This document shows positions 1 through 64,000 of a DNA stretch of 64,000 nucleotides, in pieces. Below the pieces are notes generated by a model, which saw only the letters and a list, made by a program, of their open reading frames with translations, was not told the DNA's origin and did not search any database. This DNA is from Methanoculleus chikugoensis (GTDB lineage Archaea > Halobacteriota > Methanomicrobia > Methanomicrobiales > Methanoculleaceae): contig NZ_AP019781.1 in assembly GCF_019669965.1 (NCBI RefSeq), positions 806,001 to 870,000 of the forward strand, given 5' to 3'. Positions within the stretch are counted from its first letter, which is position 1; each line of letters begins with the position of its first letter. A program made the translations under genes and the position numbers.

Positions 1-113
1 ATCAGGTAGCCCGTCATGCCAAACATGTAGCAGGAGATTGCCCCTACGATGTAGGCAAACAACACCAGATATGGAAAAAAACAGGCCGTTCTCTCCAGTA
101 ACCGAATCTTCAT
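1..113 (-). CDS. N-terminus of a membrane protein, cut by the window edge
   Basis: An ATG at 113 on the minus strand opens a frame that stays open to the window edge. The 37 visible residues start MKIRLLERTACF and continue with a hydrophobic stretch that fits a first transmembrane segment. The rest lies outside, so the family cannot be named. The neighbouring glycosyltransferase suggests a polysaccharide export, polymerase or sorting protein, but that is inference only. Confidence 0.55.
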   Translation of the reverse strand, partial: MKIRLLERTACFFPYLVLFAYIVGAISCYMFGMTGYL

Positions 114-272
114 TCCGGATCCTGTTCCTCTCTCTAGATGGTAGCGCCTTCAGCAGTCAACCATAATAAATTTCACCTTTCTTCCTGGAGGTGAGCCAAA
201 CACCCCGCGATGGATATGGATCTTTGGGGAGGTTGATCATCCGAGCGTGTCGTTCCATATATTTCCCCATGA

Positions 273-551
273 TATCCCCTCTATGTCCGCTCGCCGATCG
301 CCTGTTTCCGCAACGAACGCGTAAATACCCGGCCTCATCCAGACGCCTTTCTCAATCGTTCCAATCTGGTTATCGGTGAGAGCGAGCTTGCCGTCGTCTT
401 GAAAGAGATGGGGGAACAAGAGATCGCCCTGGAAATGAACCGGAAGTGCGCGGTCCCGGAAGACATGTAGCTCGAATTGGCCGATCATTACGGCGTGCCG
501 CTTATCAGGGGGTCGGATCTTCACGCCGTGGAAGACCTTTCTGCCGTTTAA
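273..551 (+). pseudogene. Decayed PHP-type phosphoesterase fragment
   Basis: The plus-strand frame at 273-470 and its continuation at 471-551 read like the C-terminal part of a PHP-domain metal-dependent phosphoesterase. It contains an ALEMN segment (compare the ALEIN strand of the family) and then LELADHYGVPLIRGSDLHA, the usual helix plus GSDxH metal-binding strand. A TAG stop at 468-470 cuts the frame just before LELADHYG. Upstream, a stop at 270-272 and a likely frameshift separate it from any start. It is called a pseudogene because the motif order is right but no intact reading frame covers it. Family assignment is by eye from short motifs. Confidence 0.42.
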
Positions 552-728
552 GTGGCTCTTGCGGTTGTGCTGAGCCGCGAGGTGTGGAATGTTACCTTCC
601 GGTCGAGAGGTTGCAAGGGTCCGCGGGGACCGAGAGAACCCGGGTCTTCACCTGCGATGAGGGTACTTAAAAGCCCATTGCGACGGCCTTCACCGGCTAT
701 CCTGATTGGCCGATAGATGTACCCGGCA

Positions 729-1952
729 TTATAGCGGCGACGAACGACCGTTCCAGAGTCGATTGTACAACCTGAAGTATTCCGGACCCACAGTATTAAA
801 TGTGAATTGAGCACTGAGAGTGAGTGCATCCTCCATCATCCTCCTGCACCTCTCGGGATCGGTCGCCAGATCTCGAAGGCTTGAGACGATCTCCTCTTCG
901 GGGGTATACCGGTCAAACAGGAGCGAACATGAAGATACACTCTCAGGCGATTCAATGGATGCTCGCATTACCGGAATCGCCCCGCAACGGAGATACTCAT
1001 ACAACTTGTTTGGAGAACTTTTGATCCAGTACGTGGTCTCCGGGTCAATGAAGAGAAGACCGATGTGACAGTCCTCGGTGAGTCTCTGGGCCATGTTCCT
1101 GCCCACGTATCCCAGGTGAAAATGAAACCGCGTGCCGTATTTTTCCCGCAATGGTATCATCATCTGCTGTAACTCCTCATCATTACCGTAGGATGGTCCG
1201 CCGATGAAGAATGTGGTCTCTGGGATATGGGCCAGTATATCCGCGGCGATCTTCAGCATGAGCCGGACGTCCCGGTCATGTGGGTTGAGAGAGCCGATGT
1301 AAAGGAGATTAAATGCAGAGTTGTTCTCCGACATGAGAATCTTTTCACGGATACGTGCCTCATCGTATGTATCAGTAAGGGGAAAATTTGGGATATGCGT
1401 GTGTTCTGCTCTTGGAAAGAGCAACCTGGGATCCGATTCCCCCCCCAAACTGGCATGGGCGACTCCGTCGACCGCATCCTCTGCAAGAAGCTCGTACAAT
1501 CTGTGGCGGGTTAGCGTTGGCAGTTGGGTTCTCTTATTGAATACTTCGTAAAACTCGTGCCTATCGTAGACAATCCTTGCGCTCTGGAAAAGTTTTCTCT
1601 TCATCATAGTTGCAATTTTCAGGAGGCAGGGGTCGTGGACGTGTAGTACCGCCGGGGCGGTTAGATCTACACCTAGTTCTTTCAATATCCATTTTATCCT
1701 GGAATAAAAACAGAAGGGGAGGAGATATTTCATATTAAATACACAGAAATTCAATGGACGCATATGGGAGGATGGAGGGGAGATCCTGAAACCTTTCTCG
1801 CCGTAGAGGGAGAAATGGCCTGACTCCAGGGTAGGATCGAAGAGACTGAAGTGCAGGCGAAAGACACGCTCGTTATTTTGCAGTAGATATCTTATGTGCC
1901 GACCAACGCGCCCATCTTCCGGAGGGTGTTCATCAAGGACGATGAAGTTCAT
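729..1952 (-). CDS. Glycosyltransferase, GT4-like (GT-B fold)
   Basis: This 407-residue protein has the layout of a GT-B retaining glycosyltransferase. An N-terminal domain contains VLHVHDPCLLK. The C-terminal domain contains NLLYIGSLNPHDRDV and FFIGGPSYG, then KLYEYLRCGAIPVM and ESPE, which match the donor-sugar-binding end of the GT4 family. There is no signal peptide, so it should act on the cytoplasmic face using a nucleotide sugar. The initial MNFIVLDEHPPEDGRVGRH fits a first strand with an acceptor loop. It lies in a surface-glycan region beside secreted beta-helix proteins. The exact sugar and acceptor cannot be told. Confidence 0.82.
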   Translation of the reverse strand: MNFIVLDEHPPEDGRVGRHIRYLLQNNERVFRLHFSLFDPTLESGHFSLYGEKGFRISPPSSHMRPLNFCVFNMKYLLPFCFYSRIKWILKELGVDLTAPAVLHVHDPCLLKIATMMKRKLFQSARIVYDRHEFYEVFNKRTQLPTLTRHRLYELLAEDAVDGVAHASLGGESDPRLLFPRAEHTHIPNFPLTDTYDEARIREKILMSENNSAFNLLYIGSLNPHDRDVRLMLKIAADILAHIPETTFFIGGPSYGNDEELQQMMIPLREKYGTRFHFHLGYVGRNMAQRLTEDCHIGLLFIDPETTYWIKSSPNKLYEYLRCGAIPVMRASIESPESVSSCSLLFDRYTPEEEIVSSLRDLATDPERCRRMMEDALTLSAQFTFNTVGPEYFRLYNRLWNGRSSPL

Positions 1953-1970
1953 CGACAGACCATTTCGCCT

Positions 1971-1984
1971 GCCCTATATATAGC
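1971..1984 (-). promoter_or_regulatory. TATA box of the GT4-like gene
   Basis: A CTATATATAG stretch lies about 21-30 bases before the ATG at 1952 on the minus strand. That spacing fits an archaeal TATA element driving a nearly leaderless transcript. Confidence 0.5.
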
Positions 1985-2041
1985 TTAGGTGCCTTCCAGT
2001 TCTTTTACCCATTGTTGGGGTATCAGTTCTGCGTGTATAGC

Positions 2042-2072
2042 GTGTTAGGCGATAGAGTTCGCCTTATAACAC
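2042..2072. terminator. Hairpin between the beta-helix gene and the GT4-like gene
   Basis: GTGTTA-GGCGA and TCGCC-TTATAACAC face each other around a six-base loop, giving a stem of about 11 pairs with one bulge. It lies about 125 bases past the stop of the upstream minus-strand gene (stop at 2198), so a terminator or processing signal is plausible. No long T-run follows. Confidence 0.35.
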
Positions 2073-2156
2073 TATAATGTCATCATGCACATCGGACAGA
2101 ACTGCCTAAATGTGAGTGTTCACGGTGTTTCCGTCATCGGTGCACGGACGGCTGCA

Positions 2157-2800
2157 GATTCCCGGATCCGCGACACGACAAAAAAGGATGAGGGCCGTTA
2201 CGACAGACTGGTCGAGATGATACGCTGGTTAAGCGTCGACAGGATCTGGCCGTTCGGTCCCTTGTTCTCACCGATGTACATGCGCGTGCTGAGTTGGCTG
2301 GTTGTAACGCCGGTTCGCCCGATTGGATCGCCGGTATACTTGATCCAGTTGTGGTCGATGTAGGCCCCTGTTTTGGGGATCCCCCGGACGGCAATACAGT
2401 AATCGGTTGTGCTGATAGCTTCGAACGTGTTGTGATGGATGATCAGCCTGTCGCCGGCGACGTTCCCGGATGCCGTACTTACTCCGTGCATGTCAACCAC
2501 GTGCGCATTGTTACTCTTCGGGAAGTTGTACCCGAACAGGTTGTATCGCACCTCGTATCCGTTATTAACATGACCGTCACCCACGATTGCGTGCCGGCAG
2601 TAGTCGAAGTAATTCGCTTCGATCAGGGATGCTGAACCATTGGCCACAATGATGCCATATCCAAGACCGTTCATCTGGCAATGGTGTATGTTGTTGTGGT
2701 GGAAGTATCCGCCGCTCTTCATGTCGGATCCCCCTCCTGTGCCGTAGACCCCTATTCCGGCACCGCTCCAGCCCCAGATCTCACAGTTGTCAACTTCCGT
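2157..2800. repeat. Copy 1 of a duplicated beta-helix 3' end
   Basis: This stretch is a direct duplicate of 4126-4770. From 2157 to about 2563 only a few differences are visible (for example ctgag/ttgag near 2289 and gtgcgc/gtgtgc near 2501). Divergence increases towards 2800. The match runs about 40 bases past the stop codon at 2198 and includes one length change in an A-run, so it is a DNA-level duplication or gene-conversion tract and not only protein conservation. Confidence 0.85.
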
Positions 2801-3967
2801 TCGATAGGAGGCATAAATCCCAAGAGCTGGTGGATTCACATTCTCGGTTGTCATGTCCGGACCTTCCAGACGGATCCCGGTGATCCTGGTATTCTCCCCG
2901 CCTGTGACAAGCCCGGTCGGATACCGTGAGTTGGCCGCTCTCGTCAGAAAGATTTTTCCGCCGGGAGAAATTGGAGTTTCATTCCTGCAGGAGCCTTCGA
3001 GGATTGAGATGCACATTCCGCCTGATGCTGTCGGGTCCGGGAGTTTCCTCATCGGAGGCGATGTTAAGCCGGATTCCGCTTCCAACCATATGTGATCTTC
3101 TTTTTCATGTTCTTTTATGGCAGCATCGGGGACAAGGTCCGGATCTGCTGTAATAAAGAGTCTGTCGAGTTTCGATCCATTCTCCCGCCCCCGGATAACC
3201 AGGCAATGTTGCCCGGAAGACAGATTGTGGCTTCCTTCGCGATTCCAGCTCCAATTTGAACTACCTTCAAGGTTCCAATGTCGACTCTCCTTTTCATCCA
3301 TTGAAACCCAGAGGGATTTGCCGTTCTCCCGGGGTGCAGAAGTAAGGCCCCAAAGGACGTAATTTCCTGGTTTACTGATGTTAAATGAATATGCCGCCGA
3401 TCCGGCCGTGCTTCTGGCTCCCCTGTTGCTGGCAAGGGTTACACCGGCAGGGATGACAACTTCGGGTGTATCTGTAAGATCGATGTTGACCATTTCATCG
3501 ATATATATCACATCTCCTTGCTCTGCGTTCTGAAGGGCAGTGAGCAGCTCATCTGCGGTTGTGACGGTATAGTTCACCGCTGGATCCGTCGGAGTGATTA
3601 TATCATGATAGGCATACCCTCCGCCGATGGGGCTGCCGGTGGGATTCGATTCGGCACCAAACGTCGGGAGTTGGTTGAGTGCTGCAGATGCCAATGCCGA
3701 GTTAACCCTGAAGGGAAATGAGAGGGAATTCACGGGATCTGTCTTTTCCGGTTCAAGAGAATGCAGTGTGTTGCCGGCTCGCTCGCCAATAATCATGAAC
3801 GGTATATTTTCTTGGGCACCAAAGGGATCAAAAAGGGAGTTTCTCAATTCCTGGATTCCGTGTTCTCCGCTCTTCATAAATGCATGATGATCATCTCCGA
3901 CCGCTAGTTGAGTGAGCAGTGCTATGCTGAACAGAGTCAGAACAATGACCACTTTTTTGTGACACAT
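2198..3967 (-). CDS. Secreted right-handed beta-helix protein with an inserted CBM-like domain
   Basis: The 589-residue protein starts with a signal peptide (MCHKKVVIVLTLFSIALL, cleavage probably near residue 24). A pectate-lyase-like beta-helix begins near 105 (ESNPTGSPIGGGYAYHDI) and resumes after about 335 with GIRLEGPDM, VDNCEIWGWSGAGI, FHHNNIHHC and HNWIKYTGDP. Residues about 191-335 have no counterpart in the paralogue at 4167-6518. They contain YVLWG, SSGQHCLVIRGRENGSKLDRL and IWLEAESG, which resemble a carbohydrate-binding module, apparently with its halves in permuted order. The last 115 or so residues are almost identical to the paralogue. No C-terminal anchor is visible. A role in cell-surface polysaccharide binding or cleavage is inferred; no catalytic residues could be assigned. 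Confidence 0.78.
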   Translation of the reverse strand: MCHKKVVIVLTLFSIALLTQLAVGDDHHAFMKSGEHGIQELRNSLFDPFGAQENIPFMIIGERAGNTLHSLEPEKTDPVNSLSFPFRVNSALASAALNQLPTFGAESNPTGSPIGGGYAYHDIITPTDPAVNYTVTTADELLTALQNAEQGDVIYIDEMVNIDLTDTPEVVIPAGVTLASNRGARSTAGSAAYSFNISKPGNYVLWGLTSAPRENGKSLWVSMDEKESRHWNLEGSSNWSWNREGSHNLSSGQHCLVIRGRENGSKLDRLFITADPDLVPDAAIKEHEKEDHIWLEAESGLTSPPMRKLPDPTASGGMCISILEGSCRNETPISPGGKIFLTRAANSRYPTGLVTGGENTRITGIRLEGPDMTTENVNPPALGIYASYRTEVDNCEIWGWSGAGIGVYGTGGGSDMKSGGYFHHNNIHHCQMNGLGYGIIVANGSASLIEANYFDYCRHAIVGDGHVNNGYEVRYNLFGYNFPKSNNAHVVDMHGVSTASGNVAGDRLIIHHNTFEAISTTDYCIAVRGIPKTGAYIDHNWIKYTGDPIGRTGVTTSQLSTRMYIGENKGPNGQILSTLNQRIISTSLS

Positions 3968-4125
3968 CCATCTCGCGCCTTATACCTTCTGTTGTGAAAA
4001 TGTTTTTGCTCCGGGTTTTTGGTCGGACAGGTGTCAGACCGGGGTACTATGGGTTCACGAGAAAGCGTACGACTGTGTAATGGTGTTCTTCACGCCATGT
4101 CTGTCGCGGCATATTGACGGTGTGG

Positions 4126-4770
4126 ATTCCCGGATCCGCGACACGACAAAAAAAGGATGAGGGCCGTTACGACAGACTGGTCGAGATGATACGCTGGTTA
4201 AGCGTCGACAGGATCTGGCCGTTCGGTCCCTTGTTCTCACCGATGTACATGCGCGTGTTGAGTTGGCTGGTTGTAACGCCGGTTCGCCCGATTGGATCGC
4301 CGGTATACTTGATCCAGTTGTGGTCGATGTAGGCCCCTGTTTTGGGGATCCCCCGGACGGCAATACAGTAATCGGTTGTGCTGATAGCTTCGAACGTGTT
4401 GTGATGGATGATCAGCCTGTCGCCGGCGACGTTCCCGGATGCCGTACTTACTCCGTGCATGTCAACCACGTGTGCATTGTTACTCTTCGGGAAGTTGTAC
4501 CCGAACAGGTTGTATCGCACCTCGTATCCGTTATCGACATGACCGTCACCCGCGATTGCGTGCCGGCAGTAGTCGAAGTAATTCGCTTCGATCAGGGATA
4601 CTGCGCCATTGGCCACGACGATACCATACCCAACGCCAGATCTCTGACAGTGGTGTATGTTGTTGTGGTGGAAGTATCCGCCGTTCTTCATGTCGGATCC
4701 CCCTCCTGTGCCGTAGACCGCGATGCCGGCACCGCTCCAGCCCCAGATCTCACAGTTGTCAACTTCCATC
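4126..4770. repeat. Copy 2 of a duplicated beta-helix 3' end
   Basis: Direct-repeat partner of 2157-2800, covering the last third of the larger beta-helix gene and about 40 bases after its stop. It lies 1.97 kb from the first copy. Confidence 0.85.
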
Positions 4771-6518
4771 TGGTAATTTGTCTGGATCCCGCACCTTAGA
4801 TCCGAAGCACTCGTGGTCTTATCCGGCCCTTCAATACGCAGGCCGGTGAATTTCGTCCCGGCCCCGGAGGGTTTGAATAAGGGCGGCCAGTACTCGGAGG
4901 GGCGATTGTCATTGGCGAGCCTGTTCTGGAAGATCCGCCCGCCTGCAGCTCCATCCTCACCCCGGTTGCTCGCAATTGTCACCCCGGTCGGCACCCGGAC
5001 GTTGAAGTAGCCGCTCATGTCGATGTTCGCGTTGCCTTCGACATAGATGATATCTCCGGAGCGTGCACTCTGCAGGGCAGAGAGGAGTTCGCTCCGCGTA
5101 TCGACGATGAACTTCACGCGGGGGTCGTTCCGGCTGATGATGTCCGTATACCCGTCACCTCCGCCGATGGGGTTTCCGGTCGGGTTTGCACCCGCTCCAT
5201 ACTCATCGCCGGGAGTCGGCACTGGAGTCTGGGTCGGCTTTGGTGTCGCCGTTGCAGTGGGCGTCGGCGTCACGGTCGGCGTCGCTGTGGGCGTGGGTGT
5301 CGGTGCTTCGGTTGCAAACTCGACATACGCCATGTCAACCCAGCCGGTATCCATGGTTATCTGGATCGTGTGCTTACCGGCGGTGAGGGGTATCTGCACC
5401 GTGATGGGAGCAAACGTGTACCAGTCGCCCGTGTTGGGCGCGTCGACCGTAGCGACCTTCTTCCCGTCCACCAGAACCGAGAATGACTTCCCGTCTTCCG
5501 TAGTGCTGGTGTAGAACGTGGCAACATAGGTGCCGGATTCGGCTACCTGCACCTCGGAGAACTGGATCCATTCTCCGGCATAGGTGTGGGAAACAACCGG
5601 GACGTTGACGCCGCTCCGCTCACCGATATCGACGTCGGCGCTGTCGGTGCGGTATGCGTAACCGCCCTGGTTGCCTGCTTCGGTATCGTGATACGCAACA
5701 CCTTCGCCTCCGAAGTCGAAGTCAACGAAGTTGATCCGGCCGGGCATCGCATGCGCCTTGTAGGGCTTCGGCACGTCGGAAGGATCTTCCGTCGGCGTGG
5801 GAGTCGGTGTCTGAGTCGGAGTCGGTGTCGATGCGGCCTTCGAGACCGTGATCTGCTCGCTGCAGACGTTGTTCGTCTCGTCGCTTTCGGCGATCCGGCC
5901 GGCATCGTCCACGGTGGCTTTCACGGTGTGCGTGCCTTCGACGGCCGTCCAGGTTGCACCGGCTGATCCGCCGCTCGCGGTCAGGGTGACCCAGGACCCG
6001 GGGGCGATCGATGCCGTGTGGGTGTCAGACCAGACGCTGGATCCGGCGCCGCCGTCATCGAACGTGAAGAGGACGCTGTGCTTCACACCCGCAGGTGTGG
6101 GGACGTCGCCCTGGTTCTTGATCGTAGCCTGGAGCGTCACTGGACTTCCCGATGTTGGCTTTTTCGGCTTCCAGGAGATATCAGTCACCACGAGGTCCGG
6201 CTTTTCGGAGGGAGCCGGGGTAGGATTGGATACTCTTACTTCAACGGGGCTGTTCAGAGCATAGGTTCCGGCCTGAATGACCACGCTGCCGTTACTGACG
6301 GCCTTCATTGCGGCCTGTATGACTTTACTGTCATCGATTCCTGCTGTTCCGTCGCTGATGATCTGTCCGTCGCTGCCTTCCGCAAGGACCTTCGTATCGT
6401 CGATGTATACCGCGACATCATACGAACCCTGGGGGGTCTGGTCCTGGGCTGCCAGTGCTGGTGCGGCCATAGCAAGCACCACGGACAATGTCAGTACCAG
6501 AAACTGGGTTTTTTTCAT
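4167..6518 (-). CDS. Large secreted multidomain beta-helix / CARDB / CBM protein
   Basis: The 783-residue precursor begins with a signal peptide (MKKTQFLVLTLSVVLAMAAPALAAQ). It then shows a pectate-lyase-superfamily N-terminal piece (ISDGTAGIDDSKVIQAAM, about 55-75), a CARDB domain (about 105-225, KPDLVVTDISW and VKATVDDAGRIAESDETNN), a TPTPT-rich linker, a CBM6/malectin-like module (about 255-405, GGEGVAYHDTEAGNQGG and WIQFSEV), a second Thr-Pro linker, and a right-handed beta-helix from about 445 to the end. The Thr-Pro linkers are typical of glycosylated archaeal surface proteins. No membrane or PGF-type anchor follows the helix. It is probably exported and bound to cell-surface glycan. 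It shares its 3' end with the smaller paralogue downstream. Confidence 0.82.
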   Translation of the reverse strand: MKKTQFLVLTLSVVLAMAAPALAAQDQTPQGSYDVAVYIDDTKVLAEGSDGQIISDGTAGIDDSKVIQAAMKAVSNGSVVIQAGTYALNSPVEVRVSNPTPAPSEKPDLVVTDISWKPKKPTSGSPVTLQATIKNQGDVPTPAGVKHSVLFTFDDGGAGSSVWSDTHTASIAPGSWVTLTASGGSAGATWTAVEGTHTVKATVDDAGRIAESDETNNVCSEQITVSKAASTPTPTQTPTPTPTEDPSDVPKPYKAHAMPGRINFVDFDFGGEGVAYHDTEAGNQGGYAYRTDSADVDIGERSGVNVPVVSHTYAGEWIQFSEVQVAESGTYVATFYTSTTEDGKSFSVLVDGKKVATVDAPNTGDWYTFAPITVQIPLTAGKHTIQITMDTGWVDMAYVEFATEAPTPTPTATPTVTPTPTATATPKPTQTPVPTPGDEYGAGANPTGNPIGGGDGYTDIISRNDPRVKFIVDTRSELLSALQSARSGDIIYVEGNANIDMSGYFNVRVPTGVTIASNRGEDGAAGGRIFQNRLANDNRPSEYWPPLFKPSGAGTKFTGLRIEGPDKTTSASDLRCGIQTNYQMEVDNCEIWGWSGAGIAVYGTGGGSDMKNGGYFHHNNIHHCQRSGVGYGIVVANGAVSLIEANYFDYCRHAIAGDGHVDNGYEVRYNLFGYNFPKSNNAHVVDMHGVSTASGNVAGDRLIIHHNTFEAISTTDYCIAVRGIPKTGAYIDHNWIKYTGDPIGRTGVTTSQLNTRMYIGENKGPNGQILSTLNQRIISTSLS

Positions 6519-7371
6519 GCATCATCTCCGTAGAATGCCCTCTGGAGGCCGATGCAGCCCCAGAGGATTCATAGAGGGTAGCCCCTCAGTAGTATATTCT
6601 TAAGGTCTTATATTTATTTATTTCTTTATCAATATCGTTGATTCTATGGCACAAATAGTTTAAATTATCTATAATATTCTCGATTTTCACATAATGTTCT
6701 GCTTTAATAGAATTTACATTATCAACAATAATTATATATTACTCTTGGTGGTGCTGGTGACCGTGGCGTTACACACGTTTCTGGTGAGCTGGTGTTCTAT
6801 ACGACATTCCGCCTGCCGGACTTGTTATACTTCCAAAATGAGACGATATCCGCGTTTCCTTTGGCAAACCAATGTTCAGGGTGGATTGCAGGACTTTTGA
6901 GATCATCGCACTCCCCAAAAAATATATACTAAGCGGTGTGGCTTCTATCATCGAGTGCCTGCTGGAGAGTTGCTGCAAAGCAATGGTCAACATACGGGCA
7001 CCGAATATCCCAAATCCGGTTAGATATTGTTCAGATGCGAAAAACTCAATACCACGCTATAACATGCATGCAGGGGGGTTGATTAGTATGTATCGCTTGA
7101 TGCCGAACGATGTCGATTTTGTCCGTGGTTGCAGGGAACCCTTTGAAAGGAATTGCCTTTCCACCTGCAAACACATTGGCTGCATATACTCTCCGGGAAG
7201 CGATACACAGGAGCGAATCGGGGATGTAACCCCATACAGCATTCGTTTTTACCCCCGCCGTACTCTCCATACCCTGATACAGCGCAGGAAGTCGGATGTG
7301 GTTTCCTACTACGGCCTTCTATTCCTGGTACACCTGACCGGTTATCAGTCGTTTTTTGAGGAGGCTCTTCG
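6519..7371. other. Gene-poor stretch with a strongly AT-rich core
   Basis: No convincing gene was found in these 853 bases. The core, about 6600-6760, is far richer in A and T than the rest of the window and contains a TATA-like run near 6606-6622 that could drive the minus-strand beta-helix gene (start 6518) with a leader of about 90 bases. It also holds a short inverted repeat ATCAA-TATCG-TTGAT at 6629-6643. Open frames from 6872 to 7375 (+) and 7046 to 7270 (-) have no recognisable motif and look like chance or decayed coding sequence. Confidence 0.5.
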
Positions 7372-8484
7372 ATGAGGTTATCACCTGCACCTGCTCGAAC
7401 CGTTGAACGAAATCGTTTTCATTCGGAAGACCCTTCCGGTAATCCGGCGAGGCACCCTTCTACCCGCACTGTTGTGGCTATGCCGGCCTACAATGAAGAG
7501 AGGTATATTGCCAAGACTGTTATGGGGGCCCGGCAGTATGCCGATATTGTCCTCGTGGTCGATGATGGATCGGAAGATGACACAGTGCCGATTGCCAGAG
7601 CGCTTGGTGCCCTCGTCATACAGCATGAGGTCAACCGCGGTTATGGCGGGGCTCTTCAGACAATCTTCGACACAGTGCGGAAAATCGGGGCGGACGAGCT
7701 TGTCATCATGGATTCCGATGGTCAGCATGATCCCCGGGACATCGAAAACCTCCTGAGGAAACTTCGCGAGGGGAACGATGTTGTCATAGGCTCCCGGTTT
7801 ATCAAGGGCGCAAGAGGGGACATCCCGGCCTATCGAAGGGTCGGGATGAAGGTCCTCGATACCGCCACACAATACGCAAGTGATATGAATATTACCGATT
7901 CACAGAGTGGATTCCGGGCATACGGAAAACGAGCGATCCAAACAATCCAGCTCGGCGGGAACGATATGTCGGCAGGTTCGGAGATTCTCATTCAAATCGG
8001 CGCTCAGAATCTTAAAGTTGCGGAGGAACCTATTCGGGTTCGCTATGACATTGAGAACACTTCGTCACAAAATCCGTTCATTCACGGGTTGTCCGTTCTC
8101 AATGCAATTATCAAACTTGTCAGTTGCAAGAAGCCGATATGGTTCTTCGGCATGCCCGGACTGTTATTAACCATAGCCGGGGTTTTTGTGGGGTTCATGG
8201 CTTTTTCGGATTACTACATCACAGCAAGATTTCCATTTGCGTTCTCGATGGTCAGTGCTCTCACCCTCATCATGGGGATGCTCCTGATCACATCCGGTCT
8301 GATCCTCAACGCCCTGGTAGAGATTATGAAGGCATCGAAGAACCTGAAATCATCCGGTTCCCCTAAACAGGAGTCTCCACCATTGCATGCCGGGACGGAT
8401 GAGAACCAATTTGAAAAGGTGACAGAAAGTCATGATCCTTGTCCCTATTGTCCGGCTGATCCGGAAGACTTTTCAAAGTACTGA
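7372..8484 (+). CDS. Glycosyltransferase family 2 with C-terminal membrane segments
   Basis: The 370-residue protein carries a GT2 (GT-A) domain: VVAMPAYNEERYIAKTV at about 34-50, VVDDGSEDD at 62-70 and the metal-binding DSDGQHDP at 114-121. IGSRFIKGARGDIPAYRRVG and the SGFRAYGKRAI segment match the dolichyl-phosphate mannose/glucose synthase branch. Two hydrophobic segments follow at about 258-330 (WFFGMPGLLLTIAGVFVGF and FSMVSALTLIMGMLLITSG). It probably moves a nucleotide sugar onto a polyprenyl phosphate or S-layer glycan at the inner membrane face. The ATG at 7372 follows a GAGGAGG ribosome site; the first 30 or so residues lie outside the family domain. The last 40 residues include CPYC and are low complexity. 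Confidence 0.85.
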   Translation: MRLSPAPARTVERNRFHSEDPSGNPARHPSTRTVVAMPAYNEERYIAKTVMGARQYADIVLVVDDGSEDDTVPIARALGALVIQHEVNRGYGGALQTIFDTVRKIGADELVIMDSDGQHDPRDIENLLRKLREGNDVVIGSRFIKGARGDIPAYRRVGMKVLDTATQYASDMNITDSQSGFRAYGKRAIQTIQLGGNDMSAGSEILIQIGAQNLKVAEEPIRVRYDIENTSSQNPFIHGLSVLNAIIKLVSCKKPIWFFGMPGLLLTIAGVFVGFMAFSDYYITARFPFAFSMVSALTLIMGMLLITSGLILNALVEIMKASKNLKSSGSPKQESPPLHAGTDENQFEKVTESHDPCPYCPADPEDFSKY

Positions 8485-8541
8485 GGTCTCCATGCAACGA
8501 AACGGCCTCACGCGAAAGACGCGAAGGAGCATTCGAGTTCG

Positions 8542-10089
8542 TCACTCCGCCCGCACGCTCGCCCCGGAGTTCCTCGCCCGCGTGAGCAGCACCGACCCCC
8601 CCTGCTCGCCGAGCACCTCCCTCGCCGCCCGGGTCACATCCTGCATCCCGGAATCCCCGACGGCGTAGACCGTCGGCCCGAACGAACTCAGGCCCGCTCC
8701 GGCGGCGCCGGCCTGCACCGTCGCCTCGAGGAGCGAGGAGATGACCGGGTGCTGCAGGCCCACCTCGACCTTCTTGAACCCGAGCGACTGTGTCCGGTTG
8801 ATCGCCGAACCGAAGAGGTCGAGGTCGTGCTCGACGAGGCCCGGGATCATCCGCATGAGCACCTCGTGGCAGACCTCCCGGACTTCGTCGAGGGGAACCG
8901 GGCAGTGGGTGCGGAAGATATCGACCTCCCCTCTCCCGTGCGCTCCTGCGCCTACCTGCGGCGTGACGAGCAGGATGCGCCAGTCCTCCGGGAACCGGTG
9001 CCGGGCGAGAACCGGCGGGGGCGCGACGCCCCGCGACGCCGCCGAGGGGCGGAAATCATCTTTGCCCCCGGGAGAGCCGAACCGGTGCCCGCCGTCCAGG
9101 ATGAACCCCCCCTGCTCGAACGCCGCCGTGCCGATGCCGGAGGTCCCGCCGCGCCCGACGACCTTCGCAAGATCGCATACGGAGACGTCCCGCTCGTAAA
9201 GCCGGCAGAGGGCGGCGGCCGTGGCGAGAGCAACCTGCGTCCCGCTCCCGAGCCCGGCGTGATGCCGTGCGGCGGCATGCAGGGCGATCTCCGCGCCCCC
9301 GGGAAGTCCGAGCGTCTCCTTCGCCGCCCGGGCCGCATCGGCAACCCTGCGGCGCGACTCCTCGTCGCCGCCGCGAACCTCGATCCCCGCGGCTTTCCGT
9401 GCATCGAGCACGCACCCCGGCTCGTCGAGGGTGACCCCGACCCCGCCGTCCACCCTGCCGGACGCGCCGTTCATGTCGAGCAGGGTGATGTGGATCCTTG
9501 ATGGAGCATCGACGAGCACCCTGATCTCGTCGGTGAACGCCGTGCAGGGGAAGATCTCCTCGATGGCGATCAGCGGCTCTTCGCGGTGGATGATCCGGTA
9601 CTTCCGCGAGAGCATCGGTTCGCACCGGTGGACGTTGAACGTCCGGGCAAGATCCGTGCCGGCACGGACGACGCGGGCGTCGGTGATCTCCCGGCGCGAC
9701 TCTATCCGGTGGCGGCGGAGAATCCTCCCGATGGGAATATCGGCCCGCATGAGATCCTGCCTGAACTCCGGTTTAAGCCGCCGGAGCGGGGTGCAGGAGA
9801 CCGCGTAGATGAGCACTTCTCCCGTTACGCCGTCTTTCAGTTCAACGACGCGGTAGTTGACCTCGTCGCCCTGCTCGATATCGAGTGCCGCCGCCGCCTC
9901 GGTATCGGCGCCGACGACGTCCTGTACCAGGGTGGTGATGGTGACGGGGTGGCCGGTCGCCATCTCGAGCAGGCCGGTCACCGACCCGTCGGTTCCGATG
10001 AGAACCTTCTGCATCGGGGAGAGCCTTCCCACGCCCTGCTCGATCTCCCGTATCTTCTCGACGATGCTGTCTGCCGTCAGGGGTTCCAT
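8542..10089 (-). CDS. mptG: Beta-ribofuranosylaminobenzene 5'-phosphate synthase fused to a chorismate-lyase-like domain
   Basis: Residues about 195-515 are a GHMP-kinase-fold beta-RFAP synthase: VLVDAPSRIHITLLDMNG, HHAGLGSGTQVALATAAAL (about 276-294), GRGGTSGIG and GLSSFGPTVYA. The enzyme joins 4-hydroxybenzoate and PRPP with loss of CO2, committing carbon to (tetrahydro)methanopterin. Residues 1-190 look like the DUF98/chorismate pyruvate-lyase family: PIGRILRRHR at 118-127 and RKYRIIHREEPLIAIEE at 162-178. That family makes 4-hydroxybenzoate from chorismate, so the fusion would couple substrate supply to use. The coupling is inference from family knowledge; motifs of both domains are visible. 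Confidence 0.88.
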   Translation of the reverse strand: MEPLTADSIVEKIREIEQGVGRLSPMQKVLIGTDGSVTGLLEMATGHPVTITTLVQDVVGADTEAAAALDIEQGDEVNYRVVELKDGVTGEVLIYAVSCTPLRRLKPEFRQDLMRADIPIGRILRRHRIESRREITDARVVRAGTDLARTFNVHRCEPMLSRKYRIIHREEPLIAIEEIFPCTAFTDEIRVLVDAPSRIHITLLDMNGASGRVDGGVGVTLDEPGCVLDARKAAGIEVRGGDEESRRRVADAARAAKETLGLPGGAEIALHAAARHHAGLGSGTQVALATAAALCRLYERDVSVCDLAKVVGRGGTSGIGTAAFEQGGFILDGGHRFGSPGGKDDFRPSAASRGVAPPPVLARHRFPEDWRILLVTPQVGAGAHGRGEVDIFRTHCPVPLDEVREVCHEVLMRMIPGLVEHDLDLFGSAINRTQSLGFKKVEVGLQHPVISSLLEATVQAGAAGAGLSSFGPTVYAVGDSGMQDVTRAAREVLGEQGGSVLLTRARNSGASVRAE

Positions 10090-10161
10090 ATCCTTGGGTA
10101 GCGTTGTACATGGGGACTACAAAAAGGTGGTGCCAAAAGATCCGCCCTTCTCAGGGGCGGC

Positions 10162-11316
10162 TCACGGCGAAAAGAACAGGGAGAGGAAGTCCGGCGCTTC
10201 TATGAGCCCGAACGAGCCCTTTGCCGCCTCGCGCTCGGAGAACGCGGAGACGTCGTCCCTCCCCTTCCCGAGCACCGCGAACGGCACCGGGTCTGCTGTG
10301 TGGGTCTTATACCGGATCGGCGTCGGGTGGTCGGGGAGGACCGCGACGGTCGTGTCCGGGCGGTCGAGGACGATCCCGATCGCCTCGTCGAGCCGCTCGA
10401 TCGCCCGCACCTTCTCCTCGACGCTCCCCATGTGCCCGGCCTCGTCGGGGGCCTCGACGTGCATGTAGACGAAGTCGAGGCGGTCGAGGGCGTCGACTGC
10501 GTACCGTGCCTTCGCCTCGTAGTCGGTGTCGATGAACCCGGTGGCGCCGGGAACGTGGATCACCTCCATCCCGGCGAGGCGGGCGATGCCGCCGAGAAGA
10601 TCGACCGCGGAGATCACGCCGCCCACAAGGCCGTACTTCTCGCGGAAGGGCGCGAGCGACGGCTTCTTCCCGCCGCTCCACGGCCAGATATCGGTTGCAG
10701 CGGTCTTTCCGTCCTCGCGGCGGCGCCGGTTGACCGGATGATCGACAAAGACCTTGCGTGCCCGCTCCATGCAGTCGAGGAGGAGTTCGGCGTCGCCTCC
10801 GCGCGGGAGGAACTCTGTGACCGGCTGACCGACGATGTCGTGGGGCGGGGTGGTGACGGCGCCCCGCGCGCCGGGAACGGTCATCAGGTTCCGGTAGCTG
10901 ATCCCCGGGTGGACCCGGACATCGCCGAGCGCGGCAGAGAGGCTGCGGAGGAGCTCGGCGCCCTCGGCACTCGAGATGTGCCCGGCGTTGAAGTCCTCCA
11001 TCACGCCGTCGCGGATCGCGACCAGGTTGCACCGGTAGGCCATCTCGCCGTCCCCGAGATCGATGCCCATGCTGGCCGCCTCGAGCGGCCCCCTCCCGGT
11101 ATAGGAGGTGCGGGGGTCGTAGCCAAGGATCGAGAGGTTCGCGACGTCGCTCCCCGGCTCGAATCCCCCCGGCACCGTCCGGAGCATCCCGCACCGCCCC
11201 TCGCGGGCGATCCTGTCCATATTCGGTATCTCTGCGTACTCGAGGGGTGTCCTGCCCCCCAGTTCGGCAAGCGGCTCGTCCGCCATGCCGTCCCCGAGAA
11301 TGACGACGTACTTCAT
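10162..11316 (-). CDS. apgM: Cofactor-independent phosphoglycerate mutase, archaeal type
   Basis: This 384-residue alkaline-phosphatase-fold enzyme interconverts 3- and 2-phosphoglycerate in gluconeogenesis. MKYVVILGDGMADEP carries the first metal-binding Asp. PGSDVANLSILGYDP contains the Ser nucleophile region. HVEAPDEAGHMG and VLPDHPTPI supply the later metal ligands. The start at MKYVV (11316) is preferred over an upstream ATG (11331), which adds five residues before the conserved first strand. It is followed on the same strand by mptG after about 70 bases. Confidence 0.92.
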   Translation of the reverse strand: MKYVVILGDGMADEPLAELGGRTPLEYAEIPNMDRIAREGRCGMLRTVPGGFEPGSDVANLSILGYDPRTSYTGRGPLEAASMGIDLGDGEMAYRCNLVAIRDGVMEDFNAGHISSAEGAELLRSLSAALGDVRVHPGISYRNLMTVPGARGAVTTPPHDIVGQPVTEFLPRGGDAELLLDCMERARKVFVDHPVNRRRREDGKTAATDIWPWSGGKKPSLAPFREKYGLVGGVISAVDLLGGIARLAGMEVIHVPGATGFIDTDYEAKARYAVDALDRLDFVYMHVEAPDEAGHMGSVEEKVRAIERLDEAIGIVLDRPDTTVAVLPDHPTPIRYKTHTADPVPFAVLGKGRDDVSAFSEREAAKGSFGLIEAPDFLSLFFSP

Positions 11317-11367
11317 GTAAACCCTGTGCAAGTCCTGGTAATCCCTGATCCGGGGGCGGCGTGCCCC

Positions 11368-12300
11368 CTACCCGAGCATGGCGCGGACCGCTCTCCGGAC
11401 GCTCTCTTCCGACGTGGTTCGGCACCGCCACCCGAGACCCTTGAGTTTCTCGACCGAGAGCTGCATCTTCGGCACGTCGCCGACCCAGCCGCGCGCTCCG
11501 CCGGTGAACCGGTAGCGGACGCCGGAGAGGCCCATCTCCTCCGTGACGATATCGGCGATCCTGACGACGTCGATCCAGTCCTCGGAACCGATGTTGAAGG
11601 TGTTCGCCGGATCGTGCGAGTGCTCGATCCCGAACTGCACGGCACGGACACACTCTCCGACCTCCAGGTAGGATTTCGTCTGCCTGCCGTCGCCGAGGAT
11701 CTCGAGCTCCTGCGGGTTCTCGCGAAGTTTCCGGATGAAGTCGGTGATGACCCCATGCCCGCTCCGCTCGCCGATGATGTTTGCAAACCGGTAAACCCAG
11801 GACGTCATCTCAAACGAGTGGCAGTACGACGATATGAGCGCCTCGCAGGCGAGTTTCGTCGCACCGTAGACGGATATCGGTTCGAGCGGCGTATAGGTCT
11901 CCGGCGTGGGGATGACGGCGGCATCGCCGTAGACGGTCGAGGTCGAGGTGAAGACCAGTTCCGGAACGCCGTGCGCCCGCATCGCCTCGAGCACCCGGTG
12001 CGTCGCGACGATATTGTTCCTGATCTGGGAGTCCGGGGTCACGGCGCTCTGCCGGACGTCGGGGTCTGCGGCGAGATGGTAGACCCGGTCTGCGCCGGAA
12101 AATCGTTCCTGCCACCCGTCGTCGAGCAGGTTTTGCCTGACAAGGGCGACCCGCCCGGCTGCCGCGTGGTGCGCGAGGTTCGTCTCGGTGCCCGCACTGC
12201 AGTCGTCGATGACCAGCACGTCGTCTCCCGCCGCGACCAGCGCGTCGACGACGTGCGAACCGATGAACCCGGCACCGCCCGTTACGATAGAGAACATCAT
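11368..12300 (-). CDS. NAD-dependent nucleotide-sugar epimerase/dehydratase
   Basis: The 310-residue extended short-chain dehydrogenase has the Rossmann motif TGGAGFIGSH at 7-16, TSTSTVYGD, and the catalytic YxxxK pair at Tyr145/Lys149 (SVYGATKLACE). Its length and overall pattern fit the archaeal UDP-glucose 4-epimerase / UDP-glucuronate epimerase group. It would supply sugars for surface or lipid-linked glycans in the cytoplasm. The substrate cannot be fixed from sequence. It is upstream of apgM by about 50 bases and may share its transcript. Confidence 0.85.
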   Translation of the reverse strand: MMFSIVTGGAGFIGSHVVDALVAAGDDVLVIDDCSAGTETNLAHHAAAGRVALVRQNLLDDGWQERFSGADRVYHLAADPDVRQSAVTPDSQIRNNIVATHRVLEAMRAHGVPELVFTSTSTVYGDAAVIPTPETYTPLEPISVYGATKLACEALISSYCHSFEMTSWVYRFANIIGERSGHGVITDFIRKLRENPQELEILGDGRQTKSYLEVGECVRAVQFGIEHSHDPANTFNIGSEDWIDVVRIADIVTEEMGLSGVRYRFTGGARGWVGDVPKMQLSVEKLKGLGWRCRTTSEESVRRAVRAMLG

Positions 12301-12606
12301 AGAGTAATCTCCCTCTCATGCTATAGGATTTACTTATGGGTGGAGCGGGGAGACGCCCTCTCTATCCGGCACGAGCGGGGGAGTTCAACCCGGAGAAAAG
12401 TTAATGTGCGCACGCCGTTCACTCCACGATCCGGTACCTTCGTTCGGGGCAGATTTTTCATGATTGCCTCCGACATATGATGAATCACAAGGAGTTGTCC
12501 GATTGAGAGAGGCATGCACCCATTGCAGATCCGGCCGGTTTTCCGTCGCCGTCAGCCTGCAGAGCCGAATTTTTGCGTTCGTCGATAGCCCGAGCGGAGC
12601 CGGACG
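12301..12606. other. Divergent intergenic region
   Basis: These 306 bases separate the epimerase (minus) from the DUF368 gene (plus). A weak TATA-like stretch near 12320-12335 could serve the epimerase. No gene, repeat or RNA was recognised. Confidence 0.4.
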
Positions 12607-13482
12607 ATGAGCCTGCGCCCGGATGATATACGGGAACACGCCGGGATCTATCTCCGCGGCCTCGCGATGGGGGCCTGCGATATCATCCCCGGTGTCTCTG
12701 GGGGAACGATCGCCCTCATCACCGGGATATACGAGCGGCTGGTCGGAGCCATCGGCAGTGTCGACCCTGCCTCGGTAAAACACCTCGTCCGGGGGGACTT
12801 TGGGTCTCTCAGGGCAGACATCGAGAAGATCGATCTTCCGTTCATCGTCGTCCTCCTTGCCGGTATCGGCACCGCCTTCCTCCTGATGTCCGGGGTGATC
12901 CTTACCCTCCTCACCGACCACACGGTAGCGACCTACTCCTTCTTCCTCGGCCTGATCATTGCTTCTGCGGTCGCGATATTCTTTGAGATCCGCTCCCCGA
13001 ACGCGGCCACCGTCGCCTACCTCGTCGTCGGGGCCGGCGCCGGCTACCTCCTCGGGGGCCTCGGGAGCTTCGACGCCGGCCACTCCCTGCCGGTCCTCTT
13101 CCTCACCGGGATGGTGGCTCTCTGCGCCATGATCCTCCCCGGGATATCGGGAGCCTACATGACCCTTGTTCTCAACCAGTACGAGTTCATGCTTGCGGCG
13201 CTCCGCGCATTCTTGCTTCCCGAGATCCTGGCCTACATCGCCGGCGGTGTTGCAGGCCTCCTCCTCTTCACGAAAGCCCTCAAGTACCTCCTCGCGACCT
13301 ACCACGCGGCGATGCTCGCTCTGCTCACCGGCCTGATGCTCGGTTCGGCTCGGATGCTCTGGGATACAGGAGCCGCGGCCGGAGATATGGTGGGTGGCGG
13401 CTGGGTCTTCTTCCTTGCGGGACTTGCCGTCGTCGGCGCGTTTGAGTACGTAAAGAGGCGCTACCAGGTCGGCACGGCCTGA
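12607..13482 (+). CDS. DUF368 membrane protein, probable polyprenyl-phosphate transporter
   Basis: The 291-residue polytopic protein matches DUF368: LRGLAMGACDIIPGVSGGTIALITGIYE near 17-44 and MILPGISGAYMTLVLNQYE in the middle are the paired family signatures, with about eight hydrophobic segments. Bacterial DUF368 proteins (PopT) were recently shown to recycle C55-isoprenyl phosphate across the membrane. In an archaeon the likely cargo is dolichyl-type phosphate released after glycan transfer, which is inference. It lies 66 bases before marker protein 12 on the same strand. Confidence 0.82.
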   Translation: MSLRPDDIREHAGIYLRGLAMGACDIIPGVSGGTIALITGIYERLVGAIGSVDPASVKHLVRGDFGSLRADIEKIDLPFIVVLLAGIGTAFLLMSGVILTLLTDHTVATYSFFLGLIIASAVAIFFEIRSPNAATVAYLVVGAGAGYLLGGLGSFDAGHSLPVLFLTGMVALCAMILPGISGAYMTLVLNQYEFMLAALRAFLLPEILAYIAGGVAGLLLFTKALKYLLATYHAAMLALLTGLMLGSARMLWDTGAAAGDMVGGGWVFFLAGLAVVGAFEYVKRRYQVGTA

Positions 13483-13548
13483 TTTACGCCTCTTTGCATG
13501 GAGCGATCCAAAAACTTACTTCCCCCGGAGGGTGCAACGGAATATATC

Positions 13549-14421
13549 ATGTTCATCGGCATCGACCACGGCACCACCGCGATGCGCTTCTCAAGCGGGG
13601 ACGCGGAGTTCAAGATCTCCCGGGAAGAGGCGAGAGGCTTCTCGGCCGACGATCTTGCCCGACTCGCTCCGCTCGACGAGATCGAGGGTATTGCCGTCTG
13701 CTACTCGATGGGCGACGGCATCTCGGCCATCACCGGGATTGAACGAGTCAGGAACCGCGGTGTCATCTCACGGGAAGGTGCCGGCAAGCACATCGGCGGC
13801 GGCACCAGGGTCTACGACGCGATCGAGGAGAGCGGTCTTCCCGCCGTCGTCATCCCCGGGCTGCACCGCGCATCGCCGACCGACCCGCGGTTCAAGGCCT
13901 ACTCCCACCAGTCGAGCCCCGAGAAGATCGGGATCCTGTATGAGGTCGTGCACGACCTCGGGGACGACGTCGTGGTCTGCGACGCGAGTTCGAACACCGT
14001 CACCCTCCTCGTGACCGCCGGAAGGATCACCGGTGCGTTCGACGCCTGCGTCTTCGCGCCCGGCACCCGGCACGGCGCCCTCGACGTGGATGCCATCCGC
14101 CGGATCGACCGGGGCGAGTCGACGGCAAACGACGCTTTTCTTCACGCAGGCGTGAATTACACGGTGCCTTCCGATCTGCGGACGGAGACGATGGCCATGT
14201 TTGCCGCGATGGAATGCGCCTCGATGCTTCTCCTCAACCCCGGTGCGAACGTCGCCCTCGCCGGCTCCATGGCGCCCGCCATCGCGCCGCGGGTGAAGAA
14301 ACTCCTCTCCCGTAACGTCACCGTCTACGACGAGTGGTGCGCCTCCCGGGGGCTCGCCCGGATCGCCTGCGATGTCTTCTCGGGGGCAACCGATATCCTC
14401 GGGCTCGCGGTTGAGCGGTAG
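13549..14421 (+). CDS. Methanogenesis marker protein 12 (ASKHA fold)
   Basis: The 290-residue protein starts MFIGIDHGTTAMRFS, an ASKHA-type phosphate-binding loop, and carries GGGTRVYDAIEESGLPAVVIPGLHR and CDASSNTVTLLV, as in the methanogen-specific marker 12 family (TIGR03281). It is found in methanogens, but its reaction is not known to me. The ATG at 13549 is preferred because the upstream ATG at 13498 gives a leader unlike the family; GGAGGGTG at 13527-13534 lies rather far (14 bases) before it. A strong hairpin follows the stop. Confidence 0.85.
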   Translation: MFIGIDHGTTAMRFSSGDAEFKISREEARGFSADDLARLAPLDEIEGIAVCYSMGDGISAITGIERVRNRGVISREGAGKHIGGGTRVYDAIEESGLPAVVIPGLHRASPTDPRFKAYSHQSSPEKIGILYEVVHDLGDDVVVCDASSNTVTLLVTAGRITGAFDACVFAPGTRHGALDVDAIRRIDRGESTANDAFLHAGVNYTVPSDLRTETMAMFAAMECASMLLLNPGANVALAGSMAPAIAPRVKKLLSRNVTVYDEWCASRGLARIACDVFSGATDILGLAVER

Positions 14422-14475
14422 CCCCCGCCCGGGCAGACCGGCGGGGGCCGAACCTCCTGTTTCCTACTCTTTTAA
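14421..14475 (+). terminator. Terminator after the marker 12 gene
   Basis: GCCCCCGCC (14421-14429) pairs with GGCGGGGGC (14440-14448), starting at the last base of the stop codon. It is followed by a pyrimidine-rich tail with several T-runs to about 14475. Confidence 0.55.
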
Positions 14476-14522
14476 GTGACGTGGTGTCGTATAGTGGATT
14501 GAATAGAGGAGAGGCCGGAACC

Positions 14523-15140
14523 ATGCAGCAGGAATGCCCCAGTATCGCCGATCTCATGCTCCTGATGACGTCGCGTCTCGAAGAGACGGCGCGCACGCTG
14601 GATCAGGTAAATGCCGGCCGGCTTCTCGAAGAGATTCTCAGTGCAAAACGGATATATCTCGCGGGAGCCGGACGCTCCGGCCTTGTCGCGCGGGCGTTTG
14701 CCCAGCGGCTGATGCATCTCGGGTTCGAGAGTTACGTCATCGGTGAGACGATCACGCCCGCGTTCGGCCCGGAAGACGTCCTCGTCGCGTTCTCGGGTTC
14801 GGGAGAGACCCGGTCGGTCGTGGATGCGTGCGAGACCGCCCGGGAGATCGGGGGGAAGATCTGTCTCGTCACCTCGACGGCTGACTCGCGTATCGGCCGC
14901 ATGGCAGATTGCGTCGTCGAGATCGGGAACAACCGGCTCAAAGATGCGGATATCCCGCACGACTTCGAGATCCGCCAGCTCACCGGACAGTACCGATCGG
15001 TCTCCGGATCGTTCGCCCCGCTCGGGACACTCTTCGAGACCGTGGCGCTGGTCTTTTCGGATGCGATCGTCTCGGCTCTCATGGAAGTCCGGCACTGCAC
15101 CGCCGAGGATCTCAGAAGCCGCCTTGCAAACGTCCAGTGA
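14523..15140 (+). CDS. hxlB: 6-phospho-3-hexuloisomerase
   Basis: The 205-residue SIS-domain protein has the family's AGAGRSGLVARAFAQRLMHLG, FSGSGETRSVVDA and SGSFAPLGTLFETVAL segments. It converts D-arabino-hex-3-ulose 6-phosphate to fructose 6-phosphate, and archaea run this in reverse to make ribulose 5-phosphate. Its partner synthase is the HPS-RraA fusion at 46950. The start is set at ATG 14523 because GAGGAGAGG lies just before it; an upstream start at 14481 adds residues outside the SIS fold. Confidence 0.88.
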   Translation: MQQECPSIADLMLLMTSRLEETARTLDQVNAGRLLEEILSAKRIYLAGAGRSGLVARAFAQRLMHLGFESYVIGETITPAFGPEDVLVAFSGSGETRSVVDACETAREIGGKICLVTSTADSRIGRMADCVVEIGNNRLKDADIPHDFEIRQLTGQYRSVSGSFAPLGTLFETVALVFSDAIVSALMEVRHCTAEDLRSRLANVQ

Positions 15141-15240
15141 TCGGCGGCAGTCTCGTCTCCCGCGTCTCCTCATCCGGCACCGGCAAAAATTATCACCTCC
15201 GGGGGGCAACAGATGTTCCGGCCCGCCCTGTTGAGTGCCG

Positions 15241-15260
15241 GGTATTTATATTATTAATCA
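15241..15260 (+). promoter_or_regulatory. TATA box of the pyruvate synthase operon
   Basis: GTATTTATATTATTAATC lies about 30-40 bases before the TTG start of porG. It is the only strongly AT-rich stretch in the 144-base gap, at archaeal TATA spacing. A GGGGG ribosome site follows at 15273-15277. Confidence 0.55.
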
Positions 15261-15284
15261 TTAAGATTTAAAGGGGGTTTTTGT

Positions 15285-15830
15285 TTGAGAGAGTTACGCA
15301 TTCACGGCAGGGGTGGTCAGGGTTCCGTGACCGCCGCCGAACTCATTGCTTACGCTGCATTTGAGGGAGGTGTCTTTTCCCAGGCATTCCCGGCCTTCGG
15401 TGTAGAGCGCCGGGGCGCCCCGGTTCAGGCGTTCGTCCGGTTCAGCGACGAGAAAGTACGGCTGCGCAGCCAGGTCTACGAACCCGATTACATCATCGTG
15501 CAGGACCCGACCCTGATCGGGGATGTCGACGTCTTCAACGGTATGAAAGCGGGCGGAATTGCCATCATCAACACCGAGAAGTCCGATTTCGATTCCCACG
15601 TTCCGGAGGGCGTGAAGGTCTACACCATCGATGCGACCACCATCGCGCTCGAAGAACTCGGTGTGCCCATCACCAATACAACCCTGATGGGCGCGTTTGC
15701 CGCTGCCACCGGCGAGATCAAGCTGGAGCCGCTGGAGCATGCATTGCGGAGCCGGTTCTCCGGGAGCATGGCCGACAAAAACGTCAGGGCGGCGGAACGC
15801 GCGTACAACCAGATCGGGGGTGCCGCATAA
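15285..15830 (+). CDS. porG: Pyruvate:ferredoxin oxidoreductase, gamma subunit
   Basis: The 181-residue protein starts at TTG (MRELRIHGRGGQGSVTAAELIAYAA), the standard opening of the gamma subunit, and contains PAFGVERRGAPVQAFVRFS. With delta, alpha and beta it forms the four-subunit pyruvate synthase, which reductively carboxylates acetyl-CoA to pyruvate with reduced ferredoxin. In a CO2-fixing methanogen this is the entry to biosynthesis. The TTG is supported by the preceding GGGGG and by the TATA spacing. The stop overlaps the porD start. Confidence 0.92.
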   Translation: MRELRIHGRGGQGSVTAAELIAYAAFEGGVFSQAFPAFGVERRGAPVQAFVRFSDEKVRLRSQVYEPDYIIVQDPTLIGDVDVFNGMKAGGIAIINTEKSDFDSHVPEGVKVYTIDATTIALEELGVPITNTTLMGAFAAATGEIKLEPLEHALRSRFSGSMADKNVRAAERAYNQIGGAA

Positions 15831-16090
15831 TGGCGCTACGGGTCGGCTGTGTCGCGCCGCCGGGGAAAGCGCTTGACAACAAGACGGGCGCCTGGCGGGT
15901 CTTCAAACCGGTCTTTGATCCCGAGACATGCAGCCGGTGCGGCATGTGCGCCCTGGTATGTCCGGAAGGGTGCGTCCGCGAGACCGAGGAGGGCACGTTC
16001 GAGCCCGATCTCGACTACTGCAAGGGCTGCGGCATCTGCGTAGAGATCTGCCCGAAGAAAAGCATCCGGATGGAAAAGGAGGAGAAATAA
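15830..16090 (+). CDS. porD: Pyruvate synthase delta subunit (2[4Fe-4S] ferredoxin)
   Basis: The 86-residue subunit carries two ferredoxin cluster motifs, CSRCGMCALVCPEGC and CKGCGICVEICPKK, placing two [4Fe-4S] clusters between the catalytic site and external ferredoxin. The start ATG overlaps the last base of the porG stop (TAATG), and the stop overlaps the porA ATG in the same way, so the genes are translationally coupled. Confidence 0.92.
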   Translation: MALRVGCVAPPGKALDNKTGAWRVFKPVFDPETCSRCGMCALVCPEGCVRETEEGTFEPDLDYCKGCGICVEICPKKSIRMEKEEK

Positions 16091-17244
16091 TGCTGGAGTT
16101 TATGGAAGGGTCGCATGCGGTGGCCGAGATCGTGAAACGCTGCCGCCCGCAGGTGATCGCAGCCTACCCGATCACGCCGCAGACGCACATCGTCGAAGAC
16201 CTCGCCCAGATGGTGGCGAACTGCGAGATCGATGCCGAGTACATCACGGTCGAGAGCGAGTTCTCGGCCCTCTCCGCCTGCCTCGGTGCGAGTGCGGCGG
16301 GCTCCCGGGTCTATTCGGCGACGACGTCCCAGGGGCTTGCCCTGATGTTCGAGGTCTGCTTCAACGTGGCGGGGATGCGCCAGCCGATCGTGATGACGAT
16401 CGCGAACCGCTCGCTCGGCGCGCCGCTCTCGATCTGGAACGACCAGCAGGACTCGATATCGCTGCGTGACTCGGGGTGGCTGCAGTTCTACGCCGAGGAC
16501 AACCAGGAGACCGCCGATCTCCACCTGATCGCCTACAAGGTCTGTGAAGATCACGACATCCTCCTTCCGGCGTTCGTCTGCTTCGACGGCTTCATCCTCA
16601 CGCACACCTTCGAGCCGGTCGCTCTTCCCACCCAGGAAGAGGTGGACGCCTATCTGCCGGCCTTTAACCCGTACCAGCGGCTGGACGCGGAAAATCCGCT
16701 GAGTTTCGGGATGTATGCGACGCCCGAGTACTACACCGAATTCCGCTACGAAGTCGACCGGGCGATGCAGCGTGCCAAACAGGCATTCGTCAAGGCCGGG
16801 CGCGAGTTCGGCGAGCAGTTCGGGCGGGACTACTCCGCGCTCGTCGAGGGCTACCGGCTCGAGGACGCCGATACCGCGCTCGTTGCGATGGGCTCCATCT
16901 GCGGCACTGCAAAAGACGCCATCGACGAGATGCGCGAGCACGGACGAAAGGTCGGGCTCTTAAAGATCCGGATGTTCCGGCCGTTCCCGGCTCAGGAGAT
17001 TGCGGATGCCTTGAAGGGTGTCTCGACGGTCGCGGTGCTCGACAAGAACATATCGCTCGGCAACGGCGGGGCGGTCGGCACCGAGGTGAAGGCGGCGCTC
17101 TACGGCTCCGGCATCTCCGTGTACGACTACATCATCGCCCTCGGGGGGCGCGACGTGCGCAAACGGGACATCGCCGCAGTCGTCGATCTCGCCGAGAAAG
17201 GAGAAGGAGATATGTTCTATGGACTACGGACGGAGGTGCTCTGA
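16090..17244 (+). CDS. porA: Pyruvate synthase alpha subunit
   Basis: The 384-residue subunit starts at ATG 16090 (MLEFMEGSHAVAEIV). A longer frame from 15928 is only an overlap with porD. AAYPITPQTHIVEDLAQ and GSRVYSATTSQGLALM match the pyrimidine-binding domain I of the family, and the C-terminal half contains DKNISLGNGGAVGTEVKAAL. It binds thiamine diphosphate together with PorB. The pattern fits the pyruvate-specific archaeal enzyme better than the 2-oxoglutarate or indolepyruvate types. Confidence 0.92.
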   Translation: MLEFMEGSHAVAEIVKRCRPQVIAAYPITPQTHIVEDLAQMVANCEIDAEYITVESEFSALSACLGASAAGSRVYSATTSQGLALMFEVCFNVAGMRQPIVMTIANRSLGAPLSIWNDQQDSISLRDSGWLQFYAEDNQETADLHLIAYKVCEDHDILLPAFVCFDGFILTHTFEPVALPTQEEVDAYLPAFNPYQRLDAENPLSFGMYATPEYYTEFRYEVDRAMQRAKQAFVKAGREFGEQFGRDYSALVEGYRLEDADTALVAMGSICGTAKDAIDEMREHGRKVGLLKIRMFRPFPAQEIADALKGVSTVAVLDKNISLGNGGAVGTEVKAALYGSGISVYDYIIALGGRDVRKRDIAAVVDLAEKGEGDMFYGLRTEVL

Positions 17245-18156
17245 ATGGCCGAAGTAGAGGGAGGAGGGTGCGAGCTCTTCTCGGCCGGGCACCGGGCGTG
17301 CGGAGGGTGCGGCCCGGCGCTTGCGGCCCGGCTCCTCCTCAAGGCGACCGGAAAGAACGTCATCATCGCTGCCGCGACGGGGTGTATGGAGGTCTTCTCG
17401 ACGCCCTACCCGGAGACGGCCTGGGGCGTCCCCTGGATCCACTCGCTCTTCGAGAACCCTGCAGCGGTTGCGTCGGGCATCGAGGCCGCGCTGAAGCGGC
17501 AGGGACGAACGGAGAAGGTCGTCTGCATCGGGGGCGACGGGTCCACGCTCGATATCGGGGTGCTCTGTATCAGCGGCGCCTTCGAGCGCGGTCATGACAT
17601 CACCTACATCTGCTACGACAACGAGGCCTACATGAACACGGGTATCCAGCGGTCGGGCGCGACACCCTACGGTGCGAGCACCACGACGAGCCCGGCCGGG
17701 TCGTGTTCGCTCGGCAACCCGCGCCCGAAGAAGGACATGCCCGCGATCCTCGCCGCACACGGCGCGCCCTACGTCGCGACCGCCTCGATCGCCTACCCGA
17801 ACGACTTCGTGCAGAAGGTCGAGCGGGCGATCAACACCCCCGGCCCCTGCTACATCCAGGTGCACACCCCCTGCTGCACGGGATGGGGCTTTGAGTCCGG
17901 CGAGACGCTCAACATGGCTAAACTCGCCATCGAGACCGGTCTCTGGGTGAACTACGAGATGGTCGACGGCCGGGTGGAGAAGGCGAAGAAGGTACGGCGG
18001 AAACCCGTCGAGGAGTACCTCGCAAAGCAGAAGCGGTTCCGGCACCTCTTCAAGCCCGCCCGCCGGGACGACGTGATCGCGCAGATTCAGGCGATCGCCG
18101 ACTCCAACGCCGAGCGGTTCGGGATCGACATCAAGCGAAAAGAATCGTCAGAATAA
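17245..18156 (+). CDS. porB: Pyruvate synthase beta subunit
   Basis: The 303-residue subunit contains the cluster-ligating [17 protein letters not shown], the ThDP/Mg motif [21 protein letters not shown], and [15 protein letters not shown]. It completes porGDAB with no gap after porA. Its 3' end overlaps the convergent LysE-family gene by 26 bases (18131-18156). Confidence 0.93.
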
Positions 18157-18706
18157 AGTACAGCCCGAAGAGAACCATGGCGAGTCCGCTCGCCTGCACC
18201 ACTTTTTTGTAATGGGGGCCGAGAACGTTCGCTCCCCGCGCGACTGCGAAGGCAAGGAGCCCGAGCCAGACGATATCCGCGCCGATATGCCCGACGTAGA
18301 ACTCGACGAACGCCGGGTGGAGCGCGAGAAACCCGACGCCGAACGTGAGCCACCAGACCCACCAGTAGGGGTTGCCGAGCGTGCAGGCCAGCCCGAGGGC
18401 AACCGGTGCCCGGGTCTCCTCCTTCACGATGACACTCTCTCCCGCACGGAGGAACTGCACGATGCCGAACGCGATCAGAATACCTGAGCCGAGAAGGGCG
18501 ATGAGGTCGATGTGCGGAACGTCGCGCACGCCGAAGGCTATGGCCGCGACCATGGCGGCTTCGGGGATGCCGTGCCCCGCGACCAGCCCTGTGACGAACC
18601 GCCCGGGCTGCCGCGACCCGAGGCCGAGAACCGAAGCGGTCATGGGGCCGGGCGAGGCGGCCCCGGAGAACCCGATCAGGAACGATGCGGCGACGATCTC
18701 GATCAT
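18131..18706 (-). CDS. LysE-family transporter
   Basis: The 191-residue protein has about six hydrophobic segments and the family opening [20 protein letters not shown], which matches the LysE/RhtB G-x-x-x-PGP motif. [18 protein letters not shown] resembles the later NP-W motif. LysE proteins export amino acids or small solutes; the substrate here is unknown. Its ATG overlaps the stop of the upstream gene (18703), so the two are translated from one message. Confidence 0.82.
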
Positions 18707-19317
18707 TCGCCCTCCTTCCTCCGCGAGATGACGAGGGGAAGGATCAGGACGAGCGCGACCGCGAGCCAGATGGTGCCGAAGGTGGTGAGCAGGATCTCGC
18801 GCTCGGGTGTGTAGAAGCGGACCTCCACGACGCGTATCCCGTCCCAGGCGACCTCCGTTGTCCCGTTCGGCCCGGTGGAGATCACGGCGCCGGGGCTGAC
18901 CATGCCGATGAGCGGGTTTCTGACGTCGAAGCCCCCGGGCAGGTCGACGGTCACGGCATACGGTGTATCGAAGGCCGCGACAAGGCGGTTATCCCTCACG
19001 GGAGCCCGGTAGGTTATCGTGTAGTTCCCTTCCGGGAAGGTGATGACGCCCCTTCCCGCGTCCTGGTACTCGACCGGGCCCGCGGGACCGAGCACCTTGA
19101 GATCCTCGACCTGGAGCGGAACCCGCTCCCCGAGCATTCCCGGTGTCCAGAAGGTGTGTTCGCTCCCCGTGACCGTGATCGAGGCCTCGTAGGCGGTGCC
19201 GTCGGGGAGCACCCGGACGGCGGCCTCCTGTGCCGTCGCCGGAGCAGCGATCAGGATCAGCGCAAGGCAGAGAGCAGCGAGGGCAGATCCGCGTCGATCT
19301 CGGTGGGGGGCTCGCAT
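18703..19317 (-). CDS. Secreted/membrane-anchored protein of unknown function
   Basis: The 204-residue protein has an N-terminal signal sequence (ALAALCLALILIAAPATAQ), a beta-rich exterior domain with PEGNYTITYRAPV, and a C-terminal transmembrane helix (IWLAVALVLILPLVI) followed by RRKEGE. It is therefore likely a type I membrane protein. No family was recognised with certainty. Its start lies inside the 3' end of thrC (61-base overlap in another frame); no later start preserves the signal peptide. The unit thrC, this gene, lysE appears to be an operon. Confidence 0.72.
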   Translation of the reverse strand: MRAPHRDRRGSALAALCLALILIAAPATAQEAAVRVLPDGTAYEASITVTGSEHTFWTPGMLGERVPLQVEDLKVLGPAGPVEYQDAGRGVITFPEGNYTITYRAPVRDNRLVAAFDTPYAVTVDLPGGFDVRNPLIGMVSPGAVISTGPNGTTEVAWDGIRVVEVRFYTPEREILLTTFGTIWLAVALVLILPLVISRRKEGE

Positions 19318-20462
19318 TGTCGCACCACTGTTTCGGGATCTTTCAAGAGATGACCGGTCACCACGCAGACGATCCGCTCATCCTTATCGATCAGGCCGAG
19401 TTCGGCAAGTTTCCGTATTCCGGCGACCGAGGCTGCCGAGGCGGGTTCGACCCCGATCCCCTCCTTCCTCGCAAGATCGCGCTGCATGGCAAGGATCTCC
19501 TCGTCGGTCACGGATGCCGCCGTCCCGCCCGTCGCCCGGATGGCGACGAGCGCCTTCTCCGCGTTCACCGGAGCGCCGATCCGTATCGCGGTCGCGATGG
19601 TCTCGGGCGCGGACTCCGGGACCAGCACATCGAGGTTCCGCTCTATCGCTCTCACCACGGGTGCGGAGCCGGCAGCCTGGATGCCGGTCATCATCGGCAG
19701 CCGGTCGATGAACCCGAGGGCCTCAAGTTCCCGAAGCCCTTTGTAGACCGCGGAGATGTTGCCCGCGTTCCCGACCGGGAGAACCATCCGGTCGGGCACC
19801 TCGCCGCCGAGCTGGTCGATCGCCTCGAACCCGATCGTCTTCTGTCCCTCAAGCCGGTAGGGGTTGACCGAGTTCAGGAGATAGAGGCCGTGGGTGATGC
19901 AGAGTTCGTGTACCATCTCGAGCGCCCGATCGAAGTTGCCGCGGATGGAGATGACCCGGGCGCCGTGCATCAGCGCCTGGGCAACCTTCCCGAGAGCGAC
20001 TTTTCCTGCGGGCAGGAGAACGACGCAGGGGACGCCGGCCTTCGCTGCGTAGGCGGCCAGGCTTGCGGAGGTGTTCCCGGTGCTCGCGCAGGCGACGCTC
20101 GTCATCCCGAGTTCGCAGGCCATGCTGACGCCCACGGTCATGCCGCGGTCCTTGAACGAACCGGTCGGGTTCATCCCCTCGTGTTTTGCGTAGAGTTCGG
20201 GGAGGCCCAGTTCCTTGCCGATGGTTTTCAGGTGGTAGAGCGGGGTGCCTCCTTCCTGGAGGGAGACCGGTTCGCCCCGAACCGGGAGGAGTTCACGGTA
20301 GCGCCAGACGGAGAGGGGGCGCCGGTTCCATTCGTCACGTGAGACGTCGATGCCGTCCATGTCGTATTCGACGGTCAGCAGGTGTCCGCAGCGGTTGCAC
20401 GTATAGATGATCTGGTCCGGTGAGTAGATTGCACCACAATGAACGCAGACGAGACGGTACAT
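19257..20462 (-). CDS. thrC: Threonine synthase
   Basis: The 401-residue PLP enzyme converts O-phosphohomoserine to threonine. It begins with a zinc-ribbon-like CVHC and CNRC pair, followed by YRELLPVRGEPVSLQEGGTPL. The PLP lysine is Lys104 in NPTGSFKDRGMTVGV; ACASTGNTSASLAAYAAKAG and LPVGNAGNISAVYKG bind the cofactor phosphate and substrate. Length and order are typical for the archaeal type. Confidence 0.93.
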   Translation of the reverse strand: MYRLVCVHCGAIYSPDQIIYTCNRCGHLLTVEYDMDGIDVSRDEWNRRPLSVWRYRELLPVRGEPVSLQEGGTPLYHLKTIGKELGLPELYAKHEGMNPTGSFKDRGMTVGVSMACELGMTSVACASTGNTSASLAAYAAKAGVPCVVLLPAGKVALGKVAQALMHGARVISIRGNFDRALEMVHELCITHGLYLLNSVNPYRLEGQKTIGFEAIDQLGGEVPDRMVLPVGNAGNISAVYKGLRELEALGFIDRLPMMTGIQAAGSAPVVRAIERNLDVLVPESAPETIATAIRIGAPVNAEKALVAIRATGGTAASVTDEEILAMQRDLARKEGIGVEPASAASVAGIRKLAELGLIDKDERIVCVVTGHLLKDPETVVRQCEPPTEIDADLPSLLSALR

Positions 20463-20524
20463 AGTAGAGGATCGTTGGTCGCGCGGATACGTATAGATAT
20501 GCCATGGTTCCGGGAAGGTTCGGC

Positions 20525-21268
20525 TTACTGCCGCCGCTCGGGCCGGACGCGGGAGACGAGCATGAAGAGCAGCCAGAGGACGGGGGCGGCGACGAGCGCG
20601 AGGGATCCGAGTTCCTCGACCGGGATGTCGGTCACGAACGGCGCGACGGAGAACCCGGCCGCCGCTATGACGAGTACGATGGTGAAGGCTGCAGGGCGCA
20701 CCTCAAAGGATCCCCGGCTCCGGACACGCCCGGCCACCCGCCGCCGGGAGAAGGGATAGAGCCAGGCGACCCCGGCCGGGGTGCAGGTGTCCTCCACGAG
20801 GTGAAGAATGCACCCTGCAAAGAACGCGCACCCGAACGCCGGAAGGAGCGCGAGGGAACTCCCGAGCCAGGTGAGGATGAGCGCCAGGTAACCGGAGAGG
20901 ACGAGCGCTGTCAGCGCGACGCCCGAGAACGAGTGGAGCAGCCCGCGGTGCCTGTGCCGGTAACTCTTCCGGAGGAGGAGCATGAAGACGAGGGAGAGCG
21001 GGTAGTAAATGAGATACCTGATGGTATAGCCGAAGACCGGAAGCACCACGGCAAAACCGTTTACGACCTGCCCTCTCTTCCCTTTCGCACCGGCAATTCT
21101 CCCGTTGAATATCGCCGCATCGACGGCGTCTGCGTCCGGGGCAAGCGATCCGACGAAAACACCGAAGAGGAGGACGGCGATCACAGGCGGGTCGATGGTG
21201 GTGGCCCAGGGAGCGATAAGGAGCGCTGCCGTGGCGAGACTGAGCGATACGTGCTGGTCACCCCGCAT
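20525..21268 (-). CDS. YdjM-type membrane-bound metal-dependent hydrolase
   Basis: The 247-residue membrane protein has MRGDQHVSLSLATAALL at its start, GSLAPDADAVDAAIF near residue 41, HRHRGLLHSFSGVALTAL in the middle and CILHLVEDTCTPAGVAWLYPF later. These conserved His/Asp motifs in a four- to six-helix protein define the DUF457/YdjM family. Its biochemical role is not established. It is separated from thrC by about 60 bases. Confidence 0.82.
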   Translation of the reverse strand: MRGDQHVSLSLATAALLIAPWATTIDPPVIAVLLFGVFVGSLAPDADAVDAAIFNGRIAGAKGKRGQVVNGFAVVLPVFGYTIRYLIYYPLSLVFMLLLRKSYRHRHRGLLHSFSGVALTALVLSGYLALILTWLGSSLALLPAFGCAFFAGCILHLVEDTCTPAGVAWLYPFSRRRVAGRVRSRGSFEVRPAAFTIVLVIAAAGFSVAPFVTDIPVEELGSLALVAAPVLWLLFMLVSRVRPERRQ

Positions 21269-21277
21269 GGGAAATCT

Positions 21278-22075
21278 CTAAAATTTAGAGAGCAGTCTGT
21301 GATAAAGGTCACTTCTGCGGTCTGAAAGTGAAGGAAGTGTGGATTGTGCCTCATGAACCGCCGCCGGATCGACCTCGACGGTGAGGGCCTCTTCTCCGGC
21401 CCCGCACCGGCCGATGACGGTGCCGTCCGGATCGGCGGCGAGCGACCCCCCGCAGCAGGGCGCGCCCGGCCGGCCGGCCGTGTTGATCCCGGCCACGTAA
21501 TACCGGTTCTCGAGAGCCCGTGCGGGGAGCAGGGTCTCCCAGTGAGAGAGCCGGGAGCAGGGCCATGCCGCCGGGACCAGCATGCACTCGACACCGGCTA
21601 TGGCGTAGATCCGGAAGAGTTCCGGAAACCGCAGGTCGTAGCAGACGGCAATCCCGAACTTCGTCCCGTCGACGGTGAACGTGGCGATCCGGTCGCCTGC
21701 GGTGTAGTATCGATCCTCCCCCTCGGGAGAGAAGAGGTGGATCTTCGCGTAGGCGGCGAGGAGTTCTCCGTCTTTATCGAGCACCACGACGGTGTTTTTC
21801 GGGAGACATCCTTCTCCCGCCTCGACGATCGACCCTGCGACCGCGATACCGTTCTCCTGTGCTATCCGCGAAAACGCAACAGTGAGCGGGCCGTCCAGGG
21901 GTTCGCCGGAGCCCGGCGGGATCTTCGGCGACCATCCGGTTACGAACTGCTCGGGAAAACAGATGAGCGATGCTCCCGCCGCTCCGGCCTCCCCGGCCAT
22001 CCGGCCGGCCGCCTCGAGCATCTCCGCAGGGCTGCCGCGGCCTCCGGTGATCTGGGCAAGCGTTATCTTCGTCAT
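21278..22075 (-). CDS. Carbon-nitrogen hydrolase (nitrilase superfamily)
   Basis: The 265-residue protein has the Glu-Lys-Cys triad of the superfamily: Glu in CFPEQFVTGW, Lys in AYAKIHLFSPEGED, and Cys in FGIAVCYDLRFPELFRI. Its size fits the omega-amidase or general amidohydrolase branches; the substrate is not determined. The start is placed at ATG 22075 (MTKITLAQITGG), which overlaps the upstream stop as ATGA. A longer frame from 22282 is ruled out by the upstream gene. Confidence 0.88.
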   Translation of the reverse strand: MTKITLAQITGGRGSPAEMLEAAGRMAGEAGAAGASLICFPEQFVTGWSPKIPPGSGEPLDGPLTVAFSRIAQENGIAVAGSIVEAGEGCLPKNTVVVLDKDGELLAAYAKIHLFSPEGEDRYYTAGDRIATFTVDGTKFGIAVCYDLRFPELFRIYAIAGVECMLVPAAWPCSRLSHWETLLPARALENRYYVAGINTAGRPGAPCCGGSLAADPDGTVIGRCGAGEEALTVEVDPAAVHEAQSTLPSLSDRRSDLYHRLLSKF

Positions 22076-22278
22076 TCTTGAGACGGGCTCGCGTCCCGGC
22101 CCCGGCAGGAGAAGATGAGCATGGCGGCGCCGAGGACGACGAGCACGGCGAGCGCCACCATGACGTACGGGGCGAACGGGATAGCGACAGCGAACATCTG
22201 CGCCGCGATCAGGATCCCGCCTGCAATGATGCAGGTGCTGATCAGGGCGGCTCCGGGAAACGTAAGATCGTGTGTCAT
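22072..22278 (-). CDS. Small two-helix membrane protein
   Basis: This 68-residue protein is mostly two hydrophobic helices (ALISTCIIAGGILIAAQMF and YVMVALAVLVVLGAAMLIF) and ends CRGRDASPSQE. No family was recognised. It overlaps marC upstream and the nitrilase gene downstream by four bases each, which strongly supports its being translated. Confidence 0.7.
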   Translation of the reverse strand: MTHDLTFPGAALISTCIIAGGILIAAQMFAVAIPFAPYVMVALAVLVVLGAAMLIFSCRGRDASPSQE

Positions 22279-22946
22279 GCAATACCTCCGGTGAGTATGG
22301 GGAAGGCGGTTCTGATGCCGATGATGATGAACTGGACTGCGATCGCGATGAGGAGCATCCCCATCAACCGGTTGACGGCGCGGTATTCCCGCTGGCCGAT
22401 GCGCCGGACGATGATGTCGGCATTCCGCATCATATAGTAGGTGATCCAGATGGCCGTAACGGCAGCGAGCGGCACGACGGCGATTGCGGCAATGTTCATG
22501 CCCGTCGCGCCGTTTGTGGCCATCGCCTCGTTCATCAGCACGATTACGGAGGTGATGGCACCGGGCCCCGCGATCATCGGGATTGCGAGCGGCATGACGG
22601 CGATGTCGTCTGCGTCCTGCCCTTCGTACTTCTCGGTAGCCGTCATCTTCGTCCGGGAAGTCTTGGCGTAGACCATGTCCATGCCTATGCCGAAGAGGAG
22701 GATTCCGCCTGCGATGCGGAATGCCTCGATGGAGATGCCGAAGAGCTGCAGGATCCAGCCCCCTGCAAAGGTGAAGAGCAGCAGGGTGATCAGGGCGAAA
22801 CGGGTTGCGTCACGGGCGACCCTGAGTTTGGCTGCCTGGTCCATTGTGCCGGTGAGGGAGACGAAGATCAGGGTTGCTGCAAGCGGGTTCACTACGATGA
22901 GGATCGAAGAGAAACTCAGCAGCACAAAACTCAGGAGATCCACCAT
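22275..22946 (-). CDS. MarC-family integral membrane protein
   Basis: The 223-residue protein has six hydrophobic segments and family motifs: LIVVNPLAATLIFVSLTG near the start, FRIAGGILLFGIGMDMVYA, and MPLAIPMIAGPGAITSVIVL, which matches the P-L-x-P-x-x-x-GPG signature. MarC/SNARE-like proteins have no firmly assigned transport function. It leads the marC, small membrane protein, nitrilase operon. Confidence 0.88.
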   Translation of the reverse strand: MVDLLSFVLLSFSSILIVVNPLAATLIFVSLTGTMDQAAKLRVARDATRFALITLLLFTFAGGWILQLFGISIEAFRIAGGILLFGIGMDMVYAKTSRTKMTATEKYEGQDADDIAVMPLAIPMIAGPGAITSVIVLMNEAMATNGATGMNIAAIAVVPLAAVTAIWITYYMMRNADIIVRRIGQREYRAVNRLMGMLLIAIAVQFIIIGIRTAFPILTGGIA

Positions 22947-23220
22947 TTATAGTCTGATATTTGGTTGGTTCGATATTAGCACTTGTGGTTTTGGGGGAGG
23001 AAGGCCGATCTGTTGCTCCGGAAATCCTCTTTTGTGAAGAATTTTTCCAACGAAGGGGGCCGGCGGTGCGGGGTTATTCTTTCGAGGGCTTTTTTCGTGG
23101 TCCGGGTGGTTTGTGGTGTGATGGGAGGTGGTTGATATTCAACGGCCACAACGAGGAAGAAGCCCGGCGCGGTGGACTGTGAGGACTGCGTACCTGACGA
23201 TTTTCTTTGGTTGCGTCTGG
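22947..23220. other. Intergenic region before the repeat element
   Basis: No gene or structured signal was recognised between the marC start and the repeat element that begins near 23221, apart from a probable marC promoter near 22950-22980 with TATA-like A/T runs. Confidence 0.35.
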
Positions 23221-23227
23221 CACGGAT

Positions 23228-23510
23228 TTCATGGAGATATCGCCATTGGGGGTGGGGCTGACGGGGAGGGGGCGTGCCCCCTCCCCTGTCTCTCCCTCAT
23301 ATGTCTATCTGCAACCCCCACCCCGCCCGGCCTCCGGCCTCCTCATTCGCACCTACGGTGCTTAAACTCCTGCTGTTCCAGCAGTCGTTCCCCGCCCCAA
23401 GGGGCGGGGGCAGTGCGTGGCGATAGCCACAGTAAAGCCGTGCACGGGCTGCGTGAGGTGCGATGGTTCGTAAGTGCAACTGCCGTCCCGGCAGGGGTTT
23501 AAGCATAGAA
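23228..23510 (-). repeat. Dispersed intergenic element, copy A (inverted relative to 45.4-45.8 kb)
   Basis: The reverse complement of 23313-23425 matches 45532-45644 over 113 bases with one visible difference (GTAGGTGC against GCAGGTGC). The match continues more loosely on both sides: the G-run hairpin and CAATGGCGATA end at 23233-23290 correspond to 45692-45750, and the GTGCACGGCTTT side at 23431-23445 corresponds to 45512-45525. The element is packed with hairpins (CCCGCCCC/GGGGCGGG, CTGCTG/CAGCAG, GCACC/GGTGC, GGCC/GGCC). No open frame spans it. Confidence 0.85.
23349..23384 (+). repeat. Two-hairpin unit, 23.3-kb copy
   Basis: Hairpin GCACCTACGGTGC, linker TTAAACTCC, hairpin TGCTGTTCCAGCA, then GTCG. 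It follows the same plan as the units at 32.8, 45.6 (minus), 53.2 and 58.7 kb but with different stem sequences. Confidence 0.65.
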
Positions 23511-23723
23511 TGGTGCGAGGGTGCGAGTCTTTTCCGGTTCACTGTGTCGTGGTTTCTCCCACTATGGCGGTTTCGCATTTCGTCATGCGCGCTTGCATTC
23601 GCAACATGAAGATTACGAATCTTCACCCCCAGATGAGAAGCACCCCCGGTATCGAGATGACTCTGATCACCTGAGGAGCGCCCACAGCAAAATCCCCGCG
23701 CACCGCTACGCAACAAAATCTCC

Positions 23724-23758
23724 AAGAAAAAGAAACGGCTCCCGCCGGACTCCGGCGG
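23724..23758 (-). terminator. Terminator of the L7Ae-ndk operon
   Basis: On the minus strand, CCGCCGG and CCGGCGG form a seven-pair stem with a three-base loop (23742-23758), about 10 bases past the ndk stop. It is followed by a T-rich tract (the A-run at 23724-23735 on the plus strand). Confidence 0.6.
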
Positions 23759-23767
23759 CTCTGCCGT

Positions 23768-24217
23768 TTACTCGTAGAGAACGGGCTCGTCGATCCGGGA
23801 GTAATCGACCAGTTCGCCCGGTGCGAAGTGAATGCCGAGTTCGCGGGCGGCGCTCTCGGGGGAGTCGGAAGCGTGGATCACGTTCCGCCCGATATCGAGC
23901 GCGAAGTCGCCGCGGATTGAACCGGGTTCGGCCTCCGCGGGGTTGGTGGCGCCGACCATCCTGCGGACGACCGCGGCGACGCCCTTCCCCTCCCAGGCCA
24001 TCAGGAAGCAGGGTCCGCTCATGATGTAGGCCTTAAGGCCCGGGAAGAAGGGCTTCTCCAGGTGTTCGCGGTACTGCTCGACGACCCGCTCCTCGGGGAG
24101 GAGTTCGAGTTTCGCCCCGACGAGTTTGAGGCCCTTCGCCTCGAACCGGGAGACGATCTCCCCGACGAGCCCGCGCTGGACGCCGTCGGGTTTGACCATC
24201 ACGAAGGTGCGGTCCAT
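23768..24217 (-). CDS. ndk: Nucleoside diphosphate kinase
   Basis: The 149-residue enzyme transfers the gamma phosphate of ATP to NDPs. [18 protein letters not shown] opens the fold and the catalytic His lies in [14 protein letters not shown]. Length is standard. ATG 24217 ([12 protein letters not shown]) is preferred to a GTG at 24226, which would overlap the L24e stop. It ends the L7Ae-S28e-L24e-ndk operon, an arrangement seen in many archaea. Confidence 0.94.
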
Positions 24218-24222
24218 GCCGA

Positions 24223-24414
24223 TCACTCTTTACCGCGGGCTTTCCGTCCGGCCGCAGTCCACTCGACGCGGCGCGGCACCCGGCCGAGCCTGTAGTTGTT
24301 CTGGCACTTGGTGCTGCAGAAGTAGTAGATGGTTCCGTCCTTCTTGACGAACATCTTGCCGGTTCCGGGTTCCAGAACCTCTCCACAGAACGTGCAGACG
24401 TACTTGTCGACCAT
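24223..24414 (-). CDS. rpl24e: Large-subunit ribosomal protein L24e
   Basis: The 63-residue protein carries the zinc-binding pattern CTFCGE and CSTKCQNNY and the family segment [19 protein letters not shown]. It binds the large ribosomal subunit. It is two bases from rps28e upstream and five from ndk downstream. Confidence 0.94.
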
Positions 24415-24416
24415 GG

Positions 24417-24626
24417 TTACCGCCTCGAGAGTTTCTTCGCTTCACGTTCGGTCTCGAGCAGCGAAAGGATGTCTCCCTCCCTGATCGGGCCCACCGTGTT
24501 GCGGGTGATGATCCGCCCCTTGTTCGGACCGTCGAGAACCCGGCACTTGACCTGCTGGGCTTCGCCATGCATCCCGGTCATGCCGATGATCTCGATAACT
24601 TCTGCGGGCGTTCCGTCGTTTGCCAT
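24417..24626 (-). CDS. rps28e: Small-subunit ribosomal protein S28e
   Basis: The 69-residue protein contains [20 protein letters not shown] and ends [18 protein letters not shown], both typical of S28e (OB-fold, small subunit). It is embedded between L7Ae and L24e in the archaeal operon order. Confidence 0.94.
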
Positions 24627-24636
24627 GATTTATCCC

Positions 24637-25005
24637 TCACTCTCTCAGTGCAGCAATCTGCTTCGCGATCTCCTCGACGAGGTCCTTTGCCTTGCCGGAC
24701 TTGACGATCGCGGCGGCTGCCGAGCCGACCTCGAGGCCGCTCGCGGAGCCGATGTCGTTCTGCTTGGAGATGTAGACGAACGGGATCTGCTTCTCCTCGC
24801 AGAGCAGCGGCAGATGCATCACAATTTCTTCTGGCTCAACGTCCGCACCAATGAGAACCAGCTGGGCAATGTTCCGCTCGACTGCTTTCGTTGCCTCGTT
24901 GGACCCCTTCTTCACCTTGCCGGTGTCTCTTGCGATCTCAAGGGCTTCAAGGGCCTTATTCTGGATCTCTTCCGGAATCTCGAATTTTACGTATGCCTTT
25001 GCCAT
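24637..25005 (-). CDS. rpl7ae: Ribosomal protein L7Ae (kink-turn binder)
   Basis: The 122-residue protein has [31 protein letters not shown] and [15 protein letters not shown], the RNA-binding face of the family. It binds kink-turns in 23S rRNA, box C/D and H/ACA guide RNPs and RNase P. It is the first gene of the operon; an A/T-rich stretch near 25080-25105 is the likely promoter area. Confidence 0.95.
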
Positions 25006-25187
25006 AACTCACCTCTTTCGGGTGCAGCCCTCTGCTGCTCCGTCATCATTCATCAGTAGCGTAGCTGATCGAATGCGCTGTATTATGTCAATAAGAGGAG
25101 TGATAAAGGTTTGTCATTCTCCTCCCTTTTCAGGGGTAGGATTCCGCTGTTTTCGCACCGGCCCGCATGGACGTCGTCGCAGACGGT

Positions 25188-27188
25188 TTATGCAGGGATC
25201 CGGTAGATCTGGACTCCCTGCGCGTCGTAGATGAGTTCGAGCGCATCCGTCGGGATCGAGACGGCATAGCGTTCGCGCTCTGCCGCACCCACGTAGAGCA
25301 GGGTGGCGTCGTACGCCCGCGCAAGATCGACGGTCCGGCCGGGCTGCTCGTAGATCGCCCGCACGTCGGCGCTTCGCTCGCTGATGCGGCCCTCGTCGCC
25401 CCGCCACATGTACTCGTGGAAGGGCATCCCGATGACGGCCGGGATTCCGGTGAACGACGAGACCCGTGAGTAGTAGGTGTAGTCGCCGCCCTCCGCCTCG
25501 ACGATGACGTGGTCGCCGGGGAGGGTTCGGAGGAACGCGATCGCCGCCGCGTCTCCGGGATGCGAACCTTCGAGGTATGCCGCCCCGTCGAGAGTATGGC
25601 TCCCGTAGCCGAAGTCGACGTTGATCGCGAAGGGCGCGGCGAGGAGGAGCACGGCGGCCAGCACCGGGAGTGCCTTCTCCATCCGGGCGGAAACGTGCCG
25701 GTCGATCCCGGCGCCCCGGAGCCACTCCCCGACGACGGCGAGGCTTGCCGTCCCCATCAGGAACCACGCGGGAAGGTAGAACTTGAAGACCGTGTTCATA
25801 CGGAAGTAGGTCTCTCCCATGTTGTCCACGAGGTAGATGAGTTCGGTGACGAGGACGATCGCAAGCCCGAGCATGGCAAGCGTATCGATGGCCGAAAAGC
25901 GGCGGCGGGCGGCGAGGTAGACCAGCGGAACGGCGGCGATGGCCGCTGCCGGGTAGCCGGCGAGCACGAACGGGACCGCGGCGAGCAGGAGGTAGGGGCG
26001 CCTCCGGATATCCGGAGCGCAGTACGCGATCAGCACCGCGAGAAAGAACCCGTGAACCAGGAGAAACTCCACCGGTGCGGAGGGCGTGGGGACGATCGCA
26101 ACTCCCGCGACGCCGGGGCTGTTGAGCTGCAGGTAGAACGGGAGATACGTCAGGATCGCGAGCGGCGGCACCGTTGCAAGCACCATCCAGGACTTCAGGC
26201 TGTCCGGTCGAAGATTCCCGTAGCGCCACCATATCAGGAGGCCGAAGACCAGCGTGACCGGGGCATAGACCAGCACGTCCCAGGAGTTGAACCCGGGCAT
26301 CGACCCGAGGGAGAGGGCGGCGAGCCCGCAAAGGAGCGCCCGCCCCCGCATGGAGAGCGTTCCCCACCGCAGGTAGGCGAAGACCAGGAGAAAGAGCAGG
26401 AACCCCTGGTTGAAGAAACTCATGACGTGCGGGTGCACGTCGCCCCAGAGCATCGAGAAGATGGGGTACTCGTTGATGGTGTTCTCGATCGTCCGGGTGC
26501 TCCCCCAGAGGACGTCGAACCAGGCGTCCCCGATCAGGATATGATAGATTGCCGAAAGGTTCGGGAGGAAGAGCGCAACCACCGGGAGCCACCGGTAACG
26601 GTCGAGGAGGAGGTGTCCGAGGGCGTAGAACGCAACGACGGCAAGACCGAGCACCGTCGGGAGTACGAGGTTGAAGGCGACCGTAGAAGGCACGCCGGAT
26701 ACAAGCCCGAGCGCTCCCCCCGTCCAGTAGCCGAGGTAGTAGTAGACGTCCAGCGTCCCTCCCGCGTACCAGGGATCGAGCGGCGGGACGGCGGGCGCCC
26801 GCATGATCGAGGCGAGGATCGCATGGTCCATGAACTTCTCGGCGTAGGAGATGCTCGGGTTGATCCAGCGCACCTCGAGCATGAAGAGGAAGGGGAGCAG
26901 GAAGGCGAGGTCCCAGGTGAGCGCCGACCGCAGCCGCTCCCGCGTGAAGAACCGGCGCGACCCTGCGTACGCGATTGCGACCGCAAACGGCAGAATGGCG
27001 AGCACGATCGGAAGGCCCGTCAGTCCCAGGTACCACGTACCGAGCGTGAAGAGGAGGATCGATGCCGGGTATGCCGCGGCTGCCGAGAGGTTGCCGAGGG
27101 TGCGGTCGAGTGCCGGCCAGACGGCGAGATGAAGCATCTTGACGACGAGAAGCCAGAGCAGCACGGGAACGATAAACTCAACCGCCAA
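25188..27188 (-). CDS. DUF2298 (YYY-domain) polytopic membrane protein
   Basis: The 666-residue protein has at least a dozen hydrophobic helices. PLDPWYAGGTLDVYYYLGYWTGG and FSMLWGDVHPHVMSFFNQGF are the signatures of DUF2298, the Chlor_Arch_YYY domain, thought to be a GT-C-like glycosyltransferase. The active site would face outside, using a polyprenyl-linked sugar. The TTG start at 27188 overlaps the upstream gene by 11 bases. It is the last gene of a four-gene operon with a GT2 enzyme, a flippase-like protein and an FAD enzyme, which fits a lipid or surface glycan pathway. Confidence 0.85.
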   Translation of the reverse strand: MAVEFIVPVLLWLLVVKMLHLAVWPALDRTLGNLSAAAAYPASILLFTLGTWYLGLTGLPIVLAILPFAVAIAYAGSRRFFTRERLRSALTWDLAFLLPFLFMLEVRWINPSISYAEKFMDHAILASIMRAPAVPPLDPWYAGGTLDVYYYLGYWTGGALGLVSGVPSTVAFNLVLPTVLGLAVVAFYALGHLLLDRYRWLPVVALFLPNLSAIYHILIGDAWFDVLWGSTRTIENTINEYPIFSMLWGDVHPHVMSFFNQGFLLFLLVFAYLRWGTLSMRGRALLCGLAALSLGSMPGFNSWDVLVYAPVTLVFGLLIWWRYGNLRPDSLKSWMVLATVPPLAILTYLPFYLQLNSPGVAGVAIVPTPSAPVEFLLVHGFFLAVLIAYCAPDIRRRPYLLLAAVPFVLAGYPAAAIAAVPLVYLAARRRFSAIDTLAMLGLAIVLVTELIYLVDNMGETYFRMNTVFKFYLPAWFLMGTASLAVVGEWLRGAGIDRHVSARMEKALPVLAAVLLLAAPFAINVDFGYGSHTLDGAAYLEGSHPGDAAAIAFLRTLPGDHVIVEAEGGDYTYYSRVSSFTGIPAVIGMPFHEYMWRGDEGRISERSADVRAIYEQPGRTVDLARAYDATLLYVGAAERERYAVSIPTDALELIYDAQGVQIYRIPA

Positions 27189-28158
27189 ACGTATCCTCCG
27201 TCTCGATCTCCCTGTTGAATGCTCTTTTCAAGAGATTCATCGACCAGTCGCCGAAGTAGTAGATCGACCCGACGCCCCCGACGAGCGTGACCAGGTTCTT
27301 GATCAGGTGGTCGATGACCGCTATCAGCGTTGCCGTGGCCGCCGGGGTTCCCGCGATCCCGAACGTCAGAGCAAGCGCGAGTTCGTAAGTGCCCACTCCT
27401 CCCGGGGTGATCGGAACAGCCTTGACGAGGTTGCCGATGACGATCGCGAGGACGACGATGCCGAATGGAACCGGCGCCTGGAACATCAGGACGACCGCGT
27501 AGCAGACCAGCACATCGACGAGCCATATCAGGAGCGATGAGCCGCTGAGCACGGCGAGGGCCCGGGGATTGAGGGAGGCCCGTTTCACTTCGTCGAGCAT
27601 CCTCTGGATGGCGGCGATAATCCGGTTCCCCGACTCTATCCTGCCCGACCGGAGAAGCACGGCGAAGAAGACGCCTCCTGCGGCGAGGGGGACGACGATG
27701 ACCGTGATGAACCAGTCGGGTACGTCGAGTACCGCGAGGACGAACGGGAGCGCGACGGCACCGAGCACCGCGACCATCAGGATATCGAAGACACGCTCGA
27801 CGACGAGGGACGAGAACCCCTGCGAGTAGGTGGCGTCATCCTCGTGCTTCAGGATGAGCATCCGCACGAAATCGCCGAGACGCGCAGGGACGATGAGGTT
27901 CGCCGTCTGGGAGATGAAGATGCAGGCGGTCGAGAACCAGAGGCCTTTCCTGATGTCGAGCCCCTGCAGGATGAACCGGTACCGGTACCCCCGGAGGATC
28001 CAGGCAGTGACGCAGATCCCGACGGCGGCAAAGAGGAACGGCAGCACCGCATGTTCGAGCGTCAGCAGGAGGTCGTCCCATACGCGGTAGAGCATGTAGG
28101 CGACGATTCCGACCGCGATCAGGGTGGGGATGACGACAGCGCTAATTTTTTTCCACAT
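27178..28158 (-). CDS. UPF0104 / lysylphosphatidylglycerol synthase-like membrane protein
   Basis: The 326-residue protein has about eight hydrophobic segments and the family markers WILRGYRYRFIL, NLIVPARLGDFVRMLIL and VKAVPITPGGVGTYELALAL. This MprF-like membrane domain family is often found beside polyprenyl glycosyltransferases, and a flippase role has been suggested. ATG 28158 (MWKKISAVV) is chosen over 28200 because the earlier residues lie inside the GT2 gene and are not hydrophobic. It overlaps the GT2 gene by 17 bases. Confidence 0.85.
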   Translation of the reverse strand: MWKKISAVVIPTLIAVGIVAYMLYRVWDDLLLTLEHAVLPFLFAAVGICVTAWILRGYRYRFILQGLDIRKGLWFSTACIFISQTANLIVPARLGDFVRMLILKHEDDATYSQGFSSLVVERVFDILMVAVLGAVALPFVLAVLDVPDWFITVIVVPLAAGGVFFAVLLRSGRIESGNRIIAAIQRMLDEVKRASLNPRALAVLSGSSLLIWLVDVLVCYAVVLMFQAPVPFGIVVLAIVIGNLVKAVPITPGGVGTYELALALTFGIAGTPAATATLIAVIDHLIKNLVTLVGGVGSIYYFGDWSMNLLKRAFNREIETEDTFGG

Positions 28159-28861
28159 GGAGGCGCCACCAGAGGCGAAGAATCGCCGATCCCATCTCAA
28201 CTACGTCTTTCCTCCGTACCGTCGTCCCCTCGCCCTGCCGCCATTGCACGGGGAACTCCTGTATCCGGTAGCCGTTCTTCTGCGCCCGAACCAGCACCTC
28301 GGTGTCCCAGAACCAGTGATCTGCGGTCACCGACGGGATCAGGGAGAGAAGGCGGTCACGCCGGAACGCCTTGAACCCGCACTGGTGATCGCAGAGCGAA
28401 CTTCCGAGGATCGTCCTGACGAGCGTGTTGTAGCCGCGGCTCGCGATCTCCCGCCCGCCGCTCCGTACGATGACGCTCTCGGGAAGGAGGCGGGAGCCCG
28501 TTGCAATGTCGTTGCCGTTGCGGATGGCGTCAACCAGTTCGGGGAGGTGCCGCATGTCGGTCGCGAGATCCACGTCGTAGTAGCAGACGATCGATCCCAA
28601 CGCCCCGGAAAATGCACGGTTGAGCGCCCGTCCCCGCCCGAGCCGCTCGTCGGAATGGAGCAGGCGGATACGGGGATCGTTAGCCTCGCGCTCCCTGACG
28701 AACTCGGTGCTCCCGTCGGTGCTCCCGTCCTCGGCGACGATCAACTCGAACCTCCCCGGAGCGATCGCCTCCAATGTTTCGAGCGACTGTGGTATGGCGG
28801 TTCTGAGCGCTAAAAGATCGTTGTAGACCGGAAGAACGGCGCTCACCTCGATCTCACGCAT
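28142..28861 (-). CDS. Glycosyltransferase family 2, polyprenyl-phosphate hexose synthase type
   Basis: The 239-residue GT-A enzyme has VSAVLPVYNDLLALRTAI, VAEDGSTDGSTEFV and the metal-binding YYDVDLATDM in place of DxD, then GSRLLPES and CGFKAFRRDRLLSL. No C-terminal membrane helices are present. It resembles dolichyl-phosphate glucose/mannose synthases. It probably charges a polyprenyl phosphate on the cytoplasmic side for the DUF2298 protein downstream, by inference from operon context. Its start overlaps the FAD gene by eight bases. Confidence 0.87.
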   Translation of the reverse strand: MREIEVSAVLPVYNDLLALRTAIPQSLETLEAIAPGRFELIVAEDGSTDGSTEFVREREANDPRIRLLHSDERLGRGRALNRAFSGALGSIVCYYDVDLATDMRHLPELVDAIRNGNDIATGSRLLPESVIVRSGGREIASRGYNTLVRTILGSSLCDHQCGFKAFRRDRLLSLIPSVTADHWFWDTEVLVRAQKNGYRIQEFPVQWRQGEGTTVRRKDVVEMGSAILRLWWRLHVEKN

Positions 28862-30089
28862 CCGGATACCTCGCGAGAACCCTCTTTGCTACTTCCTGCC
28901 CGGCAACGACCGAACCGTTCATGCTCCGCTCCGGGTAGTTCGGAGGGCTGAACATCCCGGCGAGGAAGAGTCCGTGCTCTTCGTAGTCGGGCAGGCGGTT
29001 GCGGAGCCCCGTCGTGTAGACCGGGCCGGCATACGGGTCGACCGCGAGCCGGTGCCAGTGCACTTCGTCCTCGTCGACGGAGAACCGGCGGCAGAAGTCG
29101 GCAAGCATCGACTGCTCGAATCCCTCCGGGAGCCTGCCGGTGAAGTAGGATGCAAGGTAGACGATATGCTCGCCGTACCACTCGAACGGAGCGAAGTTGG
29201 TGTGCGAGACCACCGCACCGTAAGGAGCCGCATCCTTCATGTTCAGCCAGTATATGCCGTCGGTCACGTCCCTGTCGAGTGCGAGGGTCATGCAGGCGGC
29301 GCCCTGATAGGGTATTTCGGCGATATCGAGACCGGCAAGGTCTGCAGTCACCTGCGGGGGGAGCGTCGATACGACGGCGTCATACGATCTTCCGTTGACG
29401 ACCCATTCGCTCCCCTCCCGCTGGATCTCCTCGACGGGAGTGTCCGGCAGGATCGAGGCGCCCCGTCGTGTCGCCTCTTCTTCGAGCCGCGCAACGAAGT
29501 GCCGGAAACCCCCTTTCAGGTATCCCAGGCGCTCACCCCCGGCACCCCGGTCGGATCTGATGGCGATACGGGATATGAGCCAGGCGGCGGAGACCTCACC
29601 GGAGCGGTCGCCGAACTTGCTCTTTAAGAGCGGCTCGAAGAACGAGGAGTATATCCCGGAACCGAGGTTATCCAGGATGAAATCCTTGGCCGTGATCCCG
29701 TCGAGCGCCGAGACGTCCAACCGGCGGGAGCGCAGCGTCAGCAGCCCGAGGCGGGCCTTTTCCATGAGAGTGAGATGGGGGTAGCGCAGGATCTCGGTCG
29801 GGGTGGTGAGCGGGTGGATGGTTCCGTCGACGTAGTAGCCGGTGGAACCTCGAAGCCATACCAGTCGATCCGCCACCTGCAGCGTATCGAAGAGGTCGAG
29901 CAGGGCGGCATCGCCGGCGAAACAATGGTGGTAATACTCTTCGATCCAGTAATCGCCGATCCGGTACGAACCGAGGCAGCCGCCCGGAACGGGCCTTTGC
30001 TCAAAGAGATCTACCTGGTGTGTCCCGGCGAGTTCGAGAGCCGAGACCAGACCGGACAGACCTCCCCCCACAACGCAGATCTTCATCAT
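28854..30089 (-). CDS. FAD-dependent oxidoreductase (protoporphyrinogen oxidase / amine oxidase-like)
   Basis: The 411-residue flavoprotein begins with the dinucleotide-binding loop ICVVGGGLSGLVSALELA, then FEQRPVPGGCLGSYRIGDYWIEEYYHHCF, and ends with LFLAGMFSPPNYPERSMNGSVVAG, the C-terminal FAD contact. Such proteins appear beside polyprenyl-sugar genes, and some relatives act on isoprenoid or sugar nucleotides. The substrate here is unknown. It is first in a tightly overlapping four-gene operon running from 30089 to 25188. Confidence 0.82.
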   Translation of the reverse strand: MMKICVVGGGLSGLVSALELAGTHQVDLFEQRPVPGGCLGSYRIGDYWIEEYYHHCFAGDAALLDLFDTLQVADRLVWLRGSTGYYVDGTIHPLTTPTEILRYPHLTLMEKARLGLLTLRSRRLDVSALDGITAKDFILDNLGSGIYSSFFEPLLKSKFGDRSGEVSAAWLISRIAIRSDRGAGGERLGYLKGGFRHFVARLEEEATRRGASILPDTPVEEIQREGSEWVVNGRSYDAVVSTLPPQVTADLAGLDIAEIPYQGAACMTLALDRDVTDGIYWLNMKDAAPYGAVVSHTNFAPFEWYGEHIVYLASYFTGRLPEGFEQSMLADFCRRFSVDEDEVHWHRLAVDPYAGPVYTTGLRNRLPDYEEHGLFLAGMFSPPNYPERSMNGSVVAGQEVAKRVLARYPDA

Positions 30090-30144
30090 TTATCCCTACG
30101 TATGAAAATTATAAGAACACTTTTGGGTTATATTGTATGCATGG

Positions 30145-30194
30145 TCTTTATACATAAGCGTGGATATAATTAATTAGTCATTATGAGGGTGTGA
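30145..30194 (+). promoter_or_regulatory. TATA elements and ribosome site of cetZ
   Basis: Two TATA-like stretches, TTTATACATA at about 30147-30156 and GATATAATTAATT at 30163-30175, precede cetZ. GAGGGTGTG at 30185-30193 is a good ribosome site seven bases before the ATG at 30201. The region is shared with the divergent FAD gene. Confidence 0.5.
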
Positions 30195-30200
30195 AGCTGA

Positions 30201-31367
30201 ATGAGGGTCTTCTTCATAGGATTCGGTCAGGCTGGGGGCAAAATTGTCGATATGTTCATCGAACAGGACAAACGAATGCAGACCCAGAATTTCAGGGGGA
30301 TTGCCGTAAATACGGCGCGTACCGACCTGATGGGGCTGAAAAACATCGAACTTAAAGATCGGCTCCTGATCGGACAGACCGTGGTGAAAGGCCATGGTGT
30401 CGGGACCGACAACGTGACCGGTGCGCGGGTGACCGCCGATGAGATTGATGCTATTATCAACGCCATCGATTCGCGCGGTACGCACGACATCGATGCCTTT
30501 GTCATCATCGCCGGCCTCGGCGGCGGAACCGGCTCAGGGGGTTCGCCGGTCCTCGCCCGCCACTTAAAGCGCATCTACCGGGAACCGGTCTATGCGATCG
30601 GCATCCTGCCTGCCCCCGAGGAAGGCCGACTCTATTCCTACAATGCAGCGCGTTCCCTGAGCACCCTGGTGAACGAGGCGGATAATACCTTCATCTTCGA
30701 CAATAGTGCCTGGAAGAATGAAGGAGAGAGCGTCAAGGATGCGTATAACCGGCTGAACGACGAGATCGTCCGCCGGTTCGGAGTGCTTTTCCGTGCAGGC
30801 GAGGTCGGCAAGGCCGGCGTCGGCGAGATGGTTGTGGATTCGAGCGAGGTCATCAACACTCTCCGGGGTGGCGGCATCAGTTCTGTCGGATACGCCATCA
30901 GCGAGAAGATCAGCCCCCGTACGAAGCAGAGCCAGGGGCTCCTCTCCGGCCTGGTGCGCAAGAAGGAGAAGACCGAGGAAGTCCTGACCGGCGAGGACAA
31001 GTCGGCGAAGATCATCGCTCTTGTTCGGCGTGCCATGCTCGGGCGTCTCACCCTGCCGTGCGACTACTCGACGGCCGAGCGCGGTCTCGTCCTTCTCGCG
31101 GGACCGCCGGATGAGATGGATAGGAAGGGCGTCGAGAAGTCGAAGAGCTGGGTGGAGGAGAATATCGCCGGCGTCGAGGTGCGTGGCGGGGATTACCCGG
31201 TGCAGAGCGACTACATCGCCGCGGTGGTGGTTCTCGCGACGATCGGGAACGCTCCCCGGATCACCGAACTTCTTGAGATTGCCAAGTCCACGAAGGAAGA
31301 TGTCCTCAAGTCTAAGGAAAAACGCTCGACCATGTTTGACGACGGCATAGAGCCGCTGTTCGAGTGA
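30201..31367 (+). CDS. cetZ: CetZ-family tubulin-like protein
   Basis: The 388-residue protein has the tubulin/FtsZ GTP-binding elements FFIGFGQAGGKIVDMF at the start and the tubulin signature GLGGGTGSGGSP near residue 110. NTARTDLMGLKNI and YNAARSLSTLVNEADN fit the archaeal CetZ (FtsZ3) group better than true FtsZ. CetZ proteins form GTP-dependent filaments; in haloarchaea CetZ1 controls cell shape and motility. A secreted coiled-coil membrane protein follows nine bases later, suggesting a cell-envelope partner. Confidence 0.87.
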   Translation: MRVFFIGFGQAGGKIVDMFIEQDKRMQTQNFRGIAVNTARTDLMGLKNIELKDRLLIGQTVVKGHGVGTDNVTGARVTADEIDAIINAIDSRGTHDIDAFVIIAGLGGGTGSGGSPVLARHLKRIYREPVYAIGILPAPEEGRLYSYNAARSLSTLVNEADNTFIFDNSAWKNEGESVKDAYNRLNDEIVRRFGVLFRAGEVGKAGVGEMVVDSSEVINTLRGGGISSVGYAISEKISPRTKQSQGLLSGLVRKKEKTEEVLTGEDKSAKIIALVRRAMLGRLTLPCDYSTAERGLVLLAGPPDEMDRKGVEKSKSWVEENIAGVEVRGGDYPVQSDYIAAVVVLATIGNAPRITELLEIAKSTKEDVLKSKEKRSTMFDDGIEPLFE

Positions 31368-31376
31368 GGATGCGCT

Positions 31377-32462
31377 ATGAAAGCAAACATCAGCAGATGG
31401 TTCATTCTCCTGCTGGCACTGGTCTGTGTCGCGCAGGCAGCATCGGCGTTCGACGTCAAGACCGAGACCGTCAACCCCGCAAGCGGCGCTCTCGAACCCG
31501 GTCAGCAGGTGACCGCGCGCTACGTGCTCACCTATGATATGCTCACCGATGGCGGGAACGACGAGTCATTCGAGTTCAGCACCGGGCTGCAGAACCCTGT
31601 CTGGGACTTCATCGTCTACCGCGACGGGGTCGCCATCTACACCACCAAGAAGACCGGGTACTACCCGGTTCTGACGGAGTTCGAGATCTCCTATGGTAAG
31701 GGCGATATCGAGCTGGATGCCCAGGTGCGGGGCGTTGTCCCTTCGACCGGGGGCTTAAAGGTTCTGGTGACCAAGATCGAGCACCTGCGGGACAAAGATG
31801 TGAAGGACACTCACTCCGTGACCCGCGACGTCGTGAATTCGGCCCAGGTCGAGGGTTCTCTTGCCGCCCAGCAGCAGCGCCTCAAAGACCTGAAGGCCGA
31901 TCTCGATGAGAAATCCGCACAGGGCGTGGATGTCGCCGCCGTCCAGGCCAGGTACAACGCCGCGAGCCAGGCGCTCACCAGCGCCGGGTCTGCAGGCCCG
32001 TCGCAGGCGGCGAGTTACATCGCCACCGCAAAGAAAGATATCGACGAGGGGATTGCGCTCCTCGATAAGGCATGGGCCGAGAAATCAGTCGCCGACACCG
32101 GCGCGGCGATCGAGTCCCTCGACGGGATGATCACCTACTTCGTCGAGAACCGTTCCATGAGTGCCGATCCGCAGGTGGTCGCCATCATGACCAAGCGGGA
32201 GAGCGCCGTCCAGTTCTACTCCCAGGCACAGGACAACCTGAACGGCAAGAACTATCCGCTGGCGCGGTCGAAGGCAGGGGACGGCCTGAATAAGGCGAAC
32301 GAGGCTCTGGCCGATGCGAATGCGCTCAAGGAGAAGATCGGCGAAGGATTCAATCTTGGAGGTAACCTCCTCCTCTACATTGGCATCGGGGTCATCATCG
32401 TCCTTATCGTCGCAGGCGTCGTGATATACCGGAAGAAGACCGGCTGGGACGAACTCGGATAG
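31377..32462 (+). CDS. Type I membrane protein with extracellular coiled coil, paired with cetZ
   Basis: The 361-residue protein has a signal peptide (FILLLALVCVAQAASAF, cleavage near 24), a beta-type exterior domain (about 25-160), a long helical region rich in Ala, Lys, Asp and Gln (about 160-325) that should form coiled coils, and one C-terminal transmembrane helix (LLLYIGIGVIIVLIVAGVVIY) with a short cytoplasmic tail RKKTGWDELG. No family was recognised. It starts nine bases after cetZ. A link between outer layer and CetZ filament through the tail is a testable inference. Confidence 0.78.
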   Translation: MKANISRWFILLLALVCVAQAASAFDVKTETVNPASGALEPGQQVTARYVLTYDMLTDGGNDESFEFSTGLQNPVWDFIVYRDGVAIYTTKKTGYYPVLTEFEISYGKGDIELDAQVRGVVPSTGGLKVLVTKIEHLRDKDVKDTHSVTRDVVNSAQVEGSLAAQQQRLKDLKADLDEKSAQGVDVAAVQARYNAASQALTSAGSAGPSQAASYIATAKKDIDEGIALLDKAWAEKSVADTGAAIESLDGMITYFVENRSMSADPQVVAIMTKRESAVQFYSQAQDNLNGKNYPLARSKAGDGLNKANEALADANALKEKIGEGFNLGGNLLLYIGIGVIIVLIVAGVVIYRKKTGWDELG

Positions 32463-32585
32463 CCCTGACACCCGCCCTCTTTTCGCACCCTCATCTTTTG
32501 TACCTGTTCTCCGGCGTGAGTAGCGTCCAACGCTCCTGGTAAAGTCCATTGACCCTACTGCTTGTTGTCATCTAAAACCCCAGTA

Positions 32586-32722
32586 CTTCGCTAAAACGGT
32601 TGAGGTAATCTTCAAGAGGTCAAACCATCGACCTCCCTTCGCGTTCTTCGCGGCTTCGCGTGAAGCCATATTGCTATCTTTGCCCATTTAACTCGCGCGA
32701 AGAACGCGAAGCCGCGAAGGGG
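32586..32722. repeat. Dispersed repeat B, copy 1 (matches 62005-62138)
   Basis: The block starts CTTCGCTAAAACGGTTGAGG, continues through a conserved CATCGACCTC segment and ends GCCGCGAAG. The copy near 62.0 kb has the same order and spacing in the same orientation, with scattered differences. Both contain CTTCGCGTT and CTCGCGCGAAGA arms that can pair with each other. Confidence 0.75.
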
Positions 32723-32757
32723 AGTTGCAGGTGATTATACCGAACTTCGCGCTCTTC

Positions 32758-32795
32758 GCACCTGCGGTGCTCAAGCTCCGGGCGTTCCGCCCATC
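32758..32795 (+). repeat. Two-hairpin unit, 32.8-kb copy
   Basis: Hairpin GCACCTGCGGTGC, linker TCAAGCTCC, hairpin GGGCGTTCCGCCC, then ATCGCTC. Confidence 0.65.
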
Positions 32796-32960
32796 GCTCT
32801 TCGCGGCTTCGCGTGAGTATTCAGTACAAGGGAGTGATAGAGCCTCACGCGAAGGACGCGAAGCGCGAGAATCCGAGTCTTGAGAACTCCGGGAGATTTT
32901 GAGGAGAAGAAGGAGATGTGGGGAACCTAGATCTTCTACCGCTGAACCGAAAAAGGGGTG

Positions 32961-34625
32961 TCAGGCAGTCGTCCCTGCGGGAACCTTCGAGAAGACCTCG
33001 AGGTTCCTGCTCCCCACCTTTCCGTCCCGCAGGAAGTAATACTCAAGCAGCCTGTCCTTATTCTCTTCGTACGAGAACCAGTAGTTCAGCCGATAAGTCT
33101 CCTTCACGTAGCCTTCGAGAGTCGGGTAGGTATCGGCATCGTGGGTGATCACGAGATCGAAGTCTCCTCCGTATATCGTCTGCTCGCTCACCTTCTGGCT
33201 GTAATACGCGAGTTTCGAGGCGCGGTCGCCCCGGTAGTACCAGGGCAGCGGCCAGTAGGAGTCGGTCGCAACCGCCACCTTATCCGCGGCATCGATCTTC
33301 GCAAAGACCTCCCGCAGGTCTTCGGAGTTCTGCACCTGCACGATGGGCTCGTTGATATCCGCCGGGGTGTACGCCACGTGGAACGTCATGACGATCAGGA
33401 AGACGCTTGCCGCGACGGCGATGACCGCCTTCTTCGTGGTCATCGCATAGACCGCGACGAAGATCATGGGCAGGAGTTGGTGGAGGATCAGCCATGGCAC
33501 CTTCTCGCCGATGTAGGCGTAGGCTGTAATCGAGAGGAGCATCCAGAAGATGGCGAACCGCGCAAACTCTTTCTGCCGGTCGACCGGTTGGATTTCACCG
33601 GTGCCTGAGAGGATCTCGCGGAGCCGGTCCCTCCAGCCCGGTGCCTGAAGGGTGGGCGGGGCTGTAACTCCGGCGGCCTCGTCCGCTGCTTCTTCACCGG
33701 GGAGCTCTGCCGGACGCTCTCCCCTCTCTCTCCGGCGGGTGATAATCCCGCGGATATCGATGAACTGCAACGTCCCGACCACGGCGAGGATCAGGATCGG
33801 CACCTCGTAGAGGATGAAGAGCAGGATGTAGAAGTACGGCGGCCCTCCGAGACGTTGCATCTGATGCATGGCGGTCCAGTGCTCGATGGCCCGGAGCCAC
33901 CAGGTCACGATCATCTCCGGATGGGCGCCGAACGAAGAGTAGAAGGCCGCCATGATCCCGAAGACAACGAGGGCGACGAGCGCGAGATCCCGAACCCAGC
34001 GCTTCGGGAGCCGAACCTTTCTCGTCCAGACCAGGTAAAGGAGGTATGTCCCGAAGATCAGGATGACGATCGGCATGTTCTCCATCGTGGATATCCCGAG
34101 GCCGATCACCGTCCCGGCGATGAGTGCATACCGCATCTGCCCTCGCTCGAAGTAGTAAAGGAGAGCGACGAGGAGCACCATCGTGAAGAAGATGATGAAG
34201 GGATCGTCACGGAGGAACCGTGAGAAGTAGACCATGTTCGGCGATATGGCGATGAAGAGCGCCGCTACCAGGGTCTGCTTCTTGTCGAGGTACCCGAGCT
34301 TGTAGATCGGGTAGAGCAACGGGACAAGCAGGGTGCCGAGCAGTGCCGGGACGAGCCTGCCCACGAGGTCGGAGTCACCGAGGAGTGCAAACATCCCGGC
34401 CGTGACGTAGTAACGCAACGGCCCGTGGTACATGGGGTCGTAGATGTAGGCCCCCTCGGTCAGGAGTTTGTATGAGAACCACGCGTGAATAGCCTCGTCG
34501 TGGTGGTAGAGTTTCAGATCTAGAAAGTAAAAACGAAGAATAATTGTGGCCAGAAGTATGAGGAGAAAAAGCCCCTCGAACGGGAGTCGTTCACGGAACC
34601 TTGCCGCGAACACGGCGGCCTTCAC
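32961..34625 (-). CDS. Agl23-like (TIGR03663) GT-C membrane protein
   Basis: The 554-residue polytopic protein begins with FLLILLATIILRFYFLDLKLYHHDEAIHAWFSYKLL; the helix followed by HHDEAIHAW is the signature of TIGR03663, called Agl23 or flippase-activity-associated in haloarchaeal N-glycosylation clusters. MYHGPLRYY and FLRDDPFIIFF also fit GT-C architecture, with a soluble C-terminal domain outside. It likely transfers or handles a lipid-linked sugar at the outer membrane face. It follows uS10 on the same strand after 12 bases. Confidence 0.85.
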   Translation of the reverse strand: MKAAVFAARFRERLPFEGLFLLILLATIILRFYFLDLKLYHHDEAIHAWFSYKLLTEGAYIYDPMYHGPLRYYVTAGMFALLGDSDLVGRLVPALLGTLLVPLLYPIYKLGYLDKKQTLVAALFIAISPNMVYFSRFLRDDPFIIFFTMVLLVALLYYFERGQMRYALIAGTVIGLGISTMENMPIVILIFGTYLLYLVWTRKVRLPKRWVRDLALVALVVFGIMAAFYSSFGAHPEMIVTWWLRAIEHWTAMHQMQRLGGPPYFYILLFILYEVPILILAVVGTLQFIDIRGIITRRRERGERPAELPGEEAADEAAGVTAPPTLQAPGWRDRLREILSGTGEIQPVDRQKEFARFAIFWMLLSITAYAYIGEKVPWLILHQLLPMIFVAVYAMTTKKAVIAVAASVFLIVMTFHVAYTPADINEPIVQVQNSEDLREVFAKIDAADKVAVATDSYWPLPWYYRGDRASKLAYYSQKVSEQTIYGGDFDLVITHDADTYPTLEGYVKETYRLNYWFSYEENKDRLLEYYFLRDGKVGSRNLEVFSKVPAGTTA

Positions 34626-34637
34626 GCCGCACTCACC

Positions 34638-34946
34638 TCAGCTCTCCAGCACAATCTCAATGCCGATGTCTTTTGGAACCTGAATGCGCATCAGCTGGCG
34701 TAGCGCACGCTCGTCGGCATCGATGTCGATGAGCCTCTTGTGCACCCGCATCTGCCAGCGATCCCAGGTTGCGGTACCTTCGCCGTCAGGGCTCTTCCTG
34801 GTGGGGACCACGAGTTTCTTCGTGGGCAGCGGGATCGGACCTGCCAGATTGACGCCGGTACGCTCTGCTATCTCTTTGATCCGGTCGCAGACCATCTCGA
34901 TTTTTTCGAAATCAGTTCCGGAAAGACGTATTCTGGCCTTCTGCAT
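34638..34946 (-). CDS. rps10: Small-subunit ribosomal protein uS10
   Basis: The 102-residue protein reads [61 protein letters not shown] and [14 protein letters not shown], typical archaeal S10. ATG 34946 is used because [10 protein letters not shown] is the family start; a GTG/ATG 12 bases upstream adds MVVN. It follows EF-1alpha, the usual archaeal order. Confidence 0.94.
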
Positions 34947-34976
34947 GTTAACCACCAAAAAATTATAGGTATCTTC

Positions 34977-36254
34977 TTATCTCATCTGCTTGGGTGTGAT
35001 GTCCATGCACACGCCTGCCGCAATGGTGGATCCCATATCACGGACCGCGAACCGCCCAAGCTGCGGGATCTCCTTGACCTTCTCGATGACCATGGGCTGG
35101 GTGGGCCGGATCTTGACGATTGCAGCGTCGCCGGTCTTGAGGAACGTGGGGTTCTCTTCCTTGACCTGGCCGGTCCGCGGGTCGAGTTTCTTCATGAGCT
35201 CAACGAAGGAGCATGCGATCTGGGCGGTGTGGCAGTGGAAGACCGGGGTGTAACCGACGGTCAGGGCGCTGGGGTGGTGGAGCACGACGATCTGAGCGAT
35301 GAACTCCTCTGCAACGGTCGGGGGTACGTCGGCGGGACCGCAGACGTCGCCACGGCGGATGTCGCCCTTGCCGATACCGCGGACGTTGAACCCGACGTTG
35401 TCGCCCGGAAGTGCCTGCGGGATCTCCTCGTGGTGCATCTCGATGGACTTGATCTCACCCTCTTTGTTCGCGGGCATGAAGCTGACCTTCATTCCCTTCT
35501 TCATGATACCGGTCTCGACACGGCCGACGGGGACGGTCCCGATACCGGAGATGGAGTAGACGTCCTGGATGGGGAGACGCATGGGCAGGTTCGTGGGCTT
35601 CTCGGGTTCGGTGAGCGCGTTGAGTGCGTCGAGCACCGTCGGGCCCTTGTACCAGGGAGTGTTCTCGCTGAGCTTCCCGATGTTGTCGCCGACGAACGAG
35701 CTCATCGGGATGAAGCTGATGGCGTCGGGCTTGTAACCGACCATCTTGAGCAGCTGGGAGAGCTGTTCCTTGACCTCGTTGAAGCGCTTCTCGTCGTACT
35801 TGACGACGTCCATCTTGTTGACGCCGATGATCAGCTGGTTGATGCCGAGCGTACGGGAGAGGAAGACGTGCTCCTTGGTCTGCTCCATCACGCCGTCGGG
35901 TGCGGCGACGACCAGCAGCGCGGCGTCTGCCTGGGATGCGCCCGTGATCATGTTCTTGACGAAGTCACGGTGGCCGGGGCAGTCCACGACGGTGAAGTAG
36001 TACTTGTCCGTGTCGAACCGCTTGTGGGCGATATCGATGGTGATACCACGCTCACGCTCTTCCTTGAGGCTGTCCATCACCCAGGCGAACTCGAAGGAGC
36101 CCTTGCCTTTGGATTCGGCCTCCTTCCTGAACGACTCGATGATGTGAGGCGGTACCGCTCCGGTCTCAAAGAGCAACCGACCGACGGTGGTAGACTTCCC
36201 GTGGTCGATGTGTCCGATTACTGCTAAATTCATGTGGGGCTTCTCAGCTGCCAT
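34977..36254 (-). CDS. tuf: Translation elongation factor EF-1alpha
   Basis: The 425-residue GTPase has the P-loop [20 protein letters not shown], the G3 motif [14 protein letters not shown] and the G4 motif GVNKMDVV. It delivers aminoacyl-tRNA to the ribosome. The ATG at 36254 ([15 protein letters not shown]) follows a GGAGGAT ribosome site; a longer frame upstream to 36608 has no family match. Confidence 0.95.
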
Positions 36255-36324
36255 AGTTTGTATCCTCCACTCAATAGGCGTGTCAGCTCGAACAGCCTGC
36301 TTATGCGAGTATCTTATACGTAGG

Positions 36325-36341
36325 ACGTCTTCCATATAAAG
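36325..36341 (-). promoter_or_regulatory. TATA region of the EF-1alpha operon
   Basis: On the minus strand a GCTTTATATGG stretch lies about 75-85 bases before the EF-1alpha start. It is the best TATA-like element in the gap, leaving a leader of about 50 bases. Confidence 0.4.
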
Positions 36342-36431
36342 CATTTCTATGCGCGCCAGTAGCGCGCACGCTTCAAAAAACCCCGGTAATCGACAGAATC
36401 TTATTCTCGGGAAATCTACGTTCCTCGTACC

Positions 36432-36734
36432 ATGAAGATACTTGAGTTTCACCGTGACGATGGAAGTGACCGGGTGAAGGTAGCATGCGCAGATCGCGAG
36501 GTCTCGGTTCACTCCCACTGTGGCTACTGCAGGCACTGTGCGGGTGTCCGGGTGGGCAAGCGGACGATCCCGACGCCGCAGCGCCAGGCTTTCTCCGGCG
36601 TTCAGCAAGGTGGAAATCCGGACGAGAACCTGCTCAACGCAGCCATGATGTTCAATACCCTTGTCCGGGACGGCACTGCTATCGAGTGCGATGATGACGC
36701 GGGCGAAGGGTTCGCTTCAATGTACCGCCGGTAG
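36432..36734 (+). CDS. Small Cys/His-containing protein of unknown function
   Basis: The 100-residue frame begins [19 protein letters not shown] and contains [12 protein letters not shown], a compact Cys-His cluster that could bind zinc or iron. No family was recognised. The coding case rests on its length, an in-frame start soon after a possible promoter, and the lack of a better gene on either strand. Possible roles (metal binding, regulation) are open. Confidence 0.5.
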
Positions 36735-36809
36735 ATCCCGGTGCCGGTTCTTCACCGGGGCGGTCATCGGCCTGTTACCGCCTCCGGCGCCGGCGCACGG
36801 GGCTATCCT

Positions 36810-37691
36810 TCACTCCTCCTCGGCAGGGTCGTTCTGCCCGAACTCTCTTCGGATCCCTTCTGCGAACCTGTCGTACCCGATCTCGTCCATCTGATCCGCG
36901 AGAAGCCGGCCGCTCCATGCGGTGCGGTAGACCCAGTAGACGATGCGGTCGACGACCTCGACGACCTCTTCTTCCGTCTCAACGGTGACGAGTTCTTTTC
37001 CCGTAGTGGGAGAGGCTCCGCGCCGGCCGCCGACCATGATCTGGTAGTGGGCGTACTCGGACTTCAGGAGGTGGTAGGGACAGGAGTGGATGCATATCCC
37101 GCACTGGACGCATTTGCTCTCGTCGAGAACCGATATGCCGTTCTTCAGTTTTATGGCGCATTCCCTGCAGTACTCCACGCAGGTGCCGCACCCCGTGCAG
37201 AGCCCCGGAGTGCGCAACGGCCGGATCCTGCCGATGATCCCGATGTCGTTGAGGAGCGGGCTGTTGCACATATGGGTGCAGCCGGAGATGGCGATGCGGA
37301 GCCGGATCGGGAGTTCTTTCCCGAAGACCCGCTCGTCGATCTTCCGGGCAAGGTCGATCGTCTCGCAGTTGGCGTACTTGCATCGCTCCGTGCCCGGACA
37401 GGCCATGACGTTGACGACTTCGTTCTGTTCCGCCCCGATGGGCGTCCCGTTCTTCTCGAGGGCTTTTGCGATCTTTGCGAGGTTGTCGGGGTTCACGTGC
37501 GGGATCTCCACGGTCTGGCGCATGGTGAGGTGGAGCGAGCCGTCACCGTACTTCTCGCTGATTTTTCCGAGTTGCTTGACCTGCGCCGCGGAGAGAACTC
37601 CTGCCGGAATCCGCAGCCGTACCGTCGCATAGTCTGCGTTTCGCTCGGTGATGATCCCTCCCCGGGAGTAGAGGGTATGGTCCTGTATCAT
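36810..37691 (-). CDS. Small dissimilatory sulfite reductase-like protein with ferredoxin domain
   Basis: The 293-residue protein has a ferredoxin-like half (RIPAGVLSAAQVKQLGKI, LTMRQTVEIPHV), then the siroheme/[4Fe-4S] ligands in ACPGTERCKYANC and SGCTHMCN, followed by two ferredoxin clusters, CTGCGTCVEYCREC and CVQCGICIHSCPYH. This is the layout of the small single-chain dsr-like proteins of methanogens. They are shorter than true sulfite reductases, and their substrate (sulfite, nitrite or another) is unresolved. It stands alone upstream of cobS on the same strand, 38 bases beyond the cobS-side boundary. Confidence 0.85.
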   Translation of the reverse strand: MIQDHTLYSRGGIITERNADYATVRLRIPAGVLSAAQVKQLGKISEKYGDGSLHLTMRQTVEIPHVNPDNLAKIAKALEKNGTPIGAEQNEVVNVMACPGTERCKYANCETIDLARKIDERVFGKELPIRLRIAISGCTHMCNSPLLNDIGIIGRIRPLRTPGLCTGCGTCVEYCRECAIKLKNGISVLDESKCVQCGICIHSCPYHLLKSEYAHYQIMVGGRRGASPTTGKELVTVETEEEVVEVVDRIVYWVYRTAWSGRLLADQMDEIGYDRFAEGIRREFGQNDPAEEE

Positions 37692-37728
37692 TCTACAGTA
37701 GTAGCGGCCGCCGGGATAAAAAAGGTGA

Positions 37729-38439
37729 TTACAGGAGGGCGAGGAGGAGAATGATCCCTGCCCGAACGATCTCGTTCGTCGCGCCGACGACGTCGCCGTT
37801 GACGCCGCAAAAAAGCCGTCGGGAGAGAGCGAGCATCAGTGCGGCGATGACGACCGTAGCGGCGAGGGCGAGCGCGATATTCGCCCGCGGCACCGGCAGC
37901 AGGAAGAGCGGCAGTGCGAGCAGGAAGGCCGGGACGACGAACCACGGTTTTGCAAACCCGTGGAGGTAGGAGTGAATCCCCTCCCGGAACGGCGCGCCGA
38001 GCGTGGTGAGCCAGGACATCGCGACCTTTGCGCAGACTTCGGCGATGAGGATGGCCGCCGGGAGGTGCGCGGCGGCCTGGAGCCCGGCGAACGCGAGAAG
38101 CGTGACGACGATCCCCGCCGCGACCGCTCCGGCGCCGGTCGTCCGGTCGGTCATGGCCGCGACCCTCTTCTCCCGGCTGCCGTGGGCCATAAGCCCGTCG
38201 CCGAAGTCCAGCAGGCCGTCGAAGTGGTTGCACCCGGAGAGGACGAGCACCGTCGCGAGAGCGACGACCGCACCCACTACGGGGGACGCTATCCAGCAGG
38301 TAATTCCGGCCGCTATCCCGCCGATGACGTACCCGGCGAGCGGGTAGAGGTAGGAGCGGCGGGCAAAGTGCTCGAACTCGACCGGTCTCCCGAGGGGGAG
38401 GGAGGTGCAGAACTGCAGGAGGGCGAGGACCGACTTCAC
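37729..38439 (-). CDS. cobS: Adenosylcobinamide-GDP ribazoletransferase (cobalamin synthase)
   Basis: The 236-residue integral membrane enzyme joins adenosylcobinamide-GDP to alpha-ribazole (phosphate). The signature GCNHFDGLLDFGDGLMAHGSR with AAMTDRTTGAGAV is clear, followed by several hydrophobic segments. Its start overlaps cobZ by four bases, so the two steps of lower-ligand attachment and dephosphorylation are encoded together. Cobamides are cofactors of the methanogen methyltransferase Mtr. Confidence 0.92.
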   Translation of the reverse strand: MKSVLALLQFCTSLPLGRPVEFEHFARRSYLYPLAGYVIGGIAAGITCWIASPVVGAVVALATVLVLSGCNHFDGLLDFGDGLMAHGSREKRVAAMTDRTTGAGAVAAGIVVTLLAFAGLQAAAHLPAAILIAEVCAKVAMSWLTTLGAPFREGIHSYLHGFAKPWFVVPAFLLALPLFLLPVPRANIALALAATVVIAALMLALSRRLFCGVNGDVVGATNEIVRAGIILLLALL

Positions 38440-38879
38440 ACCGATCCCATCGACTCGCTGTAAAGGCGCGACGTGCAGCCCGCGATCAGCCCGGCGACGG
38501 CGTCGTCGAGGAACGGCCCGAGGTTGCCCAGGATCCCCGGTTTCTTCTGGTCGTAGCGGGTGAACTCAAACCGCGCATAGGTCCCCCCGATCACCTCGGC
38601 GATGGCCATCCCGATGATCTCGTCGGAGAGGAGGAAGACCGGGTCGTCGGCGATCTCGGAGTCTTTCCGCTTTACGTAGAGTTCGTCCTCGAGCAGGAGG
38701 GCGCCGAGGAGGAGCGATGAAATGTTTGGGTCCTCCAGTGCCTTCCCGATCTTTGCGTCAAGCCTGCGCGCGGCCTCATCCGCCTCTATCCCGTGGGGAA
38801 CGTAGAGTTCCATCGCGGCAGCGACGATATCTCCCCTTACGATGCCCTTCTCTTCCAGTCTGCGCTCTATCTCGAACAT
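38436..38879 (-). CDS. cobZ: Alpha-ribazole phosphatase, archaeal CobZ type
   Basis: The 147-residue protein belongs to the phosphatidylglycerophosphatase A-like family: SDEIIGMAIAEVIGGTYARFEF and FLDDAVAGLIAGCTSRLYSE are its characteristic helices. In Methanosarcina mazei such a protein was shown to be the alpha-ribazole phosphatase that replaces bacterial CobC. The four-base overlap with cobS supports the same role here. Confidence 0.87.
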   Translation of the reverse strand: MFEIERRLEEKGIVRGDIVAAAMELYVPHGIEADEAARRLDAKIGKALEDPNISSLLLGALLLEDELYVKRKDSEIADDPVFLLSDEIIGMAIAEVIGGTYARFEFTRYDQKKPGILGNLGPFLDDAVAGLIAGCTSRLYSESMGSV

Positions 38880-39107
38880 TATTCAAGTATTAGGGTAGGG
38901 GAGGTATTTTGGAGTTTGGTATTAGCGATGGGCGCTCGCACCGTCCGGTTCGAGCAGCCGGAGCTGGAGCGGAGCACCGGGTGCGACCGCGACGCTCCGC
39001 CACACCCGGCCACTGCGCGCCCCCTCCACGCTCACGTCCGACCCCTGCCTTCCTCCCGCACGCCCCGACGGCAACCTCTTCTATTCTGCGGCGCCTACCC
39101 TGTAATA

Positions 39108-40124
39108 ATGTCTCATCCCTTCCTCTCAGAAGACCTGCAGATAAGGCCCGAGCGCCCGATGCTGGCACTCGTCCTCGGCAACACCATGCTCTCCACCGTC
39201 CCCGGCGTGTCGGGCGCAGGGCCGACCCCCGAAAAGACCCTGCTGACACCGAACCTGGACGCGGAGCTCGTCACGACCGGCGCGATCACGAGTGTCGCGG
39301 CCCGGCCGAACACCCCCACGGGGTGCCCGACGCCGGCGAGCATCACCCGGTCGATGGTGGAACTGACCGGGCTATGCCCCGTCATCATCAACGCGGGGCT
39401 CGCCCATACTCCCACCGTCCCCTGCCTTGACGTCTACGGGAGCCCCGGCGGCGATCCGAGAACGGAGGACGCAGTGCCGGAGGCGGCTGCCCTCTTCGAG
39501 CGGGGGGAGATGGTCGGCAGGCTTCTTGCTCAGTACAGCGACTTTTTGATGCTCGGGGAGTGCGTCCCCGGCGGCACCACCACCGCCCTCTGCGTTCTGC
39601 GGGCGCTCGGCTACGACGCCTCGGTCAGCAGCGCGTTTGCGAAGAACCCCCTCGGCCTGAAAGACACCATCTGCCGGGAAGCGCTCGCCCGGATCGACGC
39701 GACGGGTGCGAGAGGGCCTCTCGCGATCCTGCGTGCTGCGGGCGACCCTATGATGCCGGTTGCGGCGGGGATCGCGAGCACCTATACCGGCGACATCCTC
39801 TTTGCGGGCGGAACCCAGATGCTTGCCGTTGCGGCCGTCCTGAAAGCGCTCGGGAAACGGGTGCCGCACCTCGCGACGACGGTCTACGTCAGGGACGATC
39901 CGTCCGCCGGATTCGTCCGGTCGGTTGCCGATGTCGGCACCGCCGCATACTACGTCGACCCGAACTTCGCCGAGATCGGCCACGTCGGGCTCGCCCGCTA
40001 CTGCATCGGCGAGGTCAAGGAGGGTATGGGGGCCGGAGGAGCCCTGACGCTCGCCTACCTCATGGGTCACGAGCCCGAAGAGATCTCCCGAAAAGTCTTC
40101 GATTTCGTCAGGAAGTACTCCTGA
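39108..40124 (+). CDS. cobT: Archaeal nicotinate-nucleotide phosphoribosyltransferase (CobT)
   Basis: The 338-residue protein matches the archaeal CobT family (TIGR00303): MLALVLGNTMLSTVPGVSGAGP, GLAHTPTVPCLDVYGSPGGD and GECVPGGTTTALCVLRALGYD. It makes alpha-ribazole phosphate from nicotinate mononucleotide and a benzimidazole-type base. ATG 39108 is the family start; an upstream extension to 38793 is only antisense to cobZ. Divergent from cobS-cobZ, it completes a small lower-ligand cluster. Confidence 0.9.
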   Translation: MSHPFLSEDLQIRPERPMLALVLGNTMLSTVPGVSGAGPTPEKTLLTPNLDAELVTTGAITSVAARPNTPTGCPTPASITRSMVELTGLCPVIINAGLAHTPTVPCLDVYGSPGGDPRTEDAVPEAAALFERGEMVGRLLAQYSDFLMLGECVPGGTTTALCVLRALGYDASVSSAFAKNPLGLKDTICREALARIDATGARGPLAILRAAGDPMMPVAAGIASTYTGDILFAGGTQMLAVAAVLKALGKRVPHLATTVYVRDDPSAGFVRSVADVGTAAYYVDPNFAEIGHVGLARYCIGEVKEGMGAGGALTLAYLMGHEPEEISRKVFDFVRKYS

Positions 40125-40163
40125 GGGAAGGACTATTTACCCTTTTACATCCATCTATAAGCA

Positions 40164-40718
40164 ATGCTTCCACTCTATGTGGTCAACAATTACGGGCAGT
40201 TCAATCATCTGATCCTCCGGACGCTCCGTGACATGGAGATCGAAGCCACGATGATCTCAAATGAGACGCCGCCGGCCGAGGTCGCCCGGGGCTGCCGGGG
40301 AGTCATCCTCGGTGGCGGCCCGACCCTTGCGCGTGCCGGCGTCGCCTCTGCCTACATTGACCTCGGTCTCCCCGTCCTCGGGATCTGTCTTGGGCTGCAC
40401 ATCATGGCGACGGCCCGTGGGGGCGCGATCCGCCGGGGTGCGAGCGGCGGGTTCGGTGCCGTCGAGGTCGAGATCCTCGAACAGAGTTCCCTTCTCCAGG
40501 GCTACCCCGACCGGATACGGGTATGGGCATCGCACGCGGACGAGGTCTCGGTTGTGCCGGAAGGGTTTGTCCGGCTTGCAGGATCGTCCATCTGCGACGT
40601 GGAAGCGATCGCATCTCCCGGTGAACACCTCTACGGGATCCAGTGGCACCCGGAGGTCAGCCATACCGTCAACGGAAGGCTTCTCTTTGAGAATTTTGAC
40701 AGGATATGCTCGGAGTAG
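40164..40718 (+). CDS. guaAA: GMP synthase, glutamine amidotransferase subunit
   Basis: The 184-residue class I amidotransferase has the catalytic Cys in VLGICLGLHIMA and the His-Glu pair in GIQWHPEVSH. YVVNNYGQFNHLILRTL and GGGPTLARAG fit the separate small GMP synthase subunit of archaea, which passes ammonia to the GuaAB ATPase subunit (not in this window). A TATA-like ACTATTTACC lies about 30 bases upstream. Its end overlaps the next gene by 13 bases. Confidence 0.92.
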   Translation: MLPLYVVNNYGQFNHLILRTLRDMEIEATMISNETPPAEVARGCRGVILGGGPTLARAGVASAYIDLGLPVLGICLGLHIMATARGGAIRRGASGGFGAVEVEILEQSSLLQGYPDRIRVWASHADEVSVVPEGFVRLAGSSICDVEAIASPGEHLYGIQWHPEVSHTVNGRLLFENFDRICSE

Positions 40719-41248
40719 ATGACGTTGCGGCTCAACTCGGGTCGATTGGATTCCGTTGCAGGGGATGCGGCGGCTGCTGCCGGCGGGTCGCGGAGGACTC
40801 GAACCTCGTGCTGGTGAGTCCTGCCGAGGTCCGGGCAATCATGGCGGCGACCGGTATGGCCTGGGACGAGGTTGCCGAGCCCTATCCCGACTTCATCGGT
40901 GCCGATGGCGGCGGGGAGTACACTCTTGCATGGTGCCTCAGGCGAACGGTCGATGCCTGCATCTTCCTCCGGGACGGGCGGTGCTCGATCTATGCTCACC
41001 GCCCCTGGATCTGCCGCACCTATCCGTTCATGCTGGTGGACGACGACCTCGCGGTATCGGAGTGTCCCGGCCTCGGTGCGCGGTTCTCCCCCTGCGATGC
41101 GCGCGATGCGGCGACCGACCTCTGCAGGCGGCAGGCCGCCGAGACGGTGGAGGAGGCCGGTATCCGCGCCGTCTTCCATGAAGCGGTGGTGCCGCCGGGG
41201 AAGCGCGCCGTGATCGACAGCGAGGGCGTGAAGGTGCTCCATGACTGA
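40706..41248 (+). CDS. YkgJ-family cysteine-cluster protein
   Basis: The 180-residue protein has the family's CRGCGGCCRRVAED near 18-31 and GRCSIYAHRPWICRTYPFML near 92-112, so it is likely a zinc or Fe-S protein. The function of the family is unsettled. It overlaps both neighbours (guaAA by 13 bases, the TraB gene by 8), so the three are one transcript. Confidence 0.87.
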   Translation: MLGVDDVAAQLGSIGFRCRGCGGCCRRVAEDSNLVLVSPAEVRAIMAATGMAWDEVAEPYPDFIGADGGGEYTLAWCLRRTVDACIFLRDGRCSIYAHRPWICRTYPFMLVDDDLAVSECPGLGARFSPCDARDAATDLCRRQAAETVEEAGIRAVFHEAVVPPGKRAVIDSEGVKVLHD

Positions 41249-42437
41249 GATCCGTCTCGTCGGGACGGCCCACGTCTCGCAGAAGAGCGTTGAGGAGGTT
41301 CGATCCGCCATCGAAGAGTTCCAGCCCGATATCGTCGGCGTCGAGCTTGACCGGGGAAGATTCATATCGCTCACCCAGGAGACGGCCGAACCCTCGGTGG
41401 CGGAGATCCTGAAAGGCGGGAACTTCGGCCAGCTCCTCGTTCAGTGGGTGCTCACCTACATCCAGCAACGAATCGGCGCAGAAACCGGCGTGAAGCCCGG
41501 TGCCGAGATGATCGCCGCCATCGAGGAGGCTGAAGCACACCAGAAGCCTGTGGCGCTCATCGACCGGGATATCCGGATCACGCTTGCCCGGTTCTGGGGC
41601 AAGATGGGTATCTGGGAGAAGATCAAACTCGTCGGAGCCCTGATCTACTCGCTTGTGAGCGTCGAGGGCGAGAAGATCGATGTTGACGAGTTCACGGACC
41701 AGGACGTCGTGAGCGCCGCGATGGAGGAGTTCCGGAAGTTCTCTCCCCGGGGCGCCCAGGCCCTGATCGACGAACGGGACGCCTATCTGGCCCACCAGGT
41801 CCTGATGCTCACCGGCCGGTACGAGCGGGTACTTGTCGTCGTCGGCGCCGGGCATATCCAGGGCGTGCAACGCTACCTGGACGCCCCGGAGATGTTGCCG
41901 CCGCTCCCGACCCTGACCGCCGGGGTGAAGAGTCTGCCGTGGGCGAAGATCATCGGGGCTGCCGTCACCCTCCTCTTCCTCCTCCTGATCGCCGCGATAG
42001 CGTTCTCGGGCGTGGGGATTGACGTCCTGCTGACCGCTCTCCTCTACTGGATCGTGATCAACGGCGTCCTGAGCGCCGTATTCGCGCTTGCAGCCGGCGG
42101 ACACCCTCTCTCGGCTGCCACGGCGTTTGCGGTCTCCTGGCTGACGTCGCTCAACCCGCTGCTTGCGGCAGGATGGTTCGCCGCCATCGTCGAGGCAAAG
42201 ATTCGCAAACCTGCTATCGGGGATTTCCGGCAGATCATCGCTGCCGAGACCTTCTCGGAGATGCGGCGGATCCCGCTCTTCCGGGTAGTGCTGGTTGCAG
42301 CTCTCACGAACGTGGGGAGCACGCTCGGGACAATCACGTACTTCCTGTTCATCTTCCCGATCCTTGGGGTCGATCCGATGGTGGTCATCACCGACGGCTT
42401 CTCGAACATGCTCCAGATGATACTGGGCCTCTTCTAG
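41241..42437 (+). CDS. TraB/PrgY-family membrane protein
   Basis: The 398-residue protein has an N-terminal TraB domain (LVGTAHVSQKSVEEV, VGVELDRGRF, VVVGAGHIQGVQRYL), with the GxxH and ExxxR residues proposed for a metalloprotease-like site. A C-terminal half of about four hydrophobic helices follows. Its work in archaea is unknown; enterococcal PrgY limits a peptide pheromone. It ends the guaAA-YkgJ-TraB set. Confidence 0.87.
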   Translation: MTEIRLVGTAHVSQKSVEEVRSAIEEFQPDIVGVELDRGRFISLTQETAEPSVAEILKGGNFGQLLVQWVLTYIQQRIGAETGVKPGAEMIAAIEEAEAHQKPVALIDRDIRITLARFWGKMGIWEKIKLVGALIYSLVSVEGEKIDVDEFTDQDVVSAAMEEFRKFSPRGAQALIDERDAYLAHQVLMLTGRYERVLVVVGAGHIQGVQRYLDAPEMLPPLPTLTAGVKSLPWAKIIGAAVTLLFLLLIAAIAFSGVGIDVLLTALLYWIVINGVLSAVFALAAGGHPLSAATAFAVSWLTSLNPLLAAGWFAAIVEAKIRKPAIGDFRQIIAAETFSEMRRIPLFRVVLVAALTNVGSTLGTITYFLFIFPILGVDPMVVITDGFSNMLQMILGLF

Positions 42438-42513
42438 GGCGGCCTTTCTGCTGGAGCCCTCCCCTCATCCGTTTCCCCAAGGTATTTAGGCCGGGAGTGC
42501 CCACCATCGTTGC

Positions 42514-43044
42514 ATGAGTCCGATTGGTGGAACGGTCAATCTCGGTGTCACCGTGATACGGAGCAGGCACAGCGTGCGGAAGTACAAGGACAATCCCATT
42601 GAGGAGAAGATCATCAAAGACGCCCTGGACTGCGCGCGCCTTGCTCCGACCGCACGAAACGAGCAGCCCTGGCTTTTCGGGACGGTCCAGAGCCGCGAGA
42701 CGCTGCGGGCGATTGCCGATCTCGCCGAGAACGCCAGGTTTATCGCCGATGCGCCGATCTGTTTCGTCGTCTTCGGGAAGCGGGATGCAAAGTATTACCT
42801 CGAAGACTGCTGTGCGGCGACGATGCAGCTCCTCCTCGCGCTCCAGGCATGGGGTGTCGGAACCTGCTGGGTGGCGGGGGAGAAGAAGGATTACGCCGAG
42901 GACGTCCGGAAACTTCTCAACGTCCCGGAGGAGTATACGCTTGTATCGCTCGTGCCTGCAGGATACCCCGAGGAGATCCAGATAAAGACGAAGAAGTTTC
43001 TTGACGAGGTCACGTTCTTCGAGCGCTACGAGGAAGAAGAGTAG
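42514..43044 (+). CDS. Nitroreductase-family flavoprotein
   Basis: The 176-residue FMN protein contains VIRSRHSVRKYKDNPIEEKI, LAPTARNEQPWLFGTV and WGVGTCWVAGEKKDYAEDV, the family's FMN phosphate and isoalloxazine contacts. The physiological substrate is not known. A TATA-like GGTATTTAGG sits about 35 bases before the start. Confidence 0.87.
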   Translation: MSPIGGTVNLGVTVIRSRHSVRKYKDNPIEEKIIKDALDCARLAPTARNEQPWLFGTVQSRETLRAIADLAENARFIADAPICFVVFGKRDAKYYLEDCCAATMQLLLALQAWGVGTCWVAGEKKDYAEDVRKLLNVPEEYTLVSLVPAGYPEEIQIKTKKFLDEVTFFERYEEEE

Positions 43045-43082
43045 GATCGTATAACGGAACTTCTTTTTTCACGCCTTCTTCT

Positions 43083-43679
43083 TCATCCGTCGCTCTGCTT
43101 TGCCGGACAGTAGGGGCAGAGGGCGTTTGGGACGTCGTCGGCCTTCTCCCTGACCGGGCAGAGGTACTCCCCGTTCCTGACTTCGACCTCGAACCCGCCG
43201 GGAAACGGCGTTCCCACGGGGTGGGCGGGGCGGTCGAGGACGAAGATGTTGAAGGCGGCGAGGAGGAAGTAGAGGAGTTCGAGGTGCCGCTCCTCCTCGC
43301 CTCCGGCAAGGCACGTCTTCTCGACCATGTCGCAGAAGTCCCGGTATTCCCCCGGGAGCGGCCTCTCCCCGTCTTCCAGATCTCCCCGGCGGGCGGCGGA
43401 GATGAGGGTATGGTGCGTCTCGAAGATCTGCTCCATCACGCTCGGGTAGAGCCGGCGCCGGTATCCGGCGGGGACGGACCGGAGGTCGCGCTCCACCCGC
43501 GCCCGCATCTCCTGGAGGTCGAAGAGCGAGTAGCCGGACACCTCCCGGTAGAGGATCGTCGTGAGTTCTCTCCTGGTCCCTGCCGACCGCAGGCGGGCGC
43601 AGACCCGGCGGACATCTCCCCTTGTGCTCATCGCATCTCGGAGATATGATTGTGCCTGCAGATGCATCAGTCCTTTCAT
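43083..43679 (-). CDS. DUF2115 (UPF0305) protein
   Basis: The 198-residue protein resembles the methanogen DUF2115 family, with MEQIFETHHTLI in the middle, FNIFVLDRPAHPVGTPFPGG, and a C-terminal CPVREK...CPYCPAKQ set of cysteines that may bind metal. Its function is unknown. It is divergent from amtB and its promoter must lie in the shared 97-base gap with the NrpR-type site. Confidence 0.72.
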   Translation of the reverse strand: MKGLMHLQAQSYLRDAMSTRGDVRRVCARLRSAGTRRELTTILYREVSGYSLFDLQEMRARVERDLRSVPAGYRRRLYPSVMEQIFETHHTLISAARRGDLEDGERPLPGEYRDFCDMVEKTCLAGGEEERHLELLYFLLAAFNIFVLDRPAHPVGTPFPGGFEVEVRNGEYLCPVREKADDVPNALCPYCPAKQSDG

Positions 43680-43699
43680 GCCGTACGCAGGCTGTGGAA

Positions 43700-43732
43700 A
43701 AAATTATATGCATTGGAAGGAATCTTCCTTCC
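43700..43732 (+). promoter_or_regulatory. amtB promoter with double NrpR-type operator
   Basis: A TATA-like AAATTATATG lies at 43701-43710. It is followed at once by the palindrome GGAAGGAATCTTCCTTCC (43715-43732). This reads as two overlapping GGAA-N6-TTCC sites, the operator recognised by the nitrogen repressor NrpR in Methanococcus maripaludis. The placement on the expected transcription start suits repression when nitrogen is plentiful. Confidence 0.65.
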
Positions 43733-43776
43733 GATGAATGACGAGAACAGTTTGTGGGTGAGCCGGGGGCCGGGGC

Positions 43777-44970
43777 ATGATTGACTCCGGCGCTACGGCG
43801 TTTATCCTGGTCTGTACGGCACTGGTCATGCTGATGACCCCGGGAGTGGGGCTCTTCTACGGCGGGCTGGTGCGCCGGAAGAACTTCATCTCGATGATCG
43901 CGCTCTCGTTCATCGCGTTCGCCCTCGTCAGCATCCAGTGGGTCGTCTGCGGCTACAGCCTCTCCTTCGGCGCCGACATCAACGGGCTGATCGGGAGCCT
44001 GGAGTACGCCCTCCTGCAGGGCGTCGGAATGGAAGGTTACGGCATCCCCGATCTACTCTTTGCGGCCTTCCAGATGGTCTTTGCGGGACTCACGCTTGCA
44101 ATCGTGACGTCTGGAGTTGCGGAACGGATAAAGATCAGTTCTTTCGTCGTCTTCGGTCTGCTCTGGACGACGCTGGTCTACGACCCGCTTGCCCACTGGG
44201 CATGGGGCGGCGGATGGGCGGCCCAGTTCGGTGCGCTCGACTTCGCCGGCGGCACGGTCGTTCACATCAGTTCCGGCTTCTCGGCGCTGGCGCTCGCGCT
44301 CGTCATCGGGAAGCGTCTCGGGTTCGGCGGCCACGGCATGGAGCCGAACAACATCCCGATGGTCCTCCTCGGCGGGGCGCTTCTCTGGTTCGGGTGGTTC
44401 GGGTTCAACGCCGGGAGCGCTCTCGCCGCGGACGGCCTTGCAGCGAACGCGTTCATCGCGACGAACATCGCCGCCGCTGCCGGGGCACTCGCCTGGCTCT
44501 GTGCCGCCTGGGTTCGCGGCAGGCCCGGATCGGTCGGGATCATCAGCGGAGCGATTGCCGGGCTCGTCGCCATCACTCCGGCGGCCGGATTCGTCACACC
44601 CATAGCCGCGATTCCCATCGGGGCCGCTGCCGGTCTCGTCTGCTACGGCGCGCTGCTCTTCCGGGTTCGGGAGGGGCTCGACGAGAGCCTCGACGCCTGG
44701 GCGATCCACGGCATGGGCGGCATCTTCGGCGCCCTCGCAACTGGAGTTTTTGCGGTCGCGGCTATCGGCGGCGTGGACGGTCTGCTTTACGGGAACCCGA
44801 CCCAGTTCCTCATCCAGGTTGTGGATGTGGCCATCGTCGTGGCCTACTCGTTCGGCGTGACCTACGTCATCGCAAAGGTCGTCGATACGGTGATGGGCCT
44901 GCGGGTCACCGAGGAAGAGGAGTATGTCGGACTGGACATCGCCCAGCACGGTGAGTCCGTGCGGGTGTGA
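43777..44970 (+). CDS. amtB: Ammonium transporter
   Basis: The 397-residue Amt protein has about eleven hydrophobic helices and the family motifs [49 protein letters not shown] and [19 protein letters not shown], including the pore histidines. It conducts ammonium inward. It is followed after ten bases by glnK, whose T-loop blocks the channel. Confidence 0.95.
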
Positions 44971-44980
44971 GGTGGTGCGG

Positions 44981-45328
44981 ATGAAGATGGTTACCGCAGT
45001 CATACGGCCCGAGATGTTCGATGCCGTGAGGACGGCACTCGAGGCAGGCGGCATCTATGGGATGACCGTGAGCGAAGTGATAGGGCGGGGGGCGCAGAAG
45101 GGTATTGCCCTCAAGTTCAGGGGAAAGACGGTGCCGGTCGAACTCATCCCGAAGGTGAAGATCGAGATGGTCGTCAGGGATGCCGATGTCGACAGGGTCA
45201 TCGGTATCTGCCGGGCGAACGGCCGTACCGGCAAGCCCGGCGACGGCAGGATCTTCGTCCTGCCGGTGGAGAGCATCTGTCGGGTGCGGACGGATCTGGA
45301 GGAGCTGGAGGATCCGGAGGAAGCGTAA
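44981..45328 (+). CDS. glnK: PII nitrogen-regulatory protein GlnK
   Basis: The 115-residue PII protein has MKMVTAVIRPEMFDAVRTAL, the T-loop GRGAQKGIALKFRG and the C-terminal GRTGKPGDGRIFVLPVE. The bacterial uridylylation Tyr51 is not present, as in many archaea, so control is by ATP/ADP and 2-oxoglutarate binding. ATG 44981 is chosen for the canonical first strand; an upstream frame start at 44924 overlaps amtB. Confidence 0.94.
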   Translation: MKMVTAVIRPEMFDAVRTALEAGGIYGMTVSEVIGRGAQKGIALKFRGKTVPVELIPKVKIEMVVRDADVDRVIGICRANGRTGKPGDGRIFVLPVESICRVRTDLEELEDPEEA

Positions 45329-45329
45329 C

Positions 45330-45350
45330 TTTTTTTTGGGTTTTTTGGAG
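45330..45350 (+). terminator. Poly-T terminator of amtB-glnK
   Basis: Two T-runs (8 and 6) separated by GGG follow directly after the glnK stop, the simplest form of archaeal termination signal. Confidence 0.5.
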
Positions 45351-45429
45351 GGGTTTTGCCTGGGATTTAATCTTTGATAGTGTCTGCACGTTAGACGTGC
45401 TGTCTGCCGCACCTTTGACCCGTCGCCAT

Positions 45430-45760
45430 TTATACTGTCGGTGCTTGAACTCCTTTCCTGGAGGAACGTCATCTTCCGCATGGGTTCGTGTCCTCCGGTC
45501 AATCACAACTCATGCACGGCTTTCCATGGGGTATCGCCACGCACTGCCCCCGCCCCTTGGGGCGGGGAACGACTGCTGGAACAGCAGGAGTTTAAGCACC
45601 GCAGGTGCGAATGAGGAGGCCGGAGGCCGGGCGGGGTGGGGGTTGACGGGGGATGCTAACACGGTGAGTTTGAGCATCAATGGTATGAGTTGGAGACAGG
45701 GGGGGGGGGCACGCCCCCCCCGTCAGCCCCTCCCCCATGGCGATACTCCCACGGTCCACT
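45430..45760 (+). repeat. Dispersed intergenic element, copy B
   Basis: Reverse-complement partner of the element at 23228-23510; 45532-45644 is almost identical to it. Copy B has about 40 additional bases (near 45645-45690) before the G-run hairpin. It holds a two-hairpin unit on each strand: 45438-45470 (plus) and 45573-45608 (minus). Confidence 0.85.
45573..45608 (-). repeat. Two-hairpin unit, 45.6-kb copy
   Basis: Read on the minus strand: hairpin GCACCTGCGGTGC, linker TTAAACTCC, hairpin TGCTGTTCCAGCA, then GTCG. Confidence 0.65.
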
Positions 45761-45883
45761 GCACTGGGATCCCTCCTCATTTGTAGGTTTTTACGTGGCA
45801 AGACCCACAATCACTGGTGTTTTCCGCCTACCACGGCTTGCCCTCGCCAGGGTTTGTGCCTCCAAAACCCTCCATTCCCCCTC

Positions 45884-46846
45884 CTACTTCCCAAAATGCG
45901 GCAGAACCTCCTTTGTGTAAAACTCCATGAACTCCTGCTGCTGGCCCCCGATCTGGTGGATGCAGACGTGGTCGAACCCCTTCCCGATACTCTCCTCGAT
46001 CTTCCTGATATGCGCCTCCGGGTCGGGCCCGCAGACCACATGCTTCGCCACGTCCTCCGGCGTCACCATCTTCGCCGCCTGCTCGTAGTGGGTCGGCGTG
46101 GGGAGGAGCCGGTTGAGTTCCCCGGCGTTTGCGGGAATCGGCCACTGTTCGTATGCGGTCCTCTGCCCTTCTTCCTCGGTCTGGGCCCAGCAGACCGAGT
46201 TCTCGATGTATGCCGGTTTATCGGCGCCCCCGGAGTCCCGGAAGATGATGAGGTTCTTCTCCGCGTTGCTGCCAGGGTTGATGAACCCGTCTCCGACCCG
46301 CGCGGCCATGGATGCGCTGATCGGGCCTTCGGACGCGATGTAGATCGGAGGGAGATCCTCCGGGAGCGAGAAGACCTGTGCGTTCTCGAGCGTGTAGAAG
46401 GCGCCGTAATAGTCCTGCATCCCGCCCTTCCAGAGCAGCCGGATCACCTCCACCGCCTCTTCGAGCATCTCGATCCTGACCGGCGCCGGAGGCCAGTGGC
46501 TGCCGAAGACGTGCTCGTTGAGGTTCTCACCCGACCCGAGGCCGAGGGCAAACCGTCCCGGCATCATTATGGCGGCGGTTGCGGCGGCCTGGGCGATGAT
46601 CCCGGGGTGGATCCGGATCGTCGGGCAGGTGACGCCCGTCACCAGTCGGAGATCCGCCGTCACCTGCGAGATGCCGCCGATCACGCCCCAGGCAAACGGG
46701 CTCTGCCCCTGCCTGCTCGTCCAGGGGTGGTAGTGATCCGATATCATGGCAAACGTAAATCCGGCATCTTCCGCCTGGCGGGCGTTGCAGACGAGTTCCA
46801 GGGGGCCGTGCTCCTCGCATGCCAGTTTATAACCGATCTCGACCAT
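45884..46846 (-). CDS. Coenzyme F420-dependent oxidoreductase (luciferase-like)
   Basis: The 320-residue protein has the bacterial-luciferase-like fold of F420 enzymes: [38 protein letters not shown] and [17 protein letters not shown]. It fits TIGR03557, related to F420-dependent glucose-6-phosphate dehydrogenase. The hydride donor/acceptor is F420, abundant in methanogens; the organic substrate is unknown. It is divergent from the HPS-RraA gene. Confidence 0.88.
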
Positions 46847-46913
46847 CCGTCATCACATCCGTGTCGCCGGCCACCTCAAGCATCTCATGGGATATAGGTT
46901 TCCCCCGGCCCGG

Positions 46914-46925
46914 CACCAGATAAAT
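46914..46925 (+). promoter_or_regulatory. TATA box of the HPS-RraA gene
   Basis: A CAGATAAATAGA stretch lies about 25-36 bases before the ATG at 46950, the right distance for a short-leader transcript. Confidence 0.45.
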
Positions 46926-46949
46926 AGAACCCTCGCCATACTGTACTGC

Positions 46950-48239
46950 ATGGCAACGCCTACTCTCCAGGTGGCGCTCGATCTCCTCGAGCTCGATCGT
47001 GCGGTTGAGATCGCAGGTGAAGCAGTCCGTGGCGGTGCGGACTGGATCGAGGTCGGGACACCCCTGATCAAGAGCGAGGGGATGCAGGCCGTACGGACGC
47101 TCCGGGAACGTTTTCCTGATCGTGAGATCGTCGCGGATATGAAGATCGCCGATACCGGGGCCGTCGAGGTGGAGATGGCGGCGAAGTCCGGCGCCGGGAT
47201 CGTCTGCATCCTCGCCGATGCCGATGATGCCGTCATCGTCGAGGCGGTGCGCTCCGCCCGCAAGTACGGCGTCCGGCTCATGGCCGACCTCATCAACGTC
47301 GTCGACCCCGTCTCCCGCTCGCGGGAACTTGCCGCGCTCGGTGTCGACTACATCAACGCCCATGTGGGCATCGACCAGCAGATGATCGGCAGATCGTCGC
47401 TCGACCTCCTCCGCCGCCTCGCAGGAGAGGTGGGCGTCCCGATCGCCGTTGCGGGCGGGCTCGATGCAGCAACCGCATCCGAGGCGGTCGCCGCAGGTGC
47501 CTCGGTCGTCATCGTGGGAGGGAACATCGTCAAGGCCGCCGACGTGACCGGGGCGGCGCGGCAGGTCAGGGAGGCCATCGACCGGCCGGAAGTCCGGCAG
47601 CGGGAGGAGGAGAGCCCGGAGGCTGCTATCCGCCGCCTCTTCGAAGCGGTCTCCGCACCGAACGTCACCGACGCCATGCACCGGAAGGGCGCGATGGCGG
47701 GGATCGTCTCGATCTGCGGCGGGGTAAAGGCGGTCGGCCGGGCGGTGACCGTCCGGACTGTCGCCGGGGACTGGGCAAAACCCGTCGAGGCGATCGATCT
47801 TGCCGGGCCTGGCGACGTTCTCGTCGCCAGCAATGACGGGAGGACGGACGTCGCTCCCTGGGGGGAACTCGCCACCCATTCTGCGAAGAACCGGGGGGTT
47901 GCCGGCGTCGTGATCGACGGAGCGGTCCGGGACGTCGACGACATCCGGGAGATGAAGTTCCCGGTCTTCGCCACGGCGACTGTCCCGAACGCCGGTGACC
48001 CGAAGGGTCTTGGGGAGATCAACACCGAGATCACCTGCTGCGGCCAGGAGGTGCGGCCGGGAGACTGGATCGTCGCCGACGAGAGCGGGGTCGTGGTGGT
48101 TCCCCGGGAGCGCGCGTACGAGGTTGCCCGGCGCGCGGTGGAGGTCAAAAAGACCGAAGAGCGGATCCGGGAGGAGATCCGGCGCGGAAAGACGCTCTCA
48201 GAGGTCTCCGAACTCCTGAAATGGGAGAAACGGCACTGA
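46950..48239 (+). CDS. 3-hexulose-6-phosphate synthase fused to an RraA-like domain
   Basis: The 429-residue protein has an orotidine-decarboxylase-fold HPS domain (about 1-210: [18 protein letters not shown] and the [14 protein letters not shown]-x-K-x-x-D active site). It continues into an RraA/aldolase-like domain (about 225-400: [43 protein letters not shown]). HPS joins formaldehyde and ribulose 5-phosphate, or runs backwards to make ribulose 5-phosphate for pentose supply in archaea. HxlB at 14523 is its partner. The RraA-like half has no proven role here. ATG 46950 is the canonical start. Confidence 0.9.
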
Positions 48240-48324
48240 CCGGCGGCGCCCCTGCCTTTATCTGAAGGCGTGACACAGGTAGATCATCCGACACCCGAAC
48301 GGTTTTCCGGGGAGGAGCGGCGGC

Positions 48325-49020
48325 ATGTTGCAGGAGATCAGGGAGGAGGTCGTAGGGGTCGTCCAGGCAGTCCTCCCGATCATCCTGATCATCGTCATCC
48401 TCGAGGTCGGGGTGCTCCGTGCGGCGCCGTCTGATCTCCTCCTGTTCCTGCTCGGGAGCGGCATGGTTGTTCTCGGAATTGCCCTCTTTCTCTCCGGCGT
48501 GAAGGCGGGCCTCCTCCCCATCGGCGATGCAATCGGGTCGGAACTCCCTGCCCGGGGTTCACTCGCACTGGTCATTGCGGGAACGTTCTTTTTCGGCCTC
48601 CTGACGACCATCGCGGAGCCGAATATCCGTATCCTCGCGGGCATGCTCGACACCGCCTCGGGAGGCGGCATCCCGTCCGGTCCCCTGATCCTTGTGATCG
48701 CGGTCAGCGTCGGGTTCATTGTCACCATAGGAGTCCTTCGCATCATCTTCGGATTCCCTCTTGCTTACCTCTTTGCCGCCGGCTACGGTATCGTCCTTCT
48801 TCTTGCGCCGTTCACACCGCCGGATCTCCTCGCCGTCGCGGTTGATGCAGGCGGCGTGACAACCGGGCTCCTGGTGATTCCGGTCATCCTGGCGCTCGGG
48901 ACCGGCGTCAGTTCGGTTCTCGCCGGGCGTTCGGCCCTCACGGACGGCTTCGGGCTGGTCGGGCTTGCCGCACTCGGTCCGGTCATCGGCGTCATGCTGG
49001 TGGGAGTGATCTATCTATGA
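48325..49020 (+). CDS. DUF1538 membrane protein, first half
   Basis: The 231-residue protein has about seven hydrophobic helices. LLFLLGSGMVVLGIALFLSGV, GLLTTIAEPNIRILAG and VTTGLLVIPVILALGTGVS are conserved DUF1538 segments that reappear in the next gene. In many bacteria the two halves are one protein; here they are separate subunits. The family is suspected to be a transporter. The next gene starts inside its stop (ATGA). Confidence 0.85.
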   Translation: MLQEIREEVVGVVQAVLPIILIIVILEVGVLRAAPSDLLLFLLGSGMVVLGIALFLSGVKAGLLPIGDAIGSELPARGSLALVIAGTFFFGLLTTIAEPNIRILAGMLDTASGGGIPSGPLILVIAVSVGFIVTIGVLRIIFGFPLAYLFAAGYGIVLLLAPFTPPDLLAVAVDAGGVTTGLLVIPVILALGTGVSSVLAGRSALTDGFGLVGLAALGPVIGVMLVGVIYL

Positions 49021-49748
49021 TCGTGGCGCCCCTCCTCGAGGGAATGGATCAGGTCTTTCTTGAGGTTGCGCAGGCGCTTCTACCCCTGCTCATCTTCTTC
49101 GGGGTCTTCCAGGTGCTCTTTCTGAAACTTCCGCGGGTCTACGTCATAAACCTCGTGCGGGGCATCCTGATCGCAGCCCTTGGCATGGCTCTCTTCCTCC
49201 AGGGCGTCAATGTTGCGTTCCTCCCGGCTGGCAGGGCGATCGGGGAGGCTGTCACCGCGTTCGGCCACCTGTGGCTGCTCATCCCGTTCGGATTTCTCCT
49301 TGGTTTTCTCGCCACCTACGCGGAGCCCGCGGTCCGGGTTCTTGGCTACCAGGTTGAAGAATCTTCGAGCGGCTACATCAAGGAATCCCTGATCGTCTAC
49401 ACCCTCTCTGTTGCGGTTGCGATCTCCGTAGCGCTCGGGATGGCCCGTCTCGTCTATGGCATTCCACTGCTCTCCATCATAATTCCCGGCTACCTCCTCG
49501 TCATCGTCCTTCTCCTCTTCACCGATCAGGATTTTGTCGGGATCGCGTTTGATTCAGGAGGTGTCGCCACCGGCCCGATGGCGGTCACCTTCCTCCTCTC
49601 CCTTGCCGTCGGAGTTGCGGCGGGGATCGAGGGCCGCAACCCCGTCGTTGACGGGTTCGGGCTGATCGCGCTGATAGCGCTTGCACCCATCCTCTCGGTG
49701 CTGGCGCTCGGCATCCTCTACCGGAGAACACGAGGTGAAGAAACTTGA
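49017..49748 (+). CDS. DUF1538 membrane protein, second half
   Basis: The 243-residue protein repeats the plan of its upstream neighbour: RGILIAALGMALFLQGVNV, GFLATYAEPAVRVLGYQVE and GVATGPMAVTFLLSLAVGV. The AEPxVRxL and GGVxTGP segments occur once in each half, pointing to an inverted- or direct-repeat transporter assembled from two chains. Its stop overlaps the PII gene start. Confidence 0.85.
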   Translation: MIVAPLLEGMDQVFLEVAQALLPLLIFFGVFQVLFLKLPRVYVINLVRGILIAALGMALFLQGVNVAFLPAGRAIGEAVTAFGHLWLLIPFGFLLGFLATYAEPAVRVLGYQVEESSSGYIKESLIVYTLSVAVAISVALGMARLVYGIPLLSIIIPGYLLVIVLLLFTDQDFVGIAFDSGGVATGPMAVTFLLSLAVGVAAGIEGRNPVVDGFGLIALIALAPILSVLALGILYRRTRGEET

Positions 49749-50113
49749 GTAATGAGTCCGATAACGAACTGATTGTCACGATCGTAAAACGGGGCTGGTC
49801 CGAGCCGGTGCTTGCAGCGGCTCGCGGCGCCGGGGCTGAGGGAGGGACCATCATCTTTGGCCGCGGGACCGGTATCCGTGAAGTGAAATCTCTTCTCGGG
49901 ATCGCTATCGAGCCCGAGAAAGAGATCATCTTAACCGTCGTCGCCGCCGACCGGGCGGACGCGGTGCTCGACGCGATCATCGCCGCCGCAGAACTGGATC
50001 AGCCGGGGATGGGCCTTGCATTCGTCCTTCCTATCCGGCGCGTTACGGGAAGGGTTCACATGTTCCGCAAAGGCGAGGCCGAGGACCCGGGAACGCCCCG
50101 GGAACCGGTTTGA
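49745..50113 (+). CDS. PII-like regulator paired with DUF1538
   Basis: The 122-residue protein begins at TTG (MSNESDNELIVTIVKRGWSE) after GAGGTGAAG and contains GGTIIFGRGTGIREVKSLLG and PEKEIILTVV, a PII fold whose T-loop lacks the usual Tyr and the K-G-H segment. It resembles the divergent PII-NG group that others have reported beside membrane transporters. It probably gates the DUF1538 pair as GlnK gates AmtB, which is inference. Confidence 0.82.
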   Translation: MSNESDNELIVTIVKRGWSEPVLAAARGAGAEGGTIIFGRGTGIREVKSLLGIAIEPEKEIILTVVAADRADAVLDAIIAAAELDQPGMGLAFVLPIRRVTGRVHMFRKGEAEDPGTPREPV

Positions 50114-50120
50114 TCTTGAA

Positions 50121-50552
50121 TTATCGGAAAAGGGATGCTTTGAGGAGTTCCCCGCCGTGGCCGAGGATCTGCCGGACGGCATCCTCAGCCTGGTCAACGC
50201 GCAGGATCAGGACCGCCGCGTCCTTCCCCGAGTAGGCGTAGGCATACTCGATGTTGATCCCGGCATCCCCGAGGATCGACGCGATGTCCGAGAGGCCGCC
50301 CGGCTCATCCCGCATCTTCACGCCGATGACGTCGGTGAACGAGACCCTGAACCCGAGATCGGTCAGTCTCCGGTGGGCGTCCTCCGGCCGGTCGACGAGC
50401 GCGCGGACGACACCGAACCCGTCCGCCTCGGCAATACTGAACGCAAATATGTTGATTCCCGCATCCCGGAGCGCACCGGCGATCGCCGCGAGGCGCCCCG
50501 GGCGGTTCTCCGAAAAGATCGAGATCTGTTTGACGATATACGACTTCTCCAT
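50121..50552 (-). CDS. Tandem ACT-domain protein
   Basis: The 143-residue protein consists of two ACT domains: VKQISIFSENRPGRLAAIAGALRDAGINI (about 8-36) and VKMRDEPGGLSDIASILGDAGINIEYAYAY (about 78-107). ACT domains bind amino acids. It follows the phenylacetate-CoA ligase genes, the conserved neighbourhood in archaea, and may sense an aromatic amino acid or aryl acid. Its ATG touches the stop of the upstream ligase. Confidence 0.88.
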   Translation of the reverse strand: MEKSYIVKQISIFSENRPGRLAAIAGALRDAGINIFAFSIAEADGFGVVRALVDRPEDAHRRLTDLGFRVSFTDVIGVKMRDEPGGLSDIASILGDAGINIEYAYAYSGKDAAVLILRVDQAEDAVRQILGHGGELLKASLFR

Positions 50553-51853
50553 TACAATGACCTCCTGTCAACAACCTTCTTCGACTTGCCTTCGAACCGC
50601 GGAAGAGTTCCCGGCTCGACCAGTTCGACGTCCACGCCCACGTTCAGCGAGCTCCGCAGGCGGTGCTCCACGACCTTCTTGATCACCATGAGTTCGGTGA
50701 TCTTGTCGGAGAACGCCTCTTCGCTCACTTCCACCCGCACGAGCATGGAATCGAGCGCACCTTTGCGGTCGACGACGATCTGGAAGTGTCTGCCGACCTG
50801 GGGGATCTCGAGCAGCGCGTGCTCCACCTGCGACGGGAAGACGTTGATGCCCCGGACGATCAGCATGTCGTCCACCCTCCCGCGGATGCGGTTGATGCGC
50901 GGGTGGGTCCGGCCGCAGGCGCAGGGGCTCTCCTCGATGGCGGTGAGGTCGCCGATACGGTACCTGACCATGGGCAGCGCCTCTTTCTGCAGCATGGTGA
51001 TGGTCAGCTCGCCCTGTTCGCCGGGCGCGAGCACCTCGCCGGTCGCGGGATCCACGATCTCGACGAGCGCGAGGTCGCCCCATATGTGGACACCCTGCTG
51101 CTCGGCGCACTCGGTGAACATCGGCCCGGAGAGTTCGCTCGTCCCGTATATGTCGTATGCGCGGATTCCGAGCCAGTCCTCGATCCGGCTCCGCATCTGC
51201 TCCGACCAGGGCTCGGCGCCGAGAAAGCCGATCCGCAGCTCGGTATCGTTCTTGATCGAGACGCCCATCTTCTCCGCCACCTCTCCCATGTGGAGGAGGT
51301 AGGAGGGGGTGCAGGCGATCGCGGTGACGTGGAGATCCTGCATCAGTTCGATCTGCCGCTCGGTGTTCCCGACGCTCGTCGGAAGGACGGTTGCGCCGAC
51401 CCGTTCGGCGCCGTAGTGGGCGCCAAGGCCGCCGGTGAAGAGGCCGTAGCCGTAACTGACCTGGATGACGTCGCCCCGCCCGAGACCGCAGGAGGAGAAG
51501 CCCCGCGCCAGGGACTCGCTCCAGTTCTCGATATCCCGCTCCGTGTAGCCGACGACGGTCGGTTTCCCCGTCGTCCCGGAAGAGACGTGGTACCTGACCA
51601 GCTCATTCCGCTCGGCGGTGAAGATCCTGTCCGGGTAGCCGTCCCGCAGGTCGCTCTTGTACATGAACGGGAGTTTCGCGACATCTTCGAGCGTCCTGAT
51701 ATCGTCGGGGTGAACCTGGTGCTCCTTCATCCGGCTCCGGTAGAAGTCGTTGAAGCTGTAGAGCCGATATACCAGGGATTTGACGAGTTTGAACTGGAGG
51801 CGCCGCAGTTCGTCGAGCGGCATCTCCTCAATCCGCGGGTTCCACGGAGCCAT
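50552..51853 (-). CDS. paaK: Phenylacetate-CoA ligase, paralogue 1
   Basis: The 433-residue AMP-forming ligase has the phosphate loop YHVSSGTTGKPTVVGYTERD, IYGTSELSGPMFTECAEQQG and the hinge region VRGINVFPSQVEHALLEIP. It activates an aryl acetate to its CoA thioester using ATP. In methanogens this often serves uptake of aryl acids for aromatic amino acids. It overlaps its paralogue by one base. Confidence 0.9.
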   Translation of the reverse strand: MAPWNPRIEEMPLDELRRLQFKLVKSLVYRLYSFNDFYRSRMKEHQVHPDDIRTLEDVAKLPFMYKSDLRDGYPDRIFTAERNELVRYHVSSGTTGKPTVVGYTERDIENWSESLARGFSSCGLGRGDVIQVSYGYGLFTGGLGAHYGAERVGATVLPTSVGNTERQIELMQDLHVTAIACTPSYLLHMGEVAEKMGVSIKNDTELRIGFLGAEPWSEQMRSRIEDWLGIRAYDIYGTSELSGPMFTECAEQQGVHIWGDLALVEIVDPATGEVLAPGEQGELTITMLQKEALPMVRYRIGDLTAIEESPCACGRTHPRINRIRGRVDDMLIVRGINVFPSQVEHALLEIPQVGRHFQIVVDRKGALDSMLVRVEVSEEAFSDKITELMVIKKVVEHRLRSSLNVGVDVELVEPGTLPRFEGKSKKVVDRRSL

Positions 51854-53142
51854 CAGATCGCTCCCCGCCGGTCGATGACCCGTTTTGCCTTCCCCTCGAA
51901 CCGGGGGAGCGTTCCCGGCTCGACCAGGGTCACCGCGGTCCGAAGGCCGAGCACGTTGTGAAGTTCGCCGGAGATCTTCTTCTGCATACGGGCGAGGTCC
52001 TGCAGTTCGCCGGAGAACCCCGCCCTGCTCATCTCTACCTCGATAGTCATCTCATCCAGATGTTTGACGCGATCGATATATACCATGAACTGCTCCCCGA
52101 CCTCCGGGAGGGCGCGCAGCACGTGCTCGATCTGGGACGGAAAGACGTTGATCCCCCGGATGACCAGCATATCGTCGCTCCGGCCGGTGATCCGTTCGAT
52201 CTTCTGTCCGCGCCCGCAGGCGCATCCATCCTCCATCAGCCGGGTCACGTCGCCGGTGCGGTAGCGGATGAGCGGCAGGGCCTCCTTGACGAGCGGGGTG
52301 ATGACGAGTTCGCCCCGTTCGCCGGGAGCGAGACGCTCGCCCGTCTTCGGGTCGATGATCTCCGCAAGGTAGCAGTCGTGCCAGAGGTGGAGACCGTCCC
52401 TCTCCGGGCACTCGAACGCCACACCGGGGCCGTACATCTCCGAGAGCCCGTAACTGTCGTATGCCTTCACGCCGAGGCGCCGCTCGAGTTCTGCCCGCGT
52501 GTTCTCCGACCAGGGTTCGGCCCCGAATATCCCGGTCTTGAGGGAGTCCAGCGTCTTTCCCATCGACTCGGCCACCTCGGCGAGGTGGAGGGCATAACTC
52601 GGAGTGCAGTGGATCGCGGTCACCCCGAAGTCCTCGATCATCTCGATCTGGCGCCGGGTGTTTCCGGTCGCGCTCGGGAGCACGGTCGCCCCGATCTTCT
52701 CGGCGCCGTAATGGAACCCGAGCCCCCCGGTGAAGAGGCCGTAGTTGACCGCGTTCTGGAAGACGTCGTCCTCGGAAAGACCGATCATCGTCAAATTCCG
52801 CGCGATCAACTCCGACCAGTTATCCAGATCCTGGCGGGTGTAGCCGACGACGGTCGGCTTGCCCGTCGTGCCGGAGGTGGTGTGAATCCGGACGATCTCT
52901 TTCAAGGGGGTCGCAAAGAGGCCGAACGGGTATCCGGCCTGGAGTTCCTTTTTGTAGGTGAAGGGGAGTTTCTCCACGTCGTCGAGCGTCCTGATCTCGT
53001 CCGGCGAGATGCCCGCTTCTTTTAGTTTTCTCTGGTATAGCCCTACTTTCTGTGCCTGGTGCAGCGACCATTTCAGCCGCTTCAGTTGCAGATCCGCGAG
53101 TTCGTCAGGCCGGATCGTCTCCATCGCTCTATTCCAGAACAT
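51853..53142 (-). CDS. paaK: Phenylacetate-CoA ligase, paralogue 2
   Basis: The 429-residue AMP-forming ligase is collinear with its downstream neighbour: IHTTSGTTGKPTVVGYTRQD, DSYGLSEMYGPGVAFECPER and VIRGINVFPSQIEHVLRALP. It leads the ligase-ligase-ACT operon. The start at 53142 gives MFWNRAMETIRPDEL; the inner ATG (METIRPDEL) is also possible. The two paralogues probably differ in aryl substrate. Confidence 0.9.
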   Translation of the reverse strand: MFWNRAMETIRPDELADLQLKRLKWSLHQAQKVGLYQRKLKEAGISPDEIRTLDDVEKLPFTYKKELQAGYPFGLFATPLKEIVRIHTTSGTTGKPTVVGYTRQDLDNWSELIARNLTMIGLSEDDVFQNAVNYGLFTGGLGFHYGAEKIGATVLPSATGNTRRQIEMIEDFGVTAIHCTPSYALHLAEVAESMGKTLDSLKTGIFGAEPWSENTRAELERRLGVKAYDSYGLSEMYGPGVAFECPERDGLHLWHDCYLAEIIDPKTGERLAPGERGELVITPLVKEALPLIRYRTGDVTRLMEDGCACGRGQKIERITGRSDDMLVIRGINVFPSQIEHVLRALPEVGEQFMVYIDRVKHLDEMTIEVEMSRAGFSGELQDLARMQKKISGELHNVLGLRTAVTLVEPGTLPRFEGKAKRVIDRRGAI

Positions 53143-53648
53143 AGTATCCCATCGTTTTTTTTACCGGTTGGAGAGATCGTGCCCCATCCCGGCTATGTTG
53201 CCCGGCATCAAGGTGCGGCATTCCCTGCCGGAATCGCACTTTCGCACCTCCGGCGCTCAAACTCCGTTCCCGAAACCCTTCCGGGTTTCTCCAGCTCCGA
53301 TTCTGACGAACCGTCGCATCCTGAAGGAACGTCGTTTGTCGGTGCTCCTGGCACCGCCGGACATACTTTATCTTTATGTGGGCGGGCGGTGCGGAAAAGG
53401 TTTGTCAAGACTTGGCACGACACACCGTGTCAATCTCCGGTCCGGTTACACAGTCCCGGGTCGTCCAGCCCCTTCCTTCCCGAAGCGTCTCCTGAACAAC
53501 CCCCGAAGGACCCGCGCCGGACGGCGGCGGCACAGGCAGGCGGCCGGCCGATCCGCTCCCCTTCTGCCGATGTTGTGTTCTCTGTATCCGGGAGATTCGA
53601 TGCATTAATCACCAAAAGCAGCCCAATGTTCATTTCCAGAGTGATCGA
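53143..53648. other. Divergent intergenic region between paaK and cas1
   Basis: These 506 bases hold no gene and no CRISPR-type repeat array. A two-hairpin repeat unit lies at 53244-53300. A GTGATCG ribosome-site-like sequence precedes cas1 at about 53640-53646. Confidence 0.6.
53244..53310 (+). repeat. Two-hairpin units, 53.2-kb copy
   Basis: Hairpin GCACCTCCGGCGC, linker TCAAACTCC, then GAAACCCTTCCGGGTTTC hairpin, a second linker TCCAGCTCC, and a further arm ending ACCGTCG. Two units thus share the middle stem. Confidence 0.6.
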
Positions 53649-54584
53649 ATGACAGCGACGGAACCCTGGCTCCCCGTCTTCGGCTACGGGGGGCACATCA
53701 AGGCGACGACACAGGAGCTGATCATCGCGCGCGGGAGCGATACCCGGCGTTACCCCATACAGACGGTGAAGCACCTCCTGATCGTCGGCGGGCATACCCT
53801 GCACACCTCGGCGGTGACGAATCTCCTCAAAGCCGGCGCTGCCATCACCATCTTCGACATCGACGGCACGCCTGTCGGATACCTCTACCCGTACGGCTAC
53901 CGGCCGGACGAGGCGGTGCGCCTCGCCCAGGAGCGGGCCGGCCCCCACCGGTTCGCTCAGCCGCTCGCGCGGGCTGCCCTCCAGTCGAGGCTTCTCCTCC
54001 TCGAGGAACTCTATGATCAGACCGGGCACGACATCTTCTATGCCGGAGAACTTGACTTCCTCTATCAGGCCCGGGAGGAACTCTCGGCCTCGGTCACGAT
54101 GGAGAATCTGCGTCGACTCTCCCGCCTGACCGCCGATATGTATTACGAGATCCTCTCCCGCACGCTCCCACCGGAACTCGGGTTCCGCCGCAGGACGAGC
54201 CGCCCCTACCTCGACCCCGTCAATGCGATGTTTGCGTTCGGTTACGCGATGCTTTACGGCAACTGCTGCGTCTCGGTGGTCGGGGCTCACCTCGATCCCG
54301 ACCTCGGCATGCTTCACGAAGGGGCGGGGAGTTTCGTCCACGACCTCATCGAACCGCAGAAAGCCTCGATGGTGGATCGTGCCGTCATCCGGTTTGCCCG
54401 CGAAGAGATCTCAAGCGGCGATTACGAATGCGGGGAAAAGCGGTGTTACCTCGGGGGAGATCTCTCGGCCCGGCTGAGCACGGCGCTCCGCGACTCCATC
54501 GACCAGACCCGTATCGACGCGCAGGTGCGCATCCTGAGGGATGCGCTCCTTGCAAACGCCGAGTTTCATGTGCTGTACTGGTAG
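53649..54584 (+). CDS. cas1: Stand-alone Cas1-family protein, active-site Glu apparently lost
   Basis: The 311-residue protein follows the Cas1 layout. An N-terminal beta domain (about 10-85) holds VKHLLIVGGHTLHTSAVTNL and ITIFDIDGTPVGYLYPYG; the helical domain holds YLDPVNAMFAFGYAMLYGN and GMLHEGAGSFVHDLIEPQKA. By manual alignment His223, Asp232 and Glu235 keep the later catalytic positions. The first one, the Glu of the usual E-G-x-x-A-x-x-Y-[FL]-E pattern, falls on Ser158 (LSRLTADMYYE). No cas2, cas4, effector or repeat array is visible in the window. Its 3' end overlaps the convergent acylphosphatase gene by 19 bases. It may be a domesticated Cas1 with a non-adaptive role. Confidence 0.85.
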   Translation: MTATEPWLPVFGYGGHIKATTQELIIARGSDTRRYPIQTVKHLLIVGGHTLHTSAVTNLLKAGAAITIFDIDGTPVGYLYPYGYRPDEAVRLAQERAGPHRFAQPLARAALQSRLLLLEELYDQTGHDIFYAGELDFLYQAREELSASVTMENLRRLSRLTADMYYEILSRTLPPELGFRRRTSRPYLDPVNAMFAFGYAMLYGNCCVSVVGAHLDPDLGMLHEGAGSFVHDLIEPQKASMVDRAVIRFAREEISSGDYECGEKRCYLGGDLSARLSTALRDSIDQTRIDAQVRILRDALLANAEFHVLYW

Positions 54585-54853
54585 CTGCCCCGCTGGATGG
54601 TGAACTCGGGGTACGCGGAATGGGGGATCTCCTGCTGGACGAGATCCCTGACGACGACCCGGGGGCACCCGTAGAGCATAGAGACGAACTTATCGAGGAT
54701 GACCGGGTCGGCGGTTGCGGTGATGAGGACCTGCCCGTCGGGAAGATTCATCGCCTCGCCGCCGACGCCGAGATTGGTGGCGATCCTCTTGATGCACGCG
54801 CGGAACCCGACGCCCTGCACTCTTCCCGAGACCCGGATCTCGATCGTCTTCAC
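54566..54853 (-). CDS. acyP: Acylphosphatase
   Basis: The 95-residue protein has the family's RVSGRVQGVGFRACIKRIA with the catalytic Arg and MNLPDGQVLITATAD with the catalytic Asn. It hydrolyses acyl phosphates such as carbamoyl or 1,3-bisphosphoglycerate. The first segment is canonical; the middle GGEAMNL is less so. It overlaps the upstream helical-repeat gene by four bases (ATGA), so the two are co-translated. Confidence 0.88.
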   Translation of the reverse strand: MKTIEIRVSGRVQGVGFRACIKRIATNLGVGGEAMNLPDGQVLITATADPVILDKFVSMLYGCPRVVVRDLVQQEIPHSAYPEFTIQRGSYQYST

Positions 54854-57800
54854 AGCCAGTGCTCCTGGATGATCCGCATGGACATATCCAGCTCGTCGTA
54901 AACTTCGTCCCGGATCGCCGAGTCGCGGATGTTGAGCGCTTCGCTCACGGCCAGATCGAGGATCTCCCTCGTGCGGTCTTCATAACGCTCCGCATAGATC
55001 CGGCATGCCATATCGCCGAGCACGAACGCCCGACGCGAGAGCGGCCTGATGATCCGGGCCTCCTCGAGCGCGCAGAGCAGCATCCTGTCCGCAACCTCCT
55101 GCTGTCCTGCGCCCCGGGCAATGAGGTAGAGTTCCGTGTAGTAGGCTGCCCGCTTTGCCCTGTCGGGCGCCGCACGTATCGCCCGATCGAGCGTGACCAT
55201 GTCCTTTGTGGTGTACTCGCCGTTCCGGATCTTGTCCCGGCAGTCGAGGATCCTGGCGTACACGGTGTTCTTCCATGAGGGGGGCATGTTCTGATCGAGC
55301 TGGACCGTCAGGTTGTACCGGATCCTGTCGTCTTCGATGGATGAGACGATACCGGCGGCGCGCTCTCGGGCGGCCGGTTTCCCGCTTGCCCGGTAGAACG
55401 AGAAGAGCATCTGGGCCATCCGCTGCTGCGCCATAGCGGTGATGAACGGGATCTGGATGTAACCGGTGGTCTGCTCCATGCCGTTTAACAGCTCTTCGAT
55501 CTCTTCTTCGTCGCCGTACGTCTCGGCGAACTGCGCCACGTCAAAGAGCATCGAGAGCCGGACGTAGGGAGAGGGGATGTTCACGACGGTATGGCACATC
55601 GACGAGAGGATCTCTTTCCTCTGCGCAGGTTCGCTGACCATGTCGAAGACCGCCGCGAGAGCGTCCACGTATTCGACCGGATCCTCGATCCTGTCGACCT
55701 GCCCCATTGCCCATTCGATGTCATTCTCTTGCCGGTTCACGGCATTGAGGTTTCTTGCGGCGTAGATCAGGTTCTTCCTGACGAACGCCTCTCGCTCGCT
55801 CCCTGCGGCATCAAGCGTCTCCTGCGCCTCGGCAAGGTAATCTCTGGCTGCATCATGATCGATCCCGGCCATGAGTCCGGCGAGGTCGGCGAGCATGATC
55901 GCGCGGACGGACGGATCGGAGAGGTCGCCGATGGTCTCGTGGAGCCTCCGGATGATTGTCTCGGCCTGCTCAACGTTTTCGAGAGCCGAGTAGGCGCTCA
56001 CGATCCGGTACATCCCTGTGTAGCGCGCGTAGACCTCGTTGGTGTGCTCGAAGAGCCGGTACATCAGTTCGAGCACCGGCTGCGCCGCCGCCCCTCCTTC
56101 GCTCCCTTCGAGCAGGTAAGCCGTCACCTCATACGGATCGGCCGAGTCGAACTCTTTCGTGTAGTCGGTGAAGAACGTGAGGATCCGCTGGATCATGGCG
56201 GTCCGTTCGTATTCGCCTTCGATCTCCAGAGAGAAGAGCGACATGGGCGCCGCAAAGATCGGGCTCGCGTAGACCTGCGTGTACTCGAGCATGATATCGA
56301 CGTAACTTGCTATCCTGATCGATATCTCCTCGCGCGAGGTGCTGGTCTTGAGGAGGTTGAGCGCGATCTCGAACGGTTCCATCATGCCTTCGAAGATCTG
56401 CGCCTCGCCCCGGGAGAGGTGGTCCGCCACCTGCAGGCTCCCGACCCGGACGTAGCCTTCGATGAGGGGATCGGCCAGTTGCCGCTGCAGGGACGGGTCG
56501 GCGATCTGGGAGAGGATCTGGCCCGCCTCGTCCAGTGCCTGAAGCGAGAGCTGTTCGATCCCGTACATGATCAGGCCGTGGACGACCTTGCCCATCGCAA
56601 AGAGGCAGTAGTCCCGCTCTAAGAGGGACGTGGAGAGAACCCGCATCCCGTGAAGCAGGTCGAGGTCGCCGTCCTCAACGGCGAGCACGGCAGCCTGGTC
56701 CACGATGCCCCCCATCGCCTCGGCCCGTGCCCGCTGATCCACGATCTCGCAGGTGAGTCCGGTCGCGTGCCGGAGGAGATCCCGGTCTTTCCGGGTGACG
56801 CCGACCCGTGCCATCTCGACTGCGATGGTCGAGATGGCCTGCTCGCGGAGATCCTGTTCGCCAATCTGGCTCACCAGATCCACGAGGGGCGACGGCTCTT
56901 TCTGGCGGACGAACCCCCGCTCGATCAGGATGGTGCTGCACTCGAGAAGCAGGGTGTCCTGTGTGCGGTGCGAGCCCGCGAGTTCCTTTATGGCTGGTAT
57001 GTGCCTGACGACCTCGTCAAAGTCGTACTCCTTGCAGAAGTCGGTCACCGCCTGGTGAACCAGCGAATCGGCGATCTCGATCTCCAGTGTGGCGAGGATG
57101 TTCTCGCGGACGAGCCCGATCTCGTCGCGCCGAACCCCCTCTTTGATCAGGCGGACACTGGTGTCGAAAAACTGGGCGTTGATCCTCTGTGCACTGCTGC
57201 TGGCCTTCTTCATGACCTCGATTGCGTGATGGAAGTCACCCATGCGGGAGAGTGCGTCGGTGATCTGCCGGTAGAGCTGGGCCGCTTTCGCAGCATCGGA
57301 GGACTCGTCGATCAGCGGCGTGATGTCGAGGAGGACGGTCGGGTTGCCGCTCTTCTCGACGACCGCGATCCCGGAGAGGACGATCTCTTCGATGGGAAGC
57401 TGGGTCTCTCCCGTGCCCCGGGCGTTGAACTCGAACGCCTTCTCGAGGAACCAGCGTTCCCCGCTCCGTTCGGCTTTCTTCAGGAGTTCGAGGACGAGGG
57501 TCTGGCCTGCCCACGGCTTTTCGTCGTCGATCCTGAGCAGTCTGGTGTATACCTGTTTTTTGTCCCGCTGGCGGTCGAGAAGCTGCTCGGTCAGGATCGC
57601 GAGAACTTCCGTGAGCCGCTCTTCGGGGATATCCGGGAGAGAGTCGAGGATATGTTCGATATCGGAGATCTCCTTCTTCAGGGAGGATTTCCAGGCGGCG
57701 TCCACGATGTCGGCGATCGAGTTGGTGCGCCGGATCTTCTGGTTGATCTCGGCGGCGCTTAGAAGGCCGCGGATCACGAGGTTGATCTCACCGGCTTCGA

Positions 57801-58416
57801 TGCCGGCCCCGGCAATCGCCCGGGCCACGTCGGCGTGGAGTTGCGACTGCCGCGATATGTCGCCGATCTCGGGAAGCATCTGAAGAGCATACTGCATGAT
57901 CTCGACGTTCCGGTGCTTCTGCCCGTACCGGATGAAGAGCGGGATGATCTCGGAGAGGATGGCCGAGCGGTATTTGCGGATGCTGATCTTATCGAAGGCC
58001 TCTCCTCCTTTCTCGATGTAATGGATGTCGCCGGAATCAACCCCCGCCTGGACAAGGTCACGGGAGATCCGGGCGAGGATATCGGATTGATGGCTCTTGC
58101 GATCGAGTTTATCGACCAGCGTGAATATCGCGGAGAACCACGCTTCGTCTTTTTTCTCGCTATAGATGGCGGCAGCACGATTGGCGAGATCAAATATCTC
58201 TTCTCTGGTCGGTTCGACGAGCTGGCTTAAGAGTTCCGGCTGGCCTTCGTCGAATGCCGCTTCGACCAGGGCGGCATTCATCTGCTCGTAGAGCGATCTC
58301 TTCTCCTTCCTCGTCTGGGTCTCCGATATGTCCGAAGCTACCTTTTCAAGCTCACGCAGATCGCCAGAAGAGATAGCGGAGTTGATCTTCTGTTTTATCT
58401 GTAGCTTTCCATCCAT
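54850..58416 (-). CDS. Giant helical-repeat protein of unknown function
   Basis: The 1188-residue protein is predicted by composition and pattern to be almost entirely helical. Short amphipathic helix pairs repeat along its length (for example YEQMNAALVEAAFDEGQPELL and YRQITDALSRMGDFHHAIEV), as in TPR/HEAT-type solenoids. There is no signal peptide, membrane helix, nucleotide-binding loop or metal cluster, so it is likely a cytoplasmic scaffold. No family was recognised. It is first in an operon with the acylphosphatase, opposite cas1. A good TATA element lies upstream. Confidence 0.8.
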   Translation of the reverse strand: MDGKLQIKQKINSAISSGDLRELEKVASDISETQTRKEKRSLYEQMNAALVEAAFDEGQPELLSQLVEPTREEIFDLANRAAAIYSEKKDEAWFSAIFTLVDKLDRKSHQSDILARISRDLVQAGVDSGDIHYIEKGGEAFDKISIRKYRSAILSEIIPLFIRYGQKHRNVEIMQYALQMLPEIGDISRQSQLHADVARAIAGAGIEAGEINLVIRGLLSAAEINQKIRRTNSIADIVDAAWKSSLKKEISDIEHILDSLPDIPEERLTEVLAILTEQLLDRQRDKKQVYTRLLRIDDEKPWAGQTLVLELLKKAERSGERWFLEKAFEFNARGTGETQLPIEEIVLSGIAVVEKSGNPTVLLDITPLIDESSDAAKAAQLYRQITDALSRMGDFHHAIEVMKKASSSAQRINAQFFDTSVRLIKEGVRRDEIGLVRENILATLEIEIADSLVHQAVTDFCKEYDFDEVVRHIPAIKELAGSHRTQDTLLLECSTILIERGFVRQKEPSPLVDLVSQIGEQDLREQAISTIAVEMARVGVTRKDRDLLRHATGLTCEIVDQRARAEAMGGIVDQAAVLAVEDGDLDLLHGMRVLSTSLLERDYCLFAMGKVVHGLIMYGIEQLSLQALDEAGQILSQIADPSLQRQLADPLIEGYVRVGSLQVADHLSRGEAQIFEGMMEPFEIALNLLKTSTSREEISIRIASYVDIMLEYTQVYASPIFAAPMSLFSLEIEGEYERTAMIQRILTFFTDYTKEFDSADPYEVTAYLLEGSEGGAAAQPVLELMYRLFEHTNEVYARYTGMYRIVSAYSALENVEQAETIIRRLHETIGDLSDPSVRAIMLADLAGLMAGIDHDAARDYLAEAQETLDAAGSEREAFVRKNLIYAARNLNAVNRQENDIEWAMGQVDRIEDPVEYVDALAAVFDMVSEPAQRKEILSSMCHTVVNIPSPYVRLSMLFDVAQFAETYGDEEEIEELLNGMEQTTGYIQIPFITAMAQQRMAQMLFSFYRASGKPAARERAAGIVSSIEDDRIRYNLTVQLDQNMPPSWKNTVYARILDCRDKIRNGEYTTKDMVTLDRAIRAAPDRAKRAAYYTELYLIARGAGQQEVADRMLLCALEEARIIRPLSRRAFVLGDMACRIYAERYEDRTREILDLAVSEALNIRDSAIRDEVYDELDMSMRIIQEHWL

Positions 58417-58465
58417 TTTGATCAGCGCTCTCTCGTGGGTTCTGCATCATGCATATCCATTATCA

Positions 58466-58477
58466 GATATATAGGTT
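58466..58477 (-). promoter_or_regulatory. TATA box of the helical-repeat gene
   Basis: On the minus strand CCTATATATCTG lies about 50-60 bases before the ATG at 58416, giving a short leader. Confidence 0.5.
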
Positions 58478-58695
58478 GCCCCCCTCTCACAAGAATGTTT
58501 TTCAATGGATTTGGAGAGTTCCTCAAAAATATCGGGGATAAGGTGGAGGATAGCAGTCATCCCGGGCAGCCCGGGCGGAACTGCTTCATAGTATGCCGAT
58601 CCCGCAGGCGAGGGGTTGGGGAGATCTGGCCGATCGGATCGCCTGCGCCTGTGGTGTTAGTAATCTGCCCTGGTTTTAGCGACCCGTCGCGACTT

Positions 58696-58794
58696 GCGCC
58701 TGCGGTGCTCACGCTCCGGACGTCCCGTCCGTCGCGACTCGAAAACGCTTCGCGTTTTCTCACGCTCCGGCCCTTCGGCCCGTCGCGACCATCA
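58696..58794 (+). repeat. Tandem two-hairpin units overlapping the 3' end of the phosphohexomutase gene
   Basis: Unit one: GCGCCTGCGGTGC hairpin, linker TCACGCTCC, GGACGTCCCGTCC hairpin, GTCGCGAC. Unit two: GAAAACGCTTCGCGTTTTC hairpin, the same linker, GGCCCTTCGGCC hairpin, GTCGCGAC. Unit two reaches into the coding end of the gene at 58760-60130. Confidence 0.7.
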
Positions 58795-60130
58795 TAATCT
58801 CCCGGTACATGGCGTCCGCGACGGCCGGGTCCTTTGCCTCGATCATGATCCTGATCATCGGTTCCGTGCCCGATGCCCGCACCAGTGCCCAGGCGTTCTC
58901 CCTGACGATCTTGATGCCGTCGATCTTCTCGATGGTCTCTCCTGCGAACGCCTCTTCGACGGTGCGAACCAGTGCGGCCGGGTCGGCGGTATGGTATTTC
59001 TCCTTGACCAGGTGGTATGCGGGGAGTTCGTCGACGATATCCGAGAGTTTCCTGCCGTTATGGCTCGCGAGCACCGCCACCATCATGGCGGCGGTCATGC
59101 CCCCGTCCCGGCAGAACTGGTGGTCGGGATATATCAGCCCGCCGTTTCCTTCACCGCCGAACGAGACCTTCCTGCCCTTGCCGATCAGCTCTATCATCCT
59201 TCTCGCGACGTAGATGCTCCCGACGGGTGTATAATCAACGGTGCAACCGTGTTTCTCCGCGATATCCCGTATCAGCCGGGAGGTGGCGACCGGGGTGACG
59301 ACGAGCCCGTTGCTGTTTCTACCGCAGACATAGTCCTCGATGAGGCCGAACTCGTAGTTCTCTTCTATATAGCGTCCTTTGGTATCGACGAAGACCGCCC
59401 GATCGGCGTCGCCGTCGTGCGCCACCCCGAAGTCGGCGCCCGTGGCGAGGACCATCTCCGAGAGGGGCTGCAGTCCTTCGGGTGTCGGTTCCGGCATCCG
59501 GCCCGGGAAGGTGCCGTCGAGCCTGCCGTTGATGGTATGAACCCGGCACCCCATCCTCGAGAGGATGATCGGGGTCGTGAGCGCCGCGGGCCCGGAGCCG
59601 GGGTCGACGACGACGGTCATACCCCTGCCGATGCCTTCCGGGAAGTGCGCCACGACTGCCTCGATGTACTCCTCGAGCCGGTCGGGTGCGGCGCTCTCGC
59701 TGCCGACGCCATCCCAGTCGACCACATCGAACTCCTCTGCGAAGAACCGGCCTTCGAGCCGGATGATCTCCTCATCGGACATCTCGGTGCCGTCGGCCTC
59801 GATGATCTTCACGCCGTTGTACTCGGGCGGGTTGTGGGATGCGGTGATCATCGCGCCGCCGTCGAACCGATTGGTCTTGATGATATACTGCAGGGCCGGG
59901 GTGGGGAGGACGCCCATGTCCACCACGTCGCACCCGGTCATCAGGAGCCCGGCCTTGAGGGCATGGGTCAGGGCTTCGCCGGACGTCCGCGTGTCTCTGC
60001 CGACCGCGATGCGGCCTCTCCTCATCGATCCGAGCGCTGCACCGATCTTGAGGACGAGGGCCGGCGTCATCGTCTCTCCGATCACGCCCCGCACGCCGTT
60101 CGTTCCAAACATCTGTTTTCCGTTTCGCAT
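58760..60130 (-). CDS. glmM: Phosphohexomutase (phosphoglucosamine/phosphomannomutase)
   Basis: The 456-residue enzyme has MFGTNGVRGVIGE at the start, the active-site serine loop GAMITASHNPPEYNGVKI, the metal loop GVAHDGDADRAVF, the sugar loop FGGEGNGGLIYPDH and the phosphate loop VRASGTEPMIRI. Archaeal members of this group make glucosamine 1-phosphate or mannose 1-phosphate, feeding UDP-GlcNAc or GDP-sugars for glycans. The last nine or so codons (MVATGRRAGA) lie within the repeat element and are not part of the conserved fold. It starts four bases past the MobB-MoaE stop. Confidence 0.9.
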   Translation of the reverse strand: MRNGKQMFGTNGVRGVIGETMTPALVLKIGAALGSMRRGRIAVGRDTRTSGEALTHALKAGLLMTGCDVVDMGVLPTPALQYIIKTNRFDGGAMITASHNPPEYNGVKIIEADGTEMSDEEIIRLEGRFFAEEFDVVDWDGVGSESAAPDRLEEYIEAVVAHFPEGIGRGMTVVVDPGSGPAALTTPIILSRMGCRVHTINGRLDGTFPGRMPEPTPEGLQPLSEMVLATGADFGVAHDGDADRAVFVDTKGRYIEENYEFGLIEDYVCGRNSNGLVVTPVATSRLIRDIAEKHGCTVDYTPVGSIYVARRMIELIGKGRKVSFGGEGNGGLIYPDHQFCRDGGMTAAMMVAVLASHNGRKLSDIVDELPAYHLVKEKYHTADPAALVRTVEEAFAGETIEKIDGIKIVRENAWALVRASGTEPMIRIMIEAKDPAVADAMYREIMMVATGRRAGA

Positions 60131-60134
60131 CCTG

Positions 60135-60890
60135 TCACTTCTCCACGTCGTGTAATTCCCGTTTCAGCCTGTCGATTGCGTTGGCGGCGGCGGCGAAGGC
60201 CTCCTGCCGGTGCTCTGCAAGTATAGCAAGATAGGTTATATCCTCTCCGGCATAGAGCCGTCCTTTCCGGTGGTAGAACCGGGCGCCGATGATTCCCGGG
60301 ACGGTTGCAATCTCTTTCCGGATGCTCTCCGCCACGGCGTCGACGGTCTTATCGAAGTCCATGTATTCGGTCCGGTCGTCCTCCGACCATTCCCTGACGA
60401 TCCCGTTGAACGTGAGGATGGCCCCGGCGTGCGAGACGCCGCATTCGCGCCGGAGATCCCTGACCAGCCCCTCGACGGTGTAGTAGTCCTCGAACCGGTC
60501 GAGTGCGGCGATCGCCTCCTCGATGGTGGGGTTGCGGAGCACGATGTTCTCGCTCTCGAGATCGCCGATCACGATCCTCGGGAACGATCTCGACTTGAAT
60601 CCCTCGAGTATAGCATACTCAATCCCGGCGTTGCAGAGAACCTCCAGGGTGGAGTTGAGATCGTTCTCGCGCCTGACGATGACCGACTTCTCTTCATCGA
60701 CACCGCCGGATATAGCAGCATGCGATTCATAATACGCGGTGGTGTCCTTTCCGGGCTCGAGCGAAAAGCCGTGGTGCCCGAGATGTTTGACTGCTCCGAC
60801 GGCCCCGTGTGCGGAAAGCGCCCCGATCAGGTTCTTTATGAACGTGGTCTTCCCGGCGTTCGAGCGGCCGACGACCTGTATGATCTTCAT
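60135..60890 (-). CDS. MobB-MoaE fusion protein
   Basis: The 251-residue protein has a MobB GTPase domain (about 1-135: IIQVVGRSNAGKTTFIKNLI and VKHLGHHGFSLEPGKDT) followed by a MoaE-like domain (about 140-251: AILTFNGIVREWSEDDRTEYM, FYHRKGRLYAGEDITYLAIL, HRQEAFAAAANAIDRLK). MoaE is the large subunit of molybdopterin synthase; MobB assists guanylation of the cofactor. Methanogens need the cofactor for formylmethanofuran and formate dehydrogenases. The end RELHDVEK lacks the usual P-[FI]-W-K-[KR] catalytic lysine segment. It overlaps the upstream gene by four bases. Confidence 0.85.
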   Translation of the reverse strand: MKIIQVVGRSNAGKTTFIKNLIGALSAHGAVGAVKHLGHHGFSLEPGKDTTAYYESHAAISGGVDEEKSVIVRRENDLNSTLEVLCNAGIEYAILEGFKSRSFPRIVIGDLESENIVLRNPTIEEAIAALDRFEDYYTVEGLVRDLRRECGVSHAGAILTFNGIVREWSEDDRTEYMDFDKTVDAVAESIRKEIATVPGIIGARFYHRKGRLYAGEDITYLAILAEHRQEAFAAAANAIDRLKRELHDVEK

Positions 60891-61468
60891 AACTCTCCTT
60901 CTTCTTGATTCTGTACTTCCGGCTCTTCTCCCAGTTCTTCTTCTCCCCGGCCCCCACCTTCCTGGCCCGGCCGGGCCTTCAGGATGACCGAAGCCGCCTC
61001 GGCCACGCCCCGCATCACCTCGGTGATCCGGTCCTCGACGTCGATCTCGTCGTCGAGGTTCAGGCTCGTTCCTTCCACCTCCAGGAGGAACCGGGCGACC
61101 TCGCTCGCTTCAAAGAGGATCTCGTCGAGTTCCTCTGCGGTGAAAAAACCGCACATTGCTCCGTAGAAGAATGTGGCTCCTGCTTTCTTCACCTTCTTCT
61201 TGAACGAGCTCCTTGCCTGGTTGACTGCCTGCGGGGAGTAGGAGTCGACCATGAACGGGCAGAGTTCGGGGAGGTTCTCGCCGATGAACGTCATCTCTGA
61301 GCCGCTGGTGGTCTTGAAGTCTGCGCAGAGGCGGGCTATCGCCCACTCACGGGCGGTGATGTGGGTGTGTTTGCGCAGGAACTGGTTGACCCGCTGGTAG
61401 GTGGCGCCGTCCACCTTCTTGAACTTCTGGTATTTGTTCGGGTCTTTGATGCTGTCTGGTCCTTCCAT
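60887..61468 (-). CDS. Conserved archaeal protein, DUF5806-like
   Basis: The 193-residue protein contains KVDGATYQRVNQFLRKHTHITAREWAIARLCADF and PFMVDSYSPQAVNQARSSF, then an acidic tail rich in Glu and Gly. I associate it with the archaeal DUF5806 family with moderate certainty; no biochemical role is known. Ribosome site GAGGTAG precedes the ATG. It leads the operon that continues with MobB-MoaE and the phosphohexomutase. Confidence 0.72.
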   Translation of the reverse strand: MEGPDSIKDPNKYQKFKKVDGATYQRVNQFLRKHTHITAREWAIARLCADFKTTSGSEMTFIGENLPELCPFMVDSYSPQAVNQARSSFKKKVKKAGATFFYGAMCGFFTAEELDEILFEASEVARFLLEVEGTSLNLDDEIDVEDRITEVMRGVAEAASVILKARPGQEGGGRGEEELGEEPEVQNQEEGEL

Positions 61469-61917
61469 TTTATCTACCTCTTGTTGGTTTTGCTATTTCA
61501 ATAAGGCTGGTCGAGCGGTGGTGCTTCGGGAGAAGCCGGGTGCGCCGCAGGGATCGGTTGCTCTGCAGGCTACCGGCGTCATAATCGCCCCGGTTAATTA
61601 TATAGCATCATATGGTTTATGCCTGCCCCTTTGTTCCCGGTGCGGGGCGGTATGATCCGCTCATCCGGGGCGGTGTATTGCACTATCCGGGCACAATACT
61701 CGGTGGGTATCGCTCCCGGATACTCCGGGGCCTGTCCGCGGCCGTTGGGATTCGATGCTTCCAGGGTCACTCGGGCTCTGGTGTGCGCAACTTCCAGGGG
61801 TCTCCGGACTCAGTATTTGAGGTCATCCCAAAAAGATCTCCGAACCTTCGGTATATCCTAATCGGAGCCCTTAATTCCTGGGTATCTGCTATCTGAGCCA
61901 CGTCCTGAGCCGGGGGT

Positions 61918-61948
61918 AAAACGGCTTCCCATTGGGTATCGCCACGCG
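61918..61948 (+). repeat. Fragment of the dispersed intergenic element
   Basis: ACGGCTTCCCATTGGGTATC then GCCACGC resembles the start of copy B at 45516-45543, followed by another G/C-run hairpin (GGAGGG...CCCTCTCCC). Confidence 0.55.
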
Positions 61949-62004
61949 GGGAGGGTCCGGGGGGGTGTCCCCCTCTCCCGGTAACAGCATTTTGGGACAA
62001 CCTC

Positions 62005-62138
62005 TTTCGCTAAGACGGTTGAGGTAATCTTTGAGGGGGTCAAGCCCATCGACCTCTCTTCGCGTTCTCCCGCGTGAGATAATGGGTAAAGATGGCACTA
62101 TGCTCTCGCGCGAAGATCGCGTTGCCGCGAAGTCGGGG
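62005..62138. repeat. Dispersed repeat B, copy 2
   Basis: Same-orientation partner of 32586-32722, from TTCGCTAAGACGGTTGAGG to the GCCGCGAAG end. Confidence 0.72.
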
Positions 62139-62881
62139 TGCTGCCGATCTTGTTGTAGGTCGCTATGCGAGGCTGCATGGGTCGATTGCAAGGGCTGTTA
62201 TGTGCGAAGTGCTGGTACTGGGCGCTCTCCTTCGGGGCGGCCGCCGGGAATCCGGCACCCCCACATCGGACTTTTGGGCCACGATCGCGCTCGCCCCTAT
62301 GGGTGAGGTTGTCTCCCGGGCCGATCGGGCGTTTATTCGCACCTGTGAGGGTCATTTATATATGGGCCGGAGGTGTGGGCTGCGTGGCACCTATGCTGCT
62401 CCCGGATCGTTCACTTTCATCCCGCGCGGTATGGGGTTCATATACCTGAAAGGGGATGTATTCTGTAGGGTTTGCCACCCGCCCACCGGGGATGGGCAGC
62501 CCCGCATACCTCCGAACTCCGATATCCGATATCGATTGCATCACCGAATACTCTTTTTTTACGGATTCGGGTGAAACCGGTCCCTTTTTTAATGCTCTGG
62601 CGCATTTTTTGAGTGATCTCGGAAGTACGACGTCGTCTGCTGCGGCTGCGGTTCTGACGGGTTATTTCCTTCTCCGGGCTCCCCCGTCTGTGTATCTGGT
62701 GCCTGGTTCGGTTCTTCCGCCGGGTCGCCGCCTCTGGAGCGACTCTTCCGGCGCATACGTGGGGGGTCGGGGATCGGTGGCCTCCCTCGGGTCCGGCGGG
62801 GTTTTTGGGTGATGTAATTTATTGCGGGGAATAGGCATTTACCGCAATCTTGATATGCTCCGTTATTTAATGTATTGTACA

Positions 62882-63796
62882 ATGGAAAACGCCTGTTTCT
62901 CGGAATGGCTGGATCGCTTCAGCAGTTACCTCCGGATGCGGAATTATTCGCCCCGGACGATCGAAAAATACCTTCAGACCATTCGGCGTTTCGCCCGATA
63001 CGCCTGGCTCCGGCAGAACTCGGACGAGGTCCCGTTCGATGAGGCCGTGTTTGAGGACGCTCCCCTGGATGCGGACGTCAACGTCTCTGCGGCCCTCGTC
63101 ACCGATTTCTTCTCGTATCTTACGGAGAAGCAGGACTACAAGCCCAAGACTCTCCACCGGATGATCTCGACGCTCTCCTCGTTTTACAAGTATCTCTACG
63201 TGCAGGGGGCCGTTGTCGCCGACCCGATGCTCGGGGTGGAGCGGCCCCGGATCAAGAATCAGGAGTTGAAATACCTCAAACACAGTCAGGTGATCCGCCT
63301 GATCAACACCATCGAGAGCGAGCGCGACCGGCTGATCGTCCGCCTGATCTACGCAACAGGTGTCCGTGTTTCGGAACTCTGCGCGATGTGCGTCGAAGAT
63401 ATCGACTTTGAGGAGCAGACGATACGAGTTAAGGGGAAAGGCGATAAGATAAGGACGGTATTCGTCGACGACGAGACGCTTGAAGAGATCAACCGGTTTA
63501 TCGGCAACAAGATCGAGGGGCCGCTCTTTGTGGGTCAGCAGGGCAATCATATCTCCCCGCGGACCGTCCAGCACCTCTTCAAGGAAAACGCTCCATCCGG
63601 GATTACGCCGCATAAAATCCGCCATTCTTACGCGAGCGAGCTCTATCGGCGGTCAAAGAACCTCCGTGTCGTGCAGGAGAATCTGGGGCACTCCTCCATC
63701 AAGACGACCGAGATCTACCTGCATACCGATATCGACGAGCGTAAACGCGTCTATCAGCAGTATTTCCCGCTCTCGAACGGAAAAAAGGAGGAGTGA
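62882..63796 (+). CDS. xerA: Tyrosine recombinase XerA
   Basis: The 304-residue recombinase has an N-terminal SAM-like core-binding domain (about 5-115) and a catalytic domain with Arg162 (YATGVRVSELC), Lys near 184-186 (VKGKGDKIRTV), His244-x-x-Arg247 (PHKIRHSYASEL), His270 (ENLGHSSIKTT) and the nucleophile Tyr279 (EIYLHTDI). It fits the archaeal XerA that resolves chromosome dimers, but a phage-type integrase role cannot be fully excluded. ATG 62882 is preferred because it begins the core-binding domain directly; upstream ATGs at 62855 and 62822 add residues that look non-conserved. Confidence 0.87.
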   Translation: MENACFSEWLDRFSSYLRMRNYSPRTIEKYLQTIRRFARYAWLRQNSDEVPFDEAVFEDAPLDADVNVSAALVTDFFSYLTEKQDYKPKTLHRMISTLSSFYKYLYVQGAVVADPMLGVERPRIKNQELKYLKHSQVIRLINTIESERDRLIVRLIYATGVRVSELCAMCVEDIDFEEQTIRVKGKGDKIRTVFVDDETLEEINRFIGNKIEGPLFVGQQGNHISPRTVQHLFKENAPSGITPHKIRHSYASELYRRSKNLRVVQENLGHSSIKTTEIYLHTDIDERKRVYQQYFPLSNGKKEE

Positions 63797-63982
63797 TCCG
63801 GCCCGGCGGACGATCCAAATAAACTGTATGATGCTATACGGGTGGCGGCCGACGTGGCACTCCATGGCGCAGGCGTGCGGGGGTATCCGCGGAGAACCTC
63901 CCCGTCTCTCCCGAAAGGGCACTCCCCTCCTTTCCCCCTCTCCCGGCAACGCTCAAATTACTGAAGCGCCTACCCTACTCAC
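63797..63982. other. Intergenic region after xerA
   Basis: No gene or recognisable signal was found in these 186 bases. Confidence 0.35.
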
Positions 63983-64000
63983 ATGCGCTACATCGTCACG
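63983..64000 (+). CDS. Possible start of a gene cut by the window end
   Basis: An ATG at 63983 opens MRYIVT and runs off the window. The A/T-rich CTCAAATTACTG about 20-30 bases upstream could be its TATA area. Only six codons are visible, so this is a guess. Confidence 0.25.

Follow-up and report, generated by a model that had tools for sequence, protein, structure and literature searches.

The repressor NrpR binds GGAAN6TTCC, and in Methanococcus maripaludis the glnK-amtB operon carries this motif, with NrpR operators also described at nif and glnA and placed behind TATA (PMC2723118). In Methanosarcina mazei, two repressor proteins are involved, NrpRI, which binds DNA, and NrpRII, which contacts general factors (PMC3960522), and GGAAN6TTCC has been noted as an NrpR site in one Methanobacterium genome (PMC4335013). 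The published NrpR operator work that we found concerns Methanococcales, Methanosarcina and this one Methanobacterium genome; a search by title or abstract, with subscription literature mostly outside its reach, returned no paper on an NrpR operator in Methanoculleus or Methanomicrobiales. The nif promoter of M. maripaludis reportedly contains two operators. Here we trace the NrpR operator across another order, use natural losses of NrpR as controls and describe a conserved extra element. Putative extra repressor half-sites are a feature missing from the plain published NrpR sites, and the extra element makes it possible to test what determines how sharply an archaeal repressor responds.

The locus lies in a 64,000-nucleotide stretch of Methanoculleus chikugoensis DNA (the window, to which the coordinates below refer). 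It matches the M. maripaludis arrangement in the dyad itself, in its position behind a TATA-like element, in the kinds of gene that follow and in the presence of NrpR in the genome. The features are as follows.

43083..43679, minus strand: DUF2115 gene, divergent (PF09888, 164 bits)
43705..43710, plus strand: TATA-like element TATATG of the amtB promoter (from the sequence; the pattern TATA-N-RGAA-N6-TTCC matches)
43715..43728, plus strand: dyad 1, GGAA-GGAATC-TTCC, primary candidate NrpR dyad (from the sequence; kept in the genus and in other families)
43719..43732, plus strand: dyad 2, GGAA-TCTTCC-TTCC, overlapping dyad 1 (from the sequence)
43729..43732, plus strand: third half-site, TTCC, flush with dyad 1 (from conservation in the genus and outside the family)
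43734..43784, plus strand: 16-codon open reading frame, from 1 nt after the operator to across the amtB start codon (from the sequence)
43777..44970, plus strand: amtB, ammonium transporter, 397 aa (PF00909, 427 bits; TIGR00836, 440 bits, cut-off 343)
44981..45328, plus strand: glnK, P-II nitrogen sensor (PF00543, 94 bits, cut-off 25)

Positions 43715-43732 of the plus strand read GGAAGGAATCTTCCTTCC, that is, GGAAGGAA-TC-TTCCTTCC. GGAA-N6-TTCC matches twice within this 18-mer, at 43715-43728 and 43719-43732, confirming the initial annotation, which had placed two copies at a four-base offset just after the TATA element and before amtB. As GGAAGGAA-N2-TTCCTTCC, the same letters also make up one 18-bp palindrome, perfect around a 2-bp centre and completed by the left half of dyad 2 (43719-43722), so that two overlapping sites are only one possible parse and comparative data have to decide. 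TATATG sits inside an A/T-rich stretch (43698-43709), four bases (43711-43714) ahead of the operator, and an AT-rich box is similarly placed in relatives; it would function as the TATA element by binding TBP. The gene regulated by the 18-mer is very probably amtB, and glnK, which begins 10 nt past the amtB stop, probably belongs to the same operon and would be co-transcribed with it.

In the genus, glnA begins 2 nt after its operator wherever that operator is present, and at amtB, 24 of 25 loci show a reading frame that opens with an ATG 0-3 nt past the operator and stops at the amtB start. Because of these two spacings we infer a transcript start near 43733, which the start of the 16-codon frame may mark. 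The frames run to 14-19 codons in the genus, with 52 in one genome, and the frame at 43734-43784 is perhaps a leaderless upstream ORF whose predicted translation would be coupled to that of amtB; the pattern is suggestive only, since any ORF in another frame runs into a stop at the usual amtB start, ATGATTGA. An RNA hairpin reading of the 18-mer was set aside because the site precedes the likely transcript starts, themselves inferred, in both directions.

The significance of the motif depends on which form is counted. GGAA-N6-TTCC occurs six times in the window against 1.25 expected, a count reached in none of 100 shuffles, and across the genome it has 63 occurrences, the reversed pattern 38; with so slight a genome-wide enrichment, a single dyad is weak evidence. 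A window search for the 18-mer with up to three mismatches returned one match, the exact one, where shuffles average 0.32 at that looseness. The exact 18-mer is present in 18 of 150 genomes of the same order, compared with 0 of 150 for its reversed control, and its 19 sites in this sample fall at glnA (13), amtB (3) and nifH (3), as assigned from flanking sequences together with glnA, nifH and amtB matches. A chance origin is rejected by the 18-mer counts and by the way the operator tracks NrpR.

The genome encodes two PF01995 proteins (276 and 225 bits). One (L017) has an HTH_12 domain before a single NRD domain and the other (L016) has the NRD domain only, a division reminiscent of the M. 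mazei pair NrpRI/NrpRII (PMC3960522). The absence of an NrpR gene, which had been named as speaking against the operator, is therefore not the case here: the gene is present, in two copies. In some genomes of family f2 (e.g., G001 and G043) the NrpR genes adjoin glnA. Across the order, NrpR was found in 100 of 120 genomes and not in the other 20; it was not found in any of the 16 genomes of genus g20 (family f6), nor in G023. All 16 g20 genomes nevertheless retain glnA and amtB.

A glnA or amtB promoter could be read in 112 genomes, and at one or the other the operator was present in 84 of 95 genomes with NrpR versus 0 of 17 without, these 17 being the 16 of g20 and G023; three further NrpR-less genomes (G050, G099 and G110, 62-86% complete) yielded no promoter and fall outside the 17. 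By promoter, NrpR-bearing genomes had the operator at 65/87 glnA and 64/84 amtB, compared with 0/17 and 0/10 in NrpR-less genomes and 4/198 for the reversed-pattern control. These are counts of related genomes, in which the joint loss of operator and NrpR represents about two independent events, one in g20 and one in G023, so that a Fisher test on them overstates the association. G023 lacks amtB, and its glnA site is broken where its genus mates G035 and G073 have it intact. The main gap in the co-occurrence case is the 11 of 95 NrpR-bearing genomes in which no operator was found in the glnA and amtB promoters read; in several of these, amtB lies directly behind glnA.

Candidate operators also precede a small set of other genes. 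Each of the 63 dyads in the genome was scanned and kept if it had an AT-rich box before it and an ORF of at least 100 codons after it. This retained amtB and glnA, each with both dyads, a glutamate-synthase-domain gene, MOT1 and an unclear site at C1:2494245; by the thresholds used, the remaining dyads lacked the box or the ORF. The second exact 18-mer of the genome is the one at glnA (C1:2479281), beside divergent glutamate-synthase genes, and another glutamate-synthase-domain gene (PF01645) has a dyad behind a TATA element at C1:2372560. The two glnA paralogues, at C1:434817 and C1:2477953, are 87% alike and differ in their operators, GGATAGAAGTTGACTTCC versus the full 18-mer, the second glnA gene carrying the form GGATAGAAGTTGACTTCC. 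A weaker candidate is the GGAA-N6-TTCC at the start of the MOT1 molybdate transporter ORF (C1:2216893; L253, 1494-1507; PF16983), a class of gene at which NrpR sites are also described in M. maripaludis (PMC2723118). Taken together, the predicted nitrogen regulon comprises amtB-glnK, the two glnA genes, glutamate synthase and perhaps a molybdate transporter.

The expectation that the operator would precede glnA and nif genes was borne out at glnA in this genome and at nifH in relatives. Two genomes of the genus have clear nifH matches (G108, 462 bits; G068, 455 bits), the rest reaching at most 397 (35 genomes); in each of the two, the 18-mer precedes nifH by about 60 nt. The best nifH-family match in the genome studied here scores 394.5 bits, which is at the cut-off and far below these two. 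With the NrpR genes present, the same 18-mer at glnA, amtB and nifH and no operator found where NrpR is absent, we conclude that the 18-mer is most probably the NrpR operator of amtB-glnK, by predicted binding, as the initial annotation had proposed.

Whether both dyads serve as operators was judged by their conservation. Among 25 amtB promoters of the genus, a relaxed RGAA-N6-TTCY was kept at dyad 1 in 25 and at dyad 2 in 14. With the four half-sites numbered along the strand, exact copies of 1, 2, 3 and 4 occur in 14, 14, 22 and 23 promoters, the last being the equivalent of TTCC at 43729-43732. Dyad 1 alone is exact in 11 promoters, dyad 2 alone in 10, both in 3 and neither in 1. The double site is thus confirmed as two exact copies, and these are not equivalent. 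The tight or graded repression that the initial annotation drew from a double site stands as a prediction.

Outside the family, we compared 68 amtB promoters (including 6 from NrpR-less genomes) and 51 glnA promoters, almost always a single one from each genome; because these sequences are related, counts are also given by genus. A site required an AT box followed by a match to 7 or more of the 8 core bases, and promoters lacking one were left out of the half-site counts. A dyad behind an AT-rich box was present in 45 of the 68 amtB promoters, and a flush TTCY follows it in 33 of the 45 operators, in 14 of 20 genera. Positions 1-4 and 8-17 are informative at these amtB sites, and positions 5-7, within half-site 2, are little conserved. 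GGT stands directly in front of the dyad at 13 of the 45. At glnA, 30 of the 51 promoters have a dyad; here a flush [ACG][AG][AG]T, mostly GGGT, lies in front of it in 29 of 30 sites and in 8 of 8 genera, and a flush TTCY behind it in 0 of 30. A matrix built from the amtB sites scores 24 of the 30 glnA sites better when reversed (full matrix). The idea that the glnA operator is plainly the amtB operator reversed was nevertheless dropped, as the inner six bases favour reversal in just 16 of 30 sites and in 0 of 12 in genus g8; our claim is limited to a flush 4-mer on the opposite side at glnA, and this 4-mer may belong to the promoter instead of being a half-site.

The order of Methanocaldococcus, named through the record behind L268, provided a comparison at glnA, which is present in 32 of its 36 genomes. 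In the 30 loci read, the exact dyad was found in all and flush extensions in none, on either side. We take M. maripaludis to belong to this order. In two of the 30 promoters (L281 and L283), the dyad is followed 22 bp downstream by another that does not overlap it. In the order of Candidatus Methanoperedens, used as a stand-in for M. mazei, an exact GGAA-N6-TTCC was found in 0 of 30 glutamine synthetase promoters; in 4, an AT box is followed by a match to 7 of the 8 core bases. This sample covers promoters alone and includes 4 short loci and perhaps some paralogues. From the genus, outside-family and Methanocaldococcus-order comparisons, the unit in the order studied here appears to be a dyad plus a flush third element. 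Dyad 1 is, on these alignments, the conserved amtB operator, dyad 2 a completed form of the more widely conserved third half-site, and the 18-mer of the genus the putative form in which the third element became a full second dyad.

Other readings of the 18-mer make different use of its extra half-sites. The whole 18-bp palindrome, centred on N2, might be the unit recognized by the repressor instead of two N6 sites, and it is indeed perfect here, at glnA and in the 18 genomes that carry it. We nevertheless consider this very improbable, given that the information outside the family sits in positions 1-4 and 8-17, with little in positions 5-7, that all 30 Methanococcales glnA operators are plain N6 dyads, and that in three genus loci (L066, L068 and L072) an A at position 1 goes with a T at position 14, a double change that keeps the symmetry of dyad 1 and breaks that of the 18-mer. 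It is also unlikely that the extra half-sites are neutral drift, or a promoter element at glnA, beside an ordinary N6 operator. Drift would fit the variability of the left half of dyad 2 in the genus (14 of 25 loci exact) and its weak conservation outside the family, as well as the single dyad of the Methanococcales glnA promoters. The flush third half-site at amtB and, opposite to it, the flush 4-mer at glnA both recur across genera and are found in 0 of 30 loci of the Methanococcales control, which argues against this reading.

An extension of the preferred reading, the NrpR operator with dyad 1 at its core, is compatible with it and possible, although we hold it tentatively: one NrpRI dimer on half-sites 1 and 3 (43715-43728), with a second on 2 and 4 (43719-43732), rotated to another face of the helix, so that repression would be cooperative and switch-like. 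The full 18-mer recurs at glnA, amtB and nifH, and 24 of the 25 genus amtB promoters retain one exact dyad or both; however, a single substitution always spares one exact dyad, so the latter count is partly automatic. Dyad 2 is less well kept than dyad 1 under the relaxed pattern, and the two dimers may clash at a 4-bp offset. On B-form helix geometry, such an offset turns the second dyad by about 137 degrees, not 180. The layout is like that of the IdeR/DtxR two-dimer operator, a 19-bp palindrome of four half-sites in two interleaved dyads, on which dimers occupy repeats 1 and 3 and repeats 2 and 4 from opposite faces, a single-dimer site also being described (PMC8464063). IdeR/DtxR is a different repressor family with a 5-bp repeat unit versus 4 bp here, and the likeness of NrpR is one of analogy.

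Given the observed motif, its position and conservation, the NrpR genes and the shared absence of operator and NrpR, we would picture repressor binding, effector response and use of the extra half-sites as follows. When fixed nitrogen is plentiful, the HTH-bearing NrpRI would sit on dyad 1, which lies past the TATA element and ahead of the probable transcript start, and together with the HTH-less NrpRII would block the transcription machinery. The repressor would be released when nitrogen runs short, a state that Methanococcus senses through 2-oxoglutarate. The flush third half-site could add affinity or supply a second overlapping register, and in the genus it would often be completed to a full dyad (43719-43732); the extra half-sites might thus raise affinity through two registers or provide seating for two dimers. 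One may go further and propose a higher-order NrpR assembly in this order, in which two NrpRI dimers (or NrpRI/NrpRII) would interleave on the 18-bp operator through the third and fourth half-sites in an IdeR-like manner that arose separately, with the extra half-site lying on opposite sides at amtB and glnA and setting their sensitivities. We regard this proposal as somewhat doubtful.

The operator had also been suggested to silence the divergent DUF2115 gene, which would occur through a shared TATA element. An A/T box between the operator and DUF2115 can be read as TATA in both directions, and a repressor that stops TBP or polymerase at a shared box could act both ways. A shared two-way promoter is possible, since 20 of the 22 loci with a divergent amtB have the operator 33-41 nt away from the point where the aligned DUF2115 N-terminus falls, with 49 and 82 nt in the remaining two. 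The presence of the operator, however, follows amtB. The genus has 29 DUF2115 loci. A divergent amtB is present at 22, all of which have the operator (21 match the 18-mer at 14 or more of 16 positions; L060 keeps dyad 1 alone), compared with 0 of the 7 loci without a divergent amtB, which score 9 to 12 of 16 and in all of which DUF2115 persists. In two of these seven (G108 and G068), amtB is located elsewhere and has the operator there; in G063, the relative with the most similar DUF2115 (94%) and GlnA (97%), amtB was not found and the site has decayed (12/16). The DUF2115 start is itself uncertain, with most relatives lacking a start codon at the position of 43679. On balance, silencing of DUF2115 from this operator seems rather unlikely.

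Within 43628-43679, the start codons near 43679 differ between the window and 25 of 29 aligned relatives, and a block GGAAGGACTGAT or similar is shared. A G run followed by a C run at 45699-45721, 3' of glnK, is a possible GC hairpin. Inside the DUF2115 gene, at 43201-43214, there is a second exact GGAA-N6-TTCC, 514 bp from the promoter copy.
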